NCBI RefSeq assembly: GCF_037996645.1
Contig: NZ_JBBMXV010000006.1
Span: 62,001 to 126,000 of the forward strand
Direction: 5' to 3'
From: Halalkalicoccus tibetensis
Lineage (GTDB): Archaea; Halobacteriota; Halobacteria; Halobacteriales; Halalkalicoccaceae
Length of the DNA stretch: 64,000 nucleotides
Under the pieces are notes generated by a model. That model was not told the origin of the DNA. It searched no databases and saw only the letters and a program-made list of their open reading frames with translations. A program made the translations under genes and the position numbers. Positions 1 through 64,000 of this stretch are shown here, one piece after another. Within the stretch, counting starts at the first letter, position 1, and each line of letters begins with the position of its first letter.

Positions 1-2
1 CA

Positions 3-209
3 AGTGGGGAAGTTATACCTATTGCTACCGAATCGCCTCACCTGACCCAATCATACGAGATTCGCAGTGAGCGGGAACTGCAACGGGAGCTATCGCGCCT
101 CTTCCAATCTGCCTACAGGAATGACGTGCCAATCGGACCTACTTGGGTCTGTGAATACACAGACCGGCCAGATTTGGAAGTAATGGCGATCGAGCTTGCG
201 GAGAACTGA
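3..209 (+). CDS. C-terminal fragment of an unknown protein (cut by window edge)
   Basis: An open frame runs in from the left edge and stops with TGA at 207-209, giving 68 residues (ends EVMAIELAEN). It is acidic, as haloarchaeal proteins are, but I recognise no motif. The start lies outside the window. A 158-nt gap separates it from the next gene on the same strand, so it is probably a separate transcription unit. Confidence 0.45.
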   Translation, partial: SGEVIPIATESPHLTQSYEIRSERELQRELSRLFQSAYRNDVPIGPTWVCEYTDRPDLEVMAIELAEN

Positions 210-367
210 GACCAGAAAGGCGAGTCACGAGATAGAAACTTCGGACACCTCTTTTCGACTCACATTACACACTGACAGACTGTATTCGCCAGTTTGGAGG
301 GTGATCTTCAGCGGTAAAACTACCCCTAAGAGCACAGCCTTATCTCGAGTAATAACCCCGCATATGC

Positions 368-1030
368 ATGGCGACGATCTTCGAATTCGAGGTCCCAACT
401 GACAAATTCGCGCTTGAAAAAACGCTGACCGCATGCCCGGAGGCAGTCATCGAAATCGAACGAGTTGTTGCGGATGATCCAGACCAGATCACCCCGTACG
501 TATGGGCGCACGCTGACGACTTTGCAGCACTCGAAGACACCTTCGACGACGATCCGACCGTCGAGGACCGAATCCTGCTCTCGGAGATGGGTGACGAACG
601 GTCGTATCAAATGACCTGGGAGGGGATGATCGATCAAATCGTTCCGCTCCTGACCGATCATGAAGGAACCATTACTCATGCCACTGGTTCGGCAGATGGG
701 TGGAGCCTTCGCGTTCTGTTTCCGGATCGGGCAGCGCTCTCTGAGGCTCATGACTATCTACAAGAGGCGGGCTTTTCGCTGACGGTTGGAGCGATATATG
801 AAGCCACAGATGACGGCCATATCCAGCATGGACTGACCGAGACGCAACGTGAGACAATTGTTGCAGCATTTGAAGCCGGCTATTTCACCGTCCCGCGAAC
901 GGTAACACAGACAGAGCTCGCTGAGCAACTTGGGTTATCACATCAGGCGCTTTCTGAACGGCTCCGACGGGCAACGGGCGAACTCGTTGAGTCGACGTTA
1001 ATCACCGGCGGTGACAAAAAGGGAGAGTGA
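368..1030 (+). CDS. HTH_10 (bacterio-opsin activator-type) transcriptional regulator
   Basis: A 220-aa protein of the haloarchaeal Bat-like regulator class. The N-terminal two thirds form an acidic sensory/GAF-like region starting MATIFEFEVPTD, the usual start of this family. The C-terminal part (about residues 155-212) is the HTH_10 domain: LTETQRETIVAAFEAGYF, then TELAEQLGLSHQALSERLRR as the helix-turn-helix. ATG at 368 fits the family N-terminus; an ATG four bases upstream is out of frame. The family regulates transcription, often of redox or energy genes; the target here is unknown and no operon partner is visible. Class is secure, specific role is not. Confidence 0.88.
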   Translation: MATIFEFEVPTDKFALEKTLTACPEAVIEIERVVADDPDQITPYVWAHADDFAALEDTFDDDPTVEDRILLSEMGDERSYQMTWEGMIDQIVPLLTDHEGTITHATGSADGWSLRVLFPDRAALSEAHDYLQEAGFSLTVGAIYEATDDGHIQHGLTETQRETIVAAFEAGYFTVPRTVTQTELAEQLGLSHQALSERLRRATGELVESTLITGGDKKGE

Positions 1031-1474
1031 ACTTTCCCTGCAGTATTGGGATTCTTTGAGTGGGTTGTCTCTTCGATCAGTTTTCGGCACGACCAGAAAC
1101 ACAGGATGAGCCGCCGGCGAGCGATTCAGGTACCTCATCACCCATAGTTGGGAGCTGGTTGCGGTGCAACTGGCCTGGCTGAGAATCCGCCTGACAGTCG
1201 ACCAGGCCACACCAGCGAAGCGGCCATCGATCGCTTGCTCTTGTCTTTTTCAATTCGTTCGGGACCCCGACGGCCGTATCATAATTCTCGTTCGGCGTGA
1301 GATAGTCCTCGTTCACGACAAATCCGAATAGCGGTCGCCGGTGTGCTCACCGTTCCGCTTGGCGGTCTCGAGTTGGGCGATCGTCCCTGACAAGTAGACC
1401 ATAGTTGTGAGACAATCAGAAGCTGTTTCTCACAAGTCCAATGATCACCTTCTATGCCATATCGAATCACTTAA
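1031..1474. other. Gene-poor stretch, possibly decayed DNA
   Basis: No convincing gene. Short minus-strand frames (for example around 1077-1316) have haloarchaeal codon flavour but no start, family motif or partner, and look like decayed coding DNA. Confidence 0.4.
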
Positions 1475-1834
1475 ACACTCATTGCACTCCTTTTGGTCAT
1501 AGTCCTCTCATTCAGTGGCTGTCTAACGCTCAGTCCATCAGTTACAGCGGATACGGATGCATCACCGGTGTTCAACACATTCTCGACCGATGAGCCCTGG
1601 GGTGGTCAACACGTCCGCACTGACGCAACCCCTGAAGCCAGCAACATAACGACAATAACGGTTATTGATTAGTCAGGACAGCTCTATAGCACAGTAAGTG
1701 TTGACGCAGGCCAGACCACAGTTTCCGTCTGTGTGCCCACGAACCAGAATCCGACTCTAGTTGCCAGCAACAGTGTTGACTCAACCACCATAGATACGAT
1801 GACCGCCACTGCAACCGGCGAACAGATCATCTAA
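1475..1834 (+). pseudogene. Broken small secreted lipoprotein gene
   Basis: One frame from 1475 to the TAA at 1832-1834 reads as a lipoprotein: a hydrophobic stretch (IALLLVIVLSFSGC) ending in a lipobox-like SFSGC, followed by a Thr/Ser/Asp-rich exported domain. It is interrupted by an in-frame TAG at 1670-1672, and no usable start codon remains because TAA directly precedes the hydrophobic segment. Lost start and internal stop together mark a pseudogene. The family is unknown. Confidence 0.55.
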
Positions 1835-1921
1835 ACCGGTTTCACTATATGGACCGAGCAGAGGAGAACAGAGACGAAGAGGGGATGGGGGTTTTTGATA
1901 GCAGTACCAGTAAATTCGTGT

Positions 1922-2161
1922 ATGAGCCATCCCCCATACGATGAATCTAACATATACTGGGAATACGAAACGCTCAGACCTCCCCGCGGCGACACCAAAA
2001 AAGAAGCTGAGGATCCGAAAGACGAAATAAACGAGCTTGCCGCCGCTGGATGGCGACTCGTCGAAACAATCGACTACACGAGTGGCGGGACCAAGTATCT
2101 CGTCTTCGAACGTCCCGTTCGAAATAACGATGACTGTGTAGAGGATGCGCACTCGACATGA
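1922..2161 (+). CDS. DUF4177-like small protein
   Basis: A 79-aa protein beginning MSHPPYDESNIYWEYETLRPP. The core pattern WEYETL...DEINELAAAGWRLVETI...GGTKYLVFERP matches DUF4177: an N-terminal beta strand, then the helix-Ala-Gly-Trp segment and a final strand ending in FER. The ATG at 1922 is chosen over an upstream in-frame codon because the domain begins here. Its stop overlaps the start of the next gene as ATGA (2158-2161), so the two are probably translated from one message. Function unknown. A second DUF4177 protein lies at 32457-32660. Confidence 0.75.
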   Translation: MSHPPYDESNIYWEYETLRPPRGDTKKEAEDPKDEINELAAAGWRLVETIDYTSGGTKYLVFERPVRNNDDCVEDAHST

Positions 2162-3201
2162 ACTCCGAAATCGATGAGTCGAACATCGACAAAGACGTCG
2201 ACGTTAGTACGGCCAATACGATGCACGAACGGGCTGGTGAAAGTCGTATCAAACTCTGGGTTCTGCTCAGCGCAAACCGCCTCGTTCTTACTGGTGTCTT
2301 AACCTTCGCGATGTTTCTCGTATTTGTAGTCGCTGTCACGCTTATTCCTCCACCAATTGTTCCACAACTTAGGTCCGGAGATACGATTGAAACGCTATTT
2401 TCGACAATGATCACCGTGATTGTCACGGGCACGACACTTGTTGTGACAATTGGTCAGCTAGTCATTGCTGAAGAGAATGGCCCACTTGGCGAACAACACG
2501 GCCGAATGGAAGATTCAATGGATTTCCGTGACTACACCCAGGAATTAATTGGAGCACCAAGTCCTGCTGATCCATCGGCGTTTCTTCGGAACCTCATTGA
2601 TGTCTCGCAGGATCGTGCGGAGGCAGTTCGTGATGAACTCAGTGATATCGAAAGTGATCAACTTCGGTGGGAGATAGAACAGTTTACTGATAGCCTCATC
2701 GGTAATTCAGAAGTAGTACGTGATCGACTGGAAGGAGCTCAATTCGGAACGTTCGACGTCATGTATGCGGCATTGGATTATAATTACGGGTGGAAGATCT
2801 TTCAAGTCGAGCGCTTGCTCCACGATCATGAGGAAGATCTCGGCCAACCCGAGAACGATCTCCTGAATGAGTTGAAAGTGGCTCTCTCGATGTTTGGTCC
2901 AGCTCGGGAACACGTCAAAACGCTCTACTTCGAGTGGGCACTGGTAACGCTCTCACAGCTCATTTTGTATGCCGCGATTCCAGCACTCGCAGTTGCAGGT
3001 GTCATGGTTACTGTTGTCGATGTAACAACCCTAACGGGAAGCACGATTGGTGTTGAAAACATCACATGGGTAATCGGGGCTGCTTTTGCAGTAACGCTAG
3101 TACCCTTTTTCTTATTTACAGCCTACGTATCCCGGGTCGTTACGATCGCCAAACGGACGCTTGCTATTGAGCCGCTGATCCTCCGGGAATCACAACGGTA
3201 G
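2158..3201 (+). CDS. Four-helix membrane protein with soluble middle domain
   Basis: A 347-aa protein with a polar N-terminus, two membrane segments (about residues 40-62 and 78-104), a long helical cytoplasmic region (about 110-250, rich in Glu/Asp) and two further membrane segments (about 264-286 and 302-325). The layout resembles haloarchaeal multi-pass proteins of unknown role; I cannot assign a named family. It starts inside the stop of the upstream DUF4177 gene (ATGA), so the pair is probably one operon. Confidence 0.75.
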   Translation: MNSEIDESNIDKDVDVSTANTMHERAGESRIKLWVLLSANRLVLTGVLTFAMFLVFVVAVTLIPPPIVPQLRSGDTIETLFSTMITVIVTGTTLVVTIGQLVIAEENGPLGEQHGRMEDSMDFRDYTQELIGAPSPADPSAFLRNLIDVSQDRAEAVRDELSDIESDQLRWEIEQFTDSLIGNSEVVRDRLEGAQFGTFDVMYAALDYNYGWKIFQVERLLHDHEEDLGQPENDLLNELKVALSMFGPAREHVKTLYFEWALVTLSQLILYAAIPALAVAGVMVTVVDVTTLTGSTIGVENITWVIGAAFAVTLVPFFLFTAYVSRVVTIAKRTLAIEPLILRESQR

Positions 3202-3213
3202 GCAGGTAGACAA

Positions 3214-3414
3214 CTACTCATCAGTCAACTCTAATGAGATTTGTGCGACGGTGATATCTTTATAATCGTCTTCAGGGGAGAGCACGGTCATGCTCCATGT
3301 TTCGGCCGTTGCTGCATGGAAGGCATCAAAATAACCTGCCACCAGTCGGCCGATACGAAGCCGTCTCCGAGGCAAAGGTCCGGGGCGTTCGGGCACCGAG
3401 AACTCATCGATCAC
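3214..3414 (-). CDS. Possible gene fragment, opposite strand
   Basis: A minus-strand frame of about 66 residues ends SLELTDE and contains a plausible folded stretch (RLRIGRLVAGYFDAFHAATAETW). It starts at a GTG and a stop codon lies just upstream, so at most it is the C-terminal end of a larger lost gene. The plus-strand frame over the same bases is Cys/His-rich and unconvincing. Low confidence. Confidence 0.25.
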   Translation of the reverse strand: MIDEFSVPERPGPLPRRRLRIGRLVAGYFDAFHAATAETWSMTVLSPEDDYKDITVAQISLELTDE

Positions 3415-3607
3415 CGAGCGCGTCGTCCGAGGTGGTGTCGCCGAGTACTATTCCTCTTGGTAAATCCTTCGAAATATGATAATTATCATACTGAATGGTG
3501 GGTTCGTATCTTACACAAACTGCAACGATCCTTGTACGAGGAACTCATTGCCTCCTACTCAAGAGAGCATATACTCCTAACTATGTAGAACCCATATATT
3601 TAAGATA

Positions 3608-4627
3608 ATGAATAAAGCGCAACATCTACACGAAATCCTCACCGAAGGCAGCGAGATCAACATCGTCTGTCACAACAATCCAGATCCGGATTCCCTTGCG
3701 AGCGCGCTCGCGTTGGGGCAGATTGCAACTGACGCCGACATCGACGAGCAGCGTATCCTCTATAGCGGCGATGTTTCCCATCAGCAGAACCGGGCGTTTA
3801 TCAATCTGTTCGATATGGACCTCCAACTGTTCGAACCTGCGACCGTTCAGAATCGACCTGCAGACTCGTTGCTCGCGTTCGTCGATCATGCAGTTCCAGG
3901 CGTAAACAATCAGGTCCCCGAGGGGACTCCCGTTGATGTTGTGATCGATCACCACCCTGCCGATGAAATTGACGCCCGGTTCGTTGACCATCGTGAGGAT
4001 ATTGGGGCAGCTTCGACTATTCTCACGGAGTACATTCGCGCCCTCAACATCGGTCTTGACGCTGCGCTTGCGACGGCACTTCTGTTTGGTATCCGGCGTG
4101 AGACTCTTGACTTTCTCCGCGGAGTGACCCGAGAGGAATACGACGCGGCGGGATATCTTCACGACCACGCGGATCAGGACCTGCTCCGACAGCTATCGGC
4201 ACCGTCGGCTACTGGGAGAACCCTCGACGCAGTCGCGACTGCTATCGGCAACCGAATAAGAAAGCGCGCGGTACTCATCTCTCACGTCGGCTGGACGACC
4301 GAACAGGATGCGCTCTCGCAGGCCGCCGATTATCTCGTGGCGCTGGAAGGCGTCGAAACGGTCGTCGTCTTCGGAATCGTCGACAAAGCCATTCACCTCA
4401 GTGCACGATCTCCAGATCCACGAGTCCACGCTGGTGATATCCTTGAAGAAGCATTCGGAGACGATGGGAGCGTCGGGGGCCAGTATGATGTAGCAGCCGG
4501 TGAAATCCCGCTCGGCATCTTTGCCGATTTTACGACTGATGACGTACAGTTGCTCAGTGTCGTTGAACGGGCTATTACCGCTCGCCTTCTCACAGTACTC
4601 AATCTTGCCGACGATTTGGAGGAATGA
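3608..4627 (+). CDS. DHH-family phosphoesterase (NrnA-like)
   Basis: A 339-aa member of the DHH/DHHA1 superfamily, which hydrolyses short oligonucleotides, 3'-phosphoadenosine 5'-phosphate or cyclic dinucleotides with two metal ions. Visible motifs are HNNPDPDSLASA (residues 22-33, motif I with its Asp-x-Asp), FVDHAVPG, the defining DHH in VIDHHPADEID, and a C-terminal DHHA1 region with a Gly-rich GSVGGQYD motif that binds substrate. Length is typical for NrnA-type enzymes. No neighbour points to a particular substrate, so only the class is assigned. Confidence 0.88.
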   Translation: MNKAQHLHEILTEGSEINIVCHNNPDPDSLASALALGQIATDADIDEQRILYSGDVSHQQNRAFINLFDMDLQLFEPATVQNRPADSLLAFVDHAVPGVNNQVPEGTPVDVVIDHHPADEIDARFVDHREDIGAASTILTEYIRALNIGLDAALATALLFGIRRETLDFLRGVTREEYDAAGYLHDHADQDLLRQLSAPSATGRTLDAVATAIGNRIRKRAVLISHVGWTTEQDALSQAADYLVALEGVETVVVFGIVDKAIHLSARSPDPRVHAGDILEEAFGDDGSVGGQYDVAAGEIPLGIFADFTTDDVQLLSVVERAITARLLTVLNLADDLEE

Positions 4628-4885
4628 ACGCAGCCATCTGTACTTCATGGAGACGCTCAACTCGAGTGAGCTCTGCTAACATGATCATTAAGATTGATCG
4701 GAAGCGTCTGTGCTGCCGAGTACGTCGGGGAGTCTTTCTCCATGAAGGCTTCTCTCTCTCTGCGTAGTCGCCATTTATCAGGATCGGCTGCACTGATGCC
4801 GCTGTGTGTTCTGTTCGATTGAGTTTCTGCTTTGGAAACTCGGTAACTCAGAAACAAGGCAAGACCTGGTTTTCCTCCAAAATAA

Positions 4886-5428
4886 ATCGAACACATCCGC
4901 GATGCCTGCCCCTCTGAATCGTTCGTGACCTACCTCCAAGATCGGAATGAGACACTCATCGTTCTCCTTGCAAACACTGGGCTCCGCGTCAGTGAACTCG
5001 TCGCGCTCAACTGGGAATATCTCGACCTGAATGCCGACCCCGGCGAGCTCTACTTGCCGAGTAAGATCCAGAAAGGCCATCCTATCTCGATCTCGCTGAT
5101 GAAACCCGCCGACAGCTTCGCCGGTATCGGAACCGCGTCTTGGAACAAGAGTAAAGCGTTATTCCCATCACGCCAGTCTGACCGTATGACCGACCGATCT
5201 ATTCGCAATACCGTTACACGAGTTGCAAAAGAGGCTGGTGTTTGTTCCTATTGGATCGAAGGAGGACGCGACAAGTCACACGAGATGTCGCCCCATACAT
5301 TCCGTTATTCAATCGTGTTTCAGATGATCCGACGCGAAAACAAGCGTCTCGAAGATGTGATGCTGCGACTTCGGCACGCGAATTTACAGACGACTGACGA
5401 GGTCTATGGACACTTCCGCCCACGCTAG
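4886..5428 (+). pseudogene. Tyrosine recombinase, N-terminally truncated
   Basis: The catalytic domain of a phage-type integrase: TGLRVSELVALN (first catalytic Arg), SPHTFRYS (His-x-x-Arg box), LRHANLQTTDEVYGHF (third motif and Tyr nucleophile). In frame it runs back only to about 4886 (IEHIRDACPSESF), where a TAA closes it. The SAM-like N-terminal DNA-binding domain, normally 80-100 residues, is missing. Remnant of an integrated element; no clear att repeats seen. Confidence 0.75.
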
Positions 5429-6158
5429 GGGTACTGAGCATCCCAGGCGACGTTCCTACTCTCGATAATCGAAATCCGAAAATAACTCCCATGGCCGTCG
5501 GCGGTGGTAGCGGCCCAATCAGAGTGTCTCGTCGTCGTCCTGCGTGGATGATTCGGCCACAACACCGCCATCAGTCACGACTACGCCATCGTTAGCCGGT
5601 GGGCACTCAACCATCGAATCACCAAACCTACAGCAATGCTCATGAGCGGCGACCATCACTGCTCCCGAAACGCCCTAGACACACCGAGACGGGCACGGTA
5701 GTAAATAGACATAACCCGCTTGCGGTAGCCCGGCCAATGTTTTTGCTGACTCATAGGATACCGGTAGAACAATCGAATGTGTCATTACTGCTTACTGTGT
5801 GACTGGACCGCAAATACAAATGAGATGAATACAAACGGATCGGGGCATGCAGCCATCAACCACCACGTTGCTACGGGCCACCCTATTGTCTCTGAGCGAT
5901 TCCCCTCGGAGTCACTCGAGAACGACTATCGAGTTCAACATGTCCTGAAATAGAATCCTAGATCATCCAACTACCAGAGGACTAGACACGGCGATTGGAT
6001 TGCGATATATGGTGTTCATGTCTCAGGCAAGGGCAACCTGGCCTCGGGGTCTCTACTACTGAGACCCGTTGATACCAGCCTCAACCAGCAGGGTTGTGAA
6101 CCACCAGTTATCGAACGCGATCCCAATCTATACGGGTGCATTTGCCGTCGATTCCGAT
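5429..6158. other. Gap without a confident gene
   Basis: About 730 bp. A minus-strand frame near 5519-5640 ends with an acidic tail (DGVVVTDGGVVAESS) like those at the ends of some haloarchaeal proteins and may be a decayed C-terminus. Nothing else supported. Confidence 0.35.
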
Positions 6159-6440
6159 ATGAGTCCAACTGTTCTCGAACTGCAGAACGCGATCCGTACA
6201 GCCGTCGGTCGCTTTGAGCGTGAGGTGAGTGCGTCGTTCACTAAAGAGAAACTTATTGCCATCGCGAATGGGGTGGGATATACTGTCGACGAGGGGTCAC
6301 GCCCATCAACGACGACGATGCGAGCAGGCATCCGGTGGGAGACTGGACTGAGTGAGTCGAAAGAGGCCGCCAGCGGTGGGTCGTTTATCAAAGATGAATT
6401 GCAAGCGATCGCCGACGAACTCGGCGTACAGATGGAATGA
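6159..6440 (+). CDS. Small protein with a repeated helical motif
   Basis: A 93-aa acidic protein starting MSPTVLELQNAIRTAVGRF. Two similar segments, KEKLIAIANGVGYTV (about residue 28) and KDELQAIADELGVQ (near the C-terminus), suggest an internally repeated helix-turn unit of the kind used in small DNA- or protein-binding modules. The ATG at 6159 is preferred over an upstream in-frame codon because sequence before it lacks coding character. Unknown function. Confidence 0.5.
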   Translation: MSPTVLELQNAIRTAVGRFEREVSASFTKEKLIAIANGVGYTVDEGSRPSTTTMRAGIRWETGLSESKEAASGGSFIKDELQAIADELGVQME

Positions 6441-6711
6441 CGACGTTCTTTACTCACTGATTTACACGAGTTGTCTGGCGGTACGCTTTCCGTTCCTCGT
6501 GAAAGCAATCTCCGACAACGATTGCGTCAGTACCCGAATCGAGAACGGTATTCACTTTCTGCGTCGAATCAGTCCCGTCACCATGCAGCAAGTGGGTTTC
6601 ATAAAAACTGTCGTGGCCGCGTCTACAGCAGCTGTACCTCCGAATTGGCCCGAGTCCCAACATAGAAGAGCGGAAAATCATAGAATTCTTCGGTGACAAG
6701 AACAGCTCCTT

Positions 6712-6739
6712 GGACCTCCTCTATTGAGTGAGGAGGTCC
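6712..6739. terminator. Strong hairpin, 10-bp stem
   Basis: GGACCTCCTC (6712-6721) and GAGGAGGTCC (6730-6739) form a perfect 10-bp stem with an 8-nt loop. It lies in the 423-bp gap between the end of the small gene at 6440 and the end of the convergent DUF302 gene at 6864. A transcription-stop or RNA-stability role is the simplest reading; the gap otherwise holds no gene. Confidence 0.45.
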
Positions 6740-6863
6740 TTGATATCAACAGATGATAAGTTCATAGGTAGCTGAGCTTTAAAAATTCCTCTATTATATT
6801 AAATTAGATCTGGTCACTAAGTATTTTGCCAGCCAACTCCTTTAGAAGTGTTTGATAGGTGTT

Positions 6864-7370
6864 TTACTCCTCTGCGCCGGCAGCTGCAAAGCCTGCGAGG
6901 GCCTCGCTCATCATTTCGATTTGTTCAGATTCGGACACGCTGTGCCGATCCACAAGGTTCCACTCAGGATCGTTATAGGTGATCTGTACTTGGCCGTCTT
7001 CATCACACCAAACGAGGAGCTTCTGAGGAAGATCGATTCCGGCCGTTTGGTTTTCTTGCATAATTGGTGTACCGACTTCCGGTGTTCCAAAAAGGATCAG
7101 TGTCGTCTCGCGGAGCTCCTCGTCAACCGACGCAGCGTTTGCAGCGTGATTGAATGTCGTGATCAGCTCCGGCGGCCCCTCTTCAATCGCGGCTTCGATC
7201 CGTTCGACGGTTCCCTCTACTGTTTCGCCTCCCTCGACTGTGATGAGTCCGTCCTCAGAGTTGGAGGCAGCGGCTGTTCCACTGAGTCCTGCAATGCTGC
7301 CAACACCGGCAGCGCTCAACCCTGCAAGCTTTAGAACGGTTCGTCGGTCATCATCAGGTTCTCGTGTCAT
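6864..7370 (-). CDS. Tat-exported DUF302 protein
   Basis: A 168-aa protein. The N-terminus carries a twin-arginine signal (DDRRTVLKLAGLSAAGVGSIAGLSGTAAA), so it is exported folded. The mature part (from about residue 36) matches DUF302: TVEGTVERIEAAIE...TTFNHAANAASVDEELRETTLILFGTPEVGTPIMQENQTAGIDLPQKLLVW. DUF302 proteins are small alpha/beta proteins of uncertain function, sometimes suggested to bind metals or small ligands. Single gene, no operon. Confidence 0.88.
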   Translation of the reverse strand: MTREPDDDRRTVLKLAGLSAAGVGSIAGLSGTAAASNSEDGLITVEGGETVEGTVERIEAAIEEGPPELITTFNHAANAASVDEELRETTLILFGTPEVGTPIMQENQTAGIDLPQKLLVWCDEDGQVQITYNDPEWNLVDRHSVSESEQIEMMSEALAGFAAAGAEE

Positions 7371-7655
7371 AATTCAGTCTGATAGAGTCAATCTAAGCAC
7401 AAAATACTGGCGCAACAAATCATCGTGTAGATACCATCCCGTCCGTACGTGATTATCTCACACAATCCAATTAACAGTTATTGTGTTGACAATGAGCACA
7501 CCGATATCTATGTCATCGATCCAACTTTTGGAGACCTCCACAATTATTCCTCCTAGCAGAAACGCAAACAATGGATGATCCTAATAGATACTTTCGGGTC
7601 GTTGCCTTGCAAGTGATACCCATGGGTCTTTATCTGTGTTGAGAGCAGTACCGAT

Positions 7656-8491
7656 GTGAGTCGAATTGACAGTAGTATCGCCATTAGGCGAAGAGTGATT
7701 GAAGAAGCCCAGAACGATCAGATCACGTTTCTGGCGGCGAGCATCGCCTACTACGCATTTACGCCAATTATTCCACTTTTACTCTTTCTGTTTCTCATCG
7801 GTTCGATCGTCGGCGGCCAAGAGCTGGCGAACCAGACCATCGACCAGGCAGGTGAATACCTCGCTCCGGCTGGACAGGACGCGATCGAGGACGCGATCAC
7901 GGGTGAGGAAGGACGAGGTGGTGCAACGATCGCAGGGTTCTTGGTCCTGTCTGTGGAGCGCACTGAAGCTGTTTCGCGGACTCGACACTGCGTTCTCGAT
8001 CGTCTACGATGCCGGCCTTGAGAAATCGATCATTGGCCAGATCATCAATACAGTGATCGTCTTCGGTGCAGCCATTATTGCTGCAATGGGGATGATCGTC
8101 CTCGGGACAATGATTGTAGTCTTACCGGACGTTCCGTTTGTATTCTTCACCCCGCTGTTTCTGATAGCGGGCCTCACGCTCGTGTTCTTGCCGATGTACT
8201 ACTTCTTGCTTGATACTGAGACGATTTCTGTTAGGCAAGCACTCCCTGGATCGTTTCTCGCGGCGGCTGGCTGGACAATCCTTCACACGCTGTTCGGACT
8301 CGAACGCTGGTCAGTACGATGCCTACGGTGTCGTCGGTGCAATCCTGCTGTTACTTACCTGGCTGTATGTTGGCGGCATCATCATTATTTTCGGCGCGCT
8401 CTTCAACTACGTCCTCATGGATCGTGAGGATGAGTTGCCTGATGACGCCGAAGCCGCAGACCGCTCACCTCTGGCATCCTCATACAACTAA
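7656..8491 (+). pseudogene. YihY/BrkB-family membrane protein, two frameshifts
   Basis: Three consecutive frames join into one YihY/BrkB (formerly 'RNase BN') membrane protein. Frame 1 (7656 to about 7950) has the family start DQITFLAASIAYYAFTPIIPLLLF. Frame 2 (about 7950-8300) has LFRGLDTAFSIVYDAG and two membrane helices. Frame 3 (about 8300-8491) has AYGVVGAILLLLTWLYVGG and IIIFGALFNYVL, the family's last helices. Two single-base shifts, near 7950 and 8300, are needed to read through. Sequencing error is the alternative, but two in one gene make decay more likely. Confidence 0.8.
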
Positions 8492-9055
8492 TATAGAAGA
8501 CCAGATTCATCCTTTATCTTTCTCAATAGTACTGCCCTGTCACGACCCCGCTCGATTACCGGACGACGTCCTACTATTAGTTCAGATACAATTATAAATA
8601 GCACATTGATATAGCCCTAGAACAGGACACGAAAACCTCTCCGAATCGAGGAGGTCGAACGTGATACCGGTCGTCGATCGATCGCCAGCGAGTGTTACAA
8701 CTTCACATTACTTAGCTCATGGGGAAACCTACCCCGCCCTGAAGGGGCAGGTCCCATCTAATGGGCCAACAACCACGCTTCTGGACCGACGAGCTCGGAA
8801 GCTCGCCAACTCGTGCTACCGAGACTCATAGTATAGGCTTTGTGGTTAATTCGGCGATTGTGAACGCTTCTGGGGGTTCAGCAACGATCTCCAAGCAACT
8901 ATTGACATGACTCAGCCTACTCCAAGAGATAACCGAATGAACCGCTTGAACCGCCACAGGGTTGTACTGGCTGAGGCGAACAGTCCTTTATTCGTGTCCT
9001 TTCTTGGAAATCGGGACCGGAATCTATCTGCTCTCATTCACTCTATCTTGACTCG
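8492..9055. other. Gap without a gene
   Basis: No supported gene. It contains a hairpin near 8728 (listed separately) and ends at a CCTTGTGCAAC-type inverted repeat. Confidence 0.4.
8728..8751. other. GC-rich hairpin
   Basis: CCTACCCC (8728-8735) pairs with GGGGCAGG (8744-8751) apart from one mismatch, with an 8-nt loop. This could be a terminator or the subterminal hairpin of a lost IS200/IS605-type element; no transposase is adjacent. Confidence 0.3.
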
Positions 9056-9101
9056 CCTTGTACAACGTCAGCACTTGATGAAGACAATATGTTGCACAAG
9101 G
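9056..9101. repeat. CCTTGTGCAAC inverted-arm repeat, copy 1
   Basis: Arms CCTTGTACAAC (9056-9066, one mismatch to consensus) and GTTGCACAAGG (9091-9101) enclose 24 bp. It sits just beyond the 3' end of the SprT-like gene. First of nine such sites in the window. Confidence 0.7.
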
Positions 9102-9117
9102 AAGAAATGAACGCGTA

Positions 9118-9600
9118 CTACGCATTTTCGACACTGATCTCCCCACCACACTGCCCACACAAATACTTCTCGGAGAGCTTCACAACCTTCGACCGGCGAT
9201 ATCGGGAATCACAACTTTCACACTCCTCGTAGATAACCCAGTAGTTCGGCTCAGCGTACTGCTCACGATGACGATCTGTCTCCAGCGGTTCAACCCATTG
9301 GTGAAACGTCGGTCCGTGGTCGGCCTTATCGTACTCGTGATACTGCCAGACGTGGATCAGATCGTGGCGAACGATTCGGGAAAACTGCTGCCAACCGTAC
9401 GCCTCGTAAGCATCCCACGAGAGACGGATCGTGATCTGCTCACTCTGATGGTCATTGTTTCGCCTCTTTTCGACTGAATCAGCTGTTTTGTGGAGCAGTA
9501 TCGTAACCGTGCTGGCAAATGTATTTGAGGAGTACTGAGAGACGGCTACATATGGTTGATATTGTCCTGCTTCGATTGGCAGTACGGTCCGGATGGCCAC
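9118..9600 (-). CDS. SprT-like zinc metallopeptidase, altered active site
   Basis: A 160-aa protein with the C-terminal two thirds of an archaeal SprT-like family member: TIRLSWDAYEAYGWQQF, then VRHDLIHVWQY where the family has HExxH, then DHGPTFHQWV (third metal ligand), and a zinc ribbon CESC...CGQC at the end. The catalytic Glu is replaced by Asp (HDLIH), which normally lowers or abolishes activity. The first 50 residues do not look like the family N-terminus, so the gene may have been cut and re-started. Possibly inactive or non-catalytic. Confidence 0.75.
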   Translation of the reverse strand: MAIRTVLPIEAGQYQPYVAVSQYSSNTFASTVTILLHKTADSVEKRRNNDHQSEQITIRLSWDAYEAYGWQQFSRIVRHDLIHVWQYHEYDKADHGPTFHQWVEPLETDRHREQYAEPNYWVIYEECESCDSRYRRSKVVKLSEKYLCGQCGGEISVENA

Positions 9601-10448
9601 AACGGGTCATGGAGCTTCTTATCCGGGTATTCGCCCTCGAACAGTTCATCATGCAAGAGGGTGGTGGGATCGGAGACGCGTTTCGGAACTGGATGAACGC
9701 TCAATTCACGCCGGTCTTGGTCGACGAAGGAATCTACACCATGAACGATCTGTAGCCAGGAAGCTACGATTCCGATCGACCTCGACTAAGAGCTTGAAAC
9801 AGTTGACGTCGTTGACGATGCCGAACATGGAACGGCTGTAGGTAACGCCTTTTTCATAGGTGGTGCGCAAGATACGCGCTCTGTATTCAGCACCACTTCT
9901 GAAACCTGTCACAGTCTGAGGATTCCAACAGGGCCACTACTTCCTCTCAGTCGTCTTCAGGACTCATCGGTGCACTTTCCGTCCCCGCGTCGGAGCGACT
10001 CGCACTACCAGTGAACTACCTCGGCCTCGGTGTCTCTACCACCGAGAACAATTCTGCGGCAACCCAGCCTGCTGAGACACCACTCGAACAGATCTGCACG
10101 CGCTCGGGCATAGTTGCTGATCGTGAACTCACGACCACCCAGGAACATGCGCGATTCATCGCATAACGTTATGGGATGATCAGTTAGATAGTGCCTTCTG
10201 CAATATCGACTCTTTCCCGACAGGATATGGTTGCACAAGGTTCCCACTTCCAGCGACCTGAGAATCTATTGATTCCGAATCACCAAACTCATCGAAGAGT
10301 GTCTAATCCCAGAGACTCCCTTCGCAGGGCCATAATGTCGTCTCTTTCTCAAATTTGACTGAGTGATCTATCCATTTCTTGCATGATAATTATAACTTGT
10401 AACCCATGAATCGAAAAGCTCACAACCAGAATCACCTCCTCTCAACTA
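9601..10448. other. Gap with gene scraps
   Basis: About 850 bp. A short plus-strand frame near 9650-9755 (MQEGGGIGDAFRNWM...) may be the tail of a lost gene. One CCTTGTGCAAC-type repeat lies at 10194-10240. Nothing else recognised. Confidence 0.35.
10194..10240. repeat. CCTTGTGCAAC inverted-arm repeat, copy 2 (degenerate left arm)
   Basis: The right arm GTTGCACAAGG (10230-10240) is perfect; the left arm CCTTCTGCAAT (10194-10204) has two mismatches. The 25 bp between them are unrelated to the other copies. Confidence 0.5.
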
Positions 10449-11558
10449 ATGGCCGATCGACTGCAGAGTATCGATTCGATGCGACTACTCGCAATGGTCT
10501 TCATCGTCTCGATCCATACAGACCCATTTAGAGGGCTAGGAGTATACGGCAATACTCTCAACTTTCTAATAGACAGTACAGCACGGTTTGCAGTTCCGTT
10601 TTTCTTCGTGACCTCCGGGTATTTTTTCGCGCTTAAAACAGTCCACCGTGATCCAACGAAATATTTCATCAAGCGAGCGATCATTATCACGTCACTGTAC
10701 ATCTTTGGACTCTTACTTGCGTTTCCCGTGTTTATCACTGGTACTGTCATCCGTTCAGGGACCGATACCGAAGCGATAGTCCAGAGTAGCCTTCTCAGAA
10801 TCGGCGAGTTCATCGCACCAGTTGAGCTGCTCTACTATGGCACTTCTATCTCCGTGATTCTCTGGTTTCTCCCCGCATTACTGTTCTCACTCGGGCTTAT
10901 CTACCTCGCTATCCTCTCGAAGACAACGAAGTACCTTCTACCCATCTCGATAGGCCTTCATATCATCGGCTTACTGGGAGCGAGTTATACGATGTTTGTC
11001 GATATTCCCCTTGAGACTCGGGATGCGCTCTTCTTTGGATTCTTTTATACTAGTCTCGGTTACTGGATTGCCGCATCCGATTGGCAGCCAGATTCTGCGC
11101 ATAGTACGCTCTATCTCGGTGCGACGATCTTATTCAGTATTCTTCATATCGGAGAACGATACATGCTTGGCTATGTCCTTACCGGTGAGACGCTTGCCCA
11201 GGGAGTCTATACGGCGAGTTATACGATCAGTACTGCGTTTCTTACTCTTTCGTTGTTTCTATTCTTGCTCTCACGACCACATTTTGGTCGATCGACTCCA
11301 GTGCCAGCATGGGGAAAATACGCTGTCGGCATCTATGTCGTCCATCCTGCGGTGTTGTACATCGTAGAACGTACAGACGGTCCAATACGTCACATTGGCA
11401 TTGAGGCGACCGACACCCTCCTCTGGCATTTGTTGTTAACGCCGGCGACTTTCTTCGGGGCTCTCTTGGTCTACTTTATTGCCCACAAAATAGGACTTAT
11501 CGAAATGGGAGGGGATCATCTACCACGTCTCAGTCGAATACGGAGTCAATTATTCTAA
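10449..11558 (+). CDS. Acyltransferase-3 family membrane protein
   Basis: A 369-aa multi-pass protein of the OafA/YrhL-type acyltransferase 3 family, which moves acetyl or similar groups onto extracellular sugars or lipids. The N-terminus has the typical first helix with catalytic His (RLLAMVFIVSIHTDPF), then FAVPFFFVTSGYFF. About ten membrane helices follow, and the end has the family's GKYAVGIYVVHPAVLYI segment. It stands alone, with no glycosyltransferases nearby, so the acceptor is unknown. Confidence 0.85.
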   Translation: MADRLQSIDSMRLLAMVFIVSIHTDPFRGLGVYGNTLNFLIDSTARFAVPFFFVTSGYFFALKTVHRDPTKYFIKRAIIITSLYIFGLLLAFPVFITGTVIRSGTDTEAIVQSSLLRIGEFIAPVELLYYGTSISVILWFLPALLFSLGLIYLAILSKTTKYLLPISIGLHIIGLLGASYTMFVDIPLETRDALFFGFFYTSLGYWIAASDWQPDSAHSTLYLGATILFSILHIGERYMLGYVLTGETLAQGVYTASYTISTAFLTLSLFLFLLSRPHFGRSTPVPAWGKYAVGIYVVHPAVLYIVERTDGPIRHIGIEATDTLLWHLLLTPATFFGALLVYFIAHKIGLIEMGGDHLPRLSRIRSQLF

Positions 11559-11707
11559 GCAGGAGGATGCCCCAGATCAAACGTAGGTACTGTATATTAT
11601 CTCTCATTACCTGCCTAACACGCGATTGGTTATCGGAATATGACACGTAGCCCCGGTAATGCCTATAAAATAGGTCGAATATCCCTGCAAGGGCGCCGGC
11701 TATTTCA

Positions 11708-12184
11708 GTGATTGTTCTACCAGATCTCGTGGTATCCATAATCAGCTTCGTATTCTCACTGGGTCTAGCGTTTTTCGTCGCCATGACCGTTGGAGCAAGC
11801 AGCGTTTCAGTATCGATGGCACCCACGATCAGCGCGAATTCCGTCAGTGTCCTTCGCAGAGCATTCCTCACTGCGATTCACGAGAACGATGATTTCTTCA
11901 ACCCCGACATTCAGACTGTGTTCATCCTCGGCCACTATGGAGAAGACGAAAAACCACACCTCAAAGCAGTCCAGGAACCTCTGAACGAACCGGGGACACA
12001 TCCTCGCCTAATGGAGGATGTCTTCGATTTTACCGAGAACTGGATAGCGAGGTTCAAACTGCTACTCTCGTACGCGGACACCATCGTCGGTGTCTACGAA
12101 CAGCGAATTTGCAGACAAGTCTGGCTATCTGGCGCTGGTTGGTATTACGATGATAAGGTAATGGATATATCCGTGCGACTTTGA
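11708..12184 (+). pseudogene. Chimera: PiT-like membrane segment joined to a soluble fragment
   Basis: The first 55 residues (LVVSIISFVFSLGLAFFVAMTVGASSVSVSMAPTISANS in part) resemble the start of a PiT phosphate permease, with its helix and following small-residue motif. From about residue 58 the frame changes character to FNPDIQTVFILGHYGE...HLKAVQEPLNEPG...MEDVFDFTENWIARFKLLLSYADTIVGVYE, which looks like the N-terminal part of a haloarchaeal DUF7509-type cytosolic protein. Neither half is complete. A fusion of two gene fragments is the best reading; family names are by eye only. Confidence 0.45.
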
Positions 12185-12451
12185 TTTTCTATGCAGGAGT
12201 GATCCGTGTCGAGAGGTGTTATGATCACGCGCACCAGCTTGTAATTCATCTTGATACTGATCGGCCTCACACCTCCGGCATCGGTCATTCCAATCACTAT
12301 ATACTCTCGATGTTGACGTTGGTGGACGCGTACTGCTAGTCTTGAGTAGGCGGCTTCAGTGCCTCCACACGCCCCCAAAGTGGCTCCATTGACGCCTTCT
12401 TCATCCTATCGAACAGACAGCGTTATACTGATACAATTGGAGAACAATTGT

Positions 12452-12661
12452 ATGGGCGATCAAACCACTATTACGCTCGATCGCGCCGACAAAGAGCGTC
12501 TTAACGAAGAACGAGGCGCTGTTCCGTGGGGCGTATATCTGATTGGGTTGCTCGAAGATAAGGAGGAAGAACCGGTCCGATTAGATCCCGCACAGGCCGA
12601 AGAACTCTCCCGAATGACCGCAGAACGGACAGTTGATCTCTTCGAGGAGCGACGATACTGA
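12452..12661 (+). CDS. Small CopG/RHH-like protein
   Basis: A 69-aa acidic protein: MGDQTTITLDRADKERL, then ERGAVPWGVYLIGLL and a C-terminal helical tail. A beta strand followed by two helices is the ribbon-helix-helix layout, and similar short haloarchaeal proteins are annotated as CopG-like. The ATG at 12452 starts directly at the strand. DNA binding is inferred, not shown. Confidence 0.6.
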   Translation: MGDQTTITLDRADKERLNEERGAVPWGVYLIGLLEDKEEEPVRLDPAQAEELSRMTAERTVDLFEERRY

Positions 12662-12721
12662 CTTCTCACCTCTCATGGCGATACAACAGAGTTATACCTG
12701 CGAATTATAGTAGGCCTGCCA

Positions 12722-13090
12722 ATGGCACATGGATCAACGAAACAACACTCATCTCTCTCACTCGACACGGTATTCGAACTCTTAGCCAACAAGCGACGAC
12801 GGTTTGCGCTGTATTCGCTGCTTGGCTCCTCCGATGCTCCCATCGAATTCGAGACGCTAATTGAGGATGTCGCAACTCTCGAAGCCGCCATACTCCGAGA
12901 GCCACTCACTCGAGAACTCTACCAGAACGTTGCAGCGGACCTCTATCAGTGGCATCTCCCGGTCCTCAGTGACGTTGGAATCGTTGATTGTGATCCTCGG
13001 CACGAACTCATACGCTGTCTTGATCAGCCCCTACTCGCTCAGTGGGCCGCTCGTGTACGGCATGATGAACTTACCCAAGCTGAGGAGTGA
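12722..13090 (+). CDS. DUF7344 winged-helix protein
   Basis: A 122-aa protein with the hallmark of the haloarchaeal DUF7344 domain: LSLDTVFELLANKRRRFALYSLLGSSDAPIEFETLIEDVATLE, followed by LYQNVAADLYQWHLPVLSDVGIVDCDP, a winged-helix fold in which the His-Leu-Pro segment precedes the wing. These are putative DNA-binding regulators found in many copies per haloarchaeal genome. It follows the CopG-like gene by 60 bp on the same strand. Confidence 0.85.
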   Translation: MAHGSTKQHSSLSLDTVFELLANKRRRFALYSLLGSSDAPIEFETLIEDVATLEAAILREPLTRELYQNVAADLYQWHLPVLSDVGIVDCDPRHELIRCLDQPLLAQWAARVRHDELTQAEE

Positions 13091-14139
13091 TAGTTCCTGA
13101 TTGCGATCGCGGCAATGTCACCGCTTGCCAACCCCATTCAGCAAATTGCAACGAGGCCGCAGGTCAGTCACTCTATGAGGGCAAGAGTAGATTTGGTAGA
13201 CCCAAGGATAGTACCCTGTCAGCGATGTCTTCATTCCAGCATTGTTGTGTTGGGCTCGTTCTTGGGAAGAGTTCAGTTGTCCCTCCATTCGTGCGAGTTG
13301 GTCTCAATATGTCACGCAAGTCCTTTATTCACTCCTGAGTTAATATCTGGTGATGACACCCGCATTCCTCGGCCTCAACAAGATCGAGCACCACCAGAAA
13401 ATCAACGACGACGGTGAGAGCGAACCGACTCGGTTCTTCTAAGTAGTACTGAACGTTTCACATCTCGTCACCTCTCTTAGAATTCAATCGTCTGACCTCT
13501 CAGACGGCTCCAAGGCCCTAGTGACAACCACTGTATCCAACTAGAGGCGACTTTGCGGTACCATAGCTAGTAAACAGGGACGCCAACGACAAGACGTGAC
13601 AGAGTAGTCTATCTCACTTGTCTAAGTCTGAATCACACGGCGCCTATTTGAGATACCCCGATAGCTATTTTTGTGTGAGTGTATAACATAGTCCGCGGTT
13701 GGCTTAGTCCTCCGACCGGTTGAGAGAGCTGACCTCCCCACATGGGAGGTTTCGTACCAAACGAAGAGTAGAAACTCCACAGTATATATCAATAGGTTTT
13801 AATAGATATGCGTCATCATCTAGCATGGGTACGAACCGTTCAGACATGACGGCTCCGTACCCCGTATCCGTGGTGGGCTGGATTCCATACCAGCCCTCTC
13901 ACCAACATTCGCAGCTCAGCCGATTCCGCTTCATCGAGATGCTAATCTATGGTTGGCCGAACAAGTCCGTGGTTTTTTCGCGGAGAGTGTCGATGGCTCA
14001 CACGGGCACGGGATCTGATGTGGCCCATTGCAATCCTGCTGCCTGTCGGGGCTGGGATCGCCCTGCCCCGGAGAGAATCGTCACGTTCCGACTACACTAC
14101 GGAGCGATGGATCTCCTGAGGGCGAGACGATATCTACTG
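13091..14139. other. Long gap with hairpin and degraded coding DNA
   Basis: About 1050 bp without a convincing gene. From 13826 to 14130 the sequence reads like membrane-protein coding DNA in changing frames (for example MWPIAILLPVGAGIALPRRES), suggesting a frameshifted remnant. A hairpin at 13732-13750 is listed separately. Confidence 0.35.
13732..13750. other. Hairpin, 7-bp stem
   Basis: ACCTCCC (13732-13738) pairs perfectly with GGGAGGT (13744-13750) around a 5-nt loop. An AT-rich, TATA-like tract follows near 13780. Possible terminator; no gene ends just upstream. Confidence 0.3.
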
Positions 14140-14673
14140 TTAGTGATCCGGCTCACCAACAGGCGCTTCGAGGCGATCGACCTGTACCACGAGAATCCTG
14201 TTCGTCGTATCGATACCGTCGAGAGTTCCTTCGACCACGAGCTTTGAGAGTGGCGTTGGACCAACCGTAATCGAATCACCGTTCTCGTAGTCCTGGACCG
14301 ATCCCTGAACGTGAATCTCCGCGCGACACTGCTCGGGATGCTGAACGCTCGAGAGATCGATTTCGCGGATATTAGCATCTTCGACGGCCTCACCATTGTG
14401 AGTCAGTGAAACCGCGGCCGGCTCGTCCAATTGGTCCATGTCTAATACTTCAAACGCCGTTACTGTCGGCTTGTACCCGCCTTTTGGACCCGGAACTCCC
14501 TCGACCAACTGCAGGGCTTTTAGACTCTGCATCTGATTGCGAATCGTCCCTGGATTGCGGTCGACTTCTCCGGCTATTTTGTCGCCTTTCACCGCATTCT
14601 CTCTATTACGGTGAAGGTCAACGAGTGCAGTGAGGATGCTCTTCTGACTCCCTGTAAGCTCGATTGAGGACAT
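14140..14673 (-). CDS. Winged-helix regulator with C-terminal effector domain
   Basis: A 177-aa protein. Residues 1-70 form a winged helix: LTGSQKSILTALVDLHRN, KGDKIAGEVDRNPGTIRNQMQSLKALQLVEG and a wing GPKGGYKPT. Residues 80-177 are an all-beta acidic domain. This domain pairing recurs in haloarchaea and is annotated as a predicted HTH regulator. The ATG at 14673 places a TATA-like TTTATTAA about 25 nt upstream, consistent with a leaderless mRNA. A palindrome directly upstream of that TATA suggests autoregulation. Confidence 0.7.
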   Translation of the reverse strand: MSSIELTGSQKSILTALVDLHRNRENAVKGDKIAGEVDRNPGTIRNQMQSLKALQLVEGVPGPKGGYKPTVTAFEVLDMDQLDEPAAVSLTHNGEAVEDANIREIDLSSVQHPEQCRAEIHVQGSVQDYENGDSITVGPTPLSKLVVEGTLDGIDTTNRILVVQVDRLEAPVGEPDH

Positions 14674-14717
14674 ACCTCCATTAGAAGGTAGCTTCTTTAA
14701 TAAACTGTGGAAGCACA

Positions 14718-14733
14718 GTATGTGCCAACATAC
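14718..14733 (-). promoter_or_regulatory. Candidate operator GTATGT-gcca-ACATAC
   Basis: A perfect 6-bp palindrome with a 4-bp spacer lies 45-60 nt upstream of the regulator's ATG, just outside its TATA-like element (about 14693-14702). Position and symmetry suit the binding site of a dimeric regulator, probably the gene's own product. Inference. Confidence 0.45.
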
Positions 14734-14816
14734 GTATAGGCCTTGTAGAGGTTCCACAGCACAATCGAATAGCTAGATCCGCTCCATTTAGTAGTGGAGC
14801 GACCTACAGATAATTG

Positions 14817-15161
14817 ATGGCTACGGATCGATCATCTCCTCCATCCCTTAGTGATCAACTGGCGACTCTCCAGTCTGAGAATCCACGACGATATGCCCTC
14901 CTCAAACGCCATTTCAGCAAGCTCGAAGAGCTTCTCGAAAACACTGATCGCAACTACGCCTCGGCAAAACAACTCCACTCGAACTGGGATGATCCACCAT
15001 TCCAACCCCAGATTACTGGCCAGCTTCTCAGCACAGCCGCGACACTTGATATCCTTCAAGTACACACCCATCGGAGCAATCGCAATCGATACGATCTCAC
15101 TGCGTACAATCAGACGCGGATGGAACGTCTTGCCTCTCTTCTCGAAGCAAATCGCAACTAA
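14817..15161 (+). CDS. Small protein, winged-helix-like
   Basis: A 114-aa protein (MATDRSSPPSLSDQLATLQSENPRRYALLKRHFSKLEELL...). The middle (AKQLHSNWDDPPFQPQITGQLLSTAATLDILQVHTHRSNRNRYDLT) has a helix-turn-helix plus wing appearance, ending in a Tyr-Asp-Leu-Thr strand as in many haloarchaeal wHTH proteins. It is divergent from the regulator at 14140-14673 across a 143-bp shared upstream region. I do not recognise a named family. Confidence 0.6.
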   Translation: MATDRSSPPSLSDQLATLQSENPRRYALLKRHFSKLEELLENTDRNYASAKQLHSNWDDPPFQPQITGQLLSTAATLDILQVHTHRSNRNRYDLTAYNQTRMERLASLLEANRN

Positions 15162-15182
15162 TGGGTGCAACACGTAACCCTG

Positions 15183-15485
15183 TCAGCGGGCCTCAGACTC
15201 GACGCTCACCAACTCACCACAATATTGATCCTCCCATTCGCGGCGCGCTCGAAGCTCGCGACGGCCCCGTTCGGTAAGCTCATACTTGTTCGTCCGCTGA
15301 TCGAGCTTGCCCTTCTTCACTAATCCCTTATCCACGAGTGTATCGAGATTCGGATACAAACGCCCGTGGTGAATCTCGGTCCCGTAGTACTCCTCGAGAA
15401 CATCCTTTAGCGCGAGGCCATGTGGCTCATCGAGTCCAGCAATAACATAGAGAAGATCGCGTTGAAAGCCTGTCAAGTCATCCAT
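15183..15485 (-). CDS. PadR-family transcriptional regulator
   Basis: A 100-aa protein starting MDDLTGFQRDLLYVIAGLDEPHG, the common start of haloarchaeal PadR proteins. The winged helix is complete: ALKDVLEEYYGTEIHHGRLYPNLDTLVDKGLVKKGKLDQRTNKYELTERG. PadR proteins are usually repressors. A paralogue lies at 28031-28393. An upstream in-frame ATG at 15524 is possible. The inverted-arm repeat at 15567-15608 lies immediately upstream. Confidence 0.88.
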   Translation of the reverse strand: MDDLTGFQRDLLYVIAGLDEPHGLALKDVLEEYYGTEIHHGRLYPNLDTLVDKGLVKKGKLDQRTNKYELTERGRRELRARREWEDQYCGELVSVESEAR

Positions 15486-15566
15486 ATTGCCTAATAGAGA
15501 GAGGTGGCCGTTAAGATTCTGCATTATCTCACCAAATATACATAAAATAAAACCGATAGCTATCAT

Positions 15567-15608
15567 CCTTGTGCAACAGATCCGCTAAGTAGAGTCTGTT
15601 GCACAAGG
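15567..15608. repeat. CCTTGTGCAAC inverted-arm repeat, copy 3
   Basis: Perfect arms, extended here to 14 bp (CCTTGTGCAACAGA / TCTGTTGCACAAGG), enclose 14 further bases. It lies upstream of the PadR gene. Confidence 0.8.
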
Positions 15609-15822
15609 AAGGAAGTGACTCATTCTGCACAGCTGAAGTCAATTAGCTGGCCGGAGGAATCGCCAACAAAAGGGATCAAGCAGTACTAGTTTGAACTCAT
15701 GGTAGTATATACTCGCATAGAGCAGTCTCTCACTCTATAGATTGGCGCCACTCTTGTGTCAATTTCTGTGCTATCAACAGTTAATGTAGCCAGAACGCTG
15801 TTTCGTCGCCTTTCGATACATA

Positions 15823-15868
15823 CCTCGTGCAACACCGACGGCTCTCGAAAGGCGACCGTTGCACAAGG
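15823..15868. repeat. CCTTGTGCAAC inverted-arm repeat, copy 4
   Basis: Left arm CCTCGTGCAAC (15823-15833, one mismatch), right arm GTTGCACAAGG (15858-15868), 24 bp between. It coincides with the left edge of the GC-rich block that runs to about 19.65 kb. Confidence 0.7.
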
Positions 15869-16025
15869 CTTGGCTTCGACGGCGACGAGGACCGGAGCCG
15901 GGGGCCGGGTCACTCTCTCGAGCGACGAGGAGCGTGCTCGTGTACGGAGAGTGGTCGATGCCGCCCTACTAAGTGGTCCTACCTGGATACACCGGACGCT
16001 CAGAACGCGCGTGAGCGCCTCAAAA

Positions 16026-16388
16026 TCAAAGTTTGAAAATCGGACCGTCGTCGTCCTGCTCGTCAGGGCTGTCGCCGTCCTCGCTCTCGTCGATCCACCA
16101 CACTTTGCCCGAGCCGACCGACAGGGAGCGGAGCTCACTCTGCTCGACAAGCGTCCCTAGGTGATCACGCGTCGTCTGATTGCCGATCGGGAGCCGCTTG
16201 ACGACGTCCGGCGTGCGAACGATCGGCGCGTCCGACTCCGCGAGCACCTCTCGGACCGCGTCGAGGACATCCTCGCGCGTCGCAAGCGGCGGCCGTCCGC
16301 CCTTCTTGCCGCGCTCCGCGTGGCTCATGGGCTCGTCGTCGTTGTCCTGCTCGCCAGCGGGCGCGTTGTCTGAATCGCTGTCGACCAT
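16026..16388 (-). CDS. Winged-helix protein of the GC-rich block
   Basis: A 120-aa, very acidic protein. After a disordered N-terminus (about 1-35) comes GGRPPLATREDVLDAVREVLAESDAPIVRTPDVVKRLPIGNQTTRDHLGTLVEQSELRSLSVGSGKVWWI, a winged helix ending in the WW strand common in haloarchaeal virus and plasmid proteins, then an acidic tail. It is divergent from the SWIM gene across an AT-rich 212-bp region that probably holds both promoters. Likely a small DNA-binding regulator of the element. Confidence 0.7.
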   Translation of the reverse strand: MVDSDSDNAPAGEQDNDDEPMSHAERGKKGGRPPLATREDVLDAVREVLAESDAPIVRTPDVVKRLPIGNQTTRDHLGTLVEQSELRSLSVGSGKVWWIDESEDGDSPDEQDDDGPIFKL

Positions 16389-16600
16389 CTTCTATCTACT
16401 ACTCCGTACGATCCGGTCTCTCATAGGGTTATTTGTTCTATACCCACTATCCTATTAGAACCGATAAAATAGCTTTGTAGCGATAGAGATATTAACTACA
16501 TATGAGAAAGGACGTCTCCCTTCGAAGCGCTTTGGTTCGCGGAAAAGCGCCTGGTGTTCCAGTACCGGACGCGGGCTTTCTCGGAAACCAGTGAAAGCCA

Positions 16601-17209
16601 ATGTGCGCTACAACCCCCCACGGTAAAACGACGACGGATCACGAACCGACCGACCTCGACGCTCGCGACGTCCGAGCGCTTACCGACTGCATGACCGTGC
16701 TCGGAGATCAGGGCCGCGTGCGCGGCGTTCCTGGCCTCTACGAGGTCGTGAGCGCAAGCGGCTCGACGTACCTCGTCGACGTCGATCAGGGCGTGTGCGA
16801 GTGTCCCGATCACGAGCACCGCGGCGCTCACTGCAAGCACCTCCGGCGCGTCGAGGTCGCAACCGGCGCCCGAACGATCCCCGCGTGGATCGCGGACGAC
16901 GAGCTCGACGACGACCTCGGTGCGTTCGTTCGCAGCGGTCCTCGATTCGAGCCCGGCCACGTCGTCGCGGAACCCGACGCGAGCACCGCCGGTCACGCGG
17001 TCGCGACGGACGGCGGTGTCGTCGTCGAGGACGTCGGGAGCAACGAACCTGAGCCGGCGTCGGAGCCCGAGATCACGCGCCACGTCGAGCCGCCGGAGCA
17101 GGGGGGCGCGACGTATTACCGCTGCGAGTGCGGTCGCGAGGCCATGCGTGAGCAGGACCTCCGAAGCGACGCCCACCGCGAGGAGTGCTCGGCTCGGGGT
17201 GGCCTCTAA
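16601..17209 (+). CDS. SWIM zinc finger protein
   Basis: A 202-aa protein with a SWIM-type zinc finger: C66-x-C68 ... C78-x-H80 within YLVDVDQGVCECPDHEHRGAHCKH. SWIM fingers mediate DNA or protein binding. Near the C-terminus YYRCECGREAM...HREEC may bind a second zinc. Between them lies an acidic linker. Such proteins are frequent on haloarchaeal plasmids and proviruses. Its TAA overlaps the ATG of the next gene (TAATG). Confidence 0.85.
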   Translation: MCATTPHGKTTTDHEPTDLDARDVRALTDCMTVLGDQGRVRGVPGLYEVVSASGSTYLVDVDQGVCECPDHEHRGAHCKHLRRVEVATGARTIPAWIADDELDDDLGAFVRSGPRFEPGHVVAEPDASTAGHAVATDGGVVVEDVGSNEPEPASEPEITRHVEPPEQGGATYYRCECGREAMREQDLRSDAHREECSARGGL

Positions 17210-17385
17210 TGGCTGCTGAGTCGCTCGACGAGCACGCTCGACAGCGGCGACGACAGCGGGCCGTGGCGACGCTCCGCGAGCGCGTCCTGCCGCTGCTCGC
17301 CGTGCTCGCCGTCGGCGTCCTGATCGGCGTGCTCGTCGCGAGTGGCGCCACGACCTCGATCGCGATCACGGTCCCAGGAGCATAG
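17209..17385 (+). CDS. 58-aa single-helix membrane protein
   Basis: MAAESLDEHARQRRRQRAV followed by one hydrophobic helix (LPLLAVLAVGVLIGVLVASGA). It begins inside the stop of the SWIM gene (TAATG at 17207-17211), which decides the start and indicates coupled translation. Arg-rich N-terminus implies an inside N-terminus. Function unknown. Confidence 0.65.
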   Translation: MAAESLDEHARQRRRQRAVATLRERVLPLLAVLAVGVLIGVLVASGATTSIAITVPGA

Positions 17386-17414
17386 CGACAGCAGTAGCTA
17401 ACCACATTAGATTT

Positions 17415-18185
17415 ATGACAACTACAACCGAGATGAGAACCGATAGCACAGACATGGGAACAGACGAGCAGCGCCAGAGCTACGTCCTCGCGAACCTCGA
17501 TCGCGAGGAGTATTTCGACCCGCGATATCTCGGCGGCGGCCGCGAGTTCGACGAGCTGCTCGGGAGCACCGTCCCGAGCGCCGTCGTCTACCTGCTCCAC
17601 GAGAGCGACGCGACCGAAACCGACGACGATGTGCGCGCCGCCCACCCGAATCTCGGCCGGTGGGCTGACGACCGCGTGATCGTGATCGGCGATCTCGACA
17701 GCTCCGACCTCCACGCCGAGGTCCGGTCACACCACACCTGGACCGAGATCTCCTCGGAGATCCGCGACGAACTCAACGAGTACCTCGGGAGTGCGGACGT
17801 CGACCCCGACTCCGACACCGGGGCCGAAGTGGCCGCCACTGTCGACGGCGAGCAGGAACGGGTGACGCTCCCTGTCGAGCAGACGCTCGCCGCCATGCGG
17901 GAGATGCCGCCGCTCGCTTTCGAGGAGCTCGTCGCGCCGTCAGCCAGCGGCGGCTGTGGGCCGCGTCTCGCCGCCGACGCTCACCTCGAGGCGTGGCAGG
18001 GCGCGGACAGCGGCGCGTCGCCTGTCGCCTGCTGCGTGTCGTGTGCTGCGCCCCACGTCGTGGCGTGTGTCGCGACGTGCGCCGTGTACCTGCCTACGCT
18101 CACGCCTGGGGCGTGTGCGCCGCGTGACGCGCCGCGACGTGACGCGACGTGCACGCCTGCCTGCGCGCTACGTGACGTGACGTGA
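17415..18185 (+). CDS. Unknown protein; natural C-terminus doubtful
   Basis: Residues 1-180 look like a real acidic haloarchaeal protein (RQSYVLANLDREEYFDPRYL, then ADDRVIVIGDLDSSDLHAEV, then TEISSEIRDELNEYLGS). After about residue 185 the sequence becomes Cys/Ala/Thr-rich and low in complexity, running through a DNA tract with repeated CGTGACG/CGTGTCG words (about 18030-18250). The last 70 residues are therefore probably not natural, and the true end may have been lost to a frameshift. Unknown family. Confidence 0.55.
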   Translation: MTTTTEMRTDSTDMGTDEQRQSYVLANLDREEYFDPRYLGGGREFDELLGSTVPSAVVYLLHESDATETDDDVRAAHPNLGRWADDRVIVIGDLDSSDLHAEVRSHHTWTEISSEIRDELNEYLGSADVDPDSDTGAEVAATVDGEQERVTLPVEQTLAAMREMPPLAFEELVAPSASGGCGPRLAADAHLEAWQGADSGASPVACCVSCAAPHVVACVATCAVYLPTLTPGACAPRDAPRRDATCTPACALRDVT

Positions 18186-18388
18186 TGTGTGCGCGCCCAC
18201 GCTCGCCCGCCTGCGCTCGCCTGCCTACTCGCGTCGCACATCGCGTCACGTGTACGGGTGGTGCCGCTGTCGATAATCCCCCACTCTCCCAGGAACGGGG
18301 GTTAATTGCATATACTGGTTGCTGATTCGATCGGGATGGATCTCGAATTTTTGAGGGCTCGGATTTCAGGAGCAACGGGAGTCGCCGC

Positions 18389-18730
18389 TCACGACTCGTC
18401 ACGGACAGCGAGCTCGGCACAGTCCGAGCAGAGACGGGCCTACTTGCCGGGGAAGCACGCGGGGTCTTTGGCTCGCCACCCACGATCGTCGGCGACGTGC
18501 ACCCCACAGATGGGAGTGGGGTGGTCCCCGTCCCCGTCTCCGTCCCCGTTTGGCTCCACCGCCGGGAGGTGACAGCGTTTGGAGCCAGCGGATGGCGAAC
18601 GGAGCCACTCGTCGTAGCGATCGTAGACGGCCTCCCGCTGGTCCTCGGTGAGTGTCGGGCGGTGTGCTGAGGGGCGCTCGCGCATGTTGGGGTGCTGGTC
18701 GGAGCTCGCCCGTTGATCGGTGCCGGACAT
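18389..18730 (-). pseudogene. Small zinc-binding protein split by an amber codon
   Basis: From ATG 18730 the frame reads MSGTDQRASSD...RPTLTEDQREAVYDRYDEWLRS...HPTPICGVHVADDRGWRAKDPACFPGK, then TAG (18440-18442), then continues in frame as ARLCSDCAELAVRDES to TGA at 18389. The His/Cys pairs on both sides of the stop (ICGVH, ACF, LCSDC) would together make a zinc site, which argues that the TAG is a recent nonsense mutation. Otherwise the product is a 96-aa protein. Confidence 0.5.
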
Positions 18731-18772
18731 GGATCGAGCAACGGAAGCCACTGCCAAAAGCGATTACCATCA

Positions 18773-18818
18773 CCTTGTGCAACAGTCGCCTTTCATGGAC
18801 GGCCGATATTGCACAAGG
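18773..18818. repeat. CCTTGTGCAAC inverted-arm repeat, copy 5
   Basis: Left arm CCTTGTGCAAC (18773-18783), right arm ATTGCACAAGG (18808-18818), 24 bp between. It sits between the start of the split zinc protein and the end of the gene at 18841-19356, all on the minus strand. Confidence 0.75.
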
Positions 18819-18840
18819 CAAGAAAAGAGAGGCCGAGCGC

Positions 18841-19356
18841 TTACCGATCGAGCATCCTGATCCGGCCGTGGACGTGCCCCGAGCCCTGCCGACAGATCAC
18901 CGCTTCGCCGGGCTCGAAGGCCCGAAACTCCCCCTCGGCGTAGGTGTGCTCCTCCTCGCGTCTCGTCTCGCGGCTCGCCTCGACCATGCCACCGCCGAGC
19001 GGTGCCTGCTTGTGCTCGACGACTCCCGGACACCGGAACCATGGCCGTTCCCCGCCGAAATTACATTCGGTGTATTCGAGTCGAACTGGATAGTCGTACT
19101 CGCGCTGTTCATCCGCCTGGTGATCGGTGACGGTAAACTGCAACCGAAGGAACTGGCCGCGAGCACGTTCACCCCCCGCGTCCCCCGTCACTTCCCATCT
19201 AATATCCCCGCTTTCCTCGCCGTCGCGGAACCACCGATAGGACCCGCGAGATCCCGGCGTAAGCGTGTACGTGAACTCATTGACATCGATTGCCTTTGAT
19301 TCCTCAATCGTCGGCGTCGTTGCGTAGTCGTCGCGCCCCGATCCAAGCCCACCCAT
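18841..19356 (-). CDS. Phage/plasmid-type protein starting MGGLGSGR
   Basis: A 171-aa protein starting MGGLGSGRDDYATTPTIEESKAIDVNEFTYTLTPGSRGSYRWFRDGEE. It resembles a family known mainly from bacterial mobile elements (MGGxGSGR, TVEEC/ESKAxDV, PG..G...W.RDGE, then YTECNFGGERPWFRCPG). The family's FGG-RPWF-CPG motif is present at about residue 112. Role unknown. It follows the terminase-like gene with a TAATG overlap, so the two form one operon. Confidence 0.7.
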   Translation of the reverse strand: MGGLGSGRDDYATTPTIEESKAIDVNEFTYTLTPGSRGSYRWFRDGEESGDIRWEVTGDAGGERARGQFLRLQFTVTDHQADEQREYDYPVRLEYTECNFGGERPWFRCPGVVEHKQAPLGGGMVEASRETRREEEHTYAEGEFRAFEPGEAVICRQGSGHVHGRIRMLDR

Positions 19357-19637
19357 TAGAACAGGTTTTCCAGTGGGTCGTCGGAACCGGGACCGTATTT
19401 CGACGGCTCCCCGCCGATCTCTCGTTGGGCCGTGCCGGTCGTCGCTGCTTTCGCTTTCGAGAGTCCCGCCCGATCAAGGATCGCTTCGGCGGCTCGCAGT
19501 TGAATCCGTTCGTCCTCTGCATCCAGTAGCTCGCGGATCGTTGTGGCCGCCTCGGGAACCGCCGCTTGGAGTTCGGTGCGGGCGTCGTCGATTGGGGGTG
19601 TTGGGGCGTCCTCGTTGTCGGTGTCGGCGCTTGCCAT
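19356..19637 (-). CDS. Terminase small subunit-like protein
   Basis: A 93-aa protein (MASADTDNEDAPTPPIDDARTELQAAVPEAATTIRELLDAEDERIQLRAAEAILDRAGLSKAKA...). The helix IRELLDAEDERIQLRAAEAILDRAGL is typical of phage terminase small subunits, where an Ala-rich helix-turn-helix is followed by ILDRAG(L/Y). No large subunit is nearby, so it is either a remnant or serves another DNA-binding role. ATG at 19637 excludes an unlikely 21-residue extension. The stop overlaps the next start as TAATG. Confidence 0.6.
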   Translation of the reverse strand: MASADTDNEDAPTPPIDDARTELQAAVPEAATTIRELLDAEDERIQLRAAEAILDRAGLSKAKAATTGTAQREIGGEPSKYGPGSDDPLENLF

Positions 19638-19932
19638 ACAGAGAAATCGGCGCGCTTTTCCATAAATCATTAGGGAAACTGGTGTGTTTTCATGTCCCAC
19701 ACCCTCCGTAGAGATGGCTTGTATCGGCGACAGAAGGGCATCTCACGACGTGCATGGGGTTGTTCTCCATATAGGTGATTGTTTGCTTCGAGAAGTACTG
19801 TTCAGGAGTGTTCGGCTCTTTCTGGTGGTCCCATCAACCCAAAGTGATCTTGTTATCTGTATCGATAGACCACGGTATCCCATCAAATCCCACATTGTGG
19901 TTTTATGGTGGATGTAGAACTTTCGTTTAACT

Positions 19933-20082
19933 ATGAGTGAAATTGTAACAGTTAAAATTGATGAACGAGGTCGTCTTGTTGTATCTAAAGCAACTCGCGA
20001 AGCGCTTAATATCTATGGAGAGTCAGCAATCGTCCGTCTCGAAATCGAAGTTCGGGAACGAAACCAAGATGAGGATAATTGA
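19933..20082 (+). CDS. 49-aa AbrB/MazE-like protein
   Basis: A short gene encoding MSEIVTVKIDERGRLVVSKATREALNIYGESAIVRLEIEVRERNQDEDN. The pattern VKIDERGRLVVSKATREALNI is the swapped-hairpin AbrB fold found in antitoxins and small regulators. AT-rich like its surroundings, unlike the GC-rich block that ends about 300 bp upstream. No toxin gene follows, so it may be a solitary regulator. Confidence 0.75.
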   Translation: MSEIVTVKIDERGRLVVSKATREALNIYGESAIVRLEIEVRERNQDEDN

Positions 20083-20181
20083 ATAGAACTACTCTACGAC
20101 CGAGGACTATTTAATCAGATTTGACCGAAATTAGATCGTGGTGGTGAAACGCAATCAGGAGTTTTTCAGCAGTTTCCATGT

Positions 20182-20233
20182 GTGAACTACCCTACCCTCA
20201 ACGACCGCCGAAGGCGCGAGTAGGGTAGTTCAC
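20182..20233. repeat. Large hairpin with perfect 14-bp stem
   Basis: GTGAACTACCCTAC (20182-20195) and GTAGGGTAGTTCAC (20220-20233) are perfect reverse complements. The 24-nt loop holds a second small hairpin (CGCC-gaa-GGCG). It lies 47 bp beyond the 3' end of the dehydrogenase gene and 100 bp after the AbrB-like gene. Either a bidirectional terminator or a stranded end structure of an IS200/IS605-type element. Confidence 0.55.
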
Positions 20234-20280
20234 TGCTTGCTATCGATGATATGTGTCAATTTTTAGGAACAGGATTCAAA

Positions 20281-21348
20281 TCATGGTTCGACAAGGATTT
20301 TGACTTGATCACTTTCAGAATCGAGTAGGGGATCGAACCCTGATTGAATAATCTCGTCGAGATCGATCTGATCCGTCACCAGCGGACCGGGATCGAATCG
20401 CCCATCCGCGAGCATCTGAATCGTCGGCCGGAATTCGCGGGCCGACCGCGGGCCGCCTTCATAGCCGAGCGTGCCAGTAAGTGATCGCTCGCCCAGCACG
20501 ATATCGTTGAGCTGCATGTCAACCCCCTCCTCGAAAATACTCACAATCGTTACCCCTCCCTGATGTTTGGTGCTTTGGATAGCTTGTGCGACCGTCGTTG
20601 CTATCCCCGCTGCCTCGAATGCAACATCAACGCCGCCGTTCGTCGCTGCGGACGTCGTCTCGACTGGATCTCTCTCCATCGGATCGATCGTCATCGTTGC
20701 CCCACTTTCGGCCGCCCGGTCCCGACGTGCATCACGCGGTTCGGAGGCGATGATGTCCGTCGCCCCCGCTGCTCGTGCTGCTTGAATCACGCCGAGGCCG
20801 ATTGGGCCACTACCGAACACCGCCACCGAATCACCCGCCTGAATCCCTGATCCGCGGACTGCGTGGAGGGCGACCGTTAACGGTTCGACTAATGCGCCGT
20901 GTTCTACCGACACGTCCTCCGGCAGCGGAATCGCTTGCACCGCATTGACGACGACTGATTCGGCAAACCCTCCGCCGCCACCGGAAAGGCCGATGAATCC
21001 GCCCGATTCGCATAGGTGGTACTTGCCTGCCGTACAGTACCGACAGTCTCCACACCACACAACCGGATTGACGGCGACGGGCTGTCCCTCCGTCATCTCA
21101 GCCTTGTCACCAACTTCACTAATGGTGCCAGCGAACTCGTGGCCCATCGTTACCGGGGCGACATCGCCAGTAACTGGATGTGGGTCGTCGCTCGGGATGA
21201 AAATCGGTCCAGCGGCGTATTCGTGGAGATCGGAGCCACAGATTCCACCGGCGCTGATATCAACACGGACCTCGTTTGGGCCGACATCGCCAGGAGTGAT
21301 GTCTTCGACTCGAATGTCTTGTTGCCCATGATAGGTTGCTGCGCGCAT
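20281..21348 (-). CDS. Zinc-dependent medium-chain dehydrogenase (2,3-butanediol / sorbitol type)
   Basis: A 355-aa MDR-family dehydrogenase. It has the catalytic zinc motif ICGSDLHEY, the GHEFAGTISEVG box, and the structural zinc Cys cluster CGDCRYCTAGKYHLC (about residues 97-111). The Rossmann NAD(P)-binding motif is VFGSGPIGLGVIQAARAAGA. Family members oxidise secondary alcohols or polyols such as 2,3-butanediol or threonine. The GSDLHEY and PVVWCGDC variants favour the butanediol/glucitol branch; substrate is not certain. It stands alone, with an AT-rich promoter region upstream (21360-21480). Confidence 0.88.
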   Translation of the reverse strand: MRAATYHGQQDIRVEDITPGDVGPNEVRVDISAGGICGSDLHEYAAGPIFIPSDDPHPVTGDVAPVTMGHEFAGTISEVGDKAEMTEGQPVAVNPVVWCGDCRYCTAGKYHLCESGGFIGLSGGGGGFAESVVVNAVQAIPLPEDVSVEHGALVEPLTVALHAVRGSGIQAGDSVAVFGSGPIGLGVIQAARAAGATDIIASEPRDARRDRAAESGATMTIDPMERDPVETTSAATNGGVDVAFEAAGIATTVAQAIQSTKHQGGVTIVSIFEEGVDMQLNDIVLGERSLTGTLGYEGGPRSAREFRPTIQMLADGRFDPGPLVTDQIDLDEIIQSGFDPLLDSESDQVKILVEP

Positions 21349-21485
21349 ATTGTGTGAGATTCACCTGCACTCGTATAGTCTTTTGGCATCATTGGAACGT
21401 GTCAATTTTTATAAAAATAAAAATTCCAGTTTTCTATGGATAGTTTTATGAGAATTGCTGTGAAATGACTATACTATATCAAACC

Positions 21486-21766
21486 ATGACAAAAATACGA
21501 AGTATATTAGGAATTATCCTCATCCTGGAATGGTCAGTATTGCTGGCTGTGGCGCGACCGGCGGTGGAAGCGGCAACCCAGTTGATAATCCAGACGACAC
21601 CTCGAATAGTGCGACGAATACATCGACAGTGAATACGACAGCAGCACAGAACAGTTCACAGAACTCACAGAGTACCAATGGAGAATCCACGACCGCGGGC
21701 ACCACTGATACGTCAGCATCAACTCCCTCGTCGAGCCGGGCGAGGTACTCCGGGTGCGGCACCTGA
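21486..21766 (+). pseudogene. Lipoprotein gene, frameshifted and truncated
   Basis: ATG at 21486 begins MTKIRSILGIILIL; after a one-base shift near 21528 the other frame continues VSIAGCGATGGGSGN with a lipobox (IAGC), then a Thr/Asn/Ser-rich linker. The two frames together make a normal signal peptide and lipobox. The frame ends at 21766 in GC-rich DNA next to the CRISPR array, so the functional domain is missing. Probably cut during array or element rearrangement. Confidence 0.6.
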
Positions 21767-21798
21767 TAGGCGTCCCGGTAGTCGAGCTCGCCCGCGAC

Positions 21799-22018
21799 GG
21801 TACGTCTGAAACCGTTATGATGTAGTTCATTTTCCCGGAAGAGTAGCAAGACTCGCCTTCAACCCCACAAGGGTACGTCTGAAACTGAGGAGTGTCCGAC
21901 GCCTGGGGGTGATGAAGTGTCCTTCAACCCCCCAAGGGTACGTCTGAAACCTTCGGACTGACATCCCGCTGAACATCGGACTCCCCTCCCTTCAACCCCC
22001 CAAGGGTACGTCTGAAAC
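21799..22018 (-). CRISPR. Orphan CRISPR array: three full repeats and one truncated repeat
   Basis: Full 30-bp repeats lie at 21856-21885, 21921-21950 and 21989-22018; the first differs from the other two at one base. A 14-bp half repeat (GGTACGTCTGAAAC) lies at 21799-21812. Spacers are 43, 35 and 38 bp and unrelated. In minus orientation the repeat begins GTTTCAGACG and ends GGTTGAAGG, the known haloarchaeal type I-B repeat type. The truncated repeat is then the leader-distal end, and the leader would lie at about 22019-22200, which is AT-rich. No cas genes are in the window. Spacers match nothing else I can see here. Confidence 0.88.
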
Positions 22019-22251
22019 TATTTCTCTACTACGGGTATGGTTAGATAATAATACACATAAGCATTTCCCTTCTAGAAATCACCTCTTGATAGAACATATT
22101 CTTCTTTAGCCAAATCTCAACCAGTCTTTTTCTCTAATCGGAGTGATTCTCTTCCAGGAATTCGTCCCACCTCGATCGTGAGTATTTCATCTCGCACACG
22201 GGGTGGGTGAGTGAGATGAGAATCGTGTAGATCGTAACCATTGCACTAATT

Positions 22252-22287
22252 GAATAGATGACTATTCGAACTATTCATACTATTTGA
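22252..22287. repeat. Iteron cluster A upstream of parA (9-bp period)
   Basis: One GAATAGATG unit is followed by three inverted units ACTATTCGA, ACTATTCAT and ACTATTTGA, all in 9-bp register. The first two form a palindrome GAATAG-atga-CTATTC. It lies 50-86 bp before the parA ATG and is a candidate ParA/partner binding or centromere site. Confidence 0.65.
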
Positions 22288-22337
22288 ACTCTGTATGCTC
22301 TATCTATAAGTGGCTCCTTCTACAAAGCCTGAATACT

Positions 22338-23267
22338 ATGGCTAGCAAGAATAGCCAAAATAGCGTGAATAGCCCAAATAGCCCATATCAATCAGCGGAC
22401 GTAGATAGTGCGCCGCGTGCTGTTTCAGTTAGCATGCTAAAGGGGGGTGTTGGGAAATCAACTATCGCAGTCAATGTTACTCGTCAATTGGCTGTACACG
22501 GTCATAATACTCTTCTCATCGACCTTGATCCGAACGGACATGCGTCGGTCGGGCTTGGATTCAGCGATCAGTACCACGACACAAGCAAGGATATTGGTGA
22601 TGTGTTCTTCGATGATGCGGACCCATCCTCCGTGATCTATGATACTGACTATGAATTCGATCTTCTCCCCTCTAATGAGGAACTTGAGCAGATCGAAAGA
22701 GAAATCGTCATTGGAGATGTGTTCCAGCCGTCTGCACTCTTGAAGCGGGAAGTGGTCACACCGTTGCTGGAGGACGAGTATGACTATATCGTCACTGACT
22801 CTCCAGCATATCGATCTCGACTTACTGATAATGCACTTGTAGCGACAACGAACCTTCTCCTCCCTCTTGCGCCAGGCAATGAAGCGATATCCGGGCTTGA
22901 ACGCACGATCGAGCGCCAAATTGCGCCACTACGCAAACATCTTGATGTTGATGTACTTGCCCTTGTTCCGAATATGCTGAGTGGCCGGATCGATCAACAG
23001 ACCCAGGACAGACAGCTCCTTGAGCGATTGAACTCCCACGACAACCTGCAAGATCGTATCCCGAATTTCGCTCGAATTACTGACTGGGAGGCTATTGATT
23101 CAGGTGAGCAAAAGCCCGTTCCAGGGATTCGAGGTCGAACGAGCATTACGAAAGCATACGGTGAGAACAAACCGCTCTTGGATTACGATCCGGAGTGTGA
23201 CCAGCTTGCCTGCTTCAAAGAGCTTGCTCATATCGTCGAAACGGGGAGAGTGATTCGCCATGACTGA
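22338..23267 (+). CDS. parA: ParA-family partition ATPase
   Basis: A 309-aa deviant Walker ATPase. The P-loop is SMLKGGVGKSTIAVN with the signature lysine (KGGVGKST, about residues 34-41), then LLIDLDPNGHAS and DYIVTDSPA (Walker B region). ParA proteins move plasmids or replicons to daughter cells using ATP-dependent DNA binding. ATG at 22338 is chosen over an upstream frame start because the first residues MASKNSQNSVNSPNSP are encoded by the iteron-like repeats of cluster B. It overlaps the next gene by 8 nt. Partition function is by family and context. Confidence 0.9.
   Translation: MASKNSQNSVNSPNSPYQSADVDSAPRAVSVSMLKGGVGKSTIAVNVTRQLAVHGHNTLLIDLDPNGHASVGLGFSDQYHDTSKDIGDVFFDDADPSSVIYDTDYEFDLLPSNEELEQIEREIVIGDVFQPSALLKREVVTPLLEDEYDYIVTDSPAYRSRLTDNALVATTNLLLPLAPGNEAISGLERTIERQIAPLRKHLDVDVLALVPNMLSGRIDQQTQDRQLLERLNSHDNLQDRIPNFARITDWEAIDSGEQKPVPGIRGRTSITKAYGENKPLLDYDPECDQLACFKELAHIVETGRVIRHD
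22349..22384 (+). repeat. Iteron cluster B inside the parA 5' end
   Basis: Four tandem 9-bp units (GAATAGCCA, AAATAGCGT, GAATAGCCC, AAATAGCCC) encode the N-terminal NSQ-NSV-NSP-NSP repeat of ParA. Same register and core (RAATAG) as the clusters upstream of parA and downstream of its partner gene. Confidence 0.75.
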
Positions 23268-23658
23268 TAGCGATCCGTTTGCCGATCTTGGAGACACGCT
23301 GGAAGATTCCGATGAAGAATCTGTATCAGCTGAATCATCTACTGCTGAGTCTCAATCATCCACATCGGATTCTAATCAAACAAATGACTCACTGACGGAT
23401 ACTGCTTTCTCGTACGAAGCTGCTCAACAGCGTCCGTTCTATGCACGAGCTTCAACGATTGATGACTTCGATTCCTGGCTCAATTACGAGCTGGAGAGAG
23501 AACTCAATGATCGTGGCTATCAGAACATTGTTGTCCGTGAGATGACGGACGCACTTCTTCGCACTGTCGTTGAAGAGGATCTCGTTGAGGATGTCGCCCA
23601 GCGATTTGAGTCTGCACGAAACAACGCTACTAATACAGGTTCTGAACAGTTTGAATAG
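23260..23658 (+). CDS. ParA-partner protein (candidate centromere binder)
   Basis: A 132-aa acidic protein directly downstream of, and overlapping, parA (ATG at 23260, parA stop at 23265-23267). N-terminal 45 residues are a disordered Asp/Ser-rich tail starting MTDSDPFADLGDTL; the C-terminal part (QQRPFYARASTIDDFDSWLNYELERELNDRGYQNIVVREMTDALLRTVVEEDL) is helical. Small proteins in this position partner haloarchaeal ParA and are expected to bind the centromere DNA; no ParB motif is visible. Its TAG lies within the first unit of iteron cluster C. Confidence 0.75.
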   Translation: MTDSDPFADLGDTLEDSDEESVSAESSTAESQSSTSDSNQTNDSLTDTAFSYEAAQQRPFYARASTIDDFDSWLNYELERELNDRGYQNIVVREMTDALLRTVVEEDLVEDVAQRFESARNNATNTGSEQFE

Positions 23659-23706
23659 TGTAAATAGCCCAAATAGATTGAATAGATTAAATAGCTCAAC
23701 TATATT
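23653..23706 (+). repeat. Iteron cluster C downstream of the par operon
   Basis: Five direct 9-bp units (GAATAGTGT, AAATAGCCC, AAATAGATT, GAATAGATT, AAATAGCTC) and one degenerate unit (AACTATATT) follow without gaps. The first unit contains the stop codon of the ParA partner gene. Same core as clusters A and B. Confidence 0.78.
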
Positions 23707-23921
23707 GGAAGCCAGTAAGTTGTCTTTAGGAGCCGGTGGCCAAGTCTGACAGTAGGATCCTTCCACAGGAATGAAGAATATCAATATACTTGCAAGATAA
23801 TTTGCGACGAAGTTGGGCGACTGAACCAGAGAGATCTGGTGACAGACGGCAGACTCCTGCTATCGGTCCTGATATCTATAGCCGTAACCCTCTATAGTAC
23901 CAAGCTGTATTACTCAACGTA

Positions 23922-24227
23922 ATGAATGAGGGGGAGCAACCAGCAGTTCGCTATCGGTTTAGTGATCCTGTTGGTGTACTTGCAGCATTTGATAGAGCGG
24001 GGATCGAACATTTGGAAGTGTCTGCAGAACGGACGATCGTCATCTACAGGCGCACGATTTTCGATTTCGAGGTTGATGATGGCCAGTTAGAAGACGCTCA
24101 AACGATTACAGTGGAGGTGTTCGATATCTCACCTGACCTGGATGCCACGACCGACTCAGTCCCGCTTATCGAGACCCTGGTTGAGGAGCTTGCAACCACC
24201 GCGAGCGTCGACTGGGAACGCCGATGA
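23922..24227 (+). CDS. Small acidic protein, unknown function
   Basis: A 101-aa protein (MNEGEQPAVRYRFSDPVGVLAAFDRAGIEHLEVSAERTIVIYRRTIFDFEVDDGQ...). Several alternating hydrophobic strands and one helix suggest a compact alpha/beta fold. Codon use fits a real gene. It converges with the SMC-related gene 29 bp downstream. Haloarchaea-specific hypothetical as far as I can tell. Confidence 0.6.
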   Translation: MNEGEQPAVRYRFSDPVGVLAAFDRAGIEHLEVSAERTIVIYRRTIFDFEVDDGQLEDAQTITVEVFDISPDLDATTDSVPLIETLVEELATTASVDWERR

Positions 24228-24255
24228 CCACACAACCTCCCTTCCACCGTAGCCG

Positions 24256-26172
24256 CTAGATTTCTGCGATCCGCTGGTAATCATCGTCGAGGGCGCTTGC
24301 GTCCTCAGGTAGCAGTGCAACGACGATATAGGAGGCGTACTCCTCGAGATACTCGACTAGCTGTGCAATGCGCTCGGAGTCGATAGCTTCCAGTGAATCC
24401 AGCAGGATGAACGGCATCTCTTCGTGAACGTCGTGGACGAGATAGCCCGCCAGTGCAAGTACTAATCCGGTTACTTCGCGCTCGCTCTCACTGAGGTGCT
24501 CGACCGAATCCTCGTAGGTCGTCCCGTCGTCTGTCTGGCGTGTCACGTGCAGCTCGAAGCTCGCATCATCAGTTCCTTCTGGATGACGGTATTCGAGCCA
24601 AATTCGCGCGAGATTCCCGTAATCGAGCAGCTCGACGACCGTCTCCATGTGCTCGTTGAACGCCTCGATCGCCTCGCGTTCAACCCGTTCGATGCGCGTT
24701 CGAAGCTCCTCAAGCTCTTCGTTGATCTCCTCACGGCGAGCCTTGAGCTGCCCGCGCTCCTCGAGTCGGGATTCGAGCTCCTCGATATCATCCTCGAGCG
24801 CATCGCGCTGACGTTCGAGTCGGTCCCGCTTGAGTTCGAGCTGGGTGACCTCTTTTTGCGCCGCCAGAAGCTCCTCATCGTCCTCGTCGGCTTCGACGGT
24901 CGACTCTAAGTTCTCGATCTCTTCGAGAAGTTCCTCTCGTTGTGCTTCGAGCTCAGTGATCCGATCAGTCCGATCGTCGAGTTCCGATTTGGTTGTTTCA
25001 AGCGCCTGTTCGAGTTCGGTCCGTTCGTCCCTCGTTGCGGCGTGGTCTTTGCGCTGAGCTTTGAGCTCCTCGAGTTCTCGGTTGAATTCGTTGCGTCGTT
25101 CGACTTTCTCTTGGCGAAGGTCTTGGAGACGCGAGACCGTCGATTCGATCTGATCGGTGTCGACTTCCGAGCCACACGTCCAGCAGGTGACCTCATTCGA
25201 CTGGTCTGCGACCAACTGATCAGTTACTGAGCCACCATCTGCTTCCGTTTGAGCCGCCTCTTCGTCGCCGAGAAGATCAGTGACCCCATCGTCGGTAATC
25301 TGCTCGTTGAACTGAATGACCGTCTGGAGTTGGGAGATGATCTCATCGAGTTCGCGTTTCCGACCCCGAATCTGTTCGATCTCGCTGGCTATATCATCGA
25401 GTTCATCCTCATCGATCGTCGGGAGCTCCTTAAGCTCCGCTTCGATGTCGGCGTGCTCGTCTTCAAGCGAAGAGACGCTCTCTCGTTCGGTCTCCAGGTC
25501 GTAGGTAACGTCCTCAAGCTGGGACTGTGTCTCTTGGAGCTCGTCGAGTTGATCCGAACCCGTACTTTCGGAGTCGGATTGCTGGGCTGTTTGGAGTGTT
25601 TCACGCGCGCCTTCGAGGTCGGCTTCGGCGTCCTCCAGCTGCTTTGTGACGCGTGCGTGCTCTTCTTCTAGCGAACCGTGTTCGCGCTCGGCTTCGGACA
25701 GTTCCGAGAGTTGGTCGTCGATGCTGCGCTTTTCGGCCTGGAACTGGCTGATTCGGGCCTCGATCGCATCGACATCGACCGGCCGGAGAATGAGTTCTCG
25801 GAGATCGTCATTACGGATGACGGCGCGTCGGGCCGGGTTGGATTCGAGCAAGAACGCAAATAGATCGGCCAGTTGTGAATCATCAAGATATGGGTCACCG
25901 GCGAACGCGACGCCACCGTTCGTACGCGTCAATTCGCGAGTATAGGTCTCCTCATCAAGCGTAATCGAAACCGAGCCGTGGTCGGCATCACCCTTGAGAG
26001 ATGCCCGGTCGCTCCCAAGAGCAGCCATCAGTGACCGAAGGAACGACGTTCGATTGGTCGCGTTTCGTCCCGCAAGGATCGTCACACCGGGAGTGAATTC
26101 GACTGAGGCAGCGTCGATCCCACCGATATTCTCGACCTCGACGTCAGCGGTCATATTGTGAAGCGAAGGCAT
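24256..26172 (-). CDS. Archaea-specific SMC-related ATPase (Sph/Rad50-like)
   Basis: A 638-aa coiled-coil ATPase. The N-terminal P-loop region is LAGRNATNRTSFLRSLMAALG, where Arg-Thr-Ser stands in place of the usual Gly-Lys-Ser/Thr; I believe this variant is usual in this haloarchaeal subfamily. Two long Glu/Arg/Leu-rich coiled coils flank a zinc-hook CWTCG near residue 330. The C-terminal part has the ABC signature LSESEREVTGLVLALAGYL and Walker B FILLDSLEAID. Such proteins relate to DNA repair, chromosome structure or cell shape. ATG 26172 or 26154 could be the start. The rdfA gene that often accompanies this family is not adjacent. Confidence 0.88.
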   Translation of the reverse strand: MPSLHNMTADVEVENIGGIDAASVEFTPGVTILAGRNATNRTSFLRSLMAALGSDRASLKGDADHGSVSITLDEETYTRELTRTNGGVAFAGDPYLDDSQLADLFAFLLESNPARRAVIRNDDLRELILRPVDVDAIEARISQFQAEKRSIDDQLSELSEAEREHGSLEEEHARVTKQLEDAEADLEGARETLQTAQQSDSESTGSDQLDELQETQSQLEDVTYDLETERESVSSLEDEHADIEAELKELPTIDEDELDDIASEIEQIRGRKRELDEIISQLQTVIQFNEQITDDGVTDLLGDEEAAQTEADGGSVTDQLVADQSNEVTCWTCGSEVDTDQIESTVSRLQDLRQEKVERRNEFNRELEELKAQRKDHAATRDERTELEQALETTKSELDDRTDRITELEAQREELLEEIENLESTVEADEDDEELLAAQKEVTQLELKRDRLERQRDALEDDIEELESRLEERGQLKARREEINEELEELRTRIERVEREAIEAFNEHMETVVELLDYGNLARIWLEYRHPEGTDDASFELHVTRQTDDGTTYEDSVEHLSESEREVTGLVLALAGYLVHDVHEEMPFILLDSLEAIDSERIAQLVEYLEEYASYIVVALLPEDASALDDDYQRIAEI

Positions 26173-26435
26173 CGTATAGTCCTTCTTTTGGGTAGTCTTC
26201 AATAAGCGTTCAGATGCCCGTTTTCTAGCGAATTCAACTGAACACCGTTTTGCTACGGAGAATTCCCTATTGATCGTGCTCCACAGCTACTGAAGACCTT
26301 TATTTAGAACCATTCCTAGTGCGACCCCTACTGGCAAGAGACTATGCACGTACACCGCTTTGCTCGCACCCGCTTGCTGGAATTTCGGATCTTCATTTCG
26401 AAACCCCTTCTAAAAACAGCGCCTATTCTATACCC

Positions 26436-26482
26436 CCTTGTGCAACAATATTATACTGACAGACGTTGATTGTTGCACAAGG
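26436..26482. repeat. CCTTGTGCAAC inverted-arm repeat, copy 6
   Basis: Perfect arms, extendable to 14 bp (CCTTGTGCAACAAT / ATTGTTGCACAAGG), enclose 19 bases. The right arm ends five bases before the ATG of the DUF6788 gene, so the repeat occupies that gene's promoter or leader. Confidence 0.82.
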
Positions 26483-26487
26483 TAAGA

Positions 26488-26838
26488 ATGTCTCCGACTG
26501 CACCCCCATCGCTTCCGAATTACCTCGCCGACGGACTTCCCAAACAGGACGACGAGACCCTGCGGGAAGTCCAAGAGTACGTCGACGAGCTGCTTGCCGT
26601 TCGCGAACAGCGTCGAAGCGAGCCAGTCACCGAAGACGAACTCCCCGGGGACGCCCAAGTCCTTGAAAACGAATCAGACGGTGCTGTGTATATTGAGTAC
26701 CGCACCTGCGGTGATGAGAGCTGCTCATGTATGAGCGGTGGTGCGAAGCATGGCCCCTACAAATATCGGGCCTACCGCGACGGAGACACTGTGCGGCGGG
26801 AGTATCTCGGTAAAGCATCCGGCAGTGATACGGACTGA
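26488..26838 (+). CDS. DUF6788-like protein
   Basis: A 116-aa protein. After an acidic helical N-terminus (DDETLREVQEYVDELLAVREQR) comes the DUF6788 core: GAVYIEYRTCGDESCSCMSGGAKHGPYKYRAYRDGDTVRREYLGKA. The Cys residues and HGPYKY-YR...LGK pattern are typical; the domain is common next to mobile elements and its function is unknown. ATG at 26488 is used because codons upstream lie inside the inverted-arm repeat. Confidence 0.8.
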   Translation: MSPTAPPSLPNYLADGLPKQDDETLREVQEYVDELLAVREQRRSEPVTEDELPGDAQVLENESDGAVYIEYRTCGDESCSCMSGGAKHGPYKYRAYRDGDTVRREYLGKASGSDTD

Positions 26839-26881
26839 TTCAATTGTCTCCAATTGCTAGGTTGAAATTGTCCACTGGAAG

Positions 26882-27031
26882 CTACTTCGCATCGTTTCCC
26901 CAGCGACCGTGCATTTCGGGCGCCCAGTCGTCAGGAACGACACGATCCGGATTATCCGGACAGACCGCCTTGTGTCCGTTTACTGCTCGATCCGTTAGGA
27001 ACACTTTCCCACACTGGTTACACTTCTTCAT
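26882..27031 (-). CDS. 49-aa C2H2 zinc finger protein
   Basis: Encodes MKKCNQCGKVFLTDRAVNGHKAVC followed by PDNPDRVVPDDWAPEMHGRWGNDAK. The spacing C-x2-C-x12-H with a following C is a single C2H2/C2HC-like finger; such mini zinc finger proteins are frequent and functional in haloarchaea. It converges with the DUF6788 gene, with 43 bp between the two stops. Confidence 0.75.
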   Translation of the reverse strand: MKKCNQCGKVFLTDRAVNGHKAVCPDNPDRVVPDDWAPEMHGRWGNDAK

Positions 27032-27185
27032 TCACAACCTGTTGTAAGTTGAACTGCAACTATTATATATTTGACGGGTATGAGTTTCTGCTCATCAACT
27101 ATGTGGTGAGAGGATCATGGACACAGCAACTGCTACCAGTACTCTCATGCCCATTGAAAACTGTCTCAGTAACTGAGAATTGCAT

Positions 27186-27605
27186 ATGGAACTCTCAGAT
27201 ACCCTTCTGTGTCTGTTTAGTAGTGAGATCGATCACCGGGATGGGTCCTATACAATCGAGATTCCCGAACGCGAGGTCGAACTTGGAGACCTTGAGACAA
27301 ACAGTTCGTATCGCATCGCTATGGTTCCGCAGGCTCGGACCCAGCCCGACTCGAATACTGACGCTACTGAGGAATCGACGCAAGCGACAGCCGAGTCCGG
27401 TCCGCCCGTTTCTGAGGGTGATCACCGAACCGTCGAGATCGAAACGATCGGCGAGCAGGGTGATGGGATCGCACGAGTCGAGCGAGGCTACGTGGTCATC
27501 GTTCCCGATACCGATCCACACGAACGCGTCGAGATCAAAATTACGAGTGTCACAGACACTGTTGCCTTCGCTGACGTCGTTAAACGTTACGAGGACCACG
27601 AGTAG
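27186..27605 (+). CDS. TRAM-domain protein
   Basis: A 139-aa protein. N-terminal: MELSDTLLCLFSSEIDHRDGSYTIEIPEREVELGDL. After an acidic linker the C-terminal 65 residues form a TRAM domain: RTVEIETIGEQGDGIARVERGYVVIVPDTDPHERVEIKITSVTDTVAFADVVKRY. TRAM domains bind RNA; in archaea single TRAM proteins are suggested RNA chaperones. The ATG at 27186 is two codons inside an alternative TTG. Confidence 0.88.
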   Translation: MELSDTLLCLFSSEIDHRDGSYTIEIPEREVELGDLETNSSYRIAMVPQARTQPDSNTDATEESTQATAESGPPVSEGDHRTVEIETIGEQGDGIARVERGYVVIVPDTDPHERVEIKITSVTDTVAFADVVKRYEDHE

Positions 27606-28030
27606 GAAGCGTTCTCCCGTCGTGGTGATCAGGGTGGTGCCACTACCGGATTAGAAAGTATCCACAGAATCCCGCTTACTTCATTCCTTATCGCGAAAAC
27701 CACTTAAATGAGATCGGCTGCTCGCACCGGCTCTTTTAGAGATGGTTGGAGTGATACGGGGAGTGGCGAAATTACCATAGTTGAAGTGATTATTGACTGC
27801 CAGTGTAGTGAAAAGGGAGTTGCGAGGCCATAGCCAGCAGTGCAGACGGTGCGAGACCGCATTCGATTGTCACTGTTGGACCCTTGTGGACTTTGTTATC
27901 TCGAGACTTGCGCCATATAATATGTGATAATTGATATTATTCAGTCAGCAAGTGGCTTCAGTAGCTGCTATTCGTTCGACTGAACTCCGCGACTGCCTTC
28001 ATGAGAGTTGGTTATACAGCAGTCAGCTGT
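27606..28030. other. Gap without a gene
   Basis: About 425 bp, AT-rich near 27905-27935. No gene or repeat recognised. Confidence 0.4.
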
Positions 28031-28393
28031 CTACGCAGCGTCGTCGAGTAACTGGCCGATATCGTCTGCGCGCTCCTCGCCAGTCACAATCTTTGAAACC
28101 TCCCAGTTGAGTTCGCCCAGCAGTAGCTCATAGCCTTCGTTAGTGAGCTCGTACTCGTTGGTGCGCTTGTCGAGTTCGCTTTTCGCGATCAGGTCGCGTT
28201 CAACAAGGTCATCGAGGTTCGGGTAGAGCCGGCCGTGGTTGACCTCGTTGCCATAGTACTCTTCGAGTTCACCTTTAACTGCAAGCCCGTACCGAGCTTC
28301 CTCAGCAAGGACGGTGAGGATCGTTTGCTGGAATGCGGTCAAATCGTGCGCGGTACGCCCCTCTCTGTCGGGTGTCGATTGTGCCTCTGACAT
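28031..28393 (-). CDS. PadR-family transcriptional regulator
   Basis: A 120-aa protein with a full PadR winged helix: DLTAFQQTILTVLAEEARYGLAVKGELEEYYGNEVNHGRLYPNLDDLVERDLIAKSELDKRTNEYELTNEGYELL. It is a clear paralogue of the protein at 15183-15485. ATG at 28393 (MSEAQSTPDREG) is preferred over the longer frame since the preceding 23 residues are atypical. Target unknown. Confidence 0.88.
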   Translation of the reverse strand: MSEAQSTPDREGRTAHDLTAFQQTILTVLAEEARYGLAVKGELEEYYGNEVNHGRLYPNLDDLVERDLIAKSELDKRTNEYELTNEGYELLLGELNWEVSKIVTGEERADDIGQLLDDAA

Positions 28394-28577
28394 CCTCTTG
28401 AGCGAGACAATCTCCCTAAATAACTGCTTGGGAATTGATCTCATTTCGGATACAGTAATCACTGACGAATTGCGCGCATAACTGATGAGCGGCTGGTTTT
28501 GGGTGGTAGGGAGTAAACTTCTGCATAGCCACTAGCTTTGTTCACATGGTCGATTCGCGAACGGTACGTCGCTTTAT

Positions 28578-28835
28578 CTACAATTCCTCTGCCGGGTCTG
28601 CTGGGAGCGATTCGATAGGTGGTATTGGTTCGATTGGTGGGCGCAGATCCCAGGGGTGCATTTCGATCGTGAACTCGTAGTTCTCGAGGGTGATCTCGTA
28701 GAGAGCCTCACAATCGCAGGAGTCGTGATCGGGATCGATGGCGATAACGAGACCCTGCTCGCCGTGAAGCTCAAAATCGGGGTCAGTTTCGTTGGGAATG
28801 TCGATGCGGACGCAATCACCGAGTTGGTAGGTCAT
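28578..28835 (-). CDS. Small cassette protein, family 1 (paralogue at 46521-46745)
   Basis: An 85-aa protein: MTYQLGDCVRIDIPNETDPDFELHGEQGLVIAIDPDHDSCDCEALYEITLENYEFTIEMHPWDLRPPIEPIPPI plus an acidic tail. It is clearly homologous to the protein at 46521-46745, with the same VRIDIP..(D/T)DPDF.LHGE start, C-x-C pair and MHPWDLRPPIEP end. The strand-rich start resembles small SH3-like beta barrels. A promoter shared with three other small genes lies directly upstream. Function unknown. Confidence 0.7.
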   Translation of the reverse strand: MTYQLGDCVRIDIPNETDPDFELHGEQGLVIAIDPDHDSCDCEALYEITLENYEFTIEMHPWDLRPPIEPIPPIESLPADPAEEL

Positions 28836-28842
28836 CACCGCT

Positions 28843-28870
28843 TGTGGGCCCGTCTTCTCCTATAAACTCT
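28843..28870 (-). promoter_or_regulatory. Shared cassette promoter, copy A
   Basis: On the minus strand, GAGTTTATA followed by GAAGACGGGCCCAC precedes the start codon; the TATA centre is 28 nt from ATG 28835, giving a leaderless transcript. The same block precedes genes starting at 46745, 48999 and 60480. Confidence 0.6.
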
Positions 28871-28957
28871 TGTAGCTTCTGAGTCGGCGGCGCTATGGCT
28901 CCTCAGAAGTCAGTGGAGCGGGCACTTGCGTGGAAATCGGCCCGTTGGGGCGAGGGC

Positions 28958-28995
28958 CGACAGCAATCTCTGTCGACGGCAGGTAGCCCGTCGAC
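28958..28995. other. Overlapping double hairpin element, copy A
   Basis: CGACAG (28958-28963) can pair with CTGTCG (28970-28975); GTCGACGG (28972-28979) can instead pair with CCGTCGAC (28988-28995). The two stems share bases 28972-28975, so only one can form at a time. The element recurs at 49118 and 60596. Confidence 0.6.
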
Positions 28996-29088
28996 AATCG
29001 TGTTACGGAGTGGCGCGACTTAGCTCCAATGTTTCTTCTACAGGTTCATTTACGGCAAAGTTATTGCATACTGAGTGACGGGACACAC

Positions 29089-29271
29089 ATGAGTAGCATA
29101 ACTGAACAATCAGAAAGTAGCCAGACAGGCCTTCATACGGGGTTCGGACTTGGAGCCGGGTTAATCGTCGGCGCATCAATCAGCGAGACAGGAGTGGCAA
29201 GTGAGTGGTTTCCGTTCGCATTGGGAGCCGTCTTTCTGGTTGGGTCATACCTGAGGTTGAAATGGCGATAA
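29089..29271 (+). CDS. 60-aa membrane protein
   Basis: MSSITEQSESSQTGLHTGFGLGAGLIVGASISETGVASEWFPFALGAVFLVGSYLRLKWR: two Gly-rich hydrophobic segments and a basic end, as in many haloarchaeal two-helix mini membrane proteins. The start at 29089 is the ATG nearest the domain. Unknown function. Confidence 0.5.
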   Translation: MSSITEQSESSQTGLHTGFGLGAGLIVGASISETGVASEWFPFALGAVFLVGSYLRLKWR

Positions 29272-29391
29272 GCGATCCAGATAGGTATAGTGTTCAATGT
29301 ATCGGTAATGAACTCGAACATTTCATATAGTGTGGTGATTTCTCCAAGTCCATCGTAGGTGGTCCTTGTATTTATATCGCCGCCGGAGATA

Positions 29392-30750
29392 TTATTCATC
29401 TAGAGGTAGTTGTAGCTCTGTGTTAAGCACCCAGTGACCGATCTCAGTACCCAATTCGACGCTATCTTCGAGCGTGAACCGGAAGTGGTTGCCCAGATAA
29501 ATTCATCCCGTTATCGACTCTTGTAGCGCCTCCTCGAAACTTTCGAAGGAGCGTTCTTGATCTTCTAACTTATCAGCATCGAGTCCGGACCTGACCTCAA
29601 GCTCAAAGGATTGATCGTCGCCGAAGAACGCCTCGAGAATGGTCTTTCCGGCAGCACCCATCGCTGCTAACCCGGAGGGGTACTCCGGTGAGCCGCCCTT
29701 TGCATTCGGTTTCCAGTCCTCGTTGGCAAAGGTATCGGCATTGTCCTCGGTGTTTGCATTGTTGATCGCACTGTAGGGCCGCCACATATCATAGTGGAGT
29801 TTGGCTTCCCACGTCGCAATGGCGCTGTCCGCTAACGCGAGACTCAGGAGAGCGAATAACCGTGTGTTCTCCGACAGCGATAGTTCTTGGTCGCGAGCAA
29901 CGCGTTGTGCGATCATGTTCCATCGACCTGGTGGGCGAGCTGTTTTCGCCGACCCGCGCCAGAACTCCGCGATGTCAAGACAGGCCTGTGGTTGGTCGTC
30001 GGCCTTCTCGCCGAGCTTGTAGATTTCATACCATGACTCGGCATAGCGTGGGCTCTCAAGCGCGGGTGGCCCGGATGGACGAAACTGCTGTCGACGTTTC
30101 AGCGACCATGGATCGATGAAAGCGAGCTCTGGTGATCCCCATTCCGTATCGAATTTCCCTGGTCCGTTTGAGGGTTCATAGTCATACTTGAAATGATCGG
30201 TTCCACTTGTGTGGAGCTCGAGATAGTCGTCTGCAACAGAGCACCCCCATTCGATTCCGGCCTTTACAGACCCGTCGTCTTCGCTCTTTGCGAGGTCTTT
30301 TGCGACCGATGTATCGATCGAGTTAGTAGTGTGATCGAAGAGCTCGGAGAGTGATCGATGAGCAACAGCACTCGCTGCTGCAAGGCGTGAAGCCTTCGTT
30401 GGTGGGTCGGCTGTAGCTGGATCAACGTAATAGTGATCGGCACTGGCTGTCGTTGCCCTCGCCGTATTGATACCATTGACTGCATCGTAGATGGCTAGGT
30501 TGAGGATGGCTCCGGTGCGAACGACTGTTTCTACATCGGCTTCGTCCTCGCGGAGTGCGTTGATGAGGCGTTCGTTCCAATCAACGACGATATCACCGGG
30601 GAGATCATCTACAGGATGTTGTTGGTAGCTCTCTGTGTTCGAGCGCAATTTGGCGACGATGGATCGAATTTCGGTCTCGTATCTGTTGACCAGACCGGTC
30701 GTTACACCAGCGATCGCTACTGAGCTAAAAAGACGCCGTTTGTTGCTCAT
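29392..30750 (-). pseudogene. Vanadium-dependent haloperoxidase / PAP2-like gene with nonsense mutation
   Basis: From ATG 30750 the frame matches vanadium haloperoxidase-like proteins: a Tat-like start (NKRRLFSSVAIAGV), AILNLAIYDAVNGI, WRPYSAINN (vanadate-binding Arg) and EYPSGLAAMGAAGKTILEAFFG. TGA at 29503-29505 stops it after 415 residues, yet the same frame goes on as IYLGNHFRFTLEDSVELG...LPLDE to TAA at 29392. In the family this segment reads R-x-YLG-x-HF, so TGA replaces the active-site Arg (CGA to TGA). The acid-base His of PSGH is also changed to Leu. Two lost catalytic residues make it a pseudogene or a non-catalytic remnant. Confidence 0.85.
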
Positions 30751-30897
30751 GGGTACTCTATAGTAGCTAGAGTAATGGGCTCTACGTACTATAATTTGTG
30801 TGACGCCTAACCCTTTTCATATATTCCGGCAAGCCATGATTTCTGAATAGGGAGCATGACTACAACATGATGGCTCCATTGTCCTATATTGGACTAC

Positions 30898-31494
30898 TCA
30901 CCATATGAATGGGACGAGTCGATACGGCGTTCGCTCAGTATAGTGGATATACTCAGCACCCAATTCTCTGCGGAGCGTTTGTTCCTCGACGTGAATCCGG
31001 TACCAGTAGGCGGTTCCGATTCCAAGGACAATGACACCAATACTAGCCCAGTTAGCTAGAATGACTCCGATACCGAGATGGAGTAGGAGACCGCCTGTGT
31101 ATGCAGGATGACGGACCCATCTATACGGGCCGGCCTCAATCACTGGCTGGTCGGAGTGAATCATTACTCGGGTCGTGAAGTACTGATCGAGCGTTCGAAT
31201 CGCGTATTGGCGCAAACCCCCTCCTGCAAGAATCAGCAACGCCCCAACGCTGAACACAATGAGAGGGCGCCATTCGATCGCCAGCATGGGTAGTGCATAC
31301 GCACAGCCGCTTCCAGCGAGAATTCCCCCACCCCCAGTCACTGCGATGAGCCGCCGCGAGTTGTGGTCGTGTCTATCCGCCTCATCAGGTGTGGAACGCG
31401 TGAGGGTCCGCCGGAGATCCGACCAGAATGCAATGAGAAGGACCACGTAGAAGATCGCGATGTAGAGTGGCTGTGTGAGAAGTGATGAGACCAT
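30898..31494 (-). CDS. Isoprenylcysteine carboxyl methyltransferase-like membrane protein
   Basis: A 198-aa integral membrane protein with about five helices. The C-terminal half carries the ICMT/PEMT signature: YRWVRHPAYTGGLLLHLGIGVILANW and EEQTLRRELGAEYIHYTERTPYRLVPFIW, including the RHPxYxG and EE motifs that bind S-adenosylmethionine. In archaea the methyl acceptor is mostly unknown (lipid or isoprenoid compounds). Length is normal. Monocistronic. Confidence 0.85.
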   Translation of the reverse strand: MVSSLLTQPLYIAIFYVVLLIAFWSDLRRTLTRSTPDEADRHDHNSRRLIAVTGGGGILAGSGCAYALPMLAIEWRPLIVFSVGALLILAGGGLRQYAIRTLDQYFTTRVMIHSDQPVIEAGPYRWVRHPAYTGGLLLHLGIGVILANWASIGVIVLGIGTAYWYRIHVEEQTLRRELGAEYIHYTERTPYRLVPFIW

Positions 31495-31578
31495 TGCTAC
31501 GCTACGTCTTATTCCTTGACCCAGTCATGATACGCGGTTCTTGCGGATTGTGGTGACGACTGTTCATCAATGGAGCGG

Positions 31579-31971
31579 TCATTTCGAAATACTACCTAGA
31601 TCGTTCCCTGTTGCCTGTTCGGACCGAGTGTGATCACCGTGCTCGTGGGCTAATCCGATGCCGATGTTCACCATCGTTAGGCAAACGCCGATGATGAACA
31701 GACCGACCGTGAAACCGAGATCCGGCGGGAAGGAAGTCACTGAGATGGTGGCCGCAAACGTCGCTAGCCCACTGAATGCACCCCACCACCATGATACTCT
31801 GTCGTTTCGACCCCAGATAGCCCAATGTCGATGACTGAGACCGATGCCGATCGTCCAAAACAATCCGACAGAACCGGTAAGGAGGGGGTCGGCTGCAAAC
31901 CATCTATAGACGCCACTAGTGAGAAGGACACCTATGGCGATACTCACGCCCCACCACTGCCAACTGTTCAT
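31579..31971 (-). CDS. Four-helix membrane protein
   Basis: A 130-aa protein with four hydrophobic helices (for example WWGVSIAIGVLLTSGVYRWF, SVGLFWTIGIGL, WGAFSGLATFAATI, FTVGLFIIGVCLTMVNIGIGLAHEHGD). Trp-rich start and polar tail. Lies 84 bp upstream of the ICMT-like gene on the same strand, so co-transcription is possible. Family unknown. Confidence 0.65.
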   Translation of the reverse strand: MNSWQWWGVSIAIGVLLTSGVYRWFAADPLLTGSVGLFWTIGIGLSHRHWAIWGRNDRVSWWWGAFSGLATFAATISVTSFPPDLGFTVGLFIIGVCLTMVNIGIGLAHEHGDHTRSEQATGNDLGSISK

Positions 31972-32096
31972 AGTTAGACTGCTCGTTCTTATGAAATATA
32001 TCTTCGGTGTCTATAGTTATAGTTCCAGTCTGTTGCGTTAAATACCCCTACATCAGTTTCTCTGTGGAGACTTTCAATTCACTTCAGACAGAACCA

Positions 32097-32285
32097 CTAT
32101 CGAGTAACACTCTCATAGAGAAATACACCACCAATCACGCTTCCGATGACTCCTGCAATGAGCAGTCGGTTTCTTCCACCACTGGCCGAAATAGCGGGGG
32201 CTTGAGTAAGAAGAAATCCACTGACTATGATAAAGAGAATACCCATTACAGCAAGTGCGATCATCTCAATCATGGATTGGTTCAT
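32097..32285 (-). CDS. 62-aa membrane protein
   Basis: MNQSMIEMIALAVMGILFIIVSGFLLTQAPAISASGG, then NRLLIAGVIGSVIGGVFLYESVTR: two membrane helices with a polar turn. Small haloarchaeal membrane protein of unknown role. Confidence 0.6.
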   Translation of the reverse strand: MNQSMIEMIALAVMGILFIIVSGFLLTQAPAISASGGRNRLLIAGVIGSVIGGVFLYESVTR

Positions 32286-32456
32286 AGTATTGAATTTTAT
32301 GTGTGTGGATCGCTCTATAAGTATCGTTGATATGTCATCCTTGTATGTTCCCAGCTGCGATTATAATATTGTATATTCGATAAACAATTTCGGACCTTTT
32401 TTTAGGGATGGGCGGAACGATTTTCGTTGCGCGATTTTTAGATCATCGTGAACACC

Positions 32457-32660
32457 ATGACGAGTGAACGGCTTATGAGCGGCGAAGCTGACTACGAGTA
32501 CAAGGTCGTCAACGCTCCGACCAGCCTTCTGTGGTTCCGAATCAAGCGCGATGCGACCGAACGATTGTTGAACGACCTCGCGGCGGACGGATGGAAACTT
32601 GACGAGGTCGTCGTCAACTGGTGGGGCGGTGCCGAACTGTTCCTCCGACGTTCCCGCTGA
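32457..32660 (+). CDS. DUF4177-like small protein
   Basis: A 67-aa protein: MTSERLMSGEADYEYKVVNAPTSLLWFRIKRDATERLLNDLAADGWKLDEVVVNWWGGAELFLRRSR. It has the full DUF4177 pattern: YEYKVV start, helix with LAADGWKLDEVV, and a terminal strand. ATG at 32457 is preferred to a GTG three codons upstream. Unknown function; compare 1922-2161. Confidence 0.8.
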   Translation: MTSERLMSGEADYEYKVVNAPTSLLWFRIKRDATERLLNDLAADGWKLDEVVVNWWGGAELFLRRSR

Positions 32661-32925
32661 GTGACAACCTCCGAACTTGCTGCCGATGAAAGAGGACCCC
32701 GGGACCACTACCCAGACAGCCTGTTCGCGGTGCCCGACTTACCCTCTATATTCAGCACGCTGCTCTTGACAGAAATTCGGCATATTTCTGACCGGCGCGT
32801 TATCTGTTTCCTCTGTCTGGAGTGATCGGGACTATCTTCATTTCCCGGCTAGAATGACCTGTTACGTAGCGGTGCGCATCTTACAAAATGATTTTGTGGA
32901 GAGATGATCGATCTATTTTCGTATA

Positions 32926-33123
32926 ATGACCAGTCTGTACCAGCGTCTGAATATATGGCTAAGAAACCTATCTCAGGTCAAATACGCTCTCACGATGGGG
33001 ATGATCACGTTTGTGACTTCCTTCGGGATTAGTGGGCTCCTTTTTAATGAATTTAATTTCATTCAGGAAGCTACTCTTGGGATTACACTTACAGGAGTCT
33101 ATTATTTCATTGATCCACGGTGA
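32926..33123 (+). CDS. 65-aa membrane protein
   Basis: Two hydrophobic segments (ALTMGMITFVTSFGISGLLF and EATLGITLTGVYYFID) preceded by a basic start. AT-rich. Unknown function. Confidence 0.5.
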   Translation: MTSLYQRLNIWLRNLSQVKYALTMGMITFVTSFGISGLLFNEFNFIQEATLGITLTGVYYFIDPR

Positions 33124-33270
33124 AGGGTGTGTTCTCTGTATATAGTGATCTACTGCTTCCGGTTCTGTATTTAACCCGTTCTTGAGCGGTTGTGTTTCTT
33201 TGAGTATCATGTGATTGTATGTGGTACTCAAACAACAGAGAAAAAGGTACAGTAGTTCTCAAACCCAATA

Positions 33271-34032
33271 ATGAGCTCCCGGACAACGGACCTGACTCTC
33301 CAGAACTCTGTTAGCACGCTTGTGACCGTCCTCCTCATCGCGATTGGGGGATTCCTTCTCGGCGCAGTACTAACCTCTGTTGGCACCGGTATTCTCAGTG
33401 TCTTCGGGGTTGACGTGCTCGAACAACCGAACCTACAGATCATCATCAGTGCTCTTGCACTCCAAGGTCTTGGCTTTGGTTCGGTCGCATTGTTCTACCT
33501 ACTGACTCGTAACAAGGGGGTCGATTTTCTTATGCTGTCGATACCTGACTTCCGTGACTTACTTGCGATCGTCGGTGGAGTAGTCTCACTGTTTGTCGTG
33601 CTAGTCGGAGTTTATCTCGTCCAGACGGCGTTTGGTATTCAGTCGGCTGATCACGGTCTCGTTAAACGTGGCATGCAGAATCCTGAACTCCTCCTCATAC
33701 TCGTTCCATTGTCGATTCTCCTTGTTGGCCCCGGTGAGGAGCTTCTCTTCCGTGATGTTATTCAGCAGTTACTCCGATTCCGTTTTGGAACTATTATTGG
33801 GATCACTATTGCGAGCGTGATCTTTTCAGTCGCCCATGTCGGCTCACTCAGTGGCGAAGGACTGGTTCCAACGCTCGTTACCTATATTCTCTTGAGCGTT
33901 ATCCTTGGAGTGAGCTACGAGTATAGCGAAAACCTCGTTGTCCCTTCAATGATCCATAGGCTGTTCAATGCAATCCAATTCCTCGTTATCTACTTGGGAG
34001 CAACGAGCAACAGTCCACTGTTGCTCATCTAA
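33271..34032 (+). CDS. CPBP-family intramembrane glutamic endopeptidase
   Basis: A 253-aa protein with about seven helices. All three CPBP (Rce1/Abi) motifs are present: GEELLFRDVIQ (catalytic Glu pair and Arg), VIFSVAHVGSL (second motif His), and SMIHRLFNAIQF (H-x3-N). Family members cleave membrane-bound peptides; in archaea substrates are unknown. A second CPBP gene is at 34783-35721 and a third, broken, in between. Confidence 0.88.
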   Translation: MSSRTTDLTLQNSVSTLVTVLLIAIGGFLLGAVLTSVGTGILSVFGVDVLEQPNLQIIISALALQGLGFGSVALFYLLTRNKGVDFLMLSIPDFRDLLAIVGGVVSLFVVLVGVYLVQTAFGIQSADHGLVKRGMQNPELLLILVPLSILLVGPGEELLFRDVIQQLLRFRFGTIIGITIASVIFSVAHVGSLSGEGLVPTLVTYILLSVILGVSYEYSENLVVPSMIHRLFNAIQFLVIYLGATSNSPLLLI

Positions 34033-34068
34033 CGGGAGATACAGTTGTTCCTACAGGAATTAGAATAC

Positions 34069-34188
34069 TCATAGAACGCCGCTGAGAACGAGTCCAACGA
34101 TAGTTGCGTTGTAAACACCCTGTGTGAGCATGGCTGGAATGATGTTCTGTGTTCGGAGATAAATCGCTCCACAGATGATCCCGCCGAT
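34069..34188 (-). pseudogene. C-terminal stump of a CPBP protease
   Basis: On the minus strand, GAIYLRTQNIIPAMLTQGVYNATIVGLVLSGVL then stop (34069-34071). This is the last-helix region of a CPBP protein, where P-x(2)-(T/H)-x(2)-YN replaces HxxxN. The rest of the gene is replaced upstream by TnpB-like sequence. Confidence 0.55.
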
Positions 34189-34269
34189 TCAGTGGTCCCG
34201 CTCGCAGTGCGTCGAGAACCGGCCAGCGTCGGGTGAGGCCCACGAACTTGTCGGTGTCCAGAATTGTGT

Positions 34270-34511
34270 TTATAGGTGTCGGACAGGATGAAGATTGCCG
34301 TCCGTTCGGTCGTACGGTGCGGCAGACGTAGCGCTCGTGTACTCGGGTCGCGCCGTCAGGGGTTCTGCTACCACCCATGTACTTTCCATAGTCGAGCCGT
34401 TCACGGATAAACGACAAGTCTTCCATAACGATGACGGGGTTCTCGAACGATCGGGCGTATTCGACGGCACGCCGAGATGCTTTCTCAACGATGTCCGTCA
34501 GAGCGTTCTGG
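34270..34511 (-). pseudogene. TnpB (IS605/IS1341-type) remnant
   Basis: In one minus-strand frame 34400-34511 reads NALTDIVEKASRRAVEYARSFENPVIVMEDLSFIRERLDYGKYM. VIVMEDLS.IRE is the RuvC-like segment of TnpB, the RNA-guided nuclease of IS200/IS605 elements. A stop lies just upstream and after GKYM the sequence diverges; another frame has a possible scrap of the zinc-finger region (PEYTSATS). Inactive fragment only. Confidence 0.7.
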
Positions 34512-34782
34512 TAGTGGTCGAATCTCTATCCAAGAGCGTAAATTTCTAACGTATACTCGCGTTTTCAGACGCAGGTCGAATGGTAGGTCCGTTTCGATAA
34601 TCACTGATGGTGGCCAGACCCGATATCCGTTTTCAGCACGTTTAAGCGTCTGTAGTCTATGCTTTGTCCTTCTACTTCAGTGGAAAGGATCGTGTTAGAG
34701 AACATGTTTACTTAATGTTTTTCAATGAGGAAAATATCAGGAATGATGATACTAACAGAACAGAAGCGCTATTATCTGAACA

Positions 34783-35721
34783 ATGATTTATTGGATGATG
34801 GTATTATCACCGTGGAACCACGATCGATCAAGGAACGATGATCTCGTCCCGGACGGAGGCAAGGCGGACGATGCAAATGATGAAGGGCGGAATGCGGAGG
34901 AGGGGGACGACCGTGTTGGATTGGTCTGGCGCCTCGCGGCCGTTTTTGCCGGCGTGACGGCTATCTGGCTTCTCATCTTCGTCATGAGCGACGCGGTGTT
35001 CGAACCGGGATACAGTAGACCAGGACATGTCACGAGCGCCGTTCTCGCGACTGTGCTGACCGTCCCCTTAGTCGTACTCGCTCGCCGGCGCCTTGATAAG
35101 CGTCCGTTAGCCGGACTCGGACTCACTCCCCTCCGGACGGCCTGGCACTCGTTTCTTCTCGGAATAGGCTGTTACCTGCTTCCTGCCGGTGCCGGGTTAG
35201 GAGCGGCGCTCGCGTTCGGTTGGGTCGAACTGTCACTCAACACCTCCGTCGGAAATCTGGTATTCTTGCTTCTCAGCCTGGCGGTGCTCGTCTTTCTCTA
35301 CGAGGCGCTTCCGGAAGAACTCGCCTTTCGGGGGTACTTCTATCGCAACCTGAGCGCGTCGTTCTCACGCTGGTTGGCCGTCGGCGGACAGGCCGTTCTG
35401 TTCTGTCTGTGGGCGGTCGTCATCGGCGCCGCACCGGCACCTGAGAGACTACTGATCTTCTTCTTTATGGCGATTGTCATCGGAGCGATTCGGGTCATCA
35501 CTGGCGACCTCTGGGCGTGTATCGGGTTCCACCTCGCGTTCCAAACCGTCCAGCAGTTCTTCGCCGGCGGGTGGGCCAATCAGCCGTTCGTCGTCAGCGA
35601 TCCGGTCATACTCGTAAATATCGTGTTCGGGCTCGTGCCGCTCGCACTCGCAGTTCTAGTGCTCAGACTCGTCGTAAACGAGGACGTCGAGTGGCGATCG
35701 AGCGAGCCGGACCCAGCCTAG
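34783..35721 (+). CDS. CPBP-family membrane protein
   Basis: A 312-aa, GC-richer protein with about eight helices. Motif 1 is EALPEELAFRGYFYRNL, with the Glu pair and Arg of CPBP proteases. Motif 3 is IGFHLAFQTVQQF (His present). The second-motif His is not visible in GGQAVLFCLWAVVIG, so activity is uncertain. An acidic cytoplasmic N-terminus (about 45 residues) precedes helix 1; a downstream ATG at 34798 is also possible. Confidence 0.8.
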   Translation: MIYWMMVLSPWNHDRSRNDDLVPDGGKADDANDEGRNAEEGDDRVGLVWRLAAVFAGVTAIWLLIFVMSDAVFEPGYSRPGHVTSAVLATVLTVPLVVLARRRLDKRPLAGLGLTPLRTAWHSFLLGIGCYLLPAGAGLGAALAFGWVELSLNTSVGNLVFLLLSLAVLVFLYEALPEELAFRGYFYRNLSASFSRWLAVGGQAVLFCLWAVVIGAAPAPERLLIFFFMAIVIGAIRVITGDLWACIGFHLAFQTVQQFFAGGWANQPFVVSDPVILVNIVFGLVPLALAVLVLRLVVNEDVEWRSSEPDPA

Positions 35722-35763
35722 ATTCATGGCGTCGACCGTGGTGCGTTCATACCGACCGTAGCC

Positions 35764-36069
35764 GTCTGCTTCTTCCTCATCTCTCACCGTCTCGCGAGGC
35801 TTTCGCACAATCTTCCACTCAACGCTGTCTGGATCGCTTGCCATGACAACGGCTACAGCCCAACAGCACTGAAGTACGGTCTTGAGATGATCTGTGAGCT
35901 CGCTGAAATCGATACTGACGAGAGAGACCTTACCTGGTACTCGATCCACCCCAGCACCGGAACATCTATGTCTGAGGTGAAAGGGATGAAGGTGGCACAG
36001 AGATGCAACTCCGCAATCGAAGTGTCTGTACAACAATATCTCGAACGGCCGTTGTCGAAATATCCTTGA
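35764..36069 (+). pseudogene. Haloarchaeal integrase, C-terminal remnant
   Basis: A frame without its own start reads HRLARLSHNLPLNAVW..., then HDNGYSPTALKYGLEMICELAEIDTDERDLTWYSIHPSTGTSMSEVKGMKVAQ. This matches the C-terminal catalytic part of haloarchaeal tyrosine recombinases, in which the motif is normally (D/R)DISWY(A/S)IRHSTGTYM. Here IRHSTG has become IHPSTG, losing the catalytic Arg, and the usual LRH and Tyr motifs are garbled. Remnant of an excised or dead element. Confidence 0.65.
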
Positions 36070-36205
36070 CCGGATGGGATAAGAGCCACTGACAGCATCG
36101 ACGCGCGGCTCTATTTCGTGTCCGGAGCAACGGTCGCACTTTATTGCAGCGTAGCGGTACGAGTGTCTCCGTAATCCCTTATACTGCCGACTCAAACAGA
36201 GATAC

Positions 36206-36680
36206 ATGTCGCGAAATACTTCTTCGAATTCCTGGGGCGACTCGGATACTCTCCTTCGCGAACGATGTCTCATTCATTATTGGGTTGTCGGTCTAGAAGA
36301 TGCTCCAGTAGTCGTCCTGACCCACGGCGCGTCGATGGACCACCGGATGTTCGACGACCAGCTCGATCCGCTTCCCAATGCTGGCTATCGCGTACTAACA
36401 TGGGACGTTCGGGGGCACGGCCTCTCAAAACCGATTGGGACGCAATTCAGCGTTCCAGGCGTTGTCGAGGATCTAGTAGCCATTCTTGATCAACTTGAGA
36501 TCGATCAAGTAACTCTTATTGGGCAATCCTTTGGCGGCTACGTCTCACAAGAGCTTCTGTTTCGACACCCAGAGCGGGTGACTGCGCTCGGAATCATTGG
36601 TGCGACCGATATAACCAGCGTTCCACCGCTACTGGAACGTCTGGCACTCAAGTTCTCTCCCTATCTCTTTAGGATCTGGC
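36206..36680 (+). pseudogene. Alpha/beta hydrolase, 5' half (gene interrupted by transposon)
   Basis: ATG 36206 to the insertion point. It holds the first half of an alpha/beta hydrolase: VVVLTHGASMDHRMFDDQL (oxyanion loop), YRVLTWDVRGHGLSKP, and the nucleophile elbow LIGQSFGGYVSQ (G-x-S-x-G, Ser catalytic). The reading frame is cut after ...YLFRIW by the mobile element at 36681; a chance stop follows at 36691. Removing the element and one target copy restores a continuous frame into 39236-39597. Confidence 0.9.
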
Positions 36681-36909
36681 GGCCTTGTTGAAACCCTCAA
36701 GCGCTGATAGGTTTCAGTAGCCGTGCTGAATACACAGCGTATATCGGTCACTGATCTTTGAGCAACCCGTATGGAGACGAATCGGTAGGGACTAGTGAGA
36801 CTCCAGTTGTGAAGTGCTAAATCTTCGTGTTACTGTGTCTATCGGTTGTAGCCAACAGTTCAGCAGCGAAACGGCACTATTTTTTCGCGTGCGAACCGAG
36901 CACACGCAC

Positions 36910-38169
36910 GTGGCAGAATTACTAATTCTCGTGGGATTGCTGGTGGCGGTGTTCGTCGGGTACAATATCGGCGGGTCATCAACCGGTGTTGCCTTCGGTC
37001 CGGCAGTTGGCAGCCGGGCCGTCAGAAAAGTCACTGCCGGGGCACTGTTTACCGTGTTTGCGTTCCTCGGAGCGTGGACGATTGGGCGGAAGGTCATCAC
37101 GACGATGAGTAACGAAATCGTCGATGCAGCAGCCTTTACACCCGAAACGAGCGTTGGTGTCCTCTTTTTTACCGGGCTCGCACTCCTGATCTCGAACCTC
37201 TACGGTGTCCCGGCGTCAACCTCGATGACAGCCGTCGCAGCAATCGTCGGACTCGGATTGGCAACGGGGACGCTCAACACTGCACTGATGTTTACCATCC
37301 TGTCGGCATGGATCGTCGCCCCACTGATCGCCGTCTTCATAGGTGCGTTTATCGGCAGATATCTGTACCCGCACCTTGACGCCAAATTCGAATTTGGTCG
37401 CCTTACGAACCCGTTGATCGCAATCGATACCCAGGGGAGGCTCCCACGGCTATCGGTCAACGATAACGTCTCGCCTCGGGATCTGATCGGGTCGGCGCTT
37501 GTGGTGGCAATTGCCTGCTACATGGGGTTCAGTGCCGGGGCCTCGAACGCGGCGAACGCAGTCGCCCCGCTTGTCGGTAACGGTTCCCTTGACCCCAGCC
37601 CGGCGATTCTCCTCGCAATCGGGGCCATCAGCGTGGGCGGCTTCACGATTGCCCGGCGGACACTGGCGACCGTTGGCAACGATATTACTGAGATGCCGAT
37701 TCTGGCAGCGCTCATTGTTTCAACCGTGGGTGCGACGATTATCAGCGTCCTATCGTGGCTCGGAATTCCAGCCAGTCTCGCCGTGAGTACGACCAGTTGT
37801 ATTATTGGACTCGGGTGGGGCCGTGCAAGCCGAGCGCGGACGCTCGCAGACATAGTCACACAGTCCCCTGCCGATGAATCCGCTCCAAAGTTTACGACTG
37901 GTGCACTCAAACTTCACCCAGTTGAAGGCAACAAGGGGGTCAATTCGGGCCCAACTGTGGGCGAACTCGCTGAAGGCGAGACTCCTCACCCGGACAGGCA
38001 GCACGCATCCGGGGATGGTGTGTCTAGCATCGGCGAAAAAGACCCAGAGGAACTGTCCGCCGAAGGCCTGTTCCACCACGCAGCGGCAGCTCGCGTCGTG
38101 ACACTCTGGGTGATCACGCCGATGATGTCGCTCGTGGGGTCCTATGCCTTGTTTTCACTCCTCGGCTAA
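36910..38169 (+). CDS. PiT-family inorganic phosphate transporter
   Basis: A 419-aa protein from GTG 36910 (VAELLILVGLLVAVFVGYNIGGSSTGVAFGPAVGS). It has the duplicated PiT signature: GGSSTGVAFGPAVGSRAVRK in the first half and GFSAGASNAANAVAPLVGNGSL in the second, each followed by helices, with GVPASTSMT and GIPASLAVSTTSCIIGLGWG as the paired inner motifs. Ten to twelve helices; a hydrophilic loop lies near residue 340. PiT proteins co-import phosphate with cations. Translation upstream of GTG lacks the family pattern. As passenger of the transposon it could move phosphate uptake between replicons. Confidence 0.88.
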   Translation: MAELLILVGLLVAVFVGYNIGGSSTGVAFGPAVGSRAVRKVTAGALFTVFAFLGAWTIGRKVITTMSNEIVDAAAFTPETSVGVLFFTGLALLISNLYGVPASTSMTAVAAIVGLGLATGTLNTALMFTILSAWIVAPLIAVFIGAFIGRYLYPHLDAKFEFGRLTNPLIAIDTQGRLPRLSVNDNVSPRDLIGSALVVAIACYMGFSAGASNAANAVAPLVGNGSLDPSPAILLAIGAISVGGFTIARRTLATVGNDITEMPILAALIVSTVGATIISVLSWLGIPASLAVSTTSCIIGLGWGRASRARTLADIVTQSPADESAPKFTTGALKLHPVEGNKGVNSGPTVGELAEGETPHPDRQHASGDGVSSIGEKDPEELSAEGLFHHAAAARVVTLWVITPMMSLVGSYALFSLLG

Positions 38170-38321
38170 GAGAACACCTCGTCTGTCCATCGGCCTCAGT
38201 CGTGGTCAGAGGCACCGCCCATCTACAAGAATCGTGCGCGAGTGGTAAGGGTTGGCGTCTTTGATATCAAGACCGCTGTGCTGACTTGATCCTCTGTATT
38301 CAGCAGTCCGTTCCTTTTGAA

Positions 38322-39176
38322 TCACGTACATTCGCTGTCCTCGTATGAAATAGCGAGGCTTCGCTCCAGATTGTGAACCACGCACTTGATGACGAGCTCG
38401 CGGAACTGCTTCCACCAACGGCGTGACCGCACAAAAGCCCCGAATTTCTGTTTAATTGCTGCATTGACTGTCTCGTTCATGTTCCGTCGATGGTAGAGAT
38501 CGCTGTCCAGCCGTGCATTCCACGCCTTGTGAAGTAGGGTAAACTCCCGGTGTTTGATGAGCGGACGAATATCGTGATTCTGGGCGAGCCGCCGGAGCTT
38601 CTGGTCGTCATATCCCTTGTCACCAGTCAATACTGAGATGGACGCTGCATTCCGTTTCACTACCTGTGGTGCAATCTGTGTATCGTGTTTTCGTGTCGTC
38701 GTTACGTGAATGTCAAGCACGGCGTTGGTCGCCGTATCGACCAATAGCGTCGTCTTCAACTGCTGGATGGTGAGGTTCGTACGCTTCGTGTAGTGGGCTG
38801 AGGTGTGGGCTCGTTCAAACCCGGACGCATCGATACCGGTGATACCGTTGACCGGCAAATCTGTGAGCGAGACGTTCAGGAGAACCCGCCAGACAGCCAT
38901 CTCCAAGCGGTCGAACGCCTTACAGAGCGTCGAGGGTGCGGGGATCGAACCGAGATTGAGGGCGTCACGAATGCGAGGCATCTCGATAAGTTCATCAACG
39001 AGATCTCGGTAGGTGGTCGTCTTCTTCACTTTCAGACAGAGCAGGACAACGTGCTGGCGGAGCGTGAACCGCTTCCGTGAATAGCGTGTCGAGAACCGAG
39101 CTACTGCGCGACGAGCCAACACCATCGCGCGTTCGGCGAACTGGAGAAGTTGAGACTTCGGGAGACCATCCATCAT
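38322..39176 (-). CDS. IS5-like DDE transposase
   Basis: A 284-aa transposase. Catalytic residues fall in GITGIDASGFERA (Asp), VLTGDKGYDDQK (Asp) and RNMNETVNAAIKQKFG (Glu), the D-D-E triad of the IS5-type haloarchaeal transposases. The N-terminal part (RHVVLLCLKVKKTTTYRDLVDELIEMPRIRDAL-like) is the helical DNA-binding region. It ends VHNLERSLAISYEDSECT. The frame is intact, so the transposon may still be active. A damaged relative lies at 51727-52500. Confidence 0.9.
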   Translation of the reverse strand: MMDGLPKSQLLQFAERAMVLARRAVARFSTRYSRKRFTLRQHVVLLCLKVKKTTTYRDLVDELIEMPRIRDALNLGSIPAPSTLCKAFDRLEMAVWRVLLNVSLTDLPVNGITGIDASGFERAHTSAHYTKRTNLTIQQLKTTLLVDTATNAVLDIHVTTTRKHDTQIAPQVVKRNAASISVLTGDKGYDDQKLRRLAQNHDIRPLIKHREFTLLHKAWNARLDSDLYHRRNMNETVNAAIKQKFGAFVRSRRWWKQFRELVIKCVVHNLERSLAISYEDSECT

Positions 39177-39235
39177 ACCTCACGCTACTCACTCGTTATG
39201 TTTCTCAACAAGGGTTTCAACAAGGCCGATCTGGC

Positions 39236-39597
39236 CGGACCGACATCTCCGCAAGGTCATCGCCGGCTACACCGCAGAGAGCGAAGACGTCAGAGAGTAC
39301 GCCAACAGGGCAAATCGCCAGCTTTCAAAATGGGAGTTCCTCACCGTCTGGAAAGGAGTCGCGAGCGCCCTTCACGACGAACCGGATTACCGGATTTCAA
39401 AGCCGCTACTACTCACGCACGGCGAGCGGGATAAGACGGGAACAATTGCACGGGACGCACCGTCATGGGCCGAGCGAGAGCCGAATTGTCAGTATGAAGT
39501 GATTCCGGACGCGGGCCACAATGCGAATCAGGACAACTCCGACCGGTTCAATCGAGTGTTCATGGACTTCCTCACGCGACACGTTTCACCAGATTAA
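39236..39597 (+). pseudogene. Alpha/beta hydrolase, 3' half
   Basis: Continues the frame broken at 36680: PDRHLRKVIAGYTAESEDVREYANRAN...WKGVASALHDEPDYRISKPLLLTHGERDKTG (Asp of the triad), then VIPDAGHNANQDNSDRFN (His of the triad) to TAA at 39595-39597. Together the halves encode a complete esterase-like hydrolase of about 278 residues. No internal stop has appeared, so the insertion is probably recent. Confidence 0.88.
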
Positions 39598-40070
39598 CGA
39601 TCGGGTGGGGGAGCATCCTTCGATGATGTGCCGGAATCGGACGCTTCTATACTCTGGAGAGATACAAGAACAGTTCTGTATAATCAACAGCGGGAGCGCG
39701 CATGAAATACTTCGGGAAGGTCGCGTCCGAGGTGGGCGACGAGTCCGAGTACAAGTATGGGGTATCGAGTGTCGACAGCGGTGAACGCCTCAACAGGAGT
39801 TGATCGCGACGCTCGATCAGCATCGCTCATCGGACGCGTTATGTACTCGTCTGCAGCGCCAGCTCGCGAAACTTCATGTCAGTCGGGGCCGATCTACAGA
39901 GGCTTGCGATCGGCAATTGCACGTCAAAGCACGCCGAGGAGTACCCCCAGACCACGCGAACGATTGCTGCATTCCCATCGTGTGGGAATCCGCCCCGTAC
40001 TCTTGATACAATCTCTCGTAGCAATCAGTAGCCGCCTGAATCAACCGATAATCCACAAACCAAGATACAT
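39598..40070. other. Gap without a confident gene
   Basis: About 470 bp. Two short frames (MKYFGKVASEVGDESEYK... near 39702; ATLDQHRSSDALCTRLQRQLAK near 39800) look like fragments of coding DNA but neither is complete. Contains the promoter region of the TFB gene at its right end. Confidence 0.35.
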
Positions 40071-41045
40071 ATGACTCATACGACACTCACTACCAAAGAT
40101 GATCGGACTGATGAGCAAACACAAGCGTCAGCATCTCAGTCGGTTTCATCGTGCCCGGAGTGCGGTGGTCAAATCGTTTCTGATGATGAGCATGGGGAGG
40201 ACGCTTGTGAGGAATGTGGTCTTGTTCTCGATGCGGATACTATCGATCATGGTCCGGAATGGCGTGCGTCCAACCCCAGGGAACGAGATGAGAAGAGCCG
40301 GGTCGGTACGCCAACGACACATTTGATGCATGACAAAGGCCTTAGTACGACTATTGGGTGGCAGAACAAAGATGCGTCCGGACGGATAGTAGGAGCGGAA
40401 AAACGAGCGAAATTAGAACGTCTTCGACAATGGGACGAACGATTTCGAACAAAGAACGCCCATGAACGAAATCTCAAACAGGCCTTCGGAGAGATCAGGC
40501 GGATGGCATCTGCGCTTGGACTACCACAGCCAGTTCGGGAAACTGCGGCAATCATCTATCGTCGGGCCGTCGAAAAAGATCTGCTTCCCGGCCGATCCAT
40601 TGAGGCGATGTCAACGGCATCACTGTATGCAGCGGCCAGACAGCATCAGGTACCACGTACGCTAGATGATTGTGCGGCCGTCAGCCGAGTTGAACAACTC
40701 CCTATTCAGCGCGCGTATTGGTATCTCTCCCGTGAACTTGGATTGCAAATCAAACCGACAGATCCGATTCAGTATGTCTCTCAATTTGGGTCGGAACTTG
40801 ATCTAAGCGACAACGTGCTCCGTCAAGCCCGGGAACTACTTACTGTTGCAAAGGATCAAAACGCCCATAGTGGCAGAAAACCTGCTGGCTTAGCAGCAGG
40901 CGCGCTCTATGCAGCGAGCCGTTTGGCTAACGAAAATCTCACACAAATAACGGTAAGCCAAGCAACTGATGTAAGTAGAATGACAATACGTGCTCGTTAC
41001 CAAGAACTCCTCGAGATATACGGTGCTGAGGGTAATACTACATGA
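40071..41045 (+). CDS. tfb: Transcription initiation factor IIB (TFB)
   Basis: A 324-aa TFB. The N-terminal zinc ribbon is SCPECGGQIV...DACEECGLVLD (two CxxC pairs), then the B-finger region EWRASNPRERDEKSRVGTPTTHLMHDKGLSTTI. Two cyclin-fold repeats follow (about residues 110-200 and 205-305), the second ending with a helix-turn-helix (TQITVSQATDVSRMTIRARYQELLEIY) that reads the BRE. Haloarchaea have many TFBs that direct alternative gene sets; which set this one serves is unknown. Confidence 0.95.
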   Translation: MTHTTLTTKDDRTDEQTQASASQSVSSCPECGGQIVSDDEHGEDACEECGLVLDADTIDHGPEWRASNPRERDEKSRVGTPTTHLMHDKGLSTTIGWQNKDASGRIVGAEKRAKLERLRQWDERFRTKNAHERNLKQAFGEIRRMASALGLPQPVRETAAIIYRRAVEKDLLPGRSIEAMSTASLYAAARQHQVPRTLDDCAAVSRVEQLPIQRAYWYLSRELGLQIKPTDPIQYVSQFGSELDLSDNVLRQARELLTVAKDQNAHSGRKPAGLAAGALYAASRLANENLTQITVSQATDVSRMTIRARYQELLEIYGAEGNTT

Positions 41046-41256
41046 TTTTCCTATGACACTCGAGCAACTCCCACTACTAATTAATCGATCGCAGACGGTT
41101 CTTCGCGCACAGACGTACATTTCCCATCCAAGAAGCAGGATACGGTCCGACGGATGGTTCACGAGAGATTGGAACGAGATATCAGATTGATGCTGCGTCT
41201 CCTCTCTAACGTAGAATCGGGCCGAATATAGTACTGACTAGTCAAAGTAGACAATA

Positions 41257-41637
41257 GTGGGCGATTCATCACCATCGGAAGATTCGCCATCCTTCCAGAT
41301 GGTCCTCGATGCGCTAAATGACACTAACTGCCAGGCTATTCTCCGTGAGACGGCACATCCTATGACCGCAAACGAACTCAGCGATGCATGTGACATCCCT
41401 CAGTCAACCTTGTACCGAAAATTAGACTTGCTCAGTAGTGCCTCGCTTGTCCGTGAACGCGACCAGATTAATCCGAGTGGAGGCCGAACGACATACTACG
41501 TGCGGGATTTCCATGATGTGACGATCTCGATGGATCCTACCGCCGAGAATGGACTTTCGGTATCAGTCCAGCGGCCACCACGAAATGCAGACGAACGACT
41601 CGCGGATATTTGGTCACAGATGAGTGATGAACTATGA
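41257..41637 (+). CDS. ArsR-like winged-helix regulator
   Basis: A 126-aa protein: MVLDALNDTNCQAILRETAHPMTANELSDACDIPQSTLYRKLDLLSSASLVRER, a winged helix with the recognition helix IPQSTLYRKLDLL, followed by a wing (GGRTTYYVRDF) and an acidic C-terminal part. It overlaps the next gene as ATGA (41634-41637). This regulator plus DUF7521 membrane protein pair is recurrent in haloarchaea. Confidence 0.85.
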   Translation: MGDSSPSEDSPSFQMVLDALNDTNCQAILRETAHPMTANELSDACDIPQSTLYRKLDLLSSASLVRERDQINPSGGRTTYYVRDFHDVTISMDPTAENGLSVSVQRPPRNADERLADIWSQMSDEL

Positions 41638-41912
41638 TCTGGATCGGAACTGCTATTGTTATCGTTAAAACCGTAATCTTGCTGTTGGGAGCTGGAATCA
41701 CCTATATCGCATACAAAGCGTACCGTCGAACGGGATCATCCTCGCTACAAGCGCTCGGTATCGGCTTTACCAGTGTAACGCTGGGGGCACTTCTCGCGGG
41801 TGTTGCTGATCAACTTTTCTCCGTTTCGCTGGAGATGGGAGTGCTCATCAACAGCGTCCTCGTTGCGATTGGATTTGTGATCATTATGTACTCCCTCTAT
41901 ATTGAGAACTAA
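41634..41912 (+). CDS. DUF7521-family membrane protein
   Basis: A 92-aa protein with three helices (WIGTAIVIVKTVILLLGAGITYIAYKAYRRTG, LQALGIGFTSVTLGALLAGVADQLF, GVLINSVLVAIGFVIIMYSLYIEN). KAYRRTGSSSLQALGIGF is the typical DUF7521 loop. Translationally coupled to the upstream HTH gene; probably a membrane sensor or partner for it, by association only. Confidence 0.82.
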   Translation: MIWIGTAIVIVKTVILLLGAGITYIAYKAYRRTGSSSLQALGIGFTSVTLGALLAGVADQLFSVSLEMGVLINSVLVAIGFVIIMYSLYIEN

Positions 41913-42040
41913 CGATAGCGACCTCAATTCGCTATCACATATTTTAGATTCCTTCTCTCAGAGAGCGGCAAACGATCCGCCGAGAATGGTTGGTTTACCG
42001 TACGATAGTATTATTTCTGAATACAGCGAAATAGTGTGCA

Positions 42041-42220
42041 ATGGCTTCCGTGAACGGAGAGGACAATTCCCAGCAAGAGAAAGGAGTAGGAATGTCGCTC
42101 GGACTCGTTCTTGGGGTTGCTATTGGTGCTGCGATGGATGAGCTGGCCATCGGTATCGCCCTCGGAATTATATTCGGTGCGAGCCTCGAAGCTGGCTGGC
42201 CTCGAAAACGATCTTCGTAA
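42041..42220 (+). CDS. 59-aa glycine-zipper-like membrane protein
   Basis: MASVNGEDNSQQEKGVGMSLGLVLGVAIGAAMDELAIGIALGIIFGASLEAGWPRKRSS: two short Gly/Ala-rich hydrophobic segments with small residues every few positions, then a basic tail. Such mini proteins are common in haloarchaea. The 292-bp gap after it (42221-42512) shows no confident gene. Confidence 0.6.
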   Translation: MASVNGEDNSQQEKGVGMSLGLVLGVAIGAAMDELAIGIALGIIFGASLEAGWPRKRSS

Positions 42221-42512
42221 TTCAGCATCGCTTAGTAGTTCTCTGTCAGGTAATTCCGGATGTGCGGGCCGAGGGCGAGCAGTAGTCTACGATACTGATT
42301 TTGATTCACTTATCCAAGAGAACGGCATTCCATTTCTTGAGGAGAACACTGTCTGGGGGTTCGTCCCTGTTAGGCAGACTCCGGAGCATATTGTCGGTCG
42401 GCGTCATCTCTTATCGGAAAATCAGCTGAGAAGTTTTTTAAAGGCTACTAGACAGAGCTATCGAATAATGATCCGAAGAACGGATCTTGAAGGGGTCCGT
42501 ATTATATGTCGG

Positions 42513-43244
42513 TTAAGTATCTACAATCTCCTGGACAGTACGTCTGGCTAATTGCGCGAAATCTACTAACTCTGGTTTGATATCGGCCTTGAGCCCTGTG
42601 TCACGTATTGCACGTTCTGTCGGGGTACCGATCGCACCGATAATAGTTTCCTCTACCCCCTGTTTGAGTGCCGCCACATTGTCTTCCTCCTCGGCGATCT
42701 CGAAGAAATGATCCACTATCCTTGGTGACGTGAATAGTATCCCATCTAACTGACCGTCGATAGCAAGTGAAACTGACCGACCAGCGGTTTTCGGCCGATC
42801 CAATCGATACAACTGCGTTTCATGGACATCGGCACCGGCTGCTTCCAATCCTTTGACCAGTACATCACTACCATGCGCGCTACGAGCAATCTCGATAGTG
42901 TCTCCTTCAACCTCAGCAGAAAGTTCCCTAACGAGACCTGTGGACGTGAAGGTCGATGGAACAATATCAACTGAAAAGCCACTATCCCGTAATGCCGAAG
43001 CTGTTTGGTTACCAACAGCACACACCGTCTCCTCATCTGGATACCACCCGTGCTCCACAGCGAGTTCGACTCCGGTCGTACTAGTAAAAATACAATAATC
43101 TGCCTGTTGAGGACTCTGTCCCGTCGGACAGAAAGTCAGCATTGGATCTGCGACTGGCGAGACATCCAGTGATTGAAGATACCGGACGGCCTCGTCGATA
43201 CGAGTATCGTCTGGGCGAAGGACGGCCACTTGTGGCTTGGGCAT
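42513..43244 (-). CDS. hemD: Uroporphyrinogen-III synthase
   Basis: A 243-aa protein with the HemD fold: PQVAVLRPDDTRIDEAVRYLQSLGV-like start, YCIFTSTTGVELAVEHG, VCAVGNQTASALRDSGF, IVPSTFTSTGLVREL, then GILFTSPRIVDHFFE and IIGAIGTPTERAIRDTGL (the usual TSP and GxxTA motifs in slightly varied form). It closes hydroxymethylbilane to uroporphyrinogen III in haem, sirohaem and cobalamin synthesis. No other haem gene is adjacent. It is divergent from the deoxyhypusine synthase gene. Confidence 0.88.
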   Translation of the reverse strand: MPKPQVAVLRPDDTRIDEAVRYLQSLDVSPVADPMLTFCPTGQSPQQADYCIFTSTTGVELAVEHGWYPDEETVCAVGNQTASALRDSGFSVDIVPSTFTSTGLVRELSAEVEGDTIEIARSAHGSDVLVKGLEAAGADVHETQLYRLDRPKTAGRSVSLAIDGQLDGILFTSPRIVDHFFEIAEEEDNVAALKQGVEETIIGAIGTPTERAIRDTGLKADIKPELVDFAQLARRTVQEIVDT

Positions 43245-43292
43245 AGTGAATGATCTGTCGCTGATAGACTTGGATATACCGAGAGTGAAGCG

Positions 43293-44312
43293 ATGGATTC
43301 CGAGCTATTCAAACCTCCCGTCAGATTATCTAATCGTATGGACAGCGATGACTCTCACGATCATGTCGTCCCAGGGAGTAACGAAGAACTCGATACACCT
43401 GACGTTCGTGGCTACGACTTTCGTGGAGAGTTCGACTTTCAAGAGATGCTCGACTCCTACGCGACGACGGGGTTCCAAGCGACACAACTCGCAGAGGCTA
43501 TCGATATCGCCGAACGCATGCAGGAGGCAGACGCTACTGTCTATCTCACGTTTACCTCGAATATCATCTCGTCGGGGCTGCGCGAGACGGTCGCGTATCT
43601 CGTTCGAGAAGGGTACGTGGACGTTCTCATCACGACATCCGGGTCGCTGACCGAGGATGTCATCAAGACAGCGAAACCGTTCAAGATGGGAGACTGGGAT
43701 GCAGACGAAGCATCACTTCGGGAGCAAGGTATCAACCGGCTCGGGAATCTCTTCGTCCCTTCTGATCGATACGTGTGGTTAGAGAAGTATCTCTATGACT
43801 TCTTCGACGATTTCTTTGCGGACGAAAAGATTCGGACCCCGACGGCCTTTGCACGTGAGTTAGGCAAGACACTTGACGACGATGACTCGGTATTGAAGCA
43901 GGCAGCCGATAACGACGTGCCAATATACTGTCCAGCGCTGACGGACGCCGAAGTCGGGAATTTCCTCTACTACTATCGACAGAGCTACGACTCGGAAGTT
44001 GGGATCGAGATTCTGGACGATTATGATTTGCTCATCGAGGACGGGTTGCTTGCAGACACGACAGGGCTCATTGCGGTCGGTGGTGGTGTACCGAAACACC
44101 ACGCGATTATGACGAACCTTTTCCGGGGTGGGGCGGACTACGTTGTCTACATCTCAACAGGGATGGAAGGGGATGGATCATTATCTGGAGCGCCGCCGAA
44201 CGAGGCCGTTTCATGGGGCAAAATTAAGCAAAAGCGAACGAATTACACGCAAGTCGAGGCAGAGGCGACGCTTGTCTTACCACTATTGGTAGCTGGAGCA
44301 TTCAAACAGTAG
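43293..44312 (+). CDS. dys: Deoxyhypusine synthase
   Basis: A 339-aa protein. It transfers an aminobutyl group from spermidine (or a related amine) to a lysine of aIF5A, the first step of hypusine formation. Characteristic sequence: FTSNIISSGLRETVAYLVREGYVDVLITTSGSLTEDVIK, NRLGNLFVPSDRY, PIYCPALTDAEVGNF, GLIAVGGGVPKHHAIMTN, SGAPPNEAVSWGKIK; the Lys of SWGKI is the catalytic one. Normally essential and chromosomal, so the region is likely chromosome or a large chromid. A downstream ATG at 43338 is an alternative start. Confidence 0.9.
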   Translation: MDSELFKPPVRLSNRMDSDDSHDHVVPGSNEELDTPDVRGYDFRGEFDFQEMLDSYATTGFQATQLAEAIDIAERMQEADATVYLTFTSNIISSGLRETVAYLVREGYVDVLITTSGSLTEDVIKTAKPFKMGDWDADEASLREQGINRLGNLFVPSDRYVWLEKYLYDFFDDFFADEKIRTPTAFARELGKTLDDDDSVLKQAADNDVPIYCPALTDAEVGNFLYYYRQSYDSEVGIEILDDYDLLIEDGLLADTTGLIAVGGGVPKHHAIMTNLFRGGADYVVYISTGMEGDGSLSGAPPNEAVSWGKIKQKRTNYTQVEAEATLVLPLLVAGAFKQ

Positions 44313-44339
44313 CAAGTACCAAGAATTGACTCATAATTA

Positions 44340-44649
44340 TCAAATACGGAGTGAAAATAAGCCACCGCTGACAGGCGGAAACAATGCAAGTTCATCGCTG
44401 TCTTTGATTTTACTGACAAGATCAGAGTCTTCCGTGTAAACGTTTTTGCCATTCTGGAGTATGTTTATGCGATTCCTGAGTTCACCGTTGTGATCCATGG
44501 TTCGCTCACGGAATTTAATATTTGTCAAGTAGTTCATCGGGAGCGTCGCCAGCAGTCTAAGTTGAATCTGGGTTAAAGTCTATTATCACTTGACGGGCGT
44601 CTGTGATCCCATCCAGGTCCTTGAACAGTTCTATCTTATATTCTATGCT
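44340..44649 (-). pseudogene. MoaD/SAMP-type ubiquitin-like protein, degraded
   Basis: Two minus-strand frames join into one beta-grasp protein: SIEYKIELFKDLDGITDARQ, VIIDFNPDST, (TAG), TAGDAPDELLDKY, then after a frameshift near 44520 FRERTMDHNGELRNRINILQNGKNV, DSDELALFPPVSGG. The last motif is the diglycine end of MoaD/SAMP proteins, but here the frame continues LFSLRI instead of stopping. There is no start codon, an internal TAG, a frameshift and a masked GG tail. Clearly dead unless several sequencing errors exist. Confidence 0.75.
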
Positions 44650-44690
44650 ACTAGTGCCATCACCTCAATACTAATTTTCTATCTGTGGTA

Positions 44691-45818
44691 TCATTCAACT
44701 ATTTCCCCAAGTGCATCTACGACGCGGTCGGCCTGGTTTTTATTGATGATGAGTGGCGGTAGGAGGCGTACAACAGTCCTTCCTGCAGGGAGTGCGAGAA
44801 TACGATGGTTCATCGCTAATTCCTGTAAGATACGGTTTGCTCCTCGTTTAACCTCAATACCCACCATCAACCCCTTGCCGCGGATATCCCGCACCCGGTT
44901 ATCGAGTTCTACCTCTAACTGCTTCTGCAGGTACGTTCCGATCTCAGCAGCATGAACTGGGAAATGTTCCTCAGTAATCGTCGATATTGTCGCTTCGGCT
45001 GCCGCTGAGATAAGAGGGTTACCGCTGAATGTCGATGCATGGTCCCCATATTCCTCTGCAATCCAGTCGCGGCACATTGTCGCGCCGATGGGTAATCCGT
45101 TTCCAAGTCCCTTTGCACTCGTGAGTATGTCTGGCACAACGTCTACATGCTCACAGGCCCAGAGCTTGCCTGTCCGACCTAATCCTGTTTGAACCTCATC
45201 CAGAATTAGTGCTGCCCCAGCTTCTGTGGTCAGCTCACGGATCATTTTCATGAAATTGGTAGAGGCAGGGTTGATACCGCCCTCGCCTTGGATGGGTTCG
45301 ACTATGACAGCCGCTGTATCGTCATCGACTGCCTTTGCCATTGCGTCAGCATCATCATATTGGACGAACTCTACGTTCTCAAGAAGCGGCTTGTAAGGGT
45401 CCCTGTATTTCTCCTTCCACGTAGCTGAAAGTGCTCCCATTGTACGGCCATGGAATCCCTGTACTGTAGCGATAATTTTTGTATCGCCAGTAGCTGCACG
45501 AGCAAACTTCAGTGCAGACTCGTTGGCCTCAGTCCCAGAATTACAGAGCCAAACCTTTCCGATATCACCGGGCGCTACGTGTCCCAATGTCTCGTAGAGC
45601 TGACTTCGCACTGCAACAGGATATGATCCTTGCACATAGGTCAGGTCCGAAAGCTGGGTTGTGATGGCATCCGTAACCCTATCGTGGCCGTGACCCAACG
45701 GGACGCAAGCGTAGCTCGCACCCATATCGAGGTATTCGGTTCCATTGTCATCGTAGAGATACGGACCATTGCCTTCGACGATCTCGATAGGTTTCTCAGA
45801 ATATACGAATCCACTCAT
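44691..45818 (-). CDS. argD: Acetylornithine / LysW-type aminotransferase (class III)
   Basis: A 375-aa PLP enzyme of class III. Motifs: CNSGTEANESALKFARAATG, GFHGRTMGALSATWKEKYRDPY, VEPIQGEGGINPAS, LILDEVQTGLGRTGKLWACEH, and ILTSAKGLGNGLPIGA with the PLP-binding Lys. RLLPPLIINKNQADRVVDALGEIV is the usual end. In haloarchaea this type acts in arginine or lysine biosynthesis, but no other arg/lys gene is nearby, so the precise substrate is open; the symbol is provisional. Confidence 0.85.
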   Translation of the reverse strand: MSGFVYSEKPIEIVEGNGPYLYDDNGTEYLDMGASYACVPLGHGHDRVTDAITTQLSDLTYVQGSYPVAVRSQLYETLGHVAPGDIGKVWLCNSGTEANESALKFARAATGDTKIIATVQGFHGRTMGALSATWKEKYRDPYKPLLENVEFVQYDDADAMAKAVDDDTAAVIVEPIQGEGGINPASTNFMKMIRELTTEAGAALILDEVQTGLGRTGKLWACEHVDVVPDILTSAKGLGNGLPIGATMCRDWIAEEYGDHASTFSGNPLISAAAEATISTITEEHFPVHAAEIGTYLQKQLEVELDNRVRDIRGKGLMVGIEVKRGANRILQELAMNHRILALPAGRTVVRLLPPLIINKNQADRVVDALGEIVE

Positions 45819-46176
45819 TCTTAGCTATCACTGGTAGTACTCGGAAACATGCTGGGAAATATCTGTCCTACTCTACCCCGAACAATTACGACCAGACAAT
45901 CCGTATTTGCTTCTCAATGAGACCGTCAATTGATTTTCTGAAACGCTTTAATGGCATAGTGACTGCAGACATCAAACCCCGCATACAGTGTCTGAGAGGA
46001 CGGGCTGTCTCTATCATCGTGCGATGATTGGTAGCCCCAAAGCCAAAAGAGGGGGCCTTGTCAGCTCTGATTTGCTATTCTCCGCGTGTTGTCTGGGTTT
46101 TTAAGCGTGCAGGCGTGTATACTGCTATCAAGAGACACTACTATGGCACTCCGGATAGGTAGCTAGCAGTGTGAGA
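45819..46176. other. Gap without a gene
   Basis: About 360 bp; no supported gene, repeat or strong hairpin. Confidence 0.4.
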
Positions 46177-46503
46177 ATGCCACCCTCATCCGAGAAGAAA
46201 CAATCCCTCTCGTTACGACGAGCCGAGCAGTGGACGCTCCATCACGTATTGCTTCATCGGCTTGAGCGAGGTTTCTCCGATTCGACTAGCGCGCCTCCAC
46301 CCGCTGATGTATTTTGGGCGTTCATGACGCTTGACTCGGGGGAGGTGTCGTTTACTGACGCCGAGCTCAGAGCGATAGAGTCTGTTCTTGCAGAGTACCA
46401 CCATTCTACAGACTGGTGGGCCAGTGAGCGGTCCCGTCTCGAATCACTTCTTCATCACGTCACATCTGTCCGTGATACGAGCTGTCGATCCCAGTCAGCT
46501 TGA
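46177..46503 (+). CDS. Small haloarchaeal protein (DUF7853-like)
   Basis: A 108-aa helical protein: SLSLRRAEQWTLHHVLLHRLERGF, PPPADVFWAFMTLDSGEVSFTDAELRAIESVLAEYHHSTDWWASERSRLESLLHHV. The WxLHHVLL and DWWxxERxxLExLLHxV pattern belongs to a haloarchaeal family I recall as DUF7853; the name is from memory. ATG at 46177 preferred over GTG 46171. It converges with a family-1 cassette gene 17 bp downstream. Confidence 0.65.
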   Translation: MPPSSEKKQSLSLRRAEQWTLHHVLLHRLERGFSDSTSAPPPADVFWAFMTLDSGEVSFTDAELRAIESVLAEYHHSTDWWASERSRLESLLHHVTSVRDTSCRSQSA

Positions 46504-46520
46504 CTCCTTTTTGGATCGGA

Positions 46521-46745
46521 TTAAATCGGTGGCATTGGTTCAATTGGTGGCCGGAGGTCCCACGGGTGCATGTCAATCGAGAGGTCTTGGGTTTCGAGGG
46601 CGACCTTGTAGAGAACTTCACACCCACACGTACACTGTCCGGGGTCATTGTCGAGAACAATGGCGTGTTCACCGTGAAGGTTAAAATCGGGGTCGAGCTC
46701 GTCGGGGATGTCGATACGGACACGGTCGCCGAGTTTGAGGGTCAT
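46521..46745 (-). CDS. Small cassette protein, family 1
   Basis: A 74-aa protein: MTLKLGDRVRIDIPDELDPDFNLHGEHAIVLDNDPGQCTCGCEVLYKVALETQDLSIDMHPWDLRPPIEPMPPI. It is about half identical to the protein at 28578-28835 and shares its C-x-C pair, MHPWDLRPPIEP end and promoter. SH3-like barrel suspected. The 12-bp shared DNA over the start (CCCACAAGCGGTGATGACC context) shows that gene and promoter were copied together. Confidence 0.7.
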   Translation of the reverse strand: MTLKLGDRVRIDIPDELDPDFNLHGEHAIVLDNDPGQCTCGCEVLYKVALETQDLSIDMHPWDLRPPIEPMPPI

Positions 46746-46752
46746 CACCGCT

Positions 46753-46780
46753 TGTGGGCCCGTCTTCTGATATGAACTCT
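46753..46780 (-). promoter_or_regulatory. Shared cassette promoter, copy B
   Basis: Minus strand: GAGAGTTCATATCAGAAGACGGGCCCAC, with a weakened TATA (TTCATA) centred 28 nt before ATG 46745. Same block as copies A, C and D. Confidence 0.5.
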
Positions 46781-47066
46781 CGGTGCTCGAACGGGTACTG
46801 GAATTTTGTGGTAGGAACGGTTGGCCCTACGTTAGGTGCCACACAAAAAATGACCCGATGGGACATGGGTCAACGGTCGTCTCCAGCGATAGGCTGGATG
46901 CCTCGTCGGCAATCAAGATATGTGTTCACATACCTTAGTAGAATTGCTTTGATAAGCAAGTGAGTGCCTTGTATAACGGGTTGTAATTACACCACCAGTT
47001 CGTTGCCCAAGGGGCTCGGTTCCACTATACGTTCTTGATGGGCGTCCCCGCAGGCCGTAACGATCG

Positions 47067-47147
47067 TCAGAGATACTTCCAGTACGTGCCCGGCTCGGCG
47101 GGAGCGTACCCGTCTTTCTCTTCGACGAGATCGCCGCGTTCGAGTGC
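47067..47147 (-). pseudogene. C-terminal scrap of a winged-helix protein
   Basis: Minus-strand frame ALERGDLVEEKDGYAPAEPGTYWKYL then TGA (47067-47069). The wing strand GYAPAEPGTYWKY is typical of haloarchaeal wHTH proteins. No start; it abuts a copy of the 59.4-kb gene. Confidence 0.35.
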
Positions 47148-47426
47148 TGCTGTGATCGCTCACCTCGAACTGATCAACGAGGCTGGCGCAACGTTGGCGC
47201 GAAACATGCGTGGGGATAGTCCATCGATGAGTCCGACCCAGGTCGCTCGTGAGAAGTCGGTGGCGGCCAACCCTGACGATCAGGCGGCATTGAGACGGTT
47301 GGGGCCGCCTCCGAAGCGTGAATGGCCGATATCGGCTATGATCCTACGACGACCGATATGGCTGGCGGGAACTCGAGGAGAGCGGAATGAAGGTCTCTGT
47401 GGGGTCGAAATAGTCCTTACTTTGAC
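47135..47426 (+). pseudogene. Broken copy of the 59.4-kb gene pair
   Basis: Homologous to 59440-59730: AVIAHLELINEAGATLARNMRGDSPSMSPTQVAREKSVAANPDDQAA matches the gene at 59410, then a one-base deletion near 47290 shifts frame. The DNA similarity continues to a copy of the second gene's start (ATGAAGGTCTCTG... near 47389) that stops after seven codons. Its N-terminus is replaced by unrelated sequence. Confidence 0.75.
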
Positions 47427-48496
47427 TCGAACTCAGAGTAGAGGTGCTGCCTTTCATCTCCAGCCGAAGTATCGTCATCATCACTTCGGAGTGAGATCTC
47501 ACGTTGTGGGAAGGGGATCTCGATCCCTTCCTCGGTGAATCGCCGCTGTATAGCACGGTTGACCTCATCGACAATACGGGGTTCTCGAAGCGGATGAGAA
47601 ATGAAGATTTGAAGCTCGTACCGCAAGGCTGACTCACCGAACTCCTGGAAGAGAACGGTAGGTCGTGGCGAGGAAAGGACTCCGTTCGAATCTGCAGCGA
47701 CCGATAGCAGGATCTCCTCGACGATCTTTGTACTCGTTCCGTATGCGACCTCGATCGGAATCCGGATGCGTTTCTGACGCTGCGGGGCCGACTCGTTACG
47801 TAGCTGCGCAGAGTTCAATACCGAATTTGGGATCGTGATCATCACTCGGTCAGGCGTCAGCACTGTTGTACTTCTGATCCCAATATTAGTGACCGAGCCT
47901 TTCTCGCCCGACTCAAGAACGATGAAATCGCCGATCTTGTACGTATCGTCGAAATAGAGGGCGATTCCACCGACGAAGTTCGCGATTGCGTCTTGGGCAG
48001 CGAATCCAAGAATAATCCCAAACACGCCGGCTGAAGCAAGTAGTGGGGTAATATCGATGTTCCAGACGAGTAGCAACGCGATGCCGGCGACGATAGCGAC
48101 TGCAGCGGACCAGAGGTTCTTGAATACGGGAGCGAACTCGTAGTGGTTATCGTGTTCTTTGATCTCTTTAAGGGACTTACTGCCGGCCTGGATCCCGGCA
48201 CGTGTCCAGAGCACGATGATTGCCGAGAGGACAATCGCCTCGAAAAACGAGAGGATCGGAGCCCCGATAAGCTCGAGACTGAGAAAGAGCCCATAGAGAA
48301 AGACCGAGAGATACAGTGGGACATAGATCTCTCGCAGAATAATGTGATGAATGGACCCTGTCGTCGATTCGACCGCGGGTGCGACCCACCGGCCTGTAAG
48401 CTCGATCACCTTCGCAGTAGTTACTGATCCGATCAAGACGATCAGTATCTGCGTTGGAAGGGTGAACCGAGCGAGTAACTCGGTGAGTTGCTCCAT
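47417..48496 (-). CDS. MscS-family mechanosensitive ion channel
   Basis: A 359-aa protein from ATG 48496 (MEQLTELLARF). Four to five N-terminal helices are followed by the conserved MscS core: pore helix LLASAGVFGIILGFAAQDAIANFVGGIALYFDDTYKIGDFIVL, beta domain GSVTNIGIRSTTVLTPDRVMITIPNSVLNSAQLRNES, and the C-terminal cage (YELQIFISHPLREP). It releases ions during osmotic downshock. It sits between two pieces of a duplicated cassette block, suggesting insertion there. Confidence 0.92.
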   Translation of the reverse strand: MEQLTELLARFTLPTQILIVLIGSVTTAKVIELTGRWVAPAVESTTGSIHHIILREIYVPLYLSVFLYGLFLSLELIGAPILSFFEAIVLSAIIVLWTRAGIQAGSKSLKEIKEHDNHYEFAPVFKNLWSAAVAIVAGIALLLVWNIDITPLLASAGVFGIILGFAAQDAIANFVGGIALYFDDTYKIGDFIVLESGEKGSVTNIGIRSTTVLTPDRVMITIPNSVLNSAQLRNESAPQRQKRIRIPIEVAYGTSTKIVEEILLSVAADSNGVLSSPRPTVLFQEFGESALRYELQIFISHPLREPRIVDEVNRAIQRRFTEEGIEIPFPQREISLRSDDDDTSAGDERQHLYSEFESK

Positions 48497-48617
48497 TAGT
48501 CTACAGCTATCGTTCAATGCTCGAAGTCCTTCTGATTATGCCGCAAGCCCGTGTGAAACCTTCTCTTAGAGGAATGTAGCCAGTCATATCCTGTCGCAAA
48601 CACTCACTGCTCGCAGA

Positions 48618-48716
48618 TTAGTAGGTGTGGCCATTTGGGCCAGCTAAATTCAGGTAAATTCGGACCTCGTCGCCGGGTGAGTAGGGGTCCGGCGCTGGTT
48701 GGGGGATGTCTTCCAC
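48618..48716 (-). pseudogene. Truncated copy of cassette protein family 3
   Basis: GTG 48716 gives EDIPQPAPDPYSPGDEVRIYLNLAGPNGHTY then TAA, 32 residues. It is nearly identical at the start to the 86-aa protein at 59941-60201 (EDIPQPAPDPYTLGDEVQIYL) but stops a third of the way through. Confidence 0.7.
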
Positions 48717-48816
48717 TGCTGTGGGGTTGATTTGATGAAGAGTATCAGTCTATCGCTGGATAGAGATGGACCTGATTGGGAATAAGCCTACGACAGCTTC
48801 ACTGGCAGGATCGCCG

Positions 48817-48999
48817 TCAGTGCAGTAGTTGGGCCAGTTCGTTCTCGTCGAGATCCCAGTAGTGGGCAATGTCTCCGAGCAAAGCGCCGATCGTATCACA
48901 GTTGTAGCACCGACAATTCTCGTGTGTTGCTGCGGTGAGTGCGCGGGCGATCAGTTGCCAGTCTTCGAACAGCCATTCGTCGGGGGTTCCGGCGGGCAT
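48817..48999 (-). CDS. Small cassette protein, family 2
   Basis: A 60-aa protein: MPAGTPDEWLFEDWQLIARALTAATHENCRCYNCDTIGALLGDIAHYWDLDENELAQLLH. C-x-C-x2-C spacing (CRCYNC) could hold a metal; the rest is helical. It is about 90% identical to the protein at 60298-60480. The conservation of protein, spacing and promoter between the two loci suggests a functional gene. Confidence 0.7.
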   Translation of the reverse strand: MPAGTPDEWLFEDWQLIARALTAATHENCRCYNCDTIGALLGDIAHYWDLDENELAQLLH

Positions 49000-49006
49000 A
49001 CGTCCT

Positions 49007-49035
49007 GGTGGGTCCGTCTTCTGGTATAAACTCTC
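49007..49035 (-). promoter_or_regulatory. Shared cassette promoter, copy C
   Basis: Minus strand: GAGAGTTTATACCAGAAGACGG then ACCCAC, TATA centre 28 nt before ATG 48999. Best-preserved copy. Confidence 0.62.
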
Positions 49036-49117
49036 GGAGGATCTGGGTTGGTAGTGCCGGACGTAGACAGTGATCGAGTGGGAGTACGCGTGGAAATTGG
49101 CCCCTGGGGCCAAGGGC

Positions 49118-49153
49118 CGACAGCAATCTCTGTCGACGGCAGGTACTCCGTCG
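49118..49153. other. Overlapping double hairpin element, copy C
   Basis: CGACAG (49118-49123) / CTGTCG (49130-49135) and CGACGG (49134-49139) / CCGTCG (49148-49153). Bases 49134-49135 belong to both stems, so they exclude each other. About 90 bp upstream of the shared promoter of the family-2 gene. Confidence 0.6.
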
Positions 49154-49207
49154 GCGGTCGTGTTACGAGGTAACGTGATTTAACTTCGTTGTTCCTTTTC
49201 AGTGGCG

Positions 49208-49249
49208 CCTTGTGCAACGGCATAGTTTTAGCACCGACGTTGCACAAGG
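49208..49249. repeat. CCTTGTGCAAC inverted-arm repeat, copy 7
   Basis: Perfect arms at 49208-49218 and 49239-49249 with 20 bp between. The inner sequence nearly equals that of copy 9 (60685-60723), reflecting the block duplication. Confidence 0.85.
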
Positions 49250-49303
49250 TAAGTCGCTTCTGAAATGAGGAGGCTCGTTTGTTCTCAGTAGAGGATACGC
49301 TCT

Positions 49304-49704
49304 TTACCAACGGCCAATATTGTGTGTGGCTCGATACTGCTGGTAGTACGCTTTCTCGAGAGTCCGGAGGTTGTATTCATCTGGGTTCCGTTCGTGGAGT
49401 TCAGTAAGGATTCGCGGGTAGTCAGACAGCCGCAGTGCTCGGTCCTCACCAAAGAGAGCTGCAATCATGTATCAATCACAGACTGAATTGTTCGTCGGAT
49501 CGTGAAACGCGAGAACGACTGGGGCGGTCGCAGTCCCGATACCGGGGATCGATATGAGGGTTCAGCTGGAGTTTCGGATCGTCAATTGAGAAGGCTGCTT
49601 CACTGATTCGCTGGACAATTTCGCAGGAACCTTGTACAGCCACTCAATATATCGATCTCGCCGTTCACGTTGAGCGGTCAGTTTCCACTGCGTTACTTTC
49701 TATC
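49304..49704 (-). pseudogene. Helix-hairpin-helix protein with two in-frame stops
   Basis: One minus-strand frame reads QWKLTAQRERRDRYIEWLYKVPAKL..., (TGA), TLISIPGIGTATAPVVLAFHDPTNNSVCD, (TGA), YMIAALFGEDRALRLSDYPRILTELHERNPDEYNLRTLEKAYYQQYRATHN. IPGIGTATAPVVLAFHDP is a helix-hairpin-helix DNA-binding motif, as in DNA glycosylase-like proteins. Two stops in an otherwise continuous homologous frame mark decay; the last 54 codons (49304-49468) could still be read from an internal ATG. Confidence 0.6.
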
Positions 49705-49710
49705 GGAGTA

Positions 49711-50556
49711 TCAGGACCGCTGGAATTCATCGTGCTTGCCAGTATCACAAATCCCCTCAGAAGTTTGTTCGGCGAATCCGTACTGCTTGAGGTACTCGAA
49801 TCGACGTTCGATCTCATCTTCTGAAACGCCTAACTCGGAGGCCAGTTCGCTCACGGATTTTGGAGCACTATCGTCCAACTGCATTCGGAGTTCGTACCCT
49901 TCCATATACCGCCGATAGTACTCCCGAACGACGTCGTCGAGTGGCGTTTGGATCCCCTCGTTTTCATCAAGTCGCTCCAGAGATTCGGACACCACCGTGA
50001 CAAAGAATTCCCCACCCAGAAGCTCTACTTGGCGTTCGATTTCGTCTTCGATGACGTTGAAGTCGAGATTCGTCTGGATGAGTGTGGCCATATCGCCGAT
50101 ATCATCCGGACGCTCTGCAACGGCTTTGAAAAGAAAGATGTCCTCGAACGAGACGAGACCGATCGAGAAGTACTCGTCCGAAAGAAACGGCTCGCTTCGT
50201 GCACGCATTCTGTCACTGAAGAACAGTTTATCGGCGATCTGTCGGTAGAAGACGTCGAATTGGCAACCAGCGTTGTTCCGTACGCAGTGGCGTGCACCCA
50301 ACTGGTCGTACTCGTCACCAAGATCAGTAACTTCCTCGTACCCGAGGTCGTCGAGTACCCCTATCAGGCGGCTGAGAGCCGCCTCGTCGACAACAACGAG
50401 ATCGATGTCTTTGGTCGTGTCCTTGAGCGACGGCTCGTGAAGTGACATCGCGCCACCGCCGATGAGATACGCCTCAACCTCCATCTGGAGGTGATCTGCG
50501 ATCGTCCGAAGTTCGGTCTCGATATAGGTACGACCGAAGCGTTTACGAGAGTTCAT
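49711..50556 (-). CDS. DUF6036-like nucleotidyltransferase (AbiEii-type partner)
   Basis: A 281-aa protein from ATG 50556 (MNSRKRFGRTYIETEL). Nucleotidyltransferase core: YLIGGGAMSLHEPSLKDTTKDIDLVV, with the Gly-rich turn at residues 33-35 and metal-binding D50-x-D52. FEDIFLFKAVAERPDDIGDM is the helical segment seen in AbiEii/DUF6036 toxins. A C-terminal HTH-like part (SVSELASELGVSEDEIERRFEYLKQYGF) follows. It overlaps the upstream regulator as ATGA. Likely toxin or effector of a type IV-like toxin-antitoxin or abortive-infection pair. Confidence 0.75.
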   Translation of the reverse strand: MNSRKRFGRTYIETELRTIADHLQMEVEAYLIGGGAMSLHEPSLKDTTKDIDLVVVDEAALSRLIGVLDDLGYEEVTDLGDEYDQLGARHCVRNNAGCQFDVFYRQIADKLFFSDRMRARSEPFLSDEYFSIGLVSFEDIFLFKAVAERPDDIGDMATLIQTNLDFNVIEDEIERQVELLGGEFFVTVVSESLERLDENEGIQTPLDDVVREYYRRYMEGYELRMQLDDSAPKSVSELASELGVSEDEIERRFEYLKQYGFAEQTSEGICDTGKHDEFQRS

Positions 50557-51503
50557 ACAGTCATCTCGTAGTCTCTGGCTGTTTGTTTGAACTCTTCCCA
50601 TTGGGGTAGTTGCTCAGTCGTTGTTTCTCCTTCTGTCTCGAGATAGTCGCTGAGACCGTTAACGATAGCGCGTAGATCGATCGTTGTCTCGGGAAGATAG
50701 TGTTCGGCACAGTCCTGTAATGCCGCCTGGTCGATCTCCTGCTTTTGTATCAACAACAGACAGTACGTTCGGTACCGAGAGCCATCGTCGATCAGCAGTG
50801 TATGGCAAACTAACTCTGCGGGAGTGATCTCTGAAAGTCGATCCGTCCGGACGTAGTGTCGTCGATCACGGGTGAGAAGTGGAACGCCGAAATCGCCGAA
50901 CAGTGCTGGCCCAGTGGGGTGAAATCCCTCAGCGCTAACGTCATTGTCGCACGCGAAGAGATACTCGTCGTGTGTTTCCCATACAAAGTTGAGTCCAGTC
51001 GCGTGTTGTTCTGCTTCACGGCGATGTTTCTGATGGAACAGCCCTCTAGCGATCGGCACCAATACTGTGAACGGGTCGTTGAGACGGTATCGGGACTTCG
51101 ATTTCCCGACAACACCAACGCGCTGGAAGTTATCTAAACGACGGTATACCGTTGCCCGGCTAATGCCACTTCGTTCAGCCAATTCAGTCGCGGTCCGTTG
51201 TTGATCGAGATAATAGAGAATCTGTAACCCAGAGCCGGCGATAAGACTAGGGAGGTCCATATGACTATATTCCGTAAGAAGTCCCTCAAATTGTTCGATT
51301 GGTTCTATATCCGTAAGCGAGACCAACTTTTGTCGACCACTTTGTCCGGTATGTACGTATCCGTCCGCTTCCAATTCGGCGACGACACGTGAGGAGTGGC
51401 CAGGGCTCCATCCGAGTTGATCAGCAAGTGTGCTGATACTCACTTCCGACTCACCCTCTATTATGAGATGTGAGATTACCCGGAGATGACTTTCCCTGAT
51501 CAT
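50553..51503 (-). CDS. Double winged-helix regulator (AbiEi-like antitoxin candidate)
   Basis: A 316-aa protein. HTH 1: HLRVISHLIIEGESEVSISTLADQLGWSPGHSSRVVAELEADGYV. HTH 2: LQILYYLDQQRTATELAERSGISRATVYRRLDNFQRVGVV. The C-terminal half (FGVPLLTRDRRHYVRTDRLSEITPAELVCHTLLI...) resembles the domain through which AbiEi-type antitoxins act. First gene of the pair, coupled through ATGA to the nucleotidyltransferase. An inverted repeat flanks its promoter, consistent with autoregulation. Confidence 0.75.
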   Translation of the reverse strand: MIRESHLRVISHLIIEGESEVSISTLADQLGWSPGHSSRVVAELEADGYVHTGQSGRQKLVSLTDIEPIEQFEGLLTEYSHMDLPSLIAGSGLQILYYLDQQRTATELAERSGISRATVYRRLDNFQRVGVVGKSKSRYRLNDPFTVLVPIARGLFHQKHRREAEQHATGLNFVWETHDEYLFACDNDVSAEGFHPTGPALFGDFGVPLLTRDRRHYVRTDRLSEITPAELVCHTLLIDDGSRYRTYCLLLIQKQEIDQAALQDCAEHYLPETTIDLRAIVNGLSDYLETEGETTTEQLPQWEEFKQTARDYEMTV

Positions 51504-51506
51504 ATT

Positions 51507-51554
51507 GTCTCAAAAGAGGCAAGCAATATATAAAACCTTTTCGTGATTTGAGAC
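51507..51554 (-). promoter_or_regulatory. Promoter with flanking inverted repeat GTCTCAA / TTGAGAC
   Basis: GTCTCAA (51507-51513) and TTGAGAC (51548-51554) bracket an AT-rich core with a TATA-like AATATATAAAA (51524-51534), directly upstream of ATG 51503. Arms sit on both sides of the TATA box, as expected for an autorepressor. Confidence 0.55.
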
Positions 51555-51726
51555 GTTATATATATTTTCTAATGAATATGGTCTATAGTGTTACAGACAG
51601 GTGATTGAGTAACCGGATTGATCCTGTGGGATTGTGTCAGAAGAAGATATTTTAGCGAAGTCGTTCGGTTGCCAAGAGCTGGTGTTGGATATATTCGTCC
51701 AACTGCTCGTGGACAAGCTGGTTTGA

Positions 51727-52552
51727 CTCGGAACTGCTTCCATCAGCGTCGTGAACGGACGAACGCACCGTATTTTCGCTTGAGTCGGGAGTCCACCGTT
51801 TTGCTCTGGCTCCGTTGGCCATAGGGGTCAGTCTCCAGCCGAGTGTTCCAGGCTTTCTGCAGTGCTGAGAACTCACGGTGTTTAATCAGCGGACGAATCG
51901 AATTTTCGCGGGCCATCGCCTGAATCTGCTGATCGTCATATCCCTTGTCTTCAAGAAGAACATCAATTTCAGCTGTGTTGCGGTTGATGAGTGACGGTGC
52001 GATCTGTGTCTCGTGCTTGCGGGTCGTTGTAATGTGAAGATTGAGGATAGCGTTCGCTCTGGTATCGACTAAGAGCGTGACTTTCAATTGCTGAATCGTC
52101 AGCTTTGCCGGTTTCGTGTAGTGCTTCGAGGCGTGAGTTCGGTCGAAGCCCGAAGCGTCGATCCCCACAACACCATTTGTCGGAAGCAGTGAAACAGAGA
52201 GATTGAGAAGTACCCGCCAGACGGCCATATCAAGCCTATCGAACGCCTTGCATAGCGTTGACGGCGCGGGGAGTTCGGTGAGGTTGATCGCACTCCGAAT
52301 ACGGGGCATCTCGATGAGTTCGTCGAGAAGTGTTCGATACGTTGTGTCCTTCCGAACTTTGAGACACAGGAGAACGATGTGCTGATGGAGCGTGTAGCGT
52401 TGTTTCGAGAACTTCGAGGAGTATCGAGCCACGGCCCGTTGCGCTAACTGAAATGCTTCTCGACAAATCGGAACAACCGAGACTTTGGGAGGGTCTGCAT
52501 CTACTCAAACTACCAACTGAATCTGTAACTCACTAAGGATTTCAACAAAGCC
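51727..52552 (-). mobile_element. Damaged IS5-like element, relative of the PiT-carrying transposon
   Basis: Transposase remnant from ATG 52500 (MQTLPKSRLFRFVE), with a frameshift near 52455, the main frame 51743-52432 (GIDASGFDRTHA, VLLEDKGYDDQQ, and a degenerate third motif), a Trp-to-stop change (GAFVRSRR-TGA-WKQFR) and loss of the C-terminal 30 residues. The outer end AAGGATTTCAACAAAGCC (52535-52552) is an inverted repeat closely related to that of the 36.7-kb transposon. The other end is missing. The catalytic Glu segment (QSKTVDSRLKRKYG) is altered. Confidence 0.85.
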
Positions 52553-52672
52553 TCCTACCCCTCAATTCGGCGGACCACTGGCTACTCTGGTGATTCGACC
52601 CAACATTAGAAGAATAACATTTCGTAATCGCGTTTGCGATACAAATATACTCTAAATATTGTCGATCTCTGT

Positions 52673-55258
52673 CTATTCTTCGTCTGCAGGTTCAAGTGCG
52701 ATATGTTGTGTGCATGCCCCTTCAATTGCGTTGCGAGTATACAAGAGTGGGAAGTACTCGCCAGCCACGAACTTATCAAGTAGATTGTCATAGAATGGAC
52801 TTTCTGGATCCCCTGACTGGCCTGGAACGCTCATAGCCACTGAGTTGTTCCACTCGCCGACGTCAATAACCATTCGCCATGATGCTCCCGACGTCAACTG
52901 AAAGTCATCGTTGTAATTTGCGTTCCATACCGTGTATCCACTCCCGCCCATCGGTTGTGGACCCACGTTGAGCGATTCGGCCGACTCGTCGCTCACACCG
53001 GCTGCTAGTGCGTGTTCAAAGTACGCATGTTTGAGGTCGCCCCACTCCCATTCCTCGCGGTCTTCTCCTAACAGCTCTTCTACCTCACTGATCGCATCTT
53101 GGAGTGTCGAGAGCAACACGTCATCACGGGTTTCGACCGCATTTTCCTCGAAGTACTCCTCCGGATTTTCGACCGCCCCTAAAATCACCTGCACATCTGC
53201 TGTCCCAATGTGTTCAACCGCCTCTTCGTCGACGAGTTCAGCTGTAACCGCATCTTGAAGATGGTTCTCGAACCAGACTTCCGCAAGTGCTGCCTCGCTT
53301 GAGTCAGCATCAAGGACGTTATCCCACTCTGAGAGCCATTCTTGCATCTCAATCAACTGCTCTTCCTCCGGCTCTGTTTCAGCAAGCGCGTTCGTAAGGA
53401 TCCGGATCGGGATCGAAAGGAAATCGGTCTGCAAGTCCGTAGAATCTTCGAGCGAGTGGGGCATCTCTTCGGAGAATTCCGACAGCACTTCCTCGATACG
53501 GTTGTAGCGATACGGTGCTGCCCAGCCGTCAAACCCGATTGGTGGGTCATCAACTGGATAGTCCTCAGGTAAGTTGAACTGGTTCGCTGTCGCAACCCAC
53601 CCACGATCAGGGTTGACTTCTCGTGGGAGGTTCGACTGATGGAGATACCCATCCCATTCGTACCGTCCATCACCTGGGACAGGCAGCAAGCCGTCCCAGT
53701 TCTCGCGGACCGGTGTTCTCCCTCCAGGGAACCAACCGATGTTTCCATCTGTATCAGCAGCAACTTGGTTTTCTGGTGGCGCTCCCCAGCCTCTCATCTC
53801 ATCTGTGAGTTCACCTTCCATCGCAGCCTGGAACTCATCAAGGTTTTCTGCGCGCATATAACCAAGACCACCGAAATACGCGTTCGTACCGGGATCTGTC
53901 CACACGGTACGGACGGCAAAGGCGACATTCCTCTCAGGATCCTCATGGATGACTGGGCCGTGTCTCGTGAATTTCAGTTCGATTTTACAGTCATCGCCGT
54001 CGCGGACTTCCAGAGTTTCTGTCTCTACGTCCATTGATTCCCATTCGTCCTCATAACGGTACTCGTTGGGATTATCTGGGTTCGTTTCATAGACGTACAG
54101 ATCCTGCTGATCGATATAGATGATCGTTAGCCCAAATGCTGTGTGTCCGTTATGTCCAATTGAGATACCGGGGAGACCAGGTTCGCCTGCACCGATAACG
54201 TTGAATTCAGGCGAGCTGATGTGGGCTATATAGCGTAGTGAGGGGACACCATGCGCTCGGTGAGGATCGTTCGCTACGATTGGCCTCCCTGTCTCGGTCA
54301 GTTCCGGGCCAACAGCCCAGTTGTTACTCGCAGATGGACTCTCCATGTCCATCAGCTCCGGGACATCAGACGCTGTCGGTTCACCCACATTGTTCGCACG
54401 TTTTACTGTTGAGAGGTCATCAAGCACCTCTGAATTACGAACGTCTTCTTCCTCAAAGGAGATGCTCGTATGGGCCATCGTGGCCATGCTGAATACGTCG
54501 AGGACGTCTTCTGGGATGAGATCAAGGTCAAGTCCGTCCGGGATCTCGAGTTCCCAGTCTTCTGGATTGAGCCATTCTCGTACGCGTTCGACGTCTTCGT
54601 CGAACTCTCGGAGCGTTACTGCTCGTTGGACTTCATTCGATAAGTTGAGCGTAATTGCATGCGCACGCATTTGAACGATATCTTCGGGCGCCCATTGCCG
54701 GGGTTCATAGTCGAGCGCTTTGAATTCAACCGGCAACAGATCCGGGTTGTCAGCCGTTTTGTCGATAAATGCATTAACGCCATTTGCGAAACCCGTAGCA
54801 ATTGTTTCGGCATCAGGTCCATATGCACCCCACTCATCATCCATGTCGTCACGATAGGTGAAGAGTCGCGCAGCGCGATCGTACTCAACCCAGTCATCTC
54901 CGAAAACTTCGGAGAGTTCACCGAGGTAGCGGCGATGCCAGAGATCGATCTGCCAGAGTCGGTCTCGAGCAGCGTTAAATCCTTGTACGAACGCAATATC
55001 CTCAATGTTATCTGCGTACATATGGGGCACTCCCCATTGATCGACGAGAATTTCTGCCGATTCTCGAAGGCCGTCTAACGTATAGGTGTCCGATTTTATT
55101 TTGCCTACTTTTTTGTCGCCACCGGCGGCGCCGACTCCAGTAAAGTATGGGGCTGTGAGTGCGCCTGCGGTGAGTCCACCGAATGCCCGGCGTGATAACC
55201 ACCACTGGTTATCTTGTTGATCTTCTGCTCCTCCGTGGTTGGTGTTACCATTCACCAT
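52673..55258 (-). CDS. Exported penicillin acylase-family amidase
   Basis: An 861-aa Ntn-hydrolase precursor. The N-terminus has a twin-arginine signal ([19 protein letters not shown]). The alpha-chain region has [33 protein letters not shown]-like motifs. The beta chain starts at the conserved Ser of SASNNWAV (about residue 309), which becomes the catalytic N-terminal nucleophile after self-cleavage; [18 protein letters not shown] and [11 protein letters not shown] follow. The family hydrolyses amides such as acyl-homoserine lactones or beta-lactams; natural substrate here unknown. Full length. Confidence 0.92.
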   Translation of the reverse strand: [861 protein letters not shown]

Positions 55259-55961
55259 AATATTTCTTGATGAAGGACATCTACAAATAGTTTATTCGAA
55301 CCTTTCAAAGTTTGAAGTATAGAATTAAATAATGCTACTACTATTTATCATATATTCTGATTCCACCATTGTTGAAACAGACCTATTCAACTTGAAACGA
55401 GTTTGATAGGTTCTACAGGTACTTACGGTAGGTATCCGGATCAGTAGGGCCGTATTTACCGTTCTCTTCGACACTCGTCTTCCGTACCTAGCCACTCTGT
55501 CGTGACTTGCCACTCTACTACTACTAAGGTGAGTCCAGTTCCTGCACCGATCGACTTCAGTATTTGCCTCCGATGCATAGAATACTGGAGCATAGATCAT
55601 TAACAATAAGGATATGAATAGTTACTATGAAAATGACATGCTATCAATTTTCTGAAGACTGCACAGATGGTCTGTTGGAAGTGGTCAGATTGTCTATTAT
55701 TTCCTTATCCGTTCTCAATTCTGTATTCATCATTGACATTTTCTCGGAACGTGATTGATACTTCAGTCCACCGGATGTGGCTGTCTTTTAGCTATTAGTA
55801 AGAAGATGAACGATTCTCATGCTATTGATAGAATAGCGCCAAAAAGCCCTGTAATCACGAGGCTAACTTTAACCGCAGAGTGTCCTACAGTTGGGGACTG
55901 GCTGTCTACAACGTAGATCATTACCGACACGTTTTATCTATCTATATATAATACTGCTCGC
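55259..55961. other. Gap without a gene
   Basis: About 700 bp, AT-rich. Contains the promoter of the penicillin acylase gene on one side and of the lipoprotein gene on the other (TATATATAATA near 55945). No gene recognised. Confidence 0.4.
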
Positions 55962-57053
55962 ATGGATCGACGACAGTTCATTCAAACGAGTAGTGTACTA
56001 CTGAGTGGAACGACGTTAGCAGGCTGCTTGGGTGGTGACAGTGACGAATCAGAAGACAATGGAACCGACGCAGCCGGCCCCGAGTTCCCCGCATACGATC
56101 TTCCCGGCTACAGTGCATGGCCACCGAACGATCCCCGGACAAATGATTTCGTCCTGTTCGGCCATCTCAATATCGAGCATCTTCATGGAACTGCTGGCGA
56201 CGAGGAGGAGAGCCCCGATGAAGCCCCAACAGCTGCGGACGATGAGGACGTGTTACTCTCGTTGCCAGGCTACGGCTTTATTATCACAGCATTCTGGTTC
56301 CAGTTGGGACTGTGGGGCTATCCATGGGAAGGGACACTCGGTAGCGAAAACGAGCCCGATGGCATGGCGACAGAGGCACTGACAATGACCGAGGGAACGT
56401 TCGTTTTCCACGGGGAGTACGACCCGTCAGTGTTTGCAAACGAGTATGCTGAGGGGTTCGAAGAACGCGAGACCAACGAGTTCACGGTATTCGAGGGTCG
56501 AGATGGCGAAAATACGGAGGGGTTCGCATACGCCGTCTCAGAGAATGCAGTGGTGGTTGCCCTTTCCTCGGAGGATATTGAGGAACACGACGAGATCGTG
56601 GGTACTCTCGATGAGGCGCTTATGAATCGCGTTGATGAAGCCGGACGTATAGTGGATCAAGATGATGGCGAGTGGCTCTATGAGACAACTGGACCGGCGG
56701 ATATGGTAACTGGGTTCTGGCGCGTCGAGGGCCTCGAAGAAGAGGATCTACAAACCGGTGACGAGGAAAGCGATGAGGTGGAGGAGGAGGCCGCCTCCAT
56801 TGAGGACAATCCGGTTTTCGCTAACGTAGACAGCTTCATTAGCATGGTAGTGCTCCCTGAGTCGGAAGGAGGTGTCGGCGGTGACACTGTAGCAGCGCGA
56901 TTTGCCGCACTATATCCCGAGGGAGAGGTCCCATCCGAGGACGAGCTCCGTGAAGAACTGATGGCCAGTGATCCTGACGGAGATCTCGATGTCATGACCA
57001 CTGATGACCGGGCTCATGTGATGATCGAAGGCATTGACGACGATGTTCAGTAG
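55962..57053 (+). CDS. Tat-dependent lipoprotein of unknown function
   Basis: A 363-aa acidic protein. MDRRQFIQTSSVLLSGTTLAGCLGG combines a twin-arginine motif with a lipobox (LAGC), so it is exported folded and lipid-anchored. The mature domain (ALTMTEGTFVFHGEYDPSVFANEYAEGFEERETNEFTVFEG...) is a haloarchaeal extracellular domain with repeated alpha/beta units; no catalytic motif is evident. Monocistronic. Confidence 0.82.
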   Translation: MDRRQFIQTSSVLLSGTTLAGCLGGDSDESEDNGTDAAGPEFPAYDLPGYSAWPPNDPRTNDFVLFGHLNIEHLHGTAGDEEESPDEAPTAADDEDVLLSLPGYGFIITAFWFQLGLWGYPWEGTLGSENEPDGMATEALTMTEGTFVFHGEYDPSVFANEYAEGFEERETNEFTVFEGRDGENTEGFAYAVSENAVVVALSSEDIEEHDEIVGTLDEALMNRVDEAGRIVDQDDGEWLYETTGPADMVTGFWRVEGLEEEDLQTGDEESDEVEEEAASIEDNPVFANVDSFISMVVLPESEGGVGGDTVAARFAALYPEGEVPSEDELREELMASDPDGDLDVMTTDDRAHVMIEGIDDDVQ

Positions 57054-57497
57054 CCAGACCGGGTTACTCTGGTCCTATTGAAATTCCCAAGGCGATGATC
57101 GGTTCAGACCTCTTCAAACTACCTCCATCGACCCAGTGGTAAGCAATGTGGTCGGGATATTATCGCAGGTAGTTGTCCTTCATTGACTCAAAAATCGGTA
57201 TACGTCCTCTGGTGACGTCTGCAGCTCTCCCGTCCCTTTCAGTATCATCTCTCACATATCATCACGATGCCTCAAAATGTAGCTAGGGGACGATTCAGTT
57301 CCTCATATTTATCTCGCCGCTGTAGTGGTTTGTATGTGATACTCCAGCGGCCTACAGATATCTGATTCACTAAGCGTTTTTGGGAGTTAAGAGCATCAAG
57401 TACGGCTGATTCAAGGCTTCGAGCTTGAGTTCCTTACTCGCCTCGTTGCCGGTGTGAGATGCTTCCTCTACCGTTCACTGAAGCCTAGTATCCGTTA
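57054..57497. other. Gap without a gene
   Basis: About 440 bp between convergent genes; nothing supported. Confidence 0.4.
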
Positions 57498-58820
57498 TCA
57501 GGTATCCGTTCTGTCAAAATACCACCGAATAAGCCACGCATCAAGGGGATACGGAAGTTCTATGCAGAGCCGTCGTTTCATACTGATCTCGTACTCCGGT
57601 CTGGGTACTGGTAACGGTCGACTCCACTCGTTGGCGATCGTCGCGTCGGCGAGCCAAGCGACGAAATCCGTTACTCCCTCGTAGGGAAGGTCGACCTGTG
57701 AGGGGTCGGCCCGCTCTTGAAGCTCGAGCCAGAAGCGCAGTTTCCCGCTGTCCGAGTCGAACTCCCGGTCGCTAAGATGGGATTTGATCTCCTCGAACGT
57801 TCCTGTATCGATCTCGAATCCGAACGCTGCCGGATCGTAGTTCGCGACGATGAAGCCTGTAATCGTATGAAAGCAGGTCTCACAGTGGTTGCATGATACT
57901 GATGTGTCGCCGCCGTAGTCACAGCTACTGATCTCCCAGTTCATCTCTTTGCCTGTGAAGTGCGCACCGAGGAGTTCGATTTTGTCTTGACGCGTTAGCC
58001 CCTCTGCATCTGATTCAACTCTTGTTTTTCCCCATCGAAGATTGTCAACCAAAAGTGACTGTGTCGATTTCGGATATCGCGTATGAGGGAGATAATCCGC
58101 TGACTGGTAGATGTCCGTAAGGCCATGTTTGTATGCGAGAGGAGCCGTAAAACCGGGATAGCCGATCCCGAGAAACATCGCCCGATCCCAGGACTCGTTG
58201 AGGTGGTGGCGATGGTAGAGGTTCACCATGAACTTCTTGACCGTCGATTTGATGTTCGTCTCGATCGCGTGAGTTGTGAGTTCTTCTTCGGCCGCGAAAG
58301 CGCCGATCATCCGCCGACGTTGCTTCCATGCGTTCTCTCGAGTTTCCGTTTCCTTCCGGACCGTGATGAGATGTGGCTGCTGGTCTCGATGACGAAGGTA
58401 CGTCGTCGTCGAGTCGACACCGCCTGTAAAGAGGACCCCTGAACGACTCTCTTCCGAATCGGGGTTAGATGAGCCGTTATCGACGAGGTCCTTGTAATGG
58501 AGGGAACTCTTCGCCTCGAATGGTGCAGTTGGATACAATTGTGCATATCCGTCGTGGAGTGCAGGAAGCGACCGGCAGAAGCTCTTGTCTATCTTATCAA
58601 TGTAGATGTCGGCGCCTCTGATCCAGGCGACGGGACACAGCGTTGCCAAGAGGGGGACCGCAAGAATGCTTTCGGGAACGTCGGAGACGTCCTCGGAGTA
58701 TCGTATATACGGGTCGATATCCCTCAAGAACCGCTGGAGACGCCGTGAATACGACAAGCTATATCGGACCTCGGTCTGGTCGTGAACAGAGATCTCGTCT
58801 ACAGTGATTCGCGGTCTCAT
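57498..58820 (-). CDS. PP-loop ATP pyrophosphatase-like protein with Cys cluster
   Basis: A 440-aa protein. GVLFTGGVDSTTTYLRHRDQQPHLITV holds the PP-loop (G133-G-V-D136-S137), which binds ATP and adenylates a carboxyl or nucleobase, as in QueC, asparagine synthase and ThiI. Later SCDYGGDTSVSCNHCETCFHTITGF (about residue 300) is a C-x2-C-x2-C cluster like the zinc site of QueC-type enzymes. The N-terminal 120 residues are family-specific. Haloarchaeal relatives occur near cell-surface glycan genes; none are seen here. ATG at 58820 fits (MRPRITVDEISVHD). Confidence 0.78.
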   Translation of the reverse strand: MRPRITVDEISVHDQTEVRYSLSYSRRLQRFLRDIDPYIRYSEDVSDVPESILAVPLLATLCPVAWIRGADIYIDKIDKSFCRSLPALHDGYAQLYPTAPFEAKSSLHYKDLVDNGSSNPDSEESRSGVLFTGGVDSTTTYLRHRDQQPHLITVRKETETRENAWKQRRRMIGAFAAEEELTTHAIETNIKSTVKKFMVNLYHRHHLNESWDRAMFLGIGYPGFTAPLAYKHGLTDIYQSADYLPHTRYPKSTQSLLVDNLRWGKTRVESDAEGLTRQDKIELLGAHFTGKEMNWEISSCDYGGDTSVSCNHCETCFHTITGFIVANYDPAAFGFEIDTGTFEEIKSHLSDREFDSDSGKLRFWLELQERADPSQVDLPYEGVTDFVAWLADATIANEWSRPLPVPRPEYEISMKRRLCIELPYPLDAWLIRWYFDRTDT

Positions 58821-58981
58821 CGACACCGCTTGACCTCTCACTGTTATCAACATCTGGGATTAGGATCTACGCCGAGTTACCTGCAGACTGCTCTCGAACT
58901 GTAGTTTTGCCCCACTCTATCCAGGGATCCCCTTAGGCGTAGTATCGGTCTTCTCGCGGTGAATGACATAGTAGTGAGCTC

Positions 58982-59185
58982 CTATCTCTCGAGGTTGAAC
59001 ATATGACGACGGGTCGCCTCACAACTCGAGCATCGATACGTATACACGACGGTACGTCCGTTCGTTTCTGAGTTCCATTCGGCGTCTTCGTCGATATGAC
59101 CACACTCCGGGCATTTTTTCTCCGAATTCTCGTACCGGTCGTGTACCCGTTCGAAGGGACTCCTCCCTGATAGCCTATGTGACAT
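58982..59185 (-). CDS. HVO_0649-type zinc finger protein
   Basis: A 67-aa protein: SPFERVHDRYENSEKKCPECGHIDEDAEWNSETNGRTVVYTYRCSSCEATRRHMFNL. The CPECG and CSSC pairs bind zinc in a ribbon. The overall pattern fits the haloarchaeal HVO_0649-like zinc finger family. ATG at 59185. It lies 161 bp upstream of the PP-loop gene on the same strand. Confidence 0.78.
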   Translation of the reverse strand: MSHRLSGRSPFERVHDRYENSEKKCPECGHIDEDAEWNSETNGRTVVYTYRCSSCEATRRHMFNLER

Positions 59186-59357
59186 ACTAGCACATCGCAC
59201 TCGGACACCAAAAGTACCGGGGAATATTTCCGCATTACGTCTATGAGTGGAATGAGTTTCTTACAACCTGCTTTTTGCGGTGGCGAGTTCGGGAAAGGAG
59301 TCCGGTTTATTGATTCGAATAAGTATCTTTTCTCACCTATGGGGGAACACAGATTTA

Positions 59358-59385
59358 GTGGGTAAGATATAAGTTACTTACCCAC
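59358..59385 (+). promoter_or_regulatory. Operator GTGGGTAAG / CTTACCCAC around a TATA box
   Basis: A perfect 9-bp inverted repeat (59358-59366 and 59377-59385) encloses ATATAAGTTA. It lies 25-52 nt upstream of ATG 59410, i.e. over the promoter of the two-gene unit that follows. Suits autorepression by a small DNA-binding antitoxin. Confidence 0.6.
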
Positions 59386-59409
59386 AATAGTGTGGATAGA
59401 GACAGACCA

Positions 59410-59697
59410 ATGATGGACTCTTCGCAGGCCTCAGCGTTCGATCAGGCCGTGATCGCTCACCTCGAAACAACGGATGACGCTGCCGCGACGTGGGCACGAA
59501 ACGCACTCGGGGATAGCCAATCGATGAGTCCGACTCAGGTCGCTCGCGAAGAGTCGGTGGCGGCCGATCCTGACGATCAGGCGGCCGTTGAGACGGTTGG
59601 AGACGCCTACGAAGCCTGGGTGGGCGATATCGGCTATGATCCTGCAACGACCGATATGGCCGGCGGCGAGCTCGAAGGCCAGGAGAGCGAGGTATGA
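59410..59697 (+). CDS. Small helical protein, first gene of a TA-like pair
   Basis: A 95-aa protein: MMDSSQASAFDQAVIAHLETTDDAAATWARNALGDSQSMSPTQVAREESVAADPDDQAAVETVGDAYEAWVGDIGYDPATTDMAGGELEGQESEV. Mostly helical and acidic. Its TGA overlaps the next ATG (ATGA). A broken copy is at 47135-47426. I do not recognise the family; partner or toxin roles are guesses from the layout. Confidence 0.65.
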   Translation: MMDSSQASAFDQAVIAHLETTDDAAATWARNALGDSQSMSPTQVAREESVAADPDDQAAVETVGDAYEAWVGDIGYDPATTDMAGGELEGQESEV

Positions 59698-59828
59698 AGG
59701 TCTACGTCGAGTCGAAAGACCAGATCCTCGAGAAGCAAGCTGATAGTCGCGGCCGGGTGACGCTTGGCAGTGAGTACGCGAACAGGAAGGTGCAGTTGGC
59801 GGTGCTTGAGGTCGACGGCGAGGAGTAG
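59694..59828 (+). CDS. 44-aa AbrB-like protein, second gene of the pair
   Basis: MKVYVESKDQILEKQADSRGRVTLGSEYANRKVQLAVLEVDGEE. ADSRGRVTLGSEYANRKVQLAVLEV is the AbrB/SpoVT swapped-hairpin pattern, compatible with an antitoxin or small regulator that would bind the upstream palindrome. Starts within the stop of the previous gene (ATGA). Confidence 0.7.
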   Translation: MKVYVESKDQILEKQADSRGRVTLGSEYANRKVQLAVLEVDGEE

Positions 59829-59852
59829 TCTTCTCGGTGATCGAGCTTCGTG

Positions 59853-59897
59853 CCTTGTGCAACGAATTGGCTGACTATTGGAGCGTGTTGCACAAGG
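59853..59897. repeat. CCTTGTGCAAC inverted-arm repeat, copy 8
   Basis: Perfect arms (59853-59863 and 59887-59897) with 23 bp between, 24 bp after the AbrB-like gene. With copy 9 it brackets a cassette of two small genes. Confidence 0.85.
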
Positions 59898-59940
59898 CAG
59901 GCTTGGAGTATGATGGTTTGCAGTCGGCTAGGAGCGTCGT

Positions 59941-60201
59941 CTACTGGGTATTTTCGGCGGGTACGAGGTCCTGGTGACGAAAAGCGAGTGGGAGTGTCTC
60001 GCCGGTCTCGAGTTCTTCGAGTCTGTAAGAGTAGGCATCTGTCGGCCGATCCGTTTGGACGTCGAGATCGTCGGCCAGTACGTCGACGACTTCACAGACC
60101 GTGCCGTGGGTATGGGCATCCGGATCAGTTGGATCCAGATAGATTTGGACCTCATCGCCGAGGGTGTAGGGGTCCGGTGCTGGCTGGGGGATGTCTTCCA
60201 C
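59941..60201 (-). CDS. Small cassette protein, family 3
   Basis: An 86-aa protein from GTG 60201: EDIPQPAPDPYTLGDEVQIYLDPTDPDAHTHGTVCEVVDVLADDLDVQTDRPTDAYSYRLEELETGETLPLAFRHQDLVPAEN. Strand-rich SH3-like layout (LGDEVQIYL, HGTVCEVVDV, YSYRLEELETGE, FRHQDLVP), similar in style to family 1. A truncated copy is at 48618-48716. Possibly co-transcribed with the family-2 gene upstream (97 bp). Confidence 0.7.
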   Translation of the reverse strand: MEDIPQPAPDPYTLGDEVQIYLDPTDPDAHTHGTVCEVVDVLADDLDVQTDRPTDAYSYRLEELETGETLPLAFRHQDLVPAENTQ

Positions 60202-60297
60202 TACTAGGGGGTGGTTCGATGTGGCGTATCAGTCTATCGCTGGGAAGAGACGGACCTGATTGGGGAGATACCTACGACCGCTTCTCGGGGTTCGCTG

Positions 60298-60480
60298 TCA
60301 GTGCAGTAATTGGGCCAGTTCGCGTTCGTCGAGGTCCCAATAGTGAGCAATGTCGTCGAGCAAGGCATCGATGGTATCGCACTTGTAGCACCGGCAGTTC
60401 TCGTGTGTTGCGTCGGTGAGTGCGCGGGCGATGAGTTGCCAGTCTTCGAACAGCCATTCGTCGGGAGTTCCGGCGGGCAT
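60298..60480 (-). CDS. Small cassette protein, family 2
   Basis: A 60-aa protein: MPAGTPDEWLFEDWQLIARALTDATHENCRCYKCDTIDALLDDIAHYWDLDERELAQLLH, about 90% identical to 48817-48999. CRCYKC may bind a metal ion. The differences between the two copies (A/D, N/K, G/D, G/D, N/R) are mostly conservative or surface-type, as if under selection. Confidence 0.72.
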   Translation of the reverse strand: MPAGTPDEWLFEDWQLIARALTDATHENCRCYKCDTIDALLDDIAHYWDLDERELAQLLH

Positions 60481-60486
60481 ACGCTG

Positions 60487-60515
60487 GAGTGGGTCCGTCT
60501 TCTGGTATACACTCT
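60487..60515 (-). promoter_or_regulatory. Shared cassette promoter, copy D
   Basis: Minus strand: GAGAGTGTATACCAGAAGACGG then ACCCAC, TATA centred 28 nt before ATG 60480. Confidence 0.58.
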
Positions 60516-60595
60516 CGGAGAGTCTGGGGTGGTAGTCGAACGTGGGCGGTAATTGAGTGGGAATACGCGTCGAAAGCGGCCCACTGGGCGCGGGC

Positions 60596-60633
60596 CGACA
60601 GCAATCTCTGTCGATGGCAGGTACTCCGTCGAC
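60596..60633. other. Overlapping double hairpin element, copy D
   Basis: CGACAG (60596-60601) / CTGTCG (60608-60613), or GTCGATGG (60610-60617) / CCGTCGAC (60626-60633) with one G-U wobble where the other copies have a C-G pair. The base change keeps pairing possible on one RNA strand, which favours a structural RNA role. Confidence 0.6.
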
Positions 60634-60684
60634 GACCGTGTTACGAGGTGACGTGAGTTAACTCCGTTGTTCTTTTTAGTGGTG

Positions 60685-60723
60685 CCTTGTGCAACGGCGT
60701 AGTTTTAGCACTGACGTTGCACA
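60685..60723. repeat. CCTTGTGCAAC inverted-arm repeat, copy 9 (right arm cut)
   Basis: Left arm perfect (60685-60695). The right arm is GTTGCACA (60716-60723), then unrelated sequence. The break marks a junction with the DNA to its right, which carries the defence-like genes. Confidence 0.72.
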
Positions 60724-60971
60724 TTTTCAACTGGACGACAACGTACTCTCGATCGGCTGTGGACCAGCTTTGAGCCAGTTGAAATCGTGGAAGATATTGG
60801 CCAGAATGGGCACGTGCATGCTATTGTGCCCCGCTCGATATCGACACGAAATTCGCGCTCGTTCAAAAACGAGGGAACACGTTTGGGACGAACTTGAGGT
60901 GGCTATAAGCGGGAGCACATCACTACCGGTGTAAGTATTATGTGTAATCGTGACGGACATGGCGGTAATAG

Positions 60972-61964
60972 ATGCTGGACGATCAGAAAATTCAGCGGGA
61001 GATTCTAAAATTCCTCTACCAACAGTGGGTGGAAAACCCCCGCGGCCAGACGAACACTGGTGAAGTGGGTAAAGAACTGGAGGACATCTTCGAGAACGGG
61101 TATAAATACCATCTGACCCGGCTCAACGACAACGGCTATATCAACACTGAATCCTTATCGGCGCGGCACCAGTACGTGAACATCTCGATCACTGGTATCG
61201 AGAAGCTCACCCAAGACGGATACGAGACGATCCTGGTAGATGACCACCGATACGCGATTCTGCGCGTACTGTATGAGATCGATCGCCAAAAGGGAGGTGC
61301 AGCCCACAACCACGTGGGTATGGACATCCTCCAGGAAGAGATCGAGATTGACGACGAGACGTTGAAACAGAACATCTGGTACTTGGAGGAGAAAAGATTG
61401 GTAGAGACAGGGCCAGGTAGGATGTTATCCGTCCAAATCACTGCGAGGGGGCGGAACCGGTACGAAGAGCATCGGAACGACAACACGCAGATCCCACGGA
61501 CCCATACTGGTGCAAGATGGACCCAGCATACAATCGCCCAGGGCGATTTCGAGAAGGCGAACAGCGTGTTCCGGGATTTCGTGGAACTCGCCCGGGATGA
61601 AGTGATTATCATCGACTCGTATGCCAAAGCAGGCCTCTACGAAATGCTCGAAGCCGTCCCGGGCACGGTTGACGTCCGGGTGATCGGTTCGGATCGACAG
61701 CTGAATGACGAACACAGGGAGGCATACCGTACATTCGCGAGGGGTCGGCCCGGGGAAACGGAACTACGATTTCTTGAGTACAACGAATGGCCGTTCCATG
61801 GCCGGTACATGATCCGAGATCGGGAGGATGGATATGTCTGGGATCACACCTTCGCCGACTCCGGTAGCGGCCATCACACGATCAGTGAGGTCCGCCCCGT
61901 GAACTTGGAAAATACCATGGCAGATTTTGACCAAGCATGGGGGCGAGGTGAGGTTGTGGAATGA
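60972..61964 (+). CDS. Winged-helix protein with PLD-like C-terminal domain
   Basis: A 330-aa protein. Residues 1-80 and 90-165 look like two winged helices (KIQREILKFLYQQW...HLTRLNDNGYI; HRYAILRVLYEIDRQK...LEEKRLVET). Residues 185-325 form a phospholipase D-like fold: FVELARDEVIIIDSYAKAGLYEMLEAV, VDVRVIGSDRQL, then H276-G-R278-YMIRD, an H-x-K-x4-D motif with Arg for Lys, and DHTFADSGSGHHTISEV. PLD-like domains fused to HTH occur as effectors or sensors in prokaryotic defence. The stop overlaps the next start by 4 nt. Confidence 0.72.
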   Translation: MLDDQKIQREILKFLYQQWVENPRGQTNTGEVGKELEDIFENGYKYHLTRLNDNGYINTESLSARHQYVNISITGIEKLTQDGYETILVDDHRYAILRVLYEIDRQKGGAAHNHVGMDILQEEIEIDDETLKQNIWYLEEKRLVETGPGRMLSVQITARGRNRYEEHRNDNTQIPRTHTGARWTQHTIAQGDFEKANSVFRDFVELARDEVIIIDSYAKAGLYEMLEAVPGTVDVRVIGSDRQLNDEHREAYRTFARGRPGETELRFLEYNEWPFHGRYMIRDREDGYVWDHTFADSGSGHHTISEVRPVNLENTMADFDQAWGRGEVVE

Positions 61965-62413
61965 AACACCACGAGGAATTCAACATCCCTATCCCGGCCG
62001 ACGAGGGCGGAATGATCGGCCGTCAATGCCCACGATGCGCGAGAAAATTCGAGATCGAAGAAGAGACCTACTTGGATCAGGGTTACACGAACCTCCGGTG
62101 TCCATACTGTGAACTAATCGCAGAGCTTGATGCCTACTTTACCGAGGAACAAATCGAATATGTATATGGAGTGACCCAAGAACAGGGACGGCGAATCATG
62201 GAGGAGGTCATCGAAAGCACGCTCGGAGAGGTCCCCGAGGTGAAGGGCGACTTTATCGAATTCACCCACAACTTCGATGATGTCGATCTCGGGACAGTCG
62301 GTGCAGAATCCCCGCACCTCTCGATCGAGATGGACACCATTGAGTGCGATGAGTGCGGCTTTCGATATGCTGTCGAGGAAGGCCGAACCGGCGTGTGCCC
62401 CGTTTGCCGATAG
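61961..62413 (+). CDS. Double zinc-ribbon protein
   Basis: A 150-aa protein. Zinc ribbon 1: RQCPRCARKFEIEEETYLDQGYTNLRCPYCEL. Central part: helical, then a strand-rich segment (DFIEFTHNFDDVDLG). Zinc ribbon 2 at the C-terminus: IECDECGFRYAVEEGRTGVCPVCR. All eight Cys are present. It overlaps the wHTH-PLD gene as ATGA, so they are co-translated and probably work together. Role unknown; DNA or protein binding is inferred. Confidence 0.75.
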   Translation: MKHHEEFNIPIPADEGGMIGRQCPRCARKFEIEEETYLDQGYTNLRCPYCELIAELDAYFTEEQIEYVYGVTQEQGRRIMEEVIESTLGEVPEVKGDFIEFTHNFDDVDLGTVGAESPHLSIEMDTIECDECGFRYAVEEGRTGVCPVCR

Positions 62414-62593
62414 AATTGTTATTCAAAAATTCGGAAATAGTACTCTGATATGCGCTCTATTATTTTACACGCCCCCTATGAACCATCTAATACAAACAGG
62501 TAAATCAGCCGAGTTCGGCCCTTCCAAGCCACAGTTGAAGCTACATTAAGACTACCCTGAAGGCTTTTGTAACTACATTGGCCAGTAGAGGCC

Positions 62594-63556
62594 ATGAGAC
62601 AAGGGTCACCCGAGGAATTCCATGAACTGGAACCACAGGACGTGCGCGAATATTGGACTCACGAGGCTCACGATTTCACGCCATGGTTGGCGAACTCAAT
62701 CGAATCTGAAGAGGTCTCTCATCTCGAGGATATCCTCGGACTGGATTTGGAGGTGACCGAGATAGAGAAGAGTGTCGGAAAATACAATGTCGATATCGTA
62801 GCCGAAGTCGTCGACGACAGTCGCCAGGTCGTCATCGAGAACCAACTGAGTTCTTCCGATCACGACCACTTGGGGAAGTCTATTGCTTACGCGGCCGGTG
62901 TCGATGCGGACATTATCGTTTGGATCTCGCCGACGTTCAACGACGAGCACCGAGACGCTATCCAATGGTTGAACAAAAACAGCCGGGAGGGCGTCGACTT
63001 GTTCGCCATTCGGCTCGAAGTATGGCGGATCGGCGAATCACCTCCAGCAGTCCGATTCAATCCAGTCGAAGACCCCAGCGAGTGGAAGGAGAAAGCCAAG
63101 CGGTCTGAGGGCGAGTTGACGGAGACAAAGAAACTCCAGGAGGAGTACTGGACGCAGTTCCGCGATCTGATCGACAGCAAGGATACCCCGTTACGAGCGC
63201 GAAAGCCGAAGCCACAGCACTGGTACAACAATCCGATCGGGAAATCGGGCTACAAACTCCAGTTCACGGTCAACACGGTGGAGAATAGGCTGTACGCTCA
63301 GCTCATTATCAAGGACGACTCGGAGGCTTTCCAGTCCTTGGAGCAACAGAAAGAGCAGATCGAGGAGGAGATGGGTGAGTCGTTCATCTGGCACCCGCCA
63401 GAGGAGGCTCAGGGAGAGAGTAACCGGAGCAAGATTACGCTTCGTCGAGAGGGTCATCTAACGGAAAAGGGCGACTGGGATCAGTACCACCAATGGATGC
63501 TGAAGCGAGGAGAACAATTCCATGAGGTATTCGCTGGTCGGATTCAGACCGTTTGA
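62594..63556 (+). CDS. DUF4268 protein with PD-(D/E)XK-like N-terminal domain
   Basis: A 320-aa protein. N-terminal nuclease-like core: VGKYNVDIVAEVVDDSRQVVIENQLSSSDHDHLGKSIAYAAGVDADIIVWI, with Asp67 and the E82-N-Q84 of a D-(E/Q)xK-like active site. The C-terminal half (WTQFRDLIDSKDTPLRARKPKPQHWYNNPIGKSGYKLQFTVNTVENRLYAQLIIKD...) is the DUF4268 domain. Such proteins are often found in defence or accessory islands. Separated from the zinc-ribbon gene by 180 bp, same strand. Confidence 0.85.
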   Translation: MRQGSPEEFHELEPQDVREYWTHEAHDFTPWLANSIESEEVSHLEDILGLDLEVTEIEKSVGKYNVDIVAEVVDDSRQVVIENQLSSSDHDHLGKSIAYAAGVDADIIVWISPTFNDEHRDAIQWLNKNSREGVDLFAIRLEVWRIGESPPAVRFNPVEDPSEWKEKAKRSEGELTETKKLQEEYWTQFRDLIDSKDTPLRARKPKPQHWYNNPIGKSGYKLQFTVNTVENRLYAQLIIKDDSEAFQSLEQQKEQIEEEMGESFIWHPPEEAQGESNRSKITLRREGHLTEKGDWDQYHQWMLKRGEQFHEVFAGRIQTV

Positions 63557-63701
63557 AAAGATACAATAAGATCCTATTGACGATAGGTGCACGCTTTGCC
63601 GCTAAAACCTTACTTTACCGTACACTTATCTTATATACCGTTACCTGCTAGCCACTCACAAGACGATAGGTAACCTAACACTCATAAGCAGGTTAGTGCA
63701 C

Positions 63702-63816
63702 CAGAGGCCCGAATCCCGCTGGCACGGGTGGCGGGCCGTCCCCGACCAATGGACCTCTGTTACGGTAGGATTGCATCCGACCCTCCACACCGGATCAAAT
63801 TAAGGTTTTCTACCGT
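63702..63816 (+). ncRNA. Candidate structured RNA, two stem domains
   Basis: Domain 1: CAGAGG (63702-63707) with CCTCTG (63754-63759), and inside it GGCCCG (63706-63711)/CGGGCC (63732-63737) stacked on CCCG (63715-63718)/CGGG (63725-63728). The outer and inner stems share two bases, so one gives way partly. Domain 2: ACGGTAG (63762-63768)/CTACCGT (63810-63816) enclosing ATCCG (63775-63779)/CGGAT (63791-63795). A TATA-like TTATATA lies at 63631-63637, fitting a transcript that starts near 63662. No ORF covers it. It could also be the 5' leader of the gene at 63854. Confidence 0.45.
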
Positions 63817-63853
63817 CGGGAGCATCATTTGCAGACCCCCAACGACAGACTAC

Positions 63854-64000
63854 ATGCAATATCCCAGTATAGAACACTGGATTCGAGTCGAAAACGAGCG
63901 GCAAACTAGCGTTGACGATCAGGTTACAACGGCAAGCTGGCTATACGAACGCGCGTATACCGCCCCAAATGAGCGGCAGATACGACGGCGAGAACTCAAA
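63854..64000 (+). CDS. N-terminal part of an unknown protein (cut by window edge)
   Basis: ATG 63854 starts MQYPSIEHWIRVENERQTSVDDQVTTASWLYERAYTAPNERQIRRRELK and the frame is open to the window end. Helical and charged; family not recognisable from 49 residues. It follows the candidate RNA element by 37 bp and may belong to the same accessory system. Confidence 0.55.
   Translation, partial: MQYPSIEHWIRVENERQTSVDDQVTTASWLYERAYTAPNERQIRRRELK

Follow-up and report, generated by a model that had tools for sequence, protein, structure and literature searches.

The window, by which we mean the whole 64-kb stretch of DNA that was analysed, contains an alpha/beta-hydrolase gene that is split by an inserted element, the interrupted gene and its insert together occupying positions 36206 to 39597. 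The element itself (36681–39227, 2547 bp) belongs to the IS5 family and encloses one transposase gene and one gene of the PiT/PHO4 transporter family. The features are as follows; the boxes, the cassette and the site model R1 are taken up below.

36206–36680, plus strand: N-terminal half of the hydrolase gene, including the left target copy (Abhydrolase_1, 7e-21; in-frame fusion; intact homologue)
36673–36680, no strand: left copy of the 8-bp target duplication, GATCTGGC
36681–36697, plus strand: left terminal inverted repeat, GGCCTTGTTGAAACCCT
36698–36722, plus strand: left subterminal stretch, constant in the relatives of the IS; its part from about 36706 on corresponds to the right half of the full site
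36723–36751, plus strand: R box, GTGCTGAATACACAGCGTATATCGGTCAC (R1 match 36705–36757, 28.7 bits; breakpoints)
36737–36740: GCGT, centre of the R box and left edge of the cassette
36814–38169, plus strand: open frame of the transporter; the probable start, 36910, is the annotated start of a 98.5% identical copy
36910–38169, plus strand: PiT/PHO4-family transporter gene, the cassette cargo (PF01384, 3.5e-44)
38278–38306, plus strand: L box, GTGCTGACTTGATCCTCTGTATTCAGCAG (R1 match 38274–38315, 14 bits, weak alone; exact 14-mer; constant position; breakpoints); its right arm belongs to the IS
38289–38294: ATCCTC, centre of the L box and right edge of the cassette
38322–39176, minus strand: intact IS5-family DDE transposase gene, 284 aa (NF033579, PF01609)
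39211–39227, minus strand: right terminal inverted repeat
39228–39235, no strand: right copy of the target duplication, GATCTGGC
39236–39597, plus strand: C-terminal half of the hydrolase gene (in-frame fusion; intact homologue)

An earlier note on this DNA had described perfect 17-bp terminal repeats, an 8-bp target duplication, an intact transposase and a complete PiT gene, all within 2547 bp, and each of these is confirmed from the sequence. Counting one flanking base lengthens the repeats to 18 bp, and the 17-bp repeat has no further occurrence within the window. When the element and one target copy are removed, the hydrolase halves join, as had been claimed, into a frame of 278 amino acids without a stop, and the fused protein aligns through the junction with an intact hydrolase of Haladaptatus halobius (61.7% identity over residues 12–277, unbroken). 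Among 40 close relatives no intact hydrolase was detected at E ≤ 1e-20, so that sister strains offered no empty site for comparison and it was Haladaptatus that supplied the intact homologue.

The view of that note that this is an IS5-family insertion with a transporter as cargo also stands. With the curated IS5 model NF033579, whose cut-off is 140 bits, the transposase scores 209, and a search for other copies with the same cargo found the same composite at another site in a sister species of the same genus (G040; L019/L147), 98.5% identical over 1694 bp, with a 414-bp deletion within its transposase gene and an exact 8-bp duplication of its own, GACCCATA. With one transposase and one pair of tips, a composite transposon made of two full IS copies around cargo is ruled out; the element is by definition a tIS, as a non-transposition gene lies between its IS ends and moves with them as a unit. 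The substrate of the transporter may be phosphate or sulfate: homologues are annotated as inorganic phosphate transporters, but the PHO4 family takes in sulfate permeases too, and the one NCBIfam hit, which falls far short of the cut-off, is to such a permease. The insertion may therefore, but need not, move phosphate uptake, as that note had inferred. A search for carriage of the transporter by phages returned no match.

The R box, some 43 bp inward from the left tip, is the left member of an inverted pair. Its partner, the L box, is the “end-like motif” beside the transposase that had been read as a duplicated left tip, an identification that we correct here. To place these boxes among relatives, 80 transposase relatives and 20 longer stretches were sampled and their ends paired by inverted repeat and 8-bp duplication, the latter being exact in 39 of 42 paired elements. 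Across the 20 closest elements (transposase about 85% identical or more; 1535–6752 bp) the DNA between the left end and the transposase varies, and Pfam identifies in it GrpB, type IV pilins, MgtE, a periplasmic binding protein, flavin amine oxidase, multicopper oxidase, an SRPBCC domain, a PQQ propeller, DUF2391 and, in Halomicrobium urmianum, PHO4. In most of these close elements the R-box motif TGCTGAATACASAG has its start 43 bp in from the left tip, with the L box 934–937 bp from the right tip, beside the stop codon of the transposase gene; such box-bracketed elements with differing cargo come from many haloarchaeal genera. Absence of the PiT gene from all relatives of the transposase had been named as a finding that would tell against the transporter being cargo, and the gene is indeed mostly absent, but other genes stand in its place, which shows the cargo to be exchangeable and not the boundary to be wrongly drawn. 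Since the boxes bracket differing cargo in nearly all close relatives, the likeliest route by which the transporter came in is as a site-specific cassette.

The two 29-bp boxes of the window are the halves of a longer site. The motif TGCTGAATACASAG occurs 112 times in 1.58 Mb of these loci, against 4 times for its reversed control, and 9 times against none in the whole home genome. Many copies of the site outside transposons align without gaps over 111 columns, with information near zero outside columns 9–103, and the full site, of about 94 bp, consists of an L box, a spacer of about 37–39 bp and an R box. In both boxes two 12-bp arms, GTGCnnnATACA, form a palindrome about a centre of 4–6 bp, with CCTC in the L box and GCGC in the R box. 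Of 195 Halobacteriales genomes, 134 have the site according to R1, a sequence-only model of it applied at a survey threshold of E ≤ 1e-4; in a phylum-wide sample it is present in 19 of 24 Halobacteriales genomes and in none of 124 others, and four viral contigs with the R-box pattern are short and give weak partial site matches only. The site shows no consensus RNA fold, no Rfam match and no significant attC-like single-strand fold (DNA folding z-scores of -0.9 to +0.8); it is therefore probably a double-strand site, recombined as a duplex. Covariation from arm to arm, within sites or within cassettes, is weak or absent.

It is informative to examine the transposons in light of this site. The half-site at the left tip is the right half of the full site and that on the transposase side is the left half; between them lie one to five cassettes, with full sites separating neighbours. 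The 6752-bp element of Halomicrobium urmianum holds five cassettes with complete sites between them. It shares three of these, as well as the transposase, with a transposon of genome G096 (94% over 2.86 kb), its two extra cassettes, PiT-UspA and DUF2391, standing between the third cassette and the transposase, and each of the two transposons has a separate 8-bp duplication. An empty carrier (about 1 kb, with a single box) was not found in the close clade.

Cassettes also recur as units away from these transposons. The cassette of the window is 98.5% identical to one in a plasmid array of Natronosalvus rutilus, a member of a different family, where it lies between two full sites and has other neighbours. 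In 11 copies of the PiT cassette with differing neighbourhoods, the common sequence starts exactly at GCGC, the centre of the R box (GCGT in the window), the arm to the left of this centre being variable. Where a copy can be read at its right edge, the common sequence stops at ATCCTC, the centre of the L box. Other whole cassettes recur in separate arrays with the same edges (L165/L169, 91.5%; L139/L130, 92.8%).

These observations bear on the simplest account of the locus, in which a single accident, either a duplication of the left end or an adjacent deletion, gave an IS5 element one passenger with no special mechanism. Such tIS with passenger genes are known in several IS families (PMC7986276), and distant relatives of this IS (66–71% identity) carry cargo although boxes are mostly absent from them, so that cargo can be gained without boxes too, a point against the cassette model. 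In the close clade, however, the place between one and the same pair of boxes is filled by differing genes, some elements hold as many as five cassettes with full sites between them, and the same PiT gene, with the same edges, is found between full sites away from the IS tips. We consider a single accident unlikely, and the identical cassette edges in unrelated contexts already disfavour it.

Outside the transposons, cassettes stand in arrays. There are 113 array sites, against none in shuffled DNA, and adjacent sites share their orientation in 81 cases and are opposed in 2 (p about 1e-21). The largest array has about 30 sites within about 40 kb, in one region of genome G148. The cassettes between sites measure 0.2–3.8 kb (median about 0.8 kb) and mostly hold one gene, the direction of which is unbiased (37 versus 34); judged from sequence features, and profile-tested in part, these genes encode lipoproteins, small membrane proteins, methyltransferases and regulators. 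In Halorarius litoreus (L066) the cassettes parted by six sites include an AzlCD-like pair, one with several genes and a number of small membrane proteins.

A small tyrosine recombinase adjoins half-sites and is the likely candidate for the enzyme. It is a short type of 241 aa (L180, 11039–11761), and its set was assembled by an order-wide search followed by the R1 site model, giving 24 loci with relatives of about 66% identity or more. A half-site lies within 100 bp of the gene at 21 of the 24 loci, three of which (L200, L205 and L228) had first suggested the link, and on both sides at 10, some of the weaker recombinase-side half-sites having E-values near 0.01. Wherever both halves are seen the layout is the same: an L half, the recombinase gene on the minus strand, an R half. 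This layout is also present on plasmids of Natrinema sp. DC36 and Salinirubellus salinus, species in which WP_345778570.1 and WP_260644206.1, respectively, are examples of the recombinase. By comparison, none of six distant recombinase relatives (49–60%) has a half-site beside it (Fisher p=1.4e-4). Genomes with the recombinase have a median of 7 sites against 1.5 in those without (p=9e-5, a value that ignores phylogeny), the top counts being at least 19, and genomes with distant relatives only have a median of 0.

The protein has the features of a tyrosine recombinase: R68, K131, R191, W214 and Y223 are invariant and the active-site H188 is present in nearly all members, together with a short N-terminus and a conserved CxCGYC insert. 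Its predicted structure (mean pLDDT 78.5) has XerA (5hxy) as the nearest solved structure, with IntI and the Tn1549 integrase among the matches; against the IntI model TIGR02249 it scores 20.9 bits versus 265. The genome from which the window comes has no recombinase of this site-linked family at E ≤ 1e-10, so that the cassette was probably loaded elsewhere and may here be mobile only with its transposon. Other candidates for the enzyme had been considered. A search for a gene common to many arrays clustered only regulators, TnpB and further widespread families. Genes of the generic PF00589 kind, considered near arrays, turn up in all genomes, and another two recombinase types, short or truncated (L171, L169), show no consistent link to sites.

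With the arrays and the recombinase in hand, one can ask whether the sites of about 94 bp are simply dispersed small mobile or regulatory repeats, between which homologous recombination swaps cassettes in recombinogenic, polyploid cells. Haloquadratum does have small mobile repeats with inverted ends (PMC3119063), and palindromic boxes resemble many regulator-binding sites. We nonetheless find this explanation doubtful, as the orientation within arrays is uniform, the breakpoints fall at the two box centres and not anywhere in the 94 bp, and a tyrosine recombinase is bracketed by half-sites. It could also be supposed that the IS5 transposase itself moves the cassettes and that the boxes are its internal binding sites. 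The fixed distances of the boxes from the tips would fit, as would the existence of tip-bounded cassette elements without a transposase, one of which (L181) has an exact 8-bp duplication. Against this, most arrays have neither IS tips nor a transposase nearby, the site centre at cassette junctions has no equality of the kind that a target duplication leaves, and the transposase clade at about 70% identity is mostly without boxes; we judge a role of this kind for the transposase very unlikely.

We are instead rather confident that an integron-like cassette system, unrelated to IntI and attC, loads genes onto IS5-type transposons. In this scheme the transposon moves by its own transposase, making 8-bp target duplications, and the transporter gene would be a mobile cassette that extends from the R-box centre to the L-box centre. 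The empty carrier would have just one palindromic box, whose two arms adjoin the left tip and the 3′ end of the transposase gene, respectively. A cassette, presumably circular and with its arms joined as Lo-Ro, would recombine at the Ri-Li box of this carrier, and strand exchange at the box centre, the chemistry we suppose for a tyrosine recombinase, would give Ri-Ro, the gene and Lo-Li, as in the window; neighbouring cassettes would be separated by Lo-Li, the spacer and Ri-Ro. The pairing of this recombinase with this site is inferred from their linkage. The IS5 element would then transpose its loaded cassette to new places, and in the window the transposon would have come already loaded before it cut the hydrolase gene.

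Comparison with known systems shows how this arrangement is both familiar and distinct. As in mobile integrons, the cassettes are tandem and mostly carry one gene, the site has two simple palindromic boxes, half-sites lie by the tyrosine recombinase, some arrays are borne by transposons and there are clusters that lack the enzyme. In contrast, the haloarchaeal recombinase, at 241 aa, is not IntI, the site has another sequence and no significant single-strand fold, and the genes are not co-oriented. Of the features that define an integron, tandem cassettes with one site each are thus present, and IntI and an attC-like fold are absent. As regards the promoter-bearing platform of integrons, with attI by the integrase, the observation here is that the recombinase gene stands between L and R half-sites. 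The transposons share with IS5-family IS and tIS the NF033579 transposase, terminal inverted repeats, a passenger gene and 8-bp duplications, but their passenger slot is exchangeable, bounded by boxes and able to hold several cassettes. The enzyme shares catalytic residues and fold with other archaeal tyrosine recombinases (XerA, SNJ2, pR1SE); it differs in its short N-terminus, in the conserved insert and in the position of its gene, which lies inside its own split site by cassettes, as opposed to a tRNA-targeting virus or plasmid. Lastly, the small mobile repeats and MITEs of Haloquadratum (PMC3119063) are likewise short, with inverted repeats and no gene of their own, whereas the sites described here alternate with genes, keep one orientation and form cassette edges.

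A review lists passenger-carrying composite transposons and integrons among the classes undetected in archaea (PMC6563490), a survey of archaeal integrons leaves haloarchaea unmentioned (PMC9668308), and a single transposon passenger gene is mentioned for Halorubrum lacusprofundi (PMC10544981). No description of such a cassette system was found in the open-access papers searched, although absence there is no proof of novelty.

Haloarchaea are known for heavy gene exchange, and we know of no report of integron-type cassette platforms in them. It seems likely that they have a gene-capture system of their own, independent of IntI and attC. Its parts would be duplex palindromic boxes, a dedicated short tyrosine recombinase encoded within its own split site, arrays in which dozens of cassettes, most with one gene, are lined up, and IS5-family transposons as vehicles that take cassettes from genus to genus. 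If so, two thirds of the sampled Halobacteriales genomes hold sites of this system, an integron-like solution was reached with different parts, and archaeal genetics might gain a tool for stacking genes. Any benefit to the host is presumed; the system would explain why accessory genes for membrane proteins and lipoproteins cluster in haloarchaeal genomes.

Cassettes are also found between IS terminal inverted repeats (tips) where there is no transposase. At locus L181 (6713-8758), three cassettes lie within two IS tips, with no transposase and with an exact 8-bp target duplication, ATCTCCCT. In the home genome, the stretch L009 1501-2730 (G000:C6, about 255572-256800) carries a mechanosensitive-channel-like gene as cargo and reads, in order, decayed tip and R box, the channel-like gene, then L box and decayed tip; it is a second cassette element without a transposase in that genome. 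A further element of the home genome (L008 147-1555, G000:C7) has the order decayed tip, R box, cargo and L box.

The window itself holds other pieces of IS elements and cassette sites, a tyrosine-recombinase gene or fragment, and CRISPR repeats:

4925-5428, plus strand: short tyrosine-recombinase gene or fragment
9865-9935, minus strand (L007): lone IS tip and R box
21856-22018, minus strand: CRISPR direct repeats (three; Rfam match CRISPR-DR24)
32726-32790, plus strand: part of a cassette site (L box and spacer), lying 4 kb upstream of the 2547-bp element
51650-52550, minus strand: second IS5-type transposase, degraded

The lone tip with its R box is the remnant of a further cassette-bearing element, and the L box and spacer stand without a matching R box. 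The degraded transposase shares about 64% amino acid identity with that of the element; a paired end was looked for and none was found.

The short tyrosine-recombinase gene or fragment differs in type from the site-linked tyrosine recombinase, which has a conserved CxCGYC motif inserted in its catalytic domain (alignment A3, first-sequence residues 99-104), possibly a metal site.

Among more distant relatives, L079-L127 form a sister IS5 clade with transposases 66-71% identical to that of the element and with ends GGCTCTGTTGAAATCCT. Their cargo is varied, including a TehB-like methyltransferase, CNNM together with MATE, and an acetyltransferase, and the cargo-carrying elements mostly lack the boxes. 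At another locus (L049 6264-8644), the cargo is itself a second transposase, 38% identical, adjoining the opposite end.
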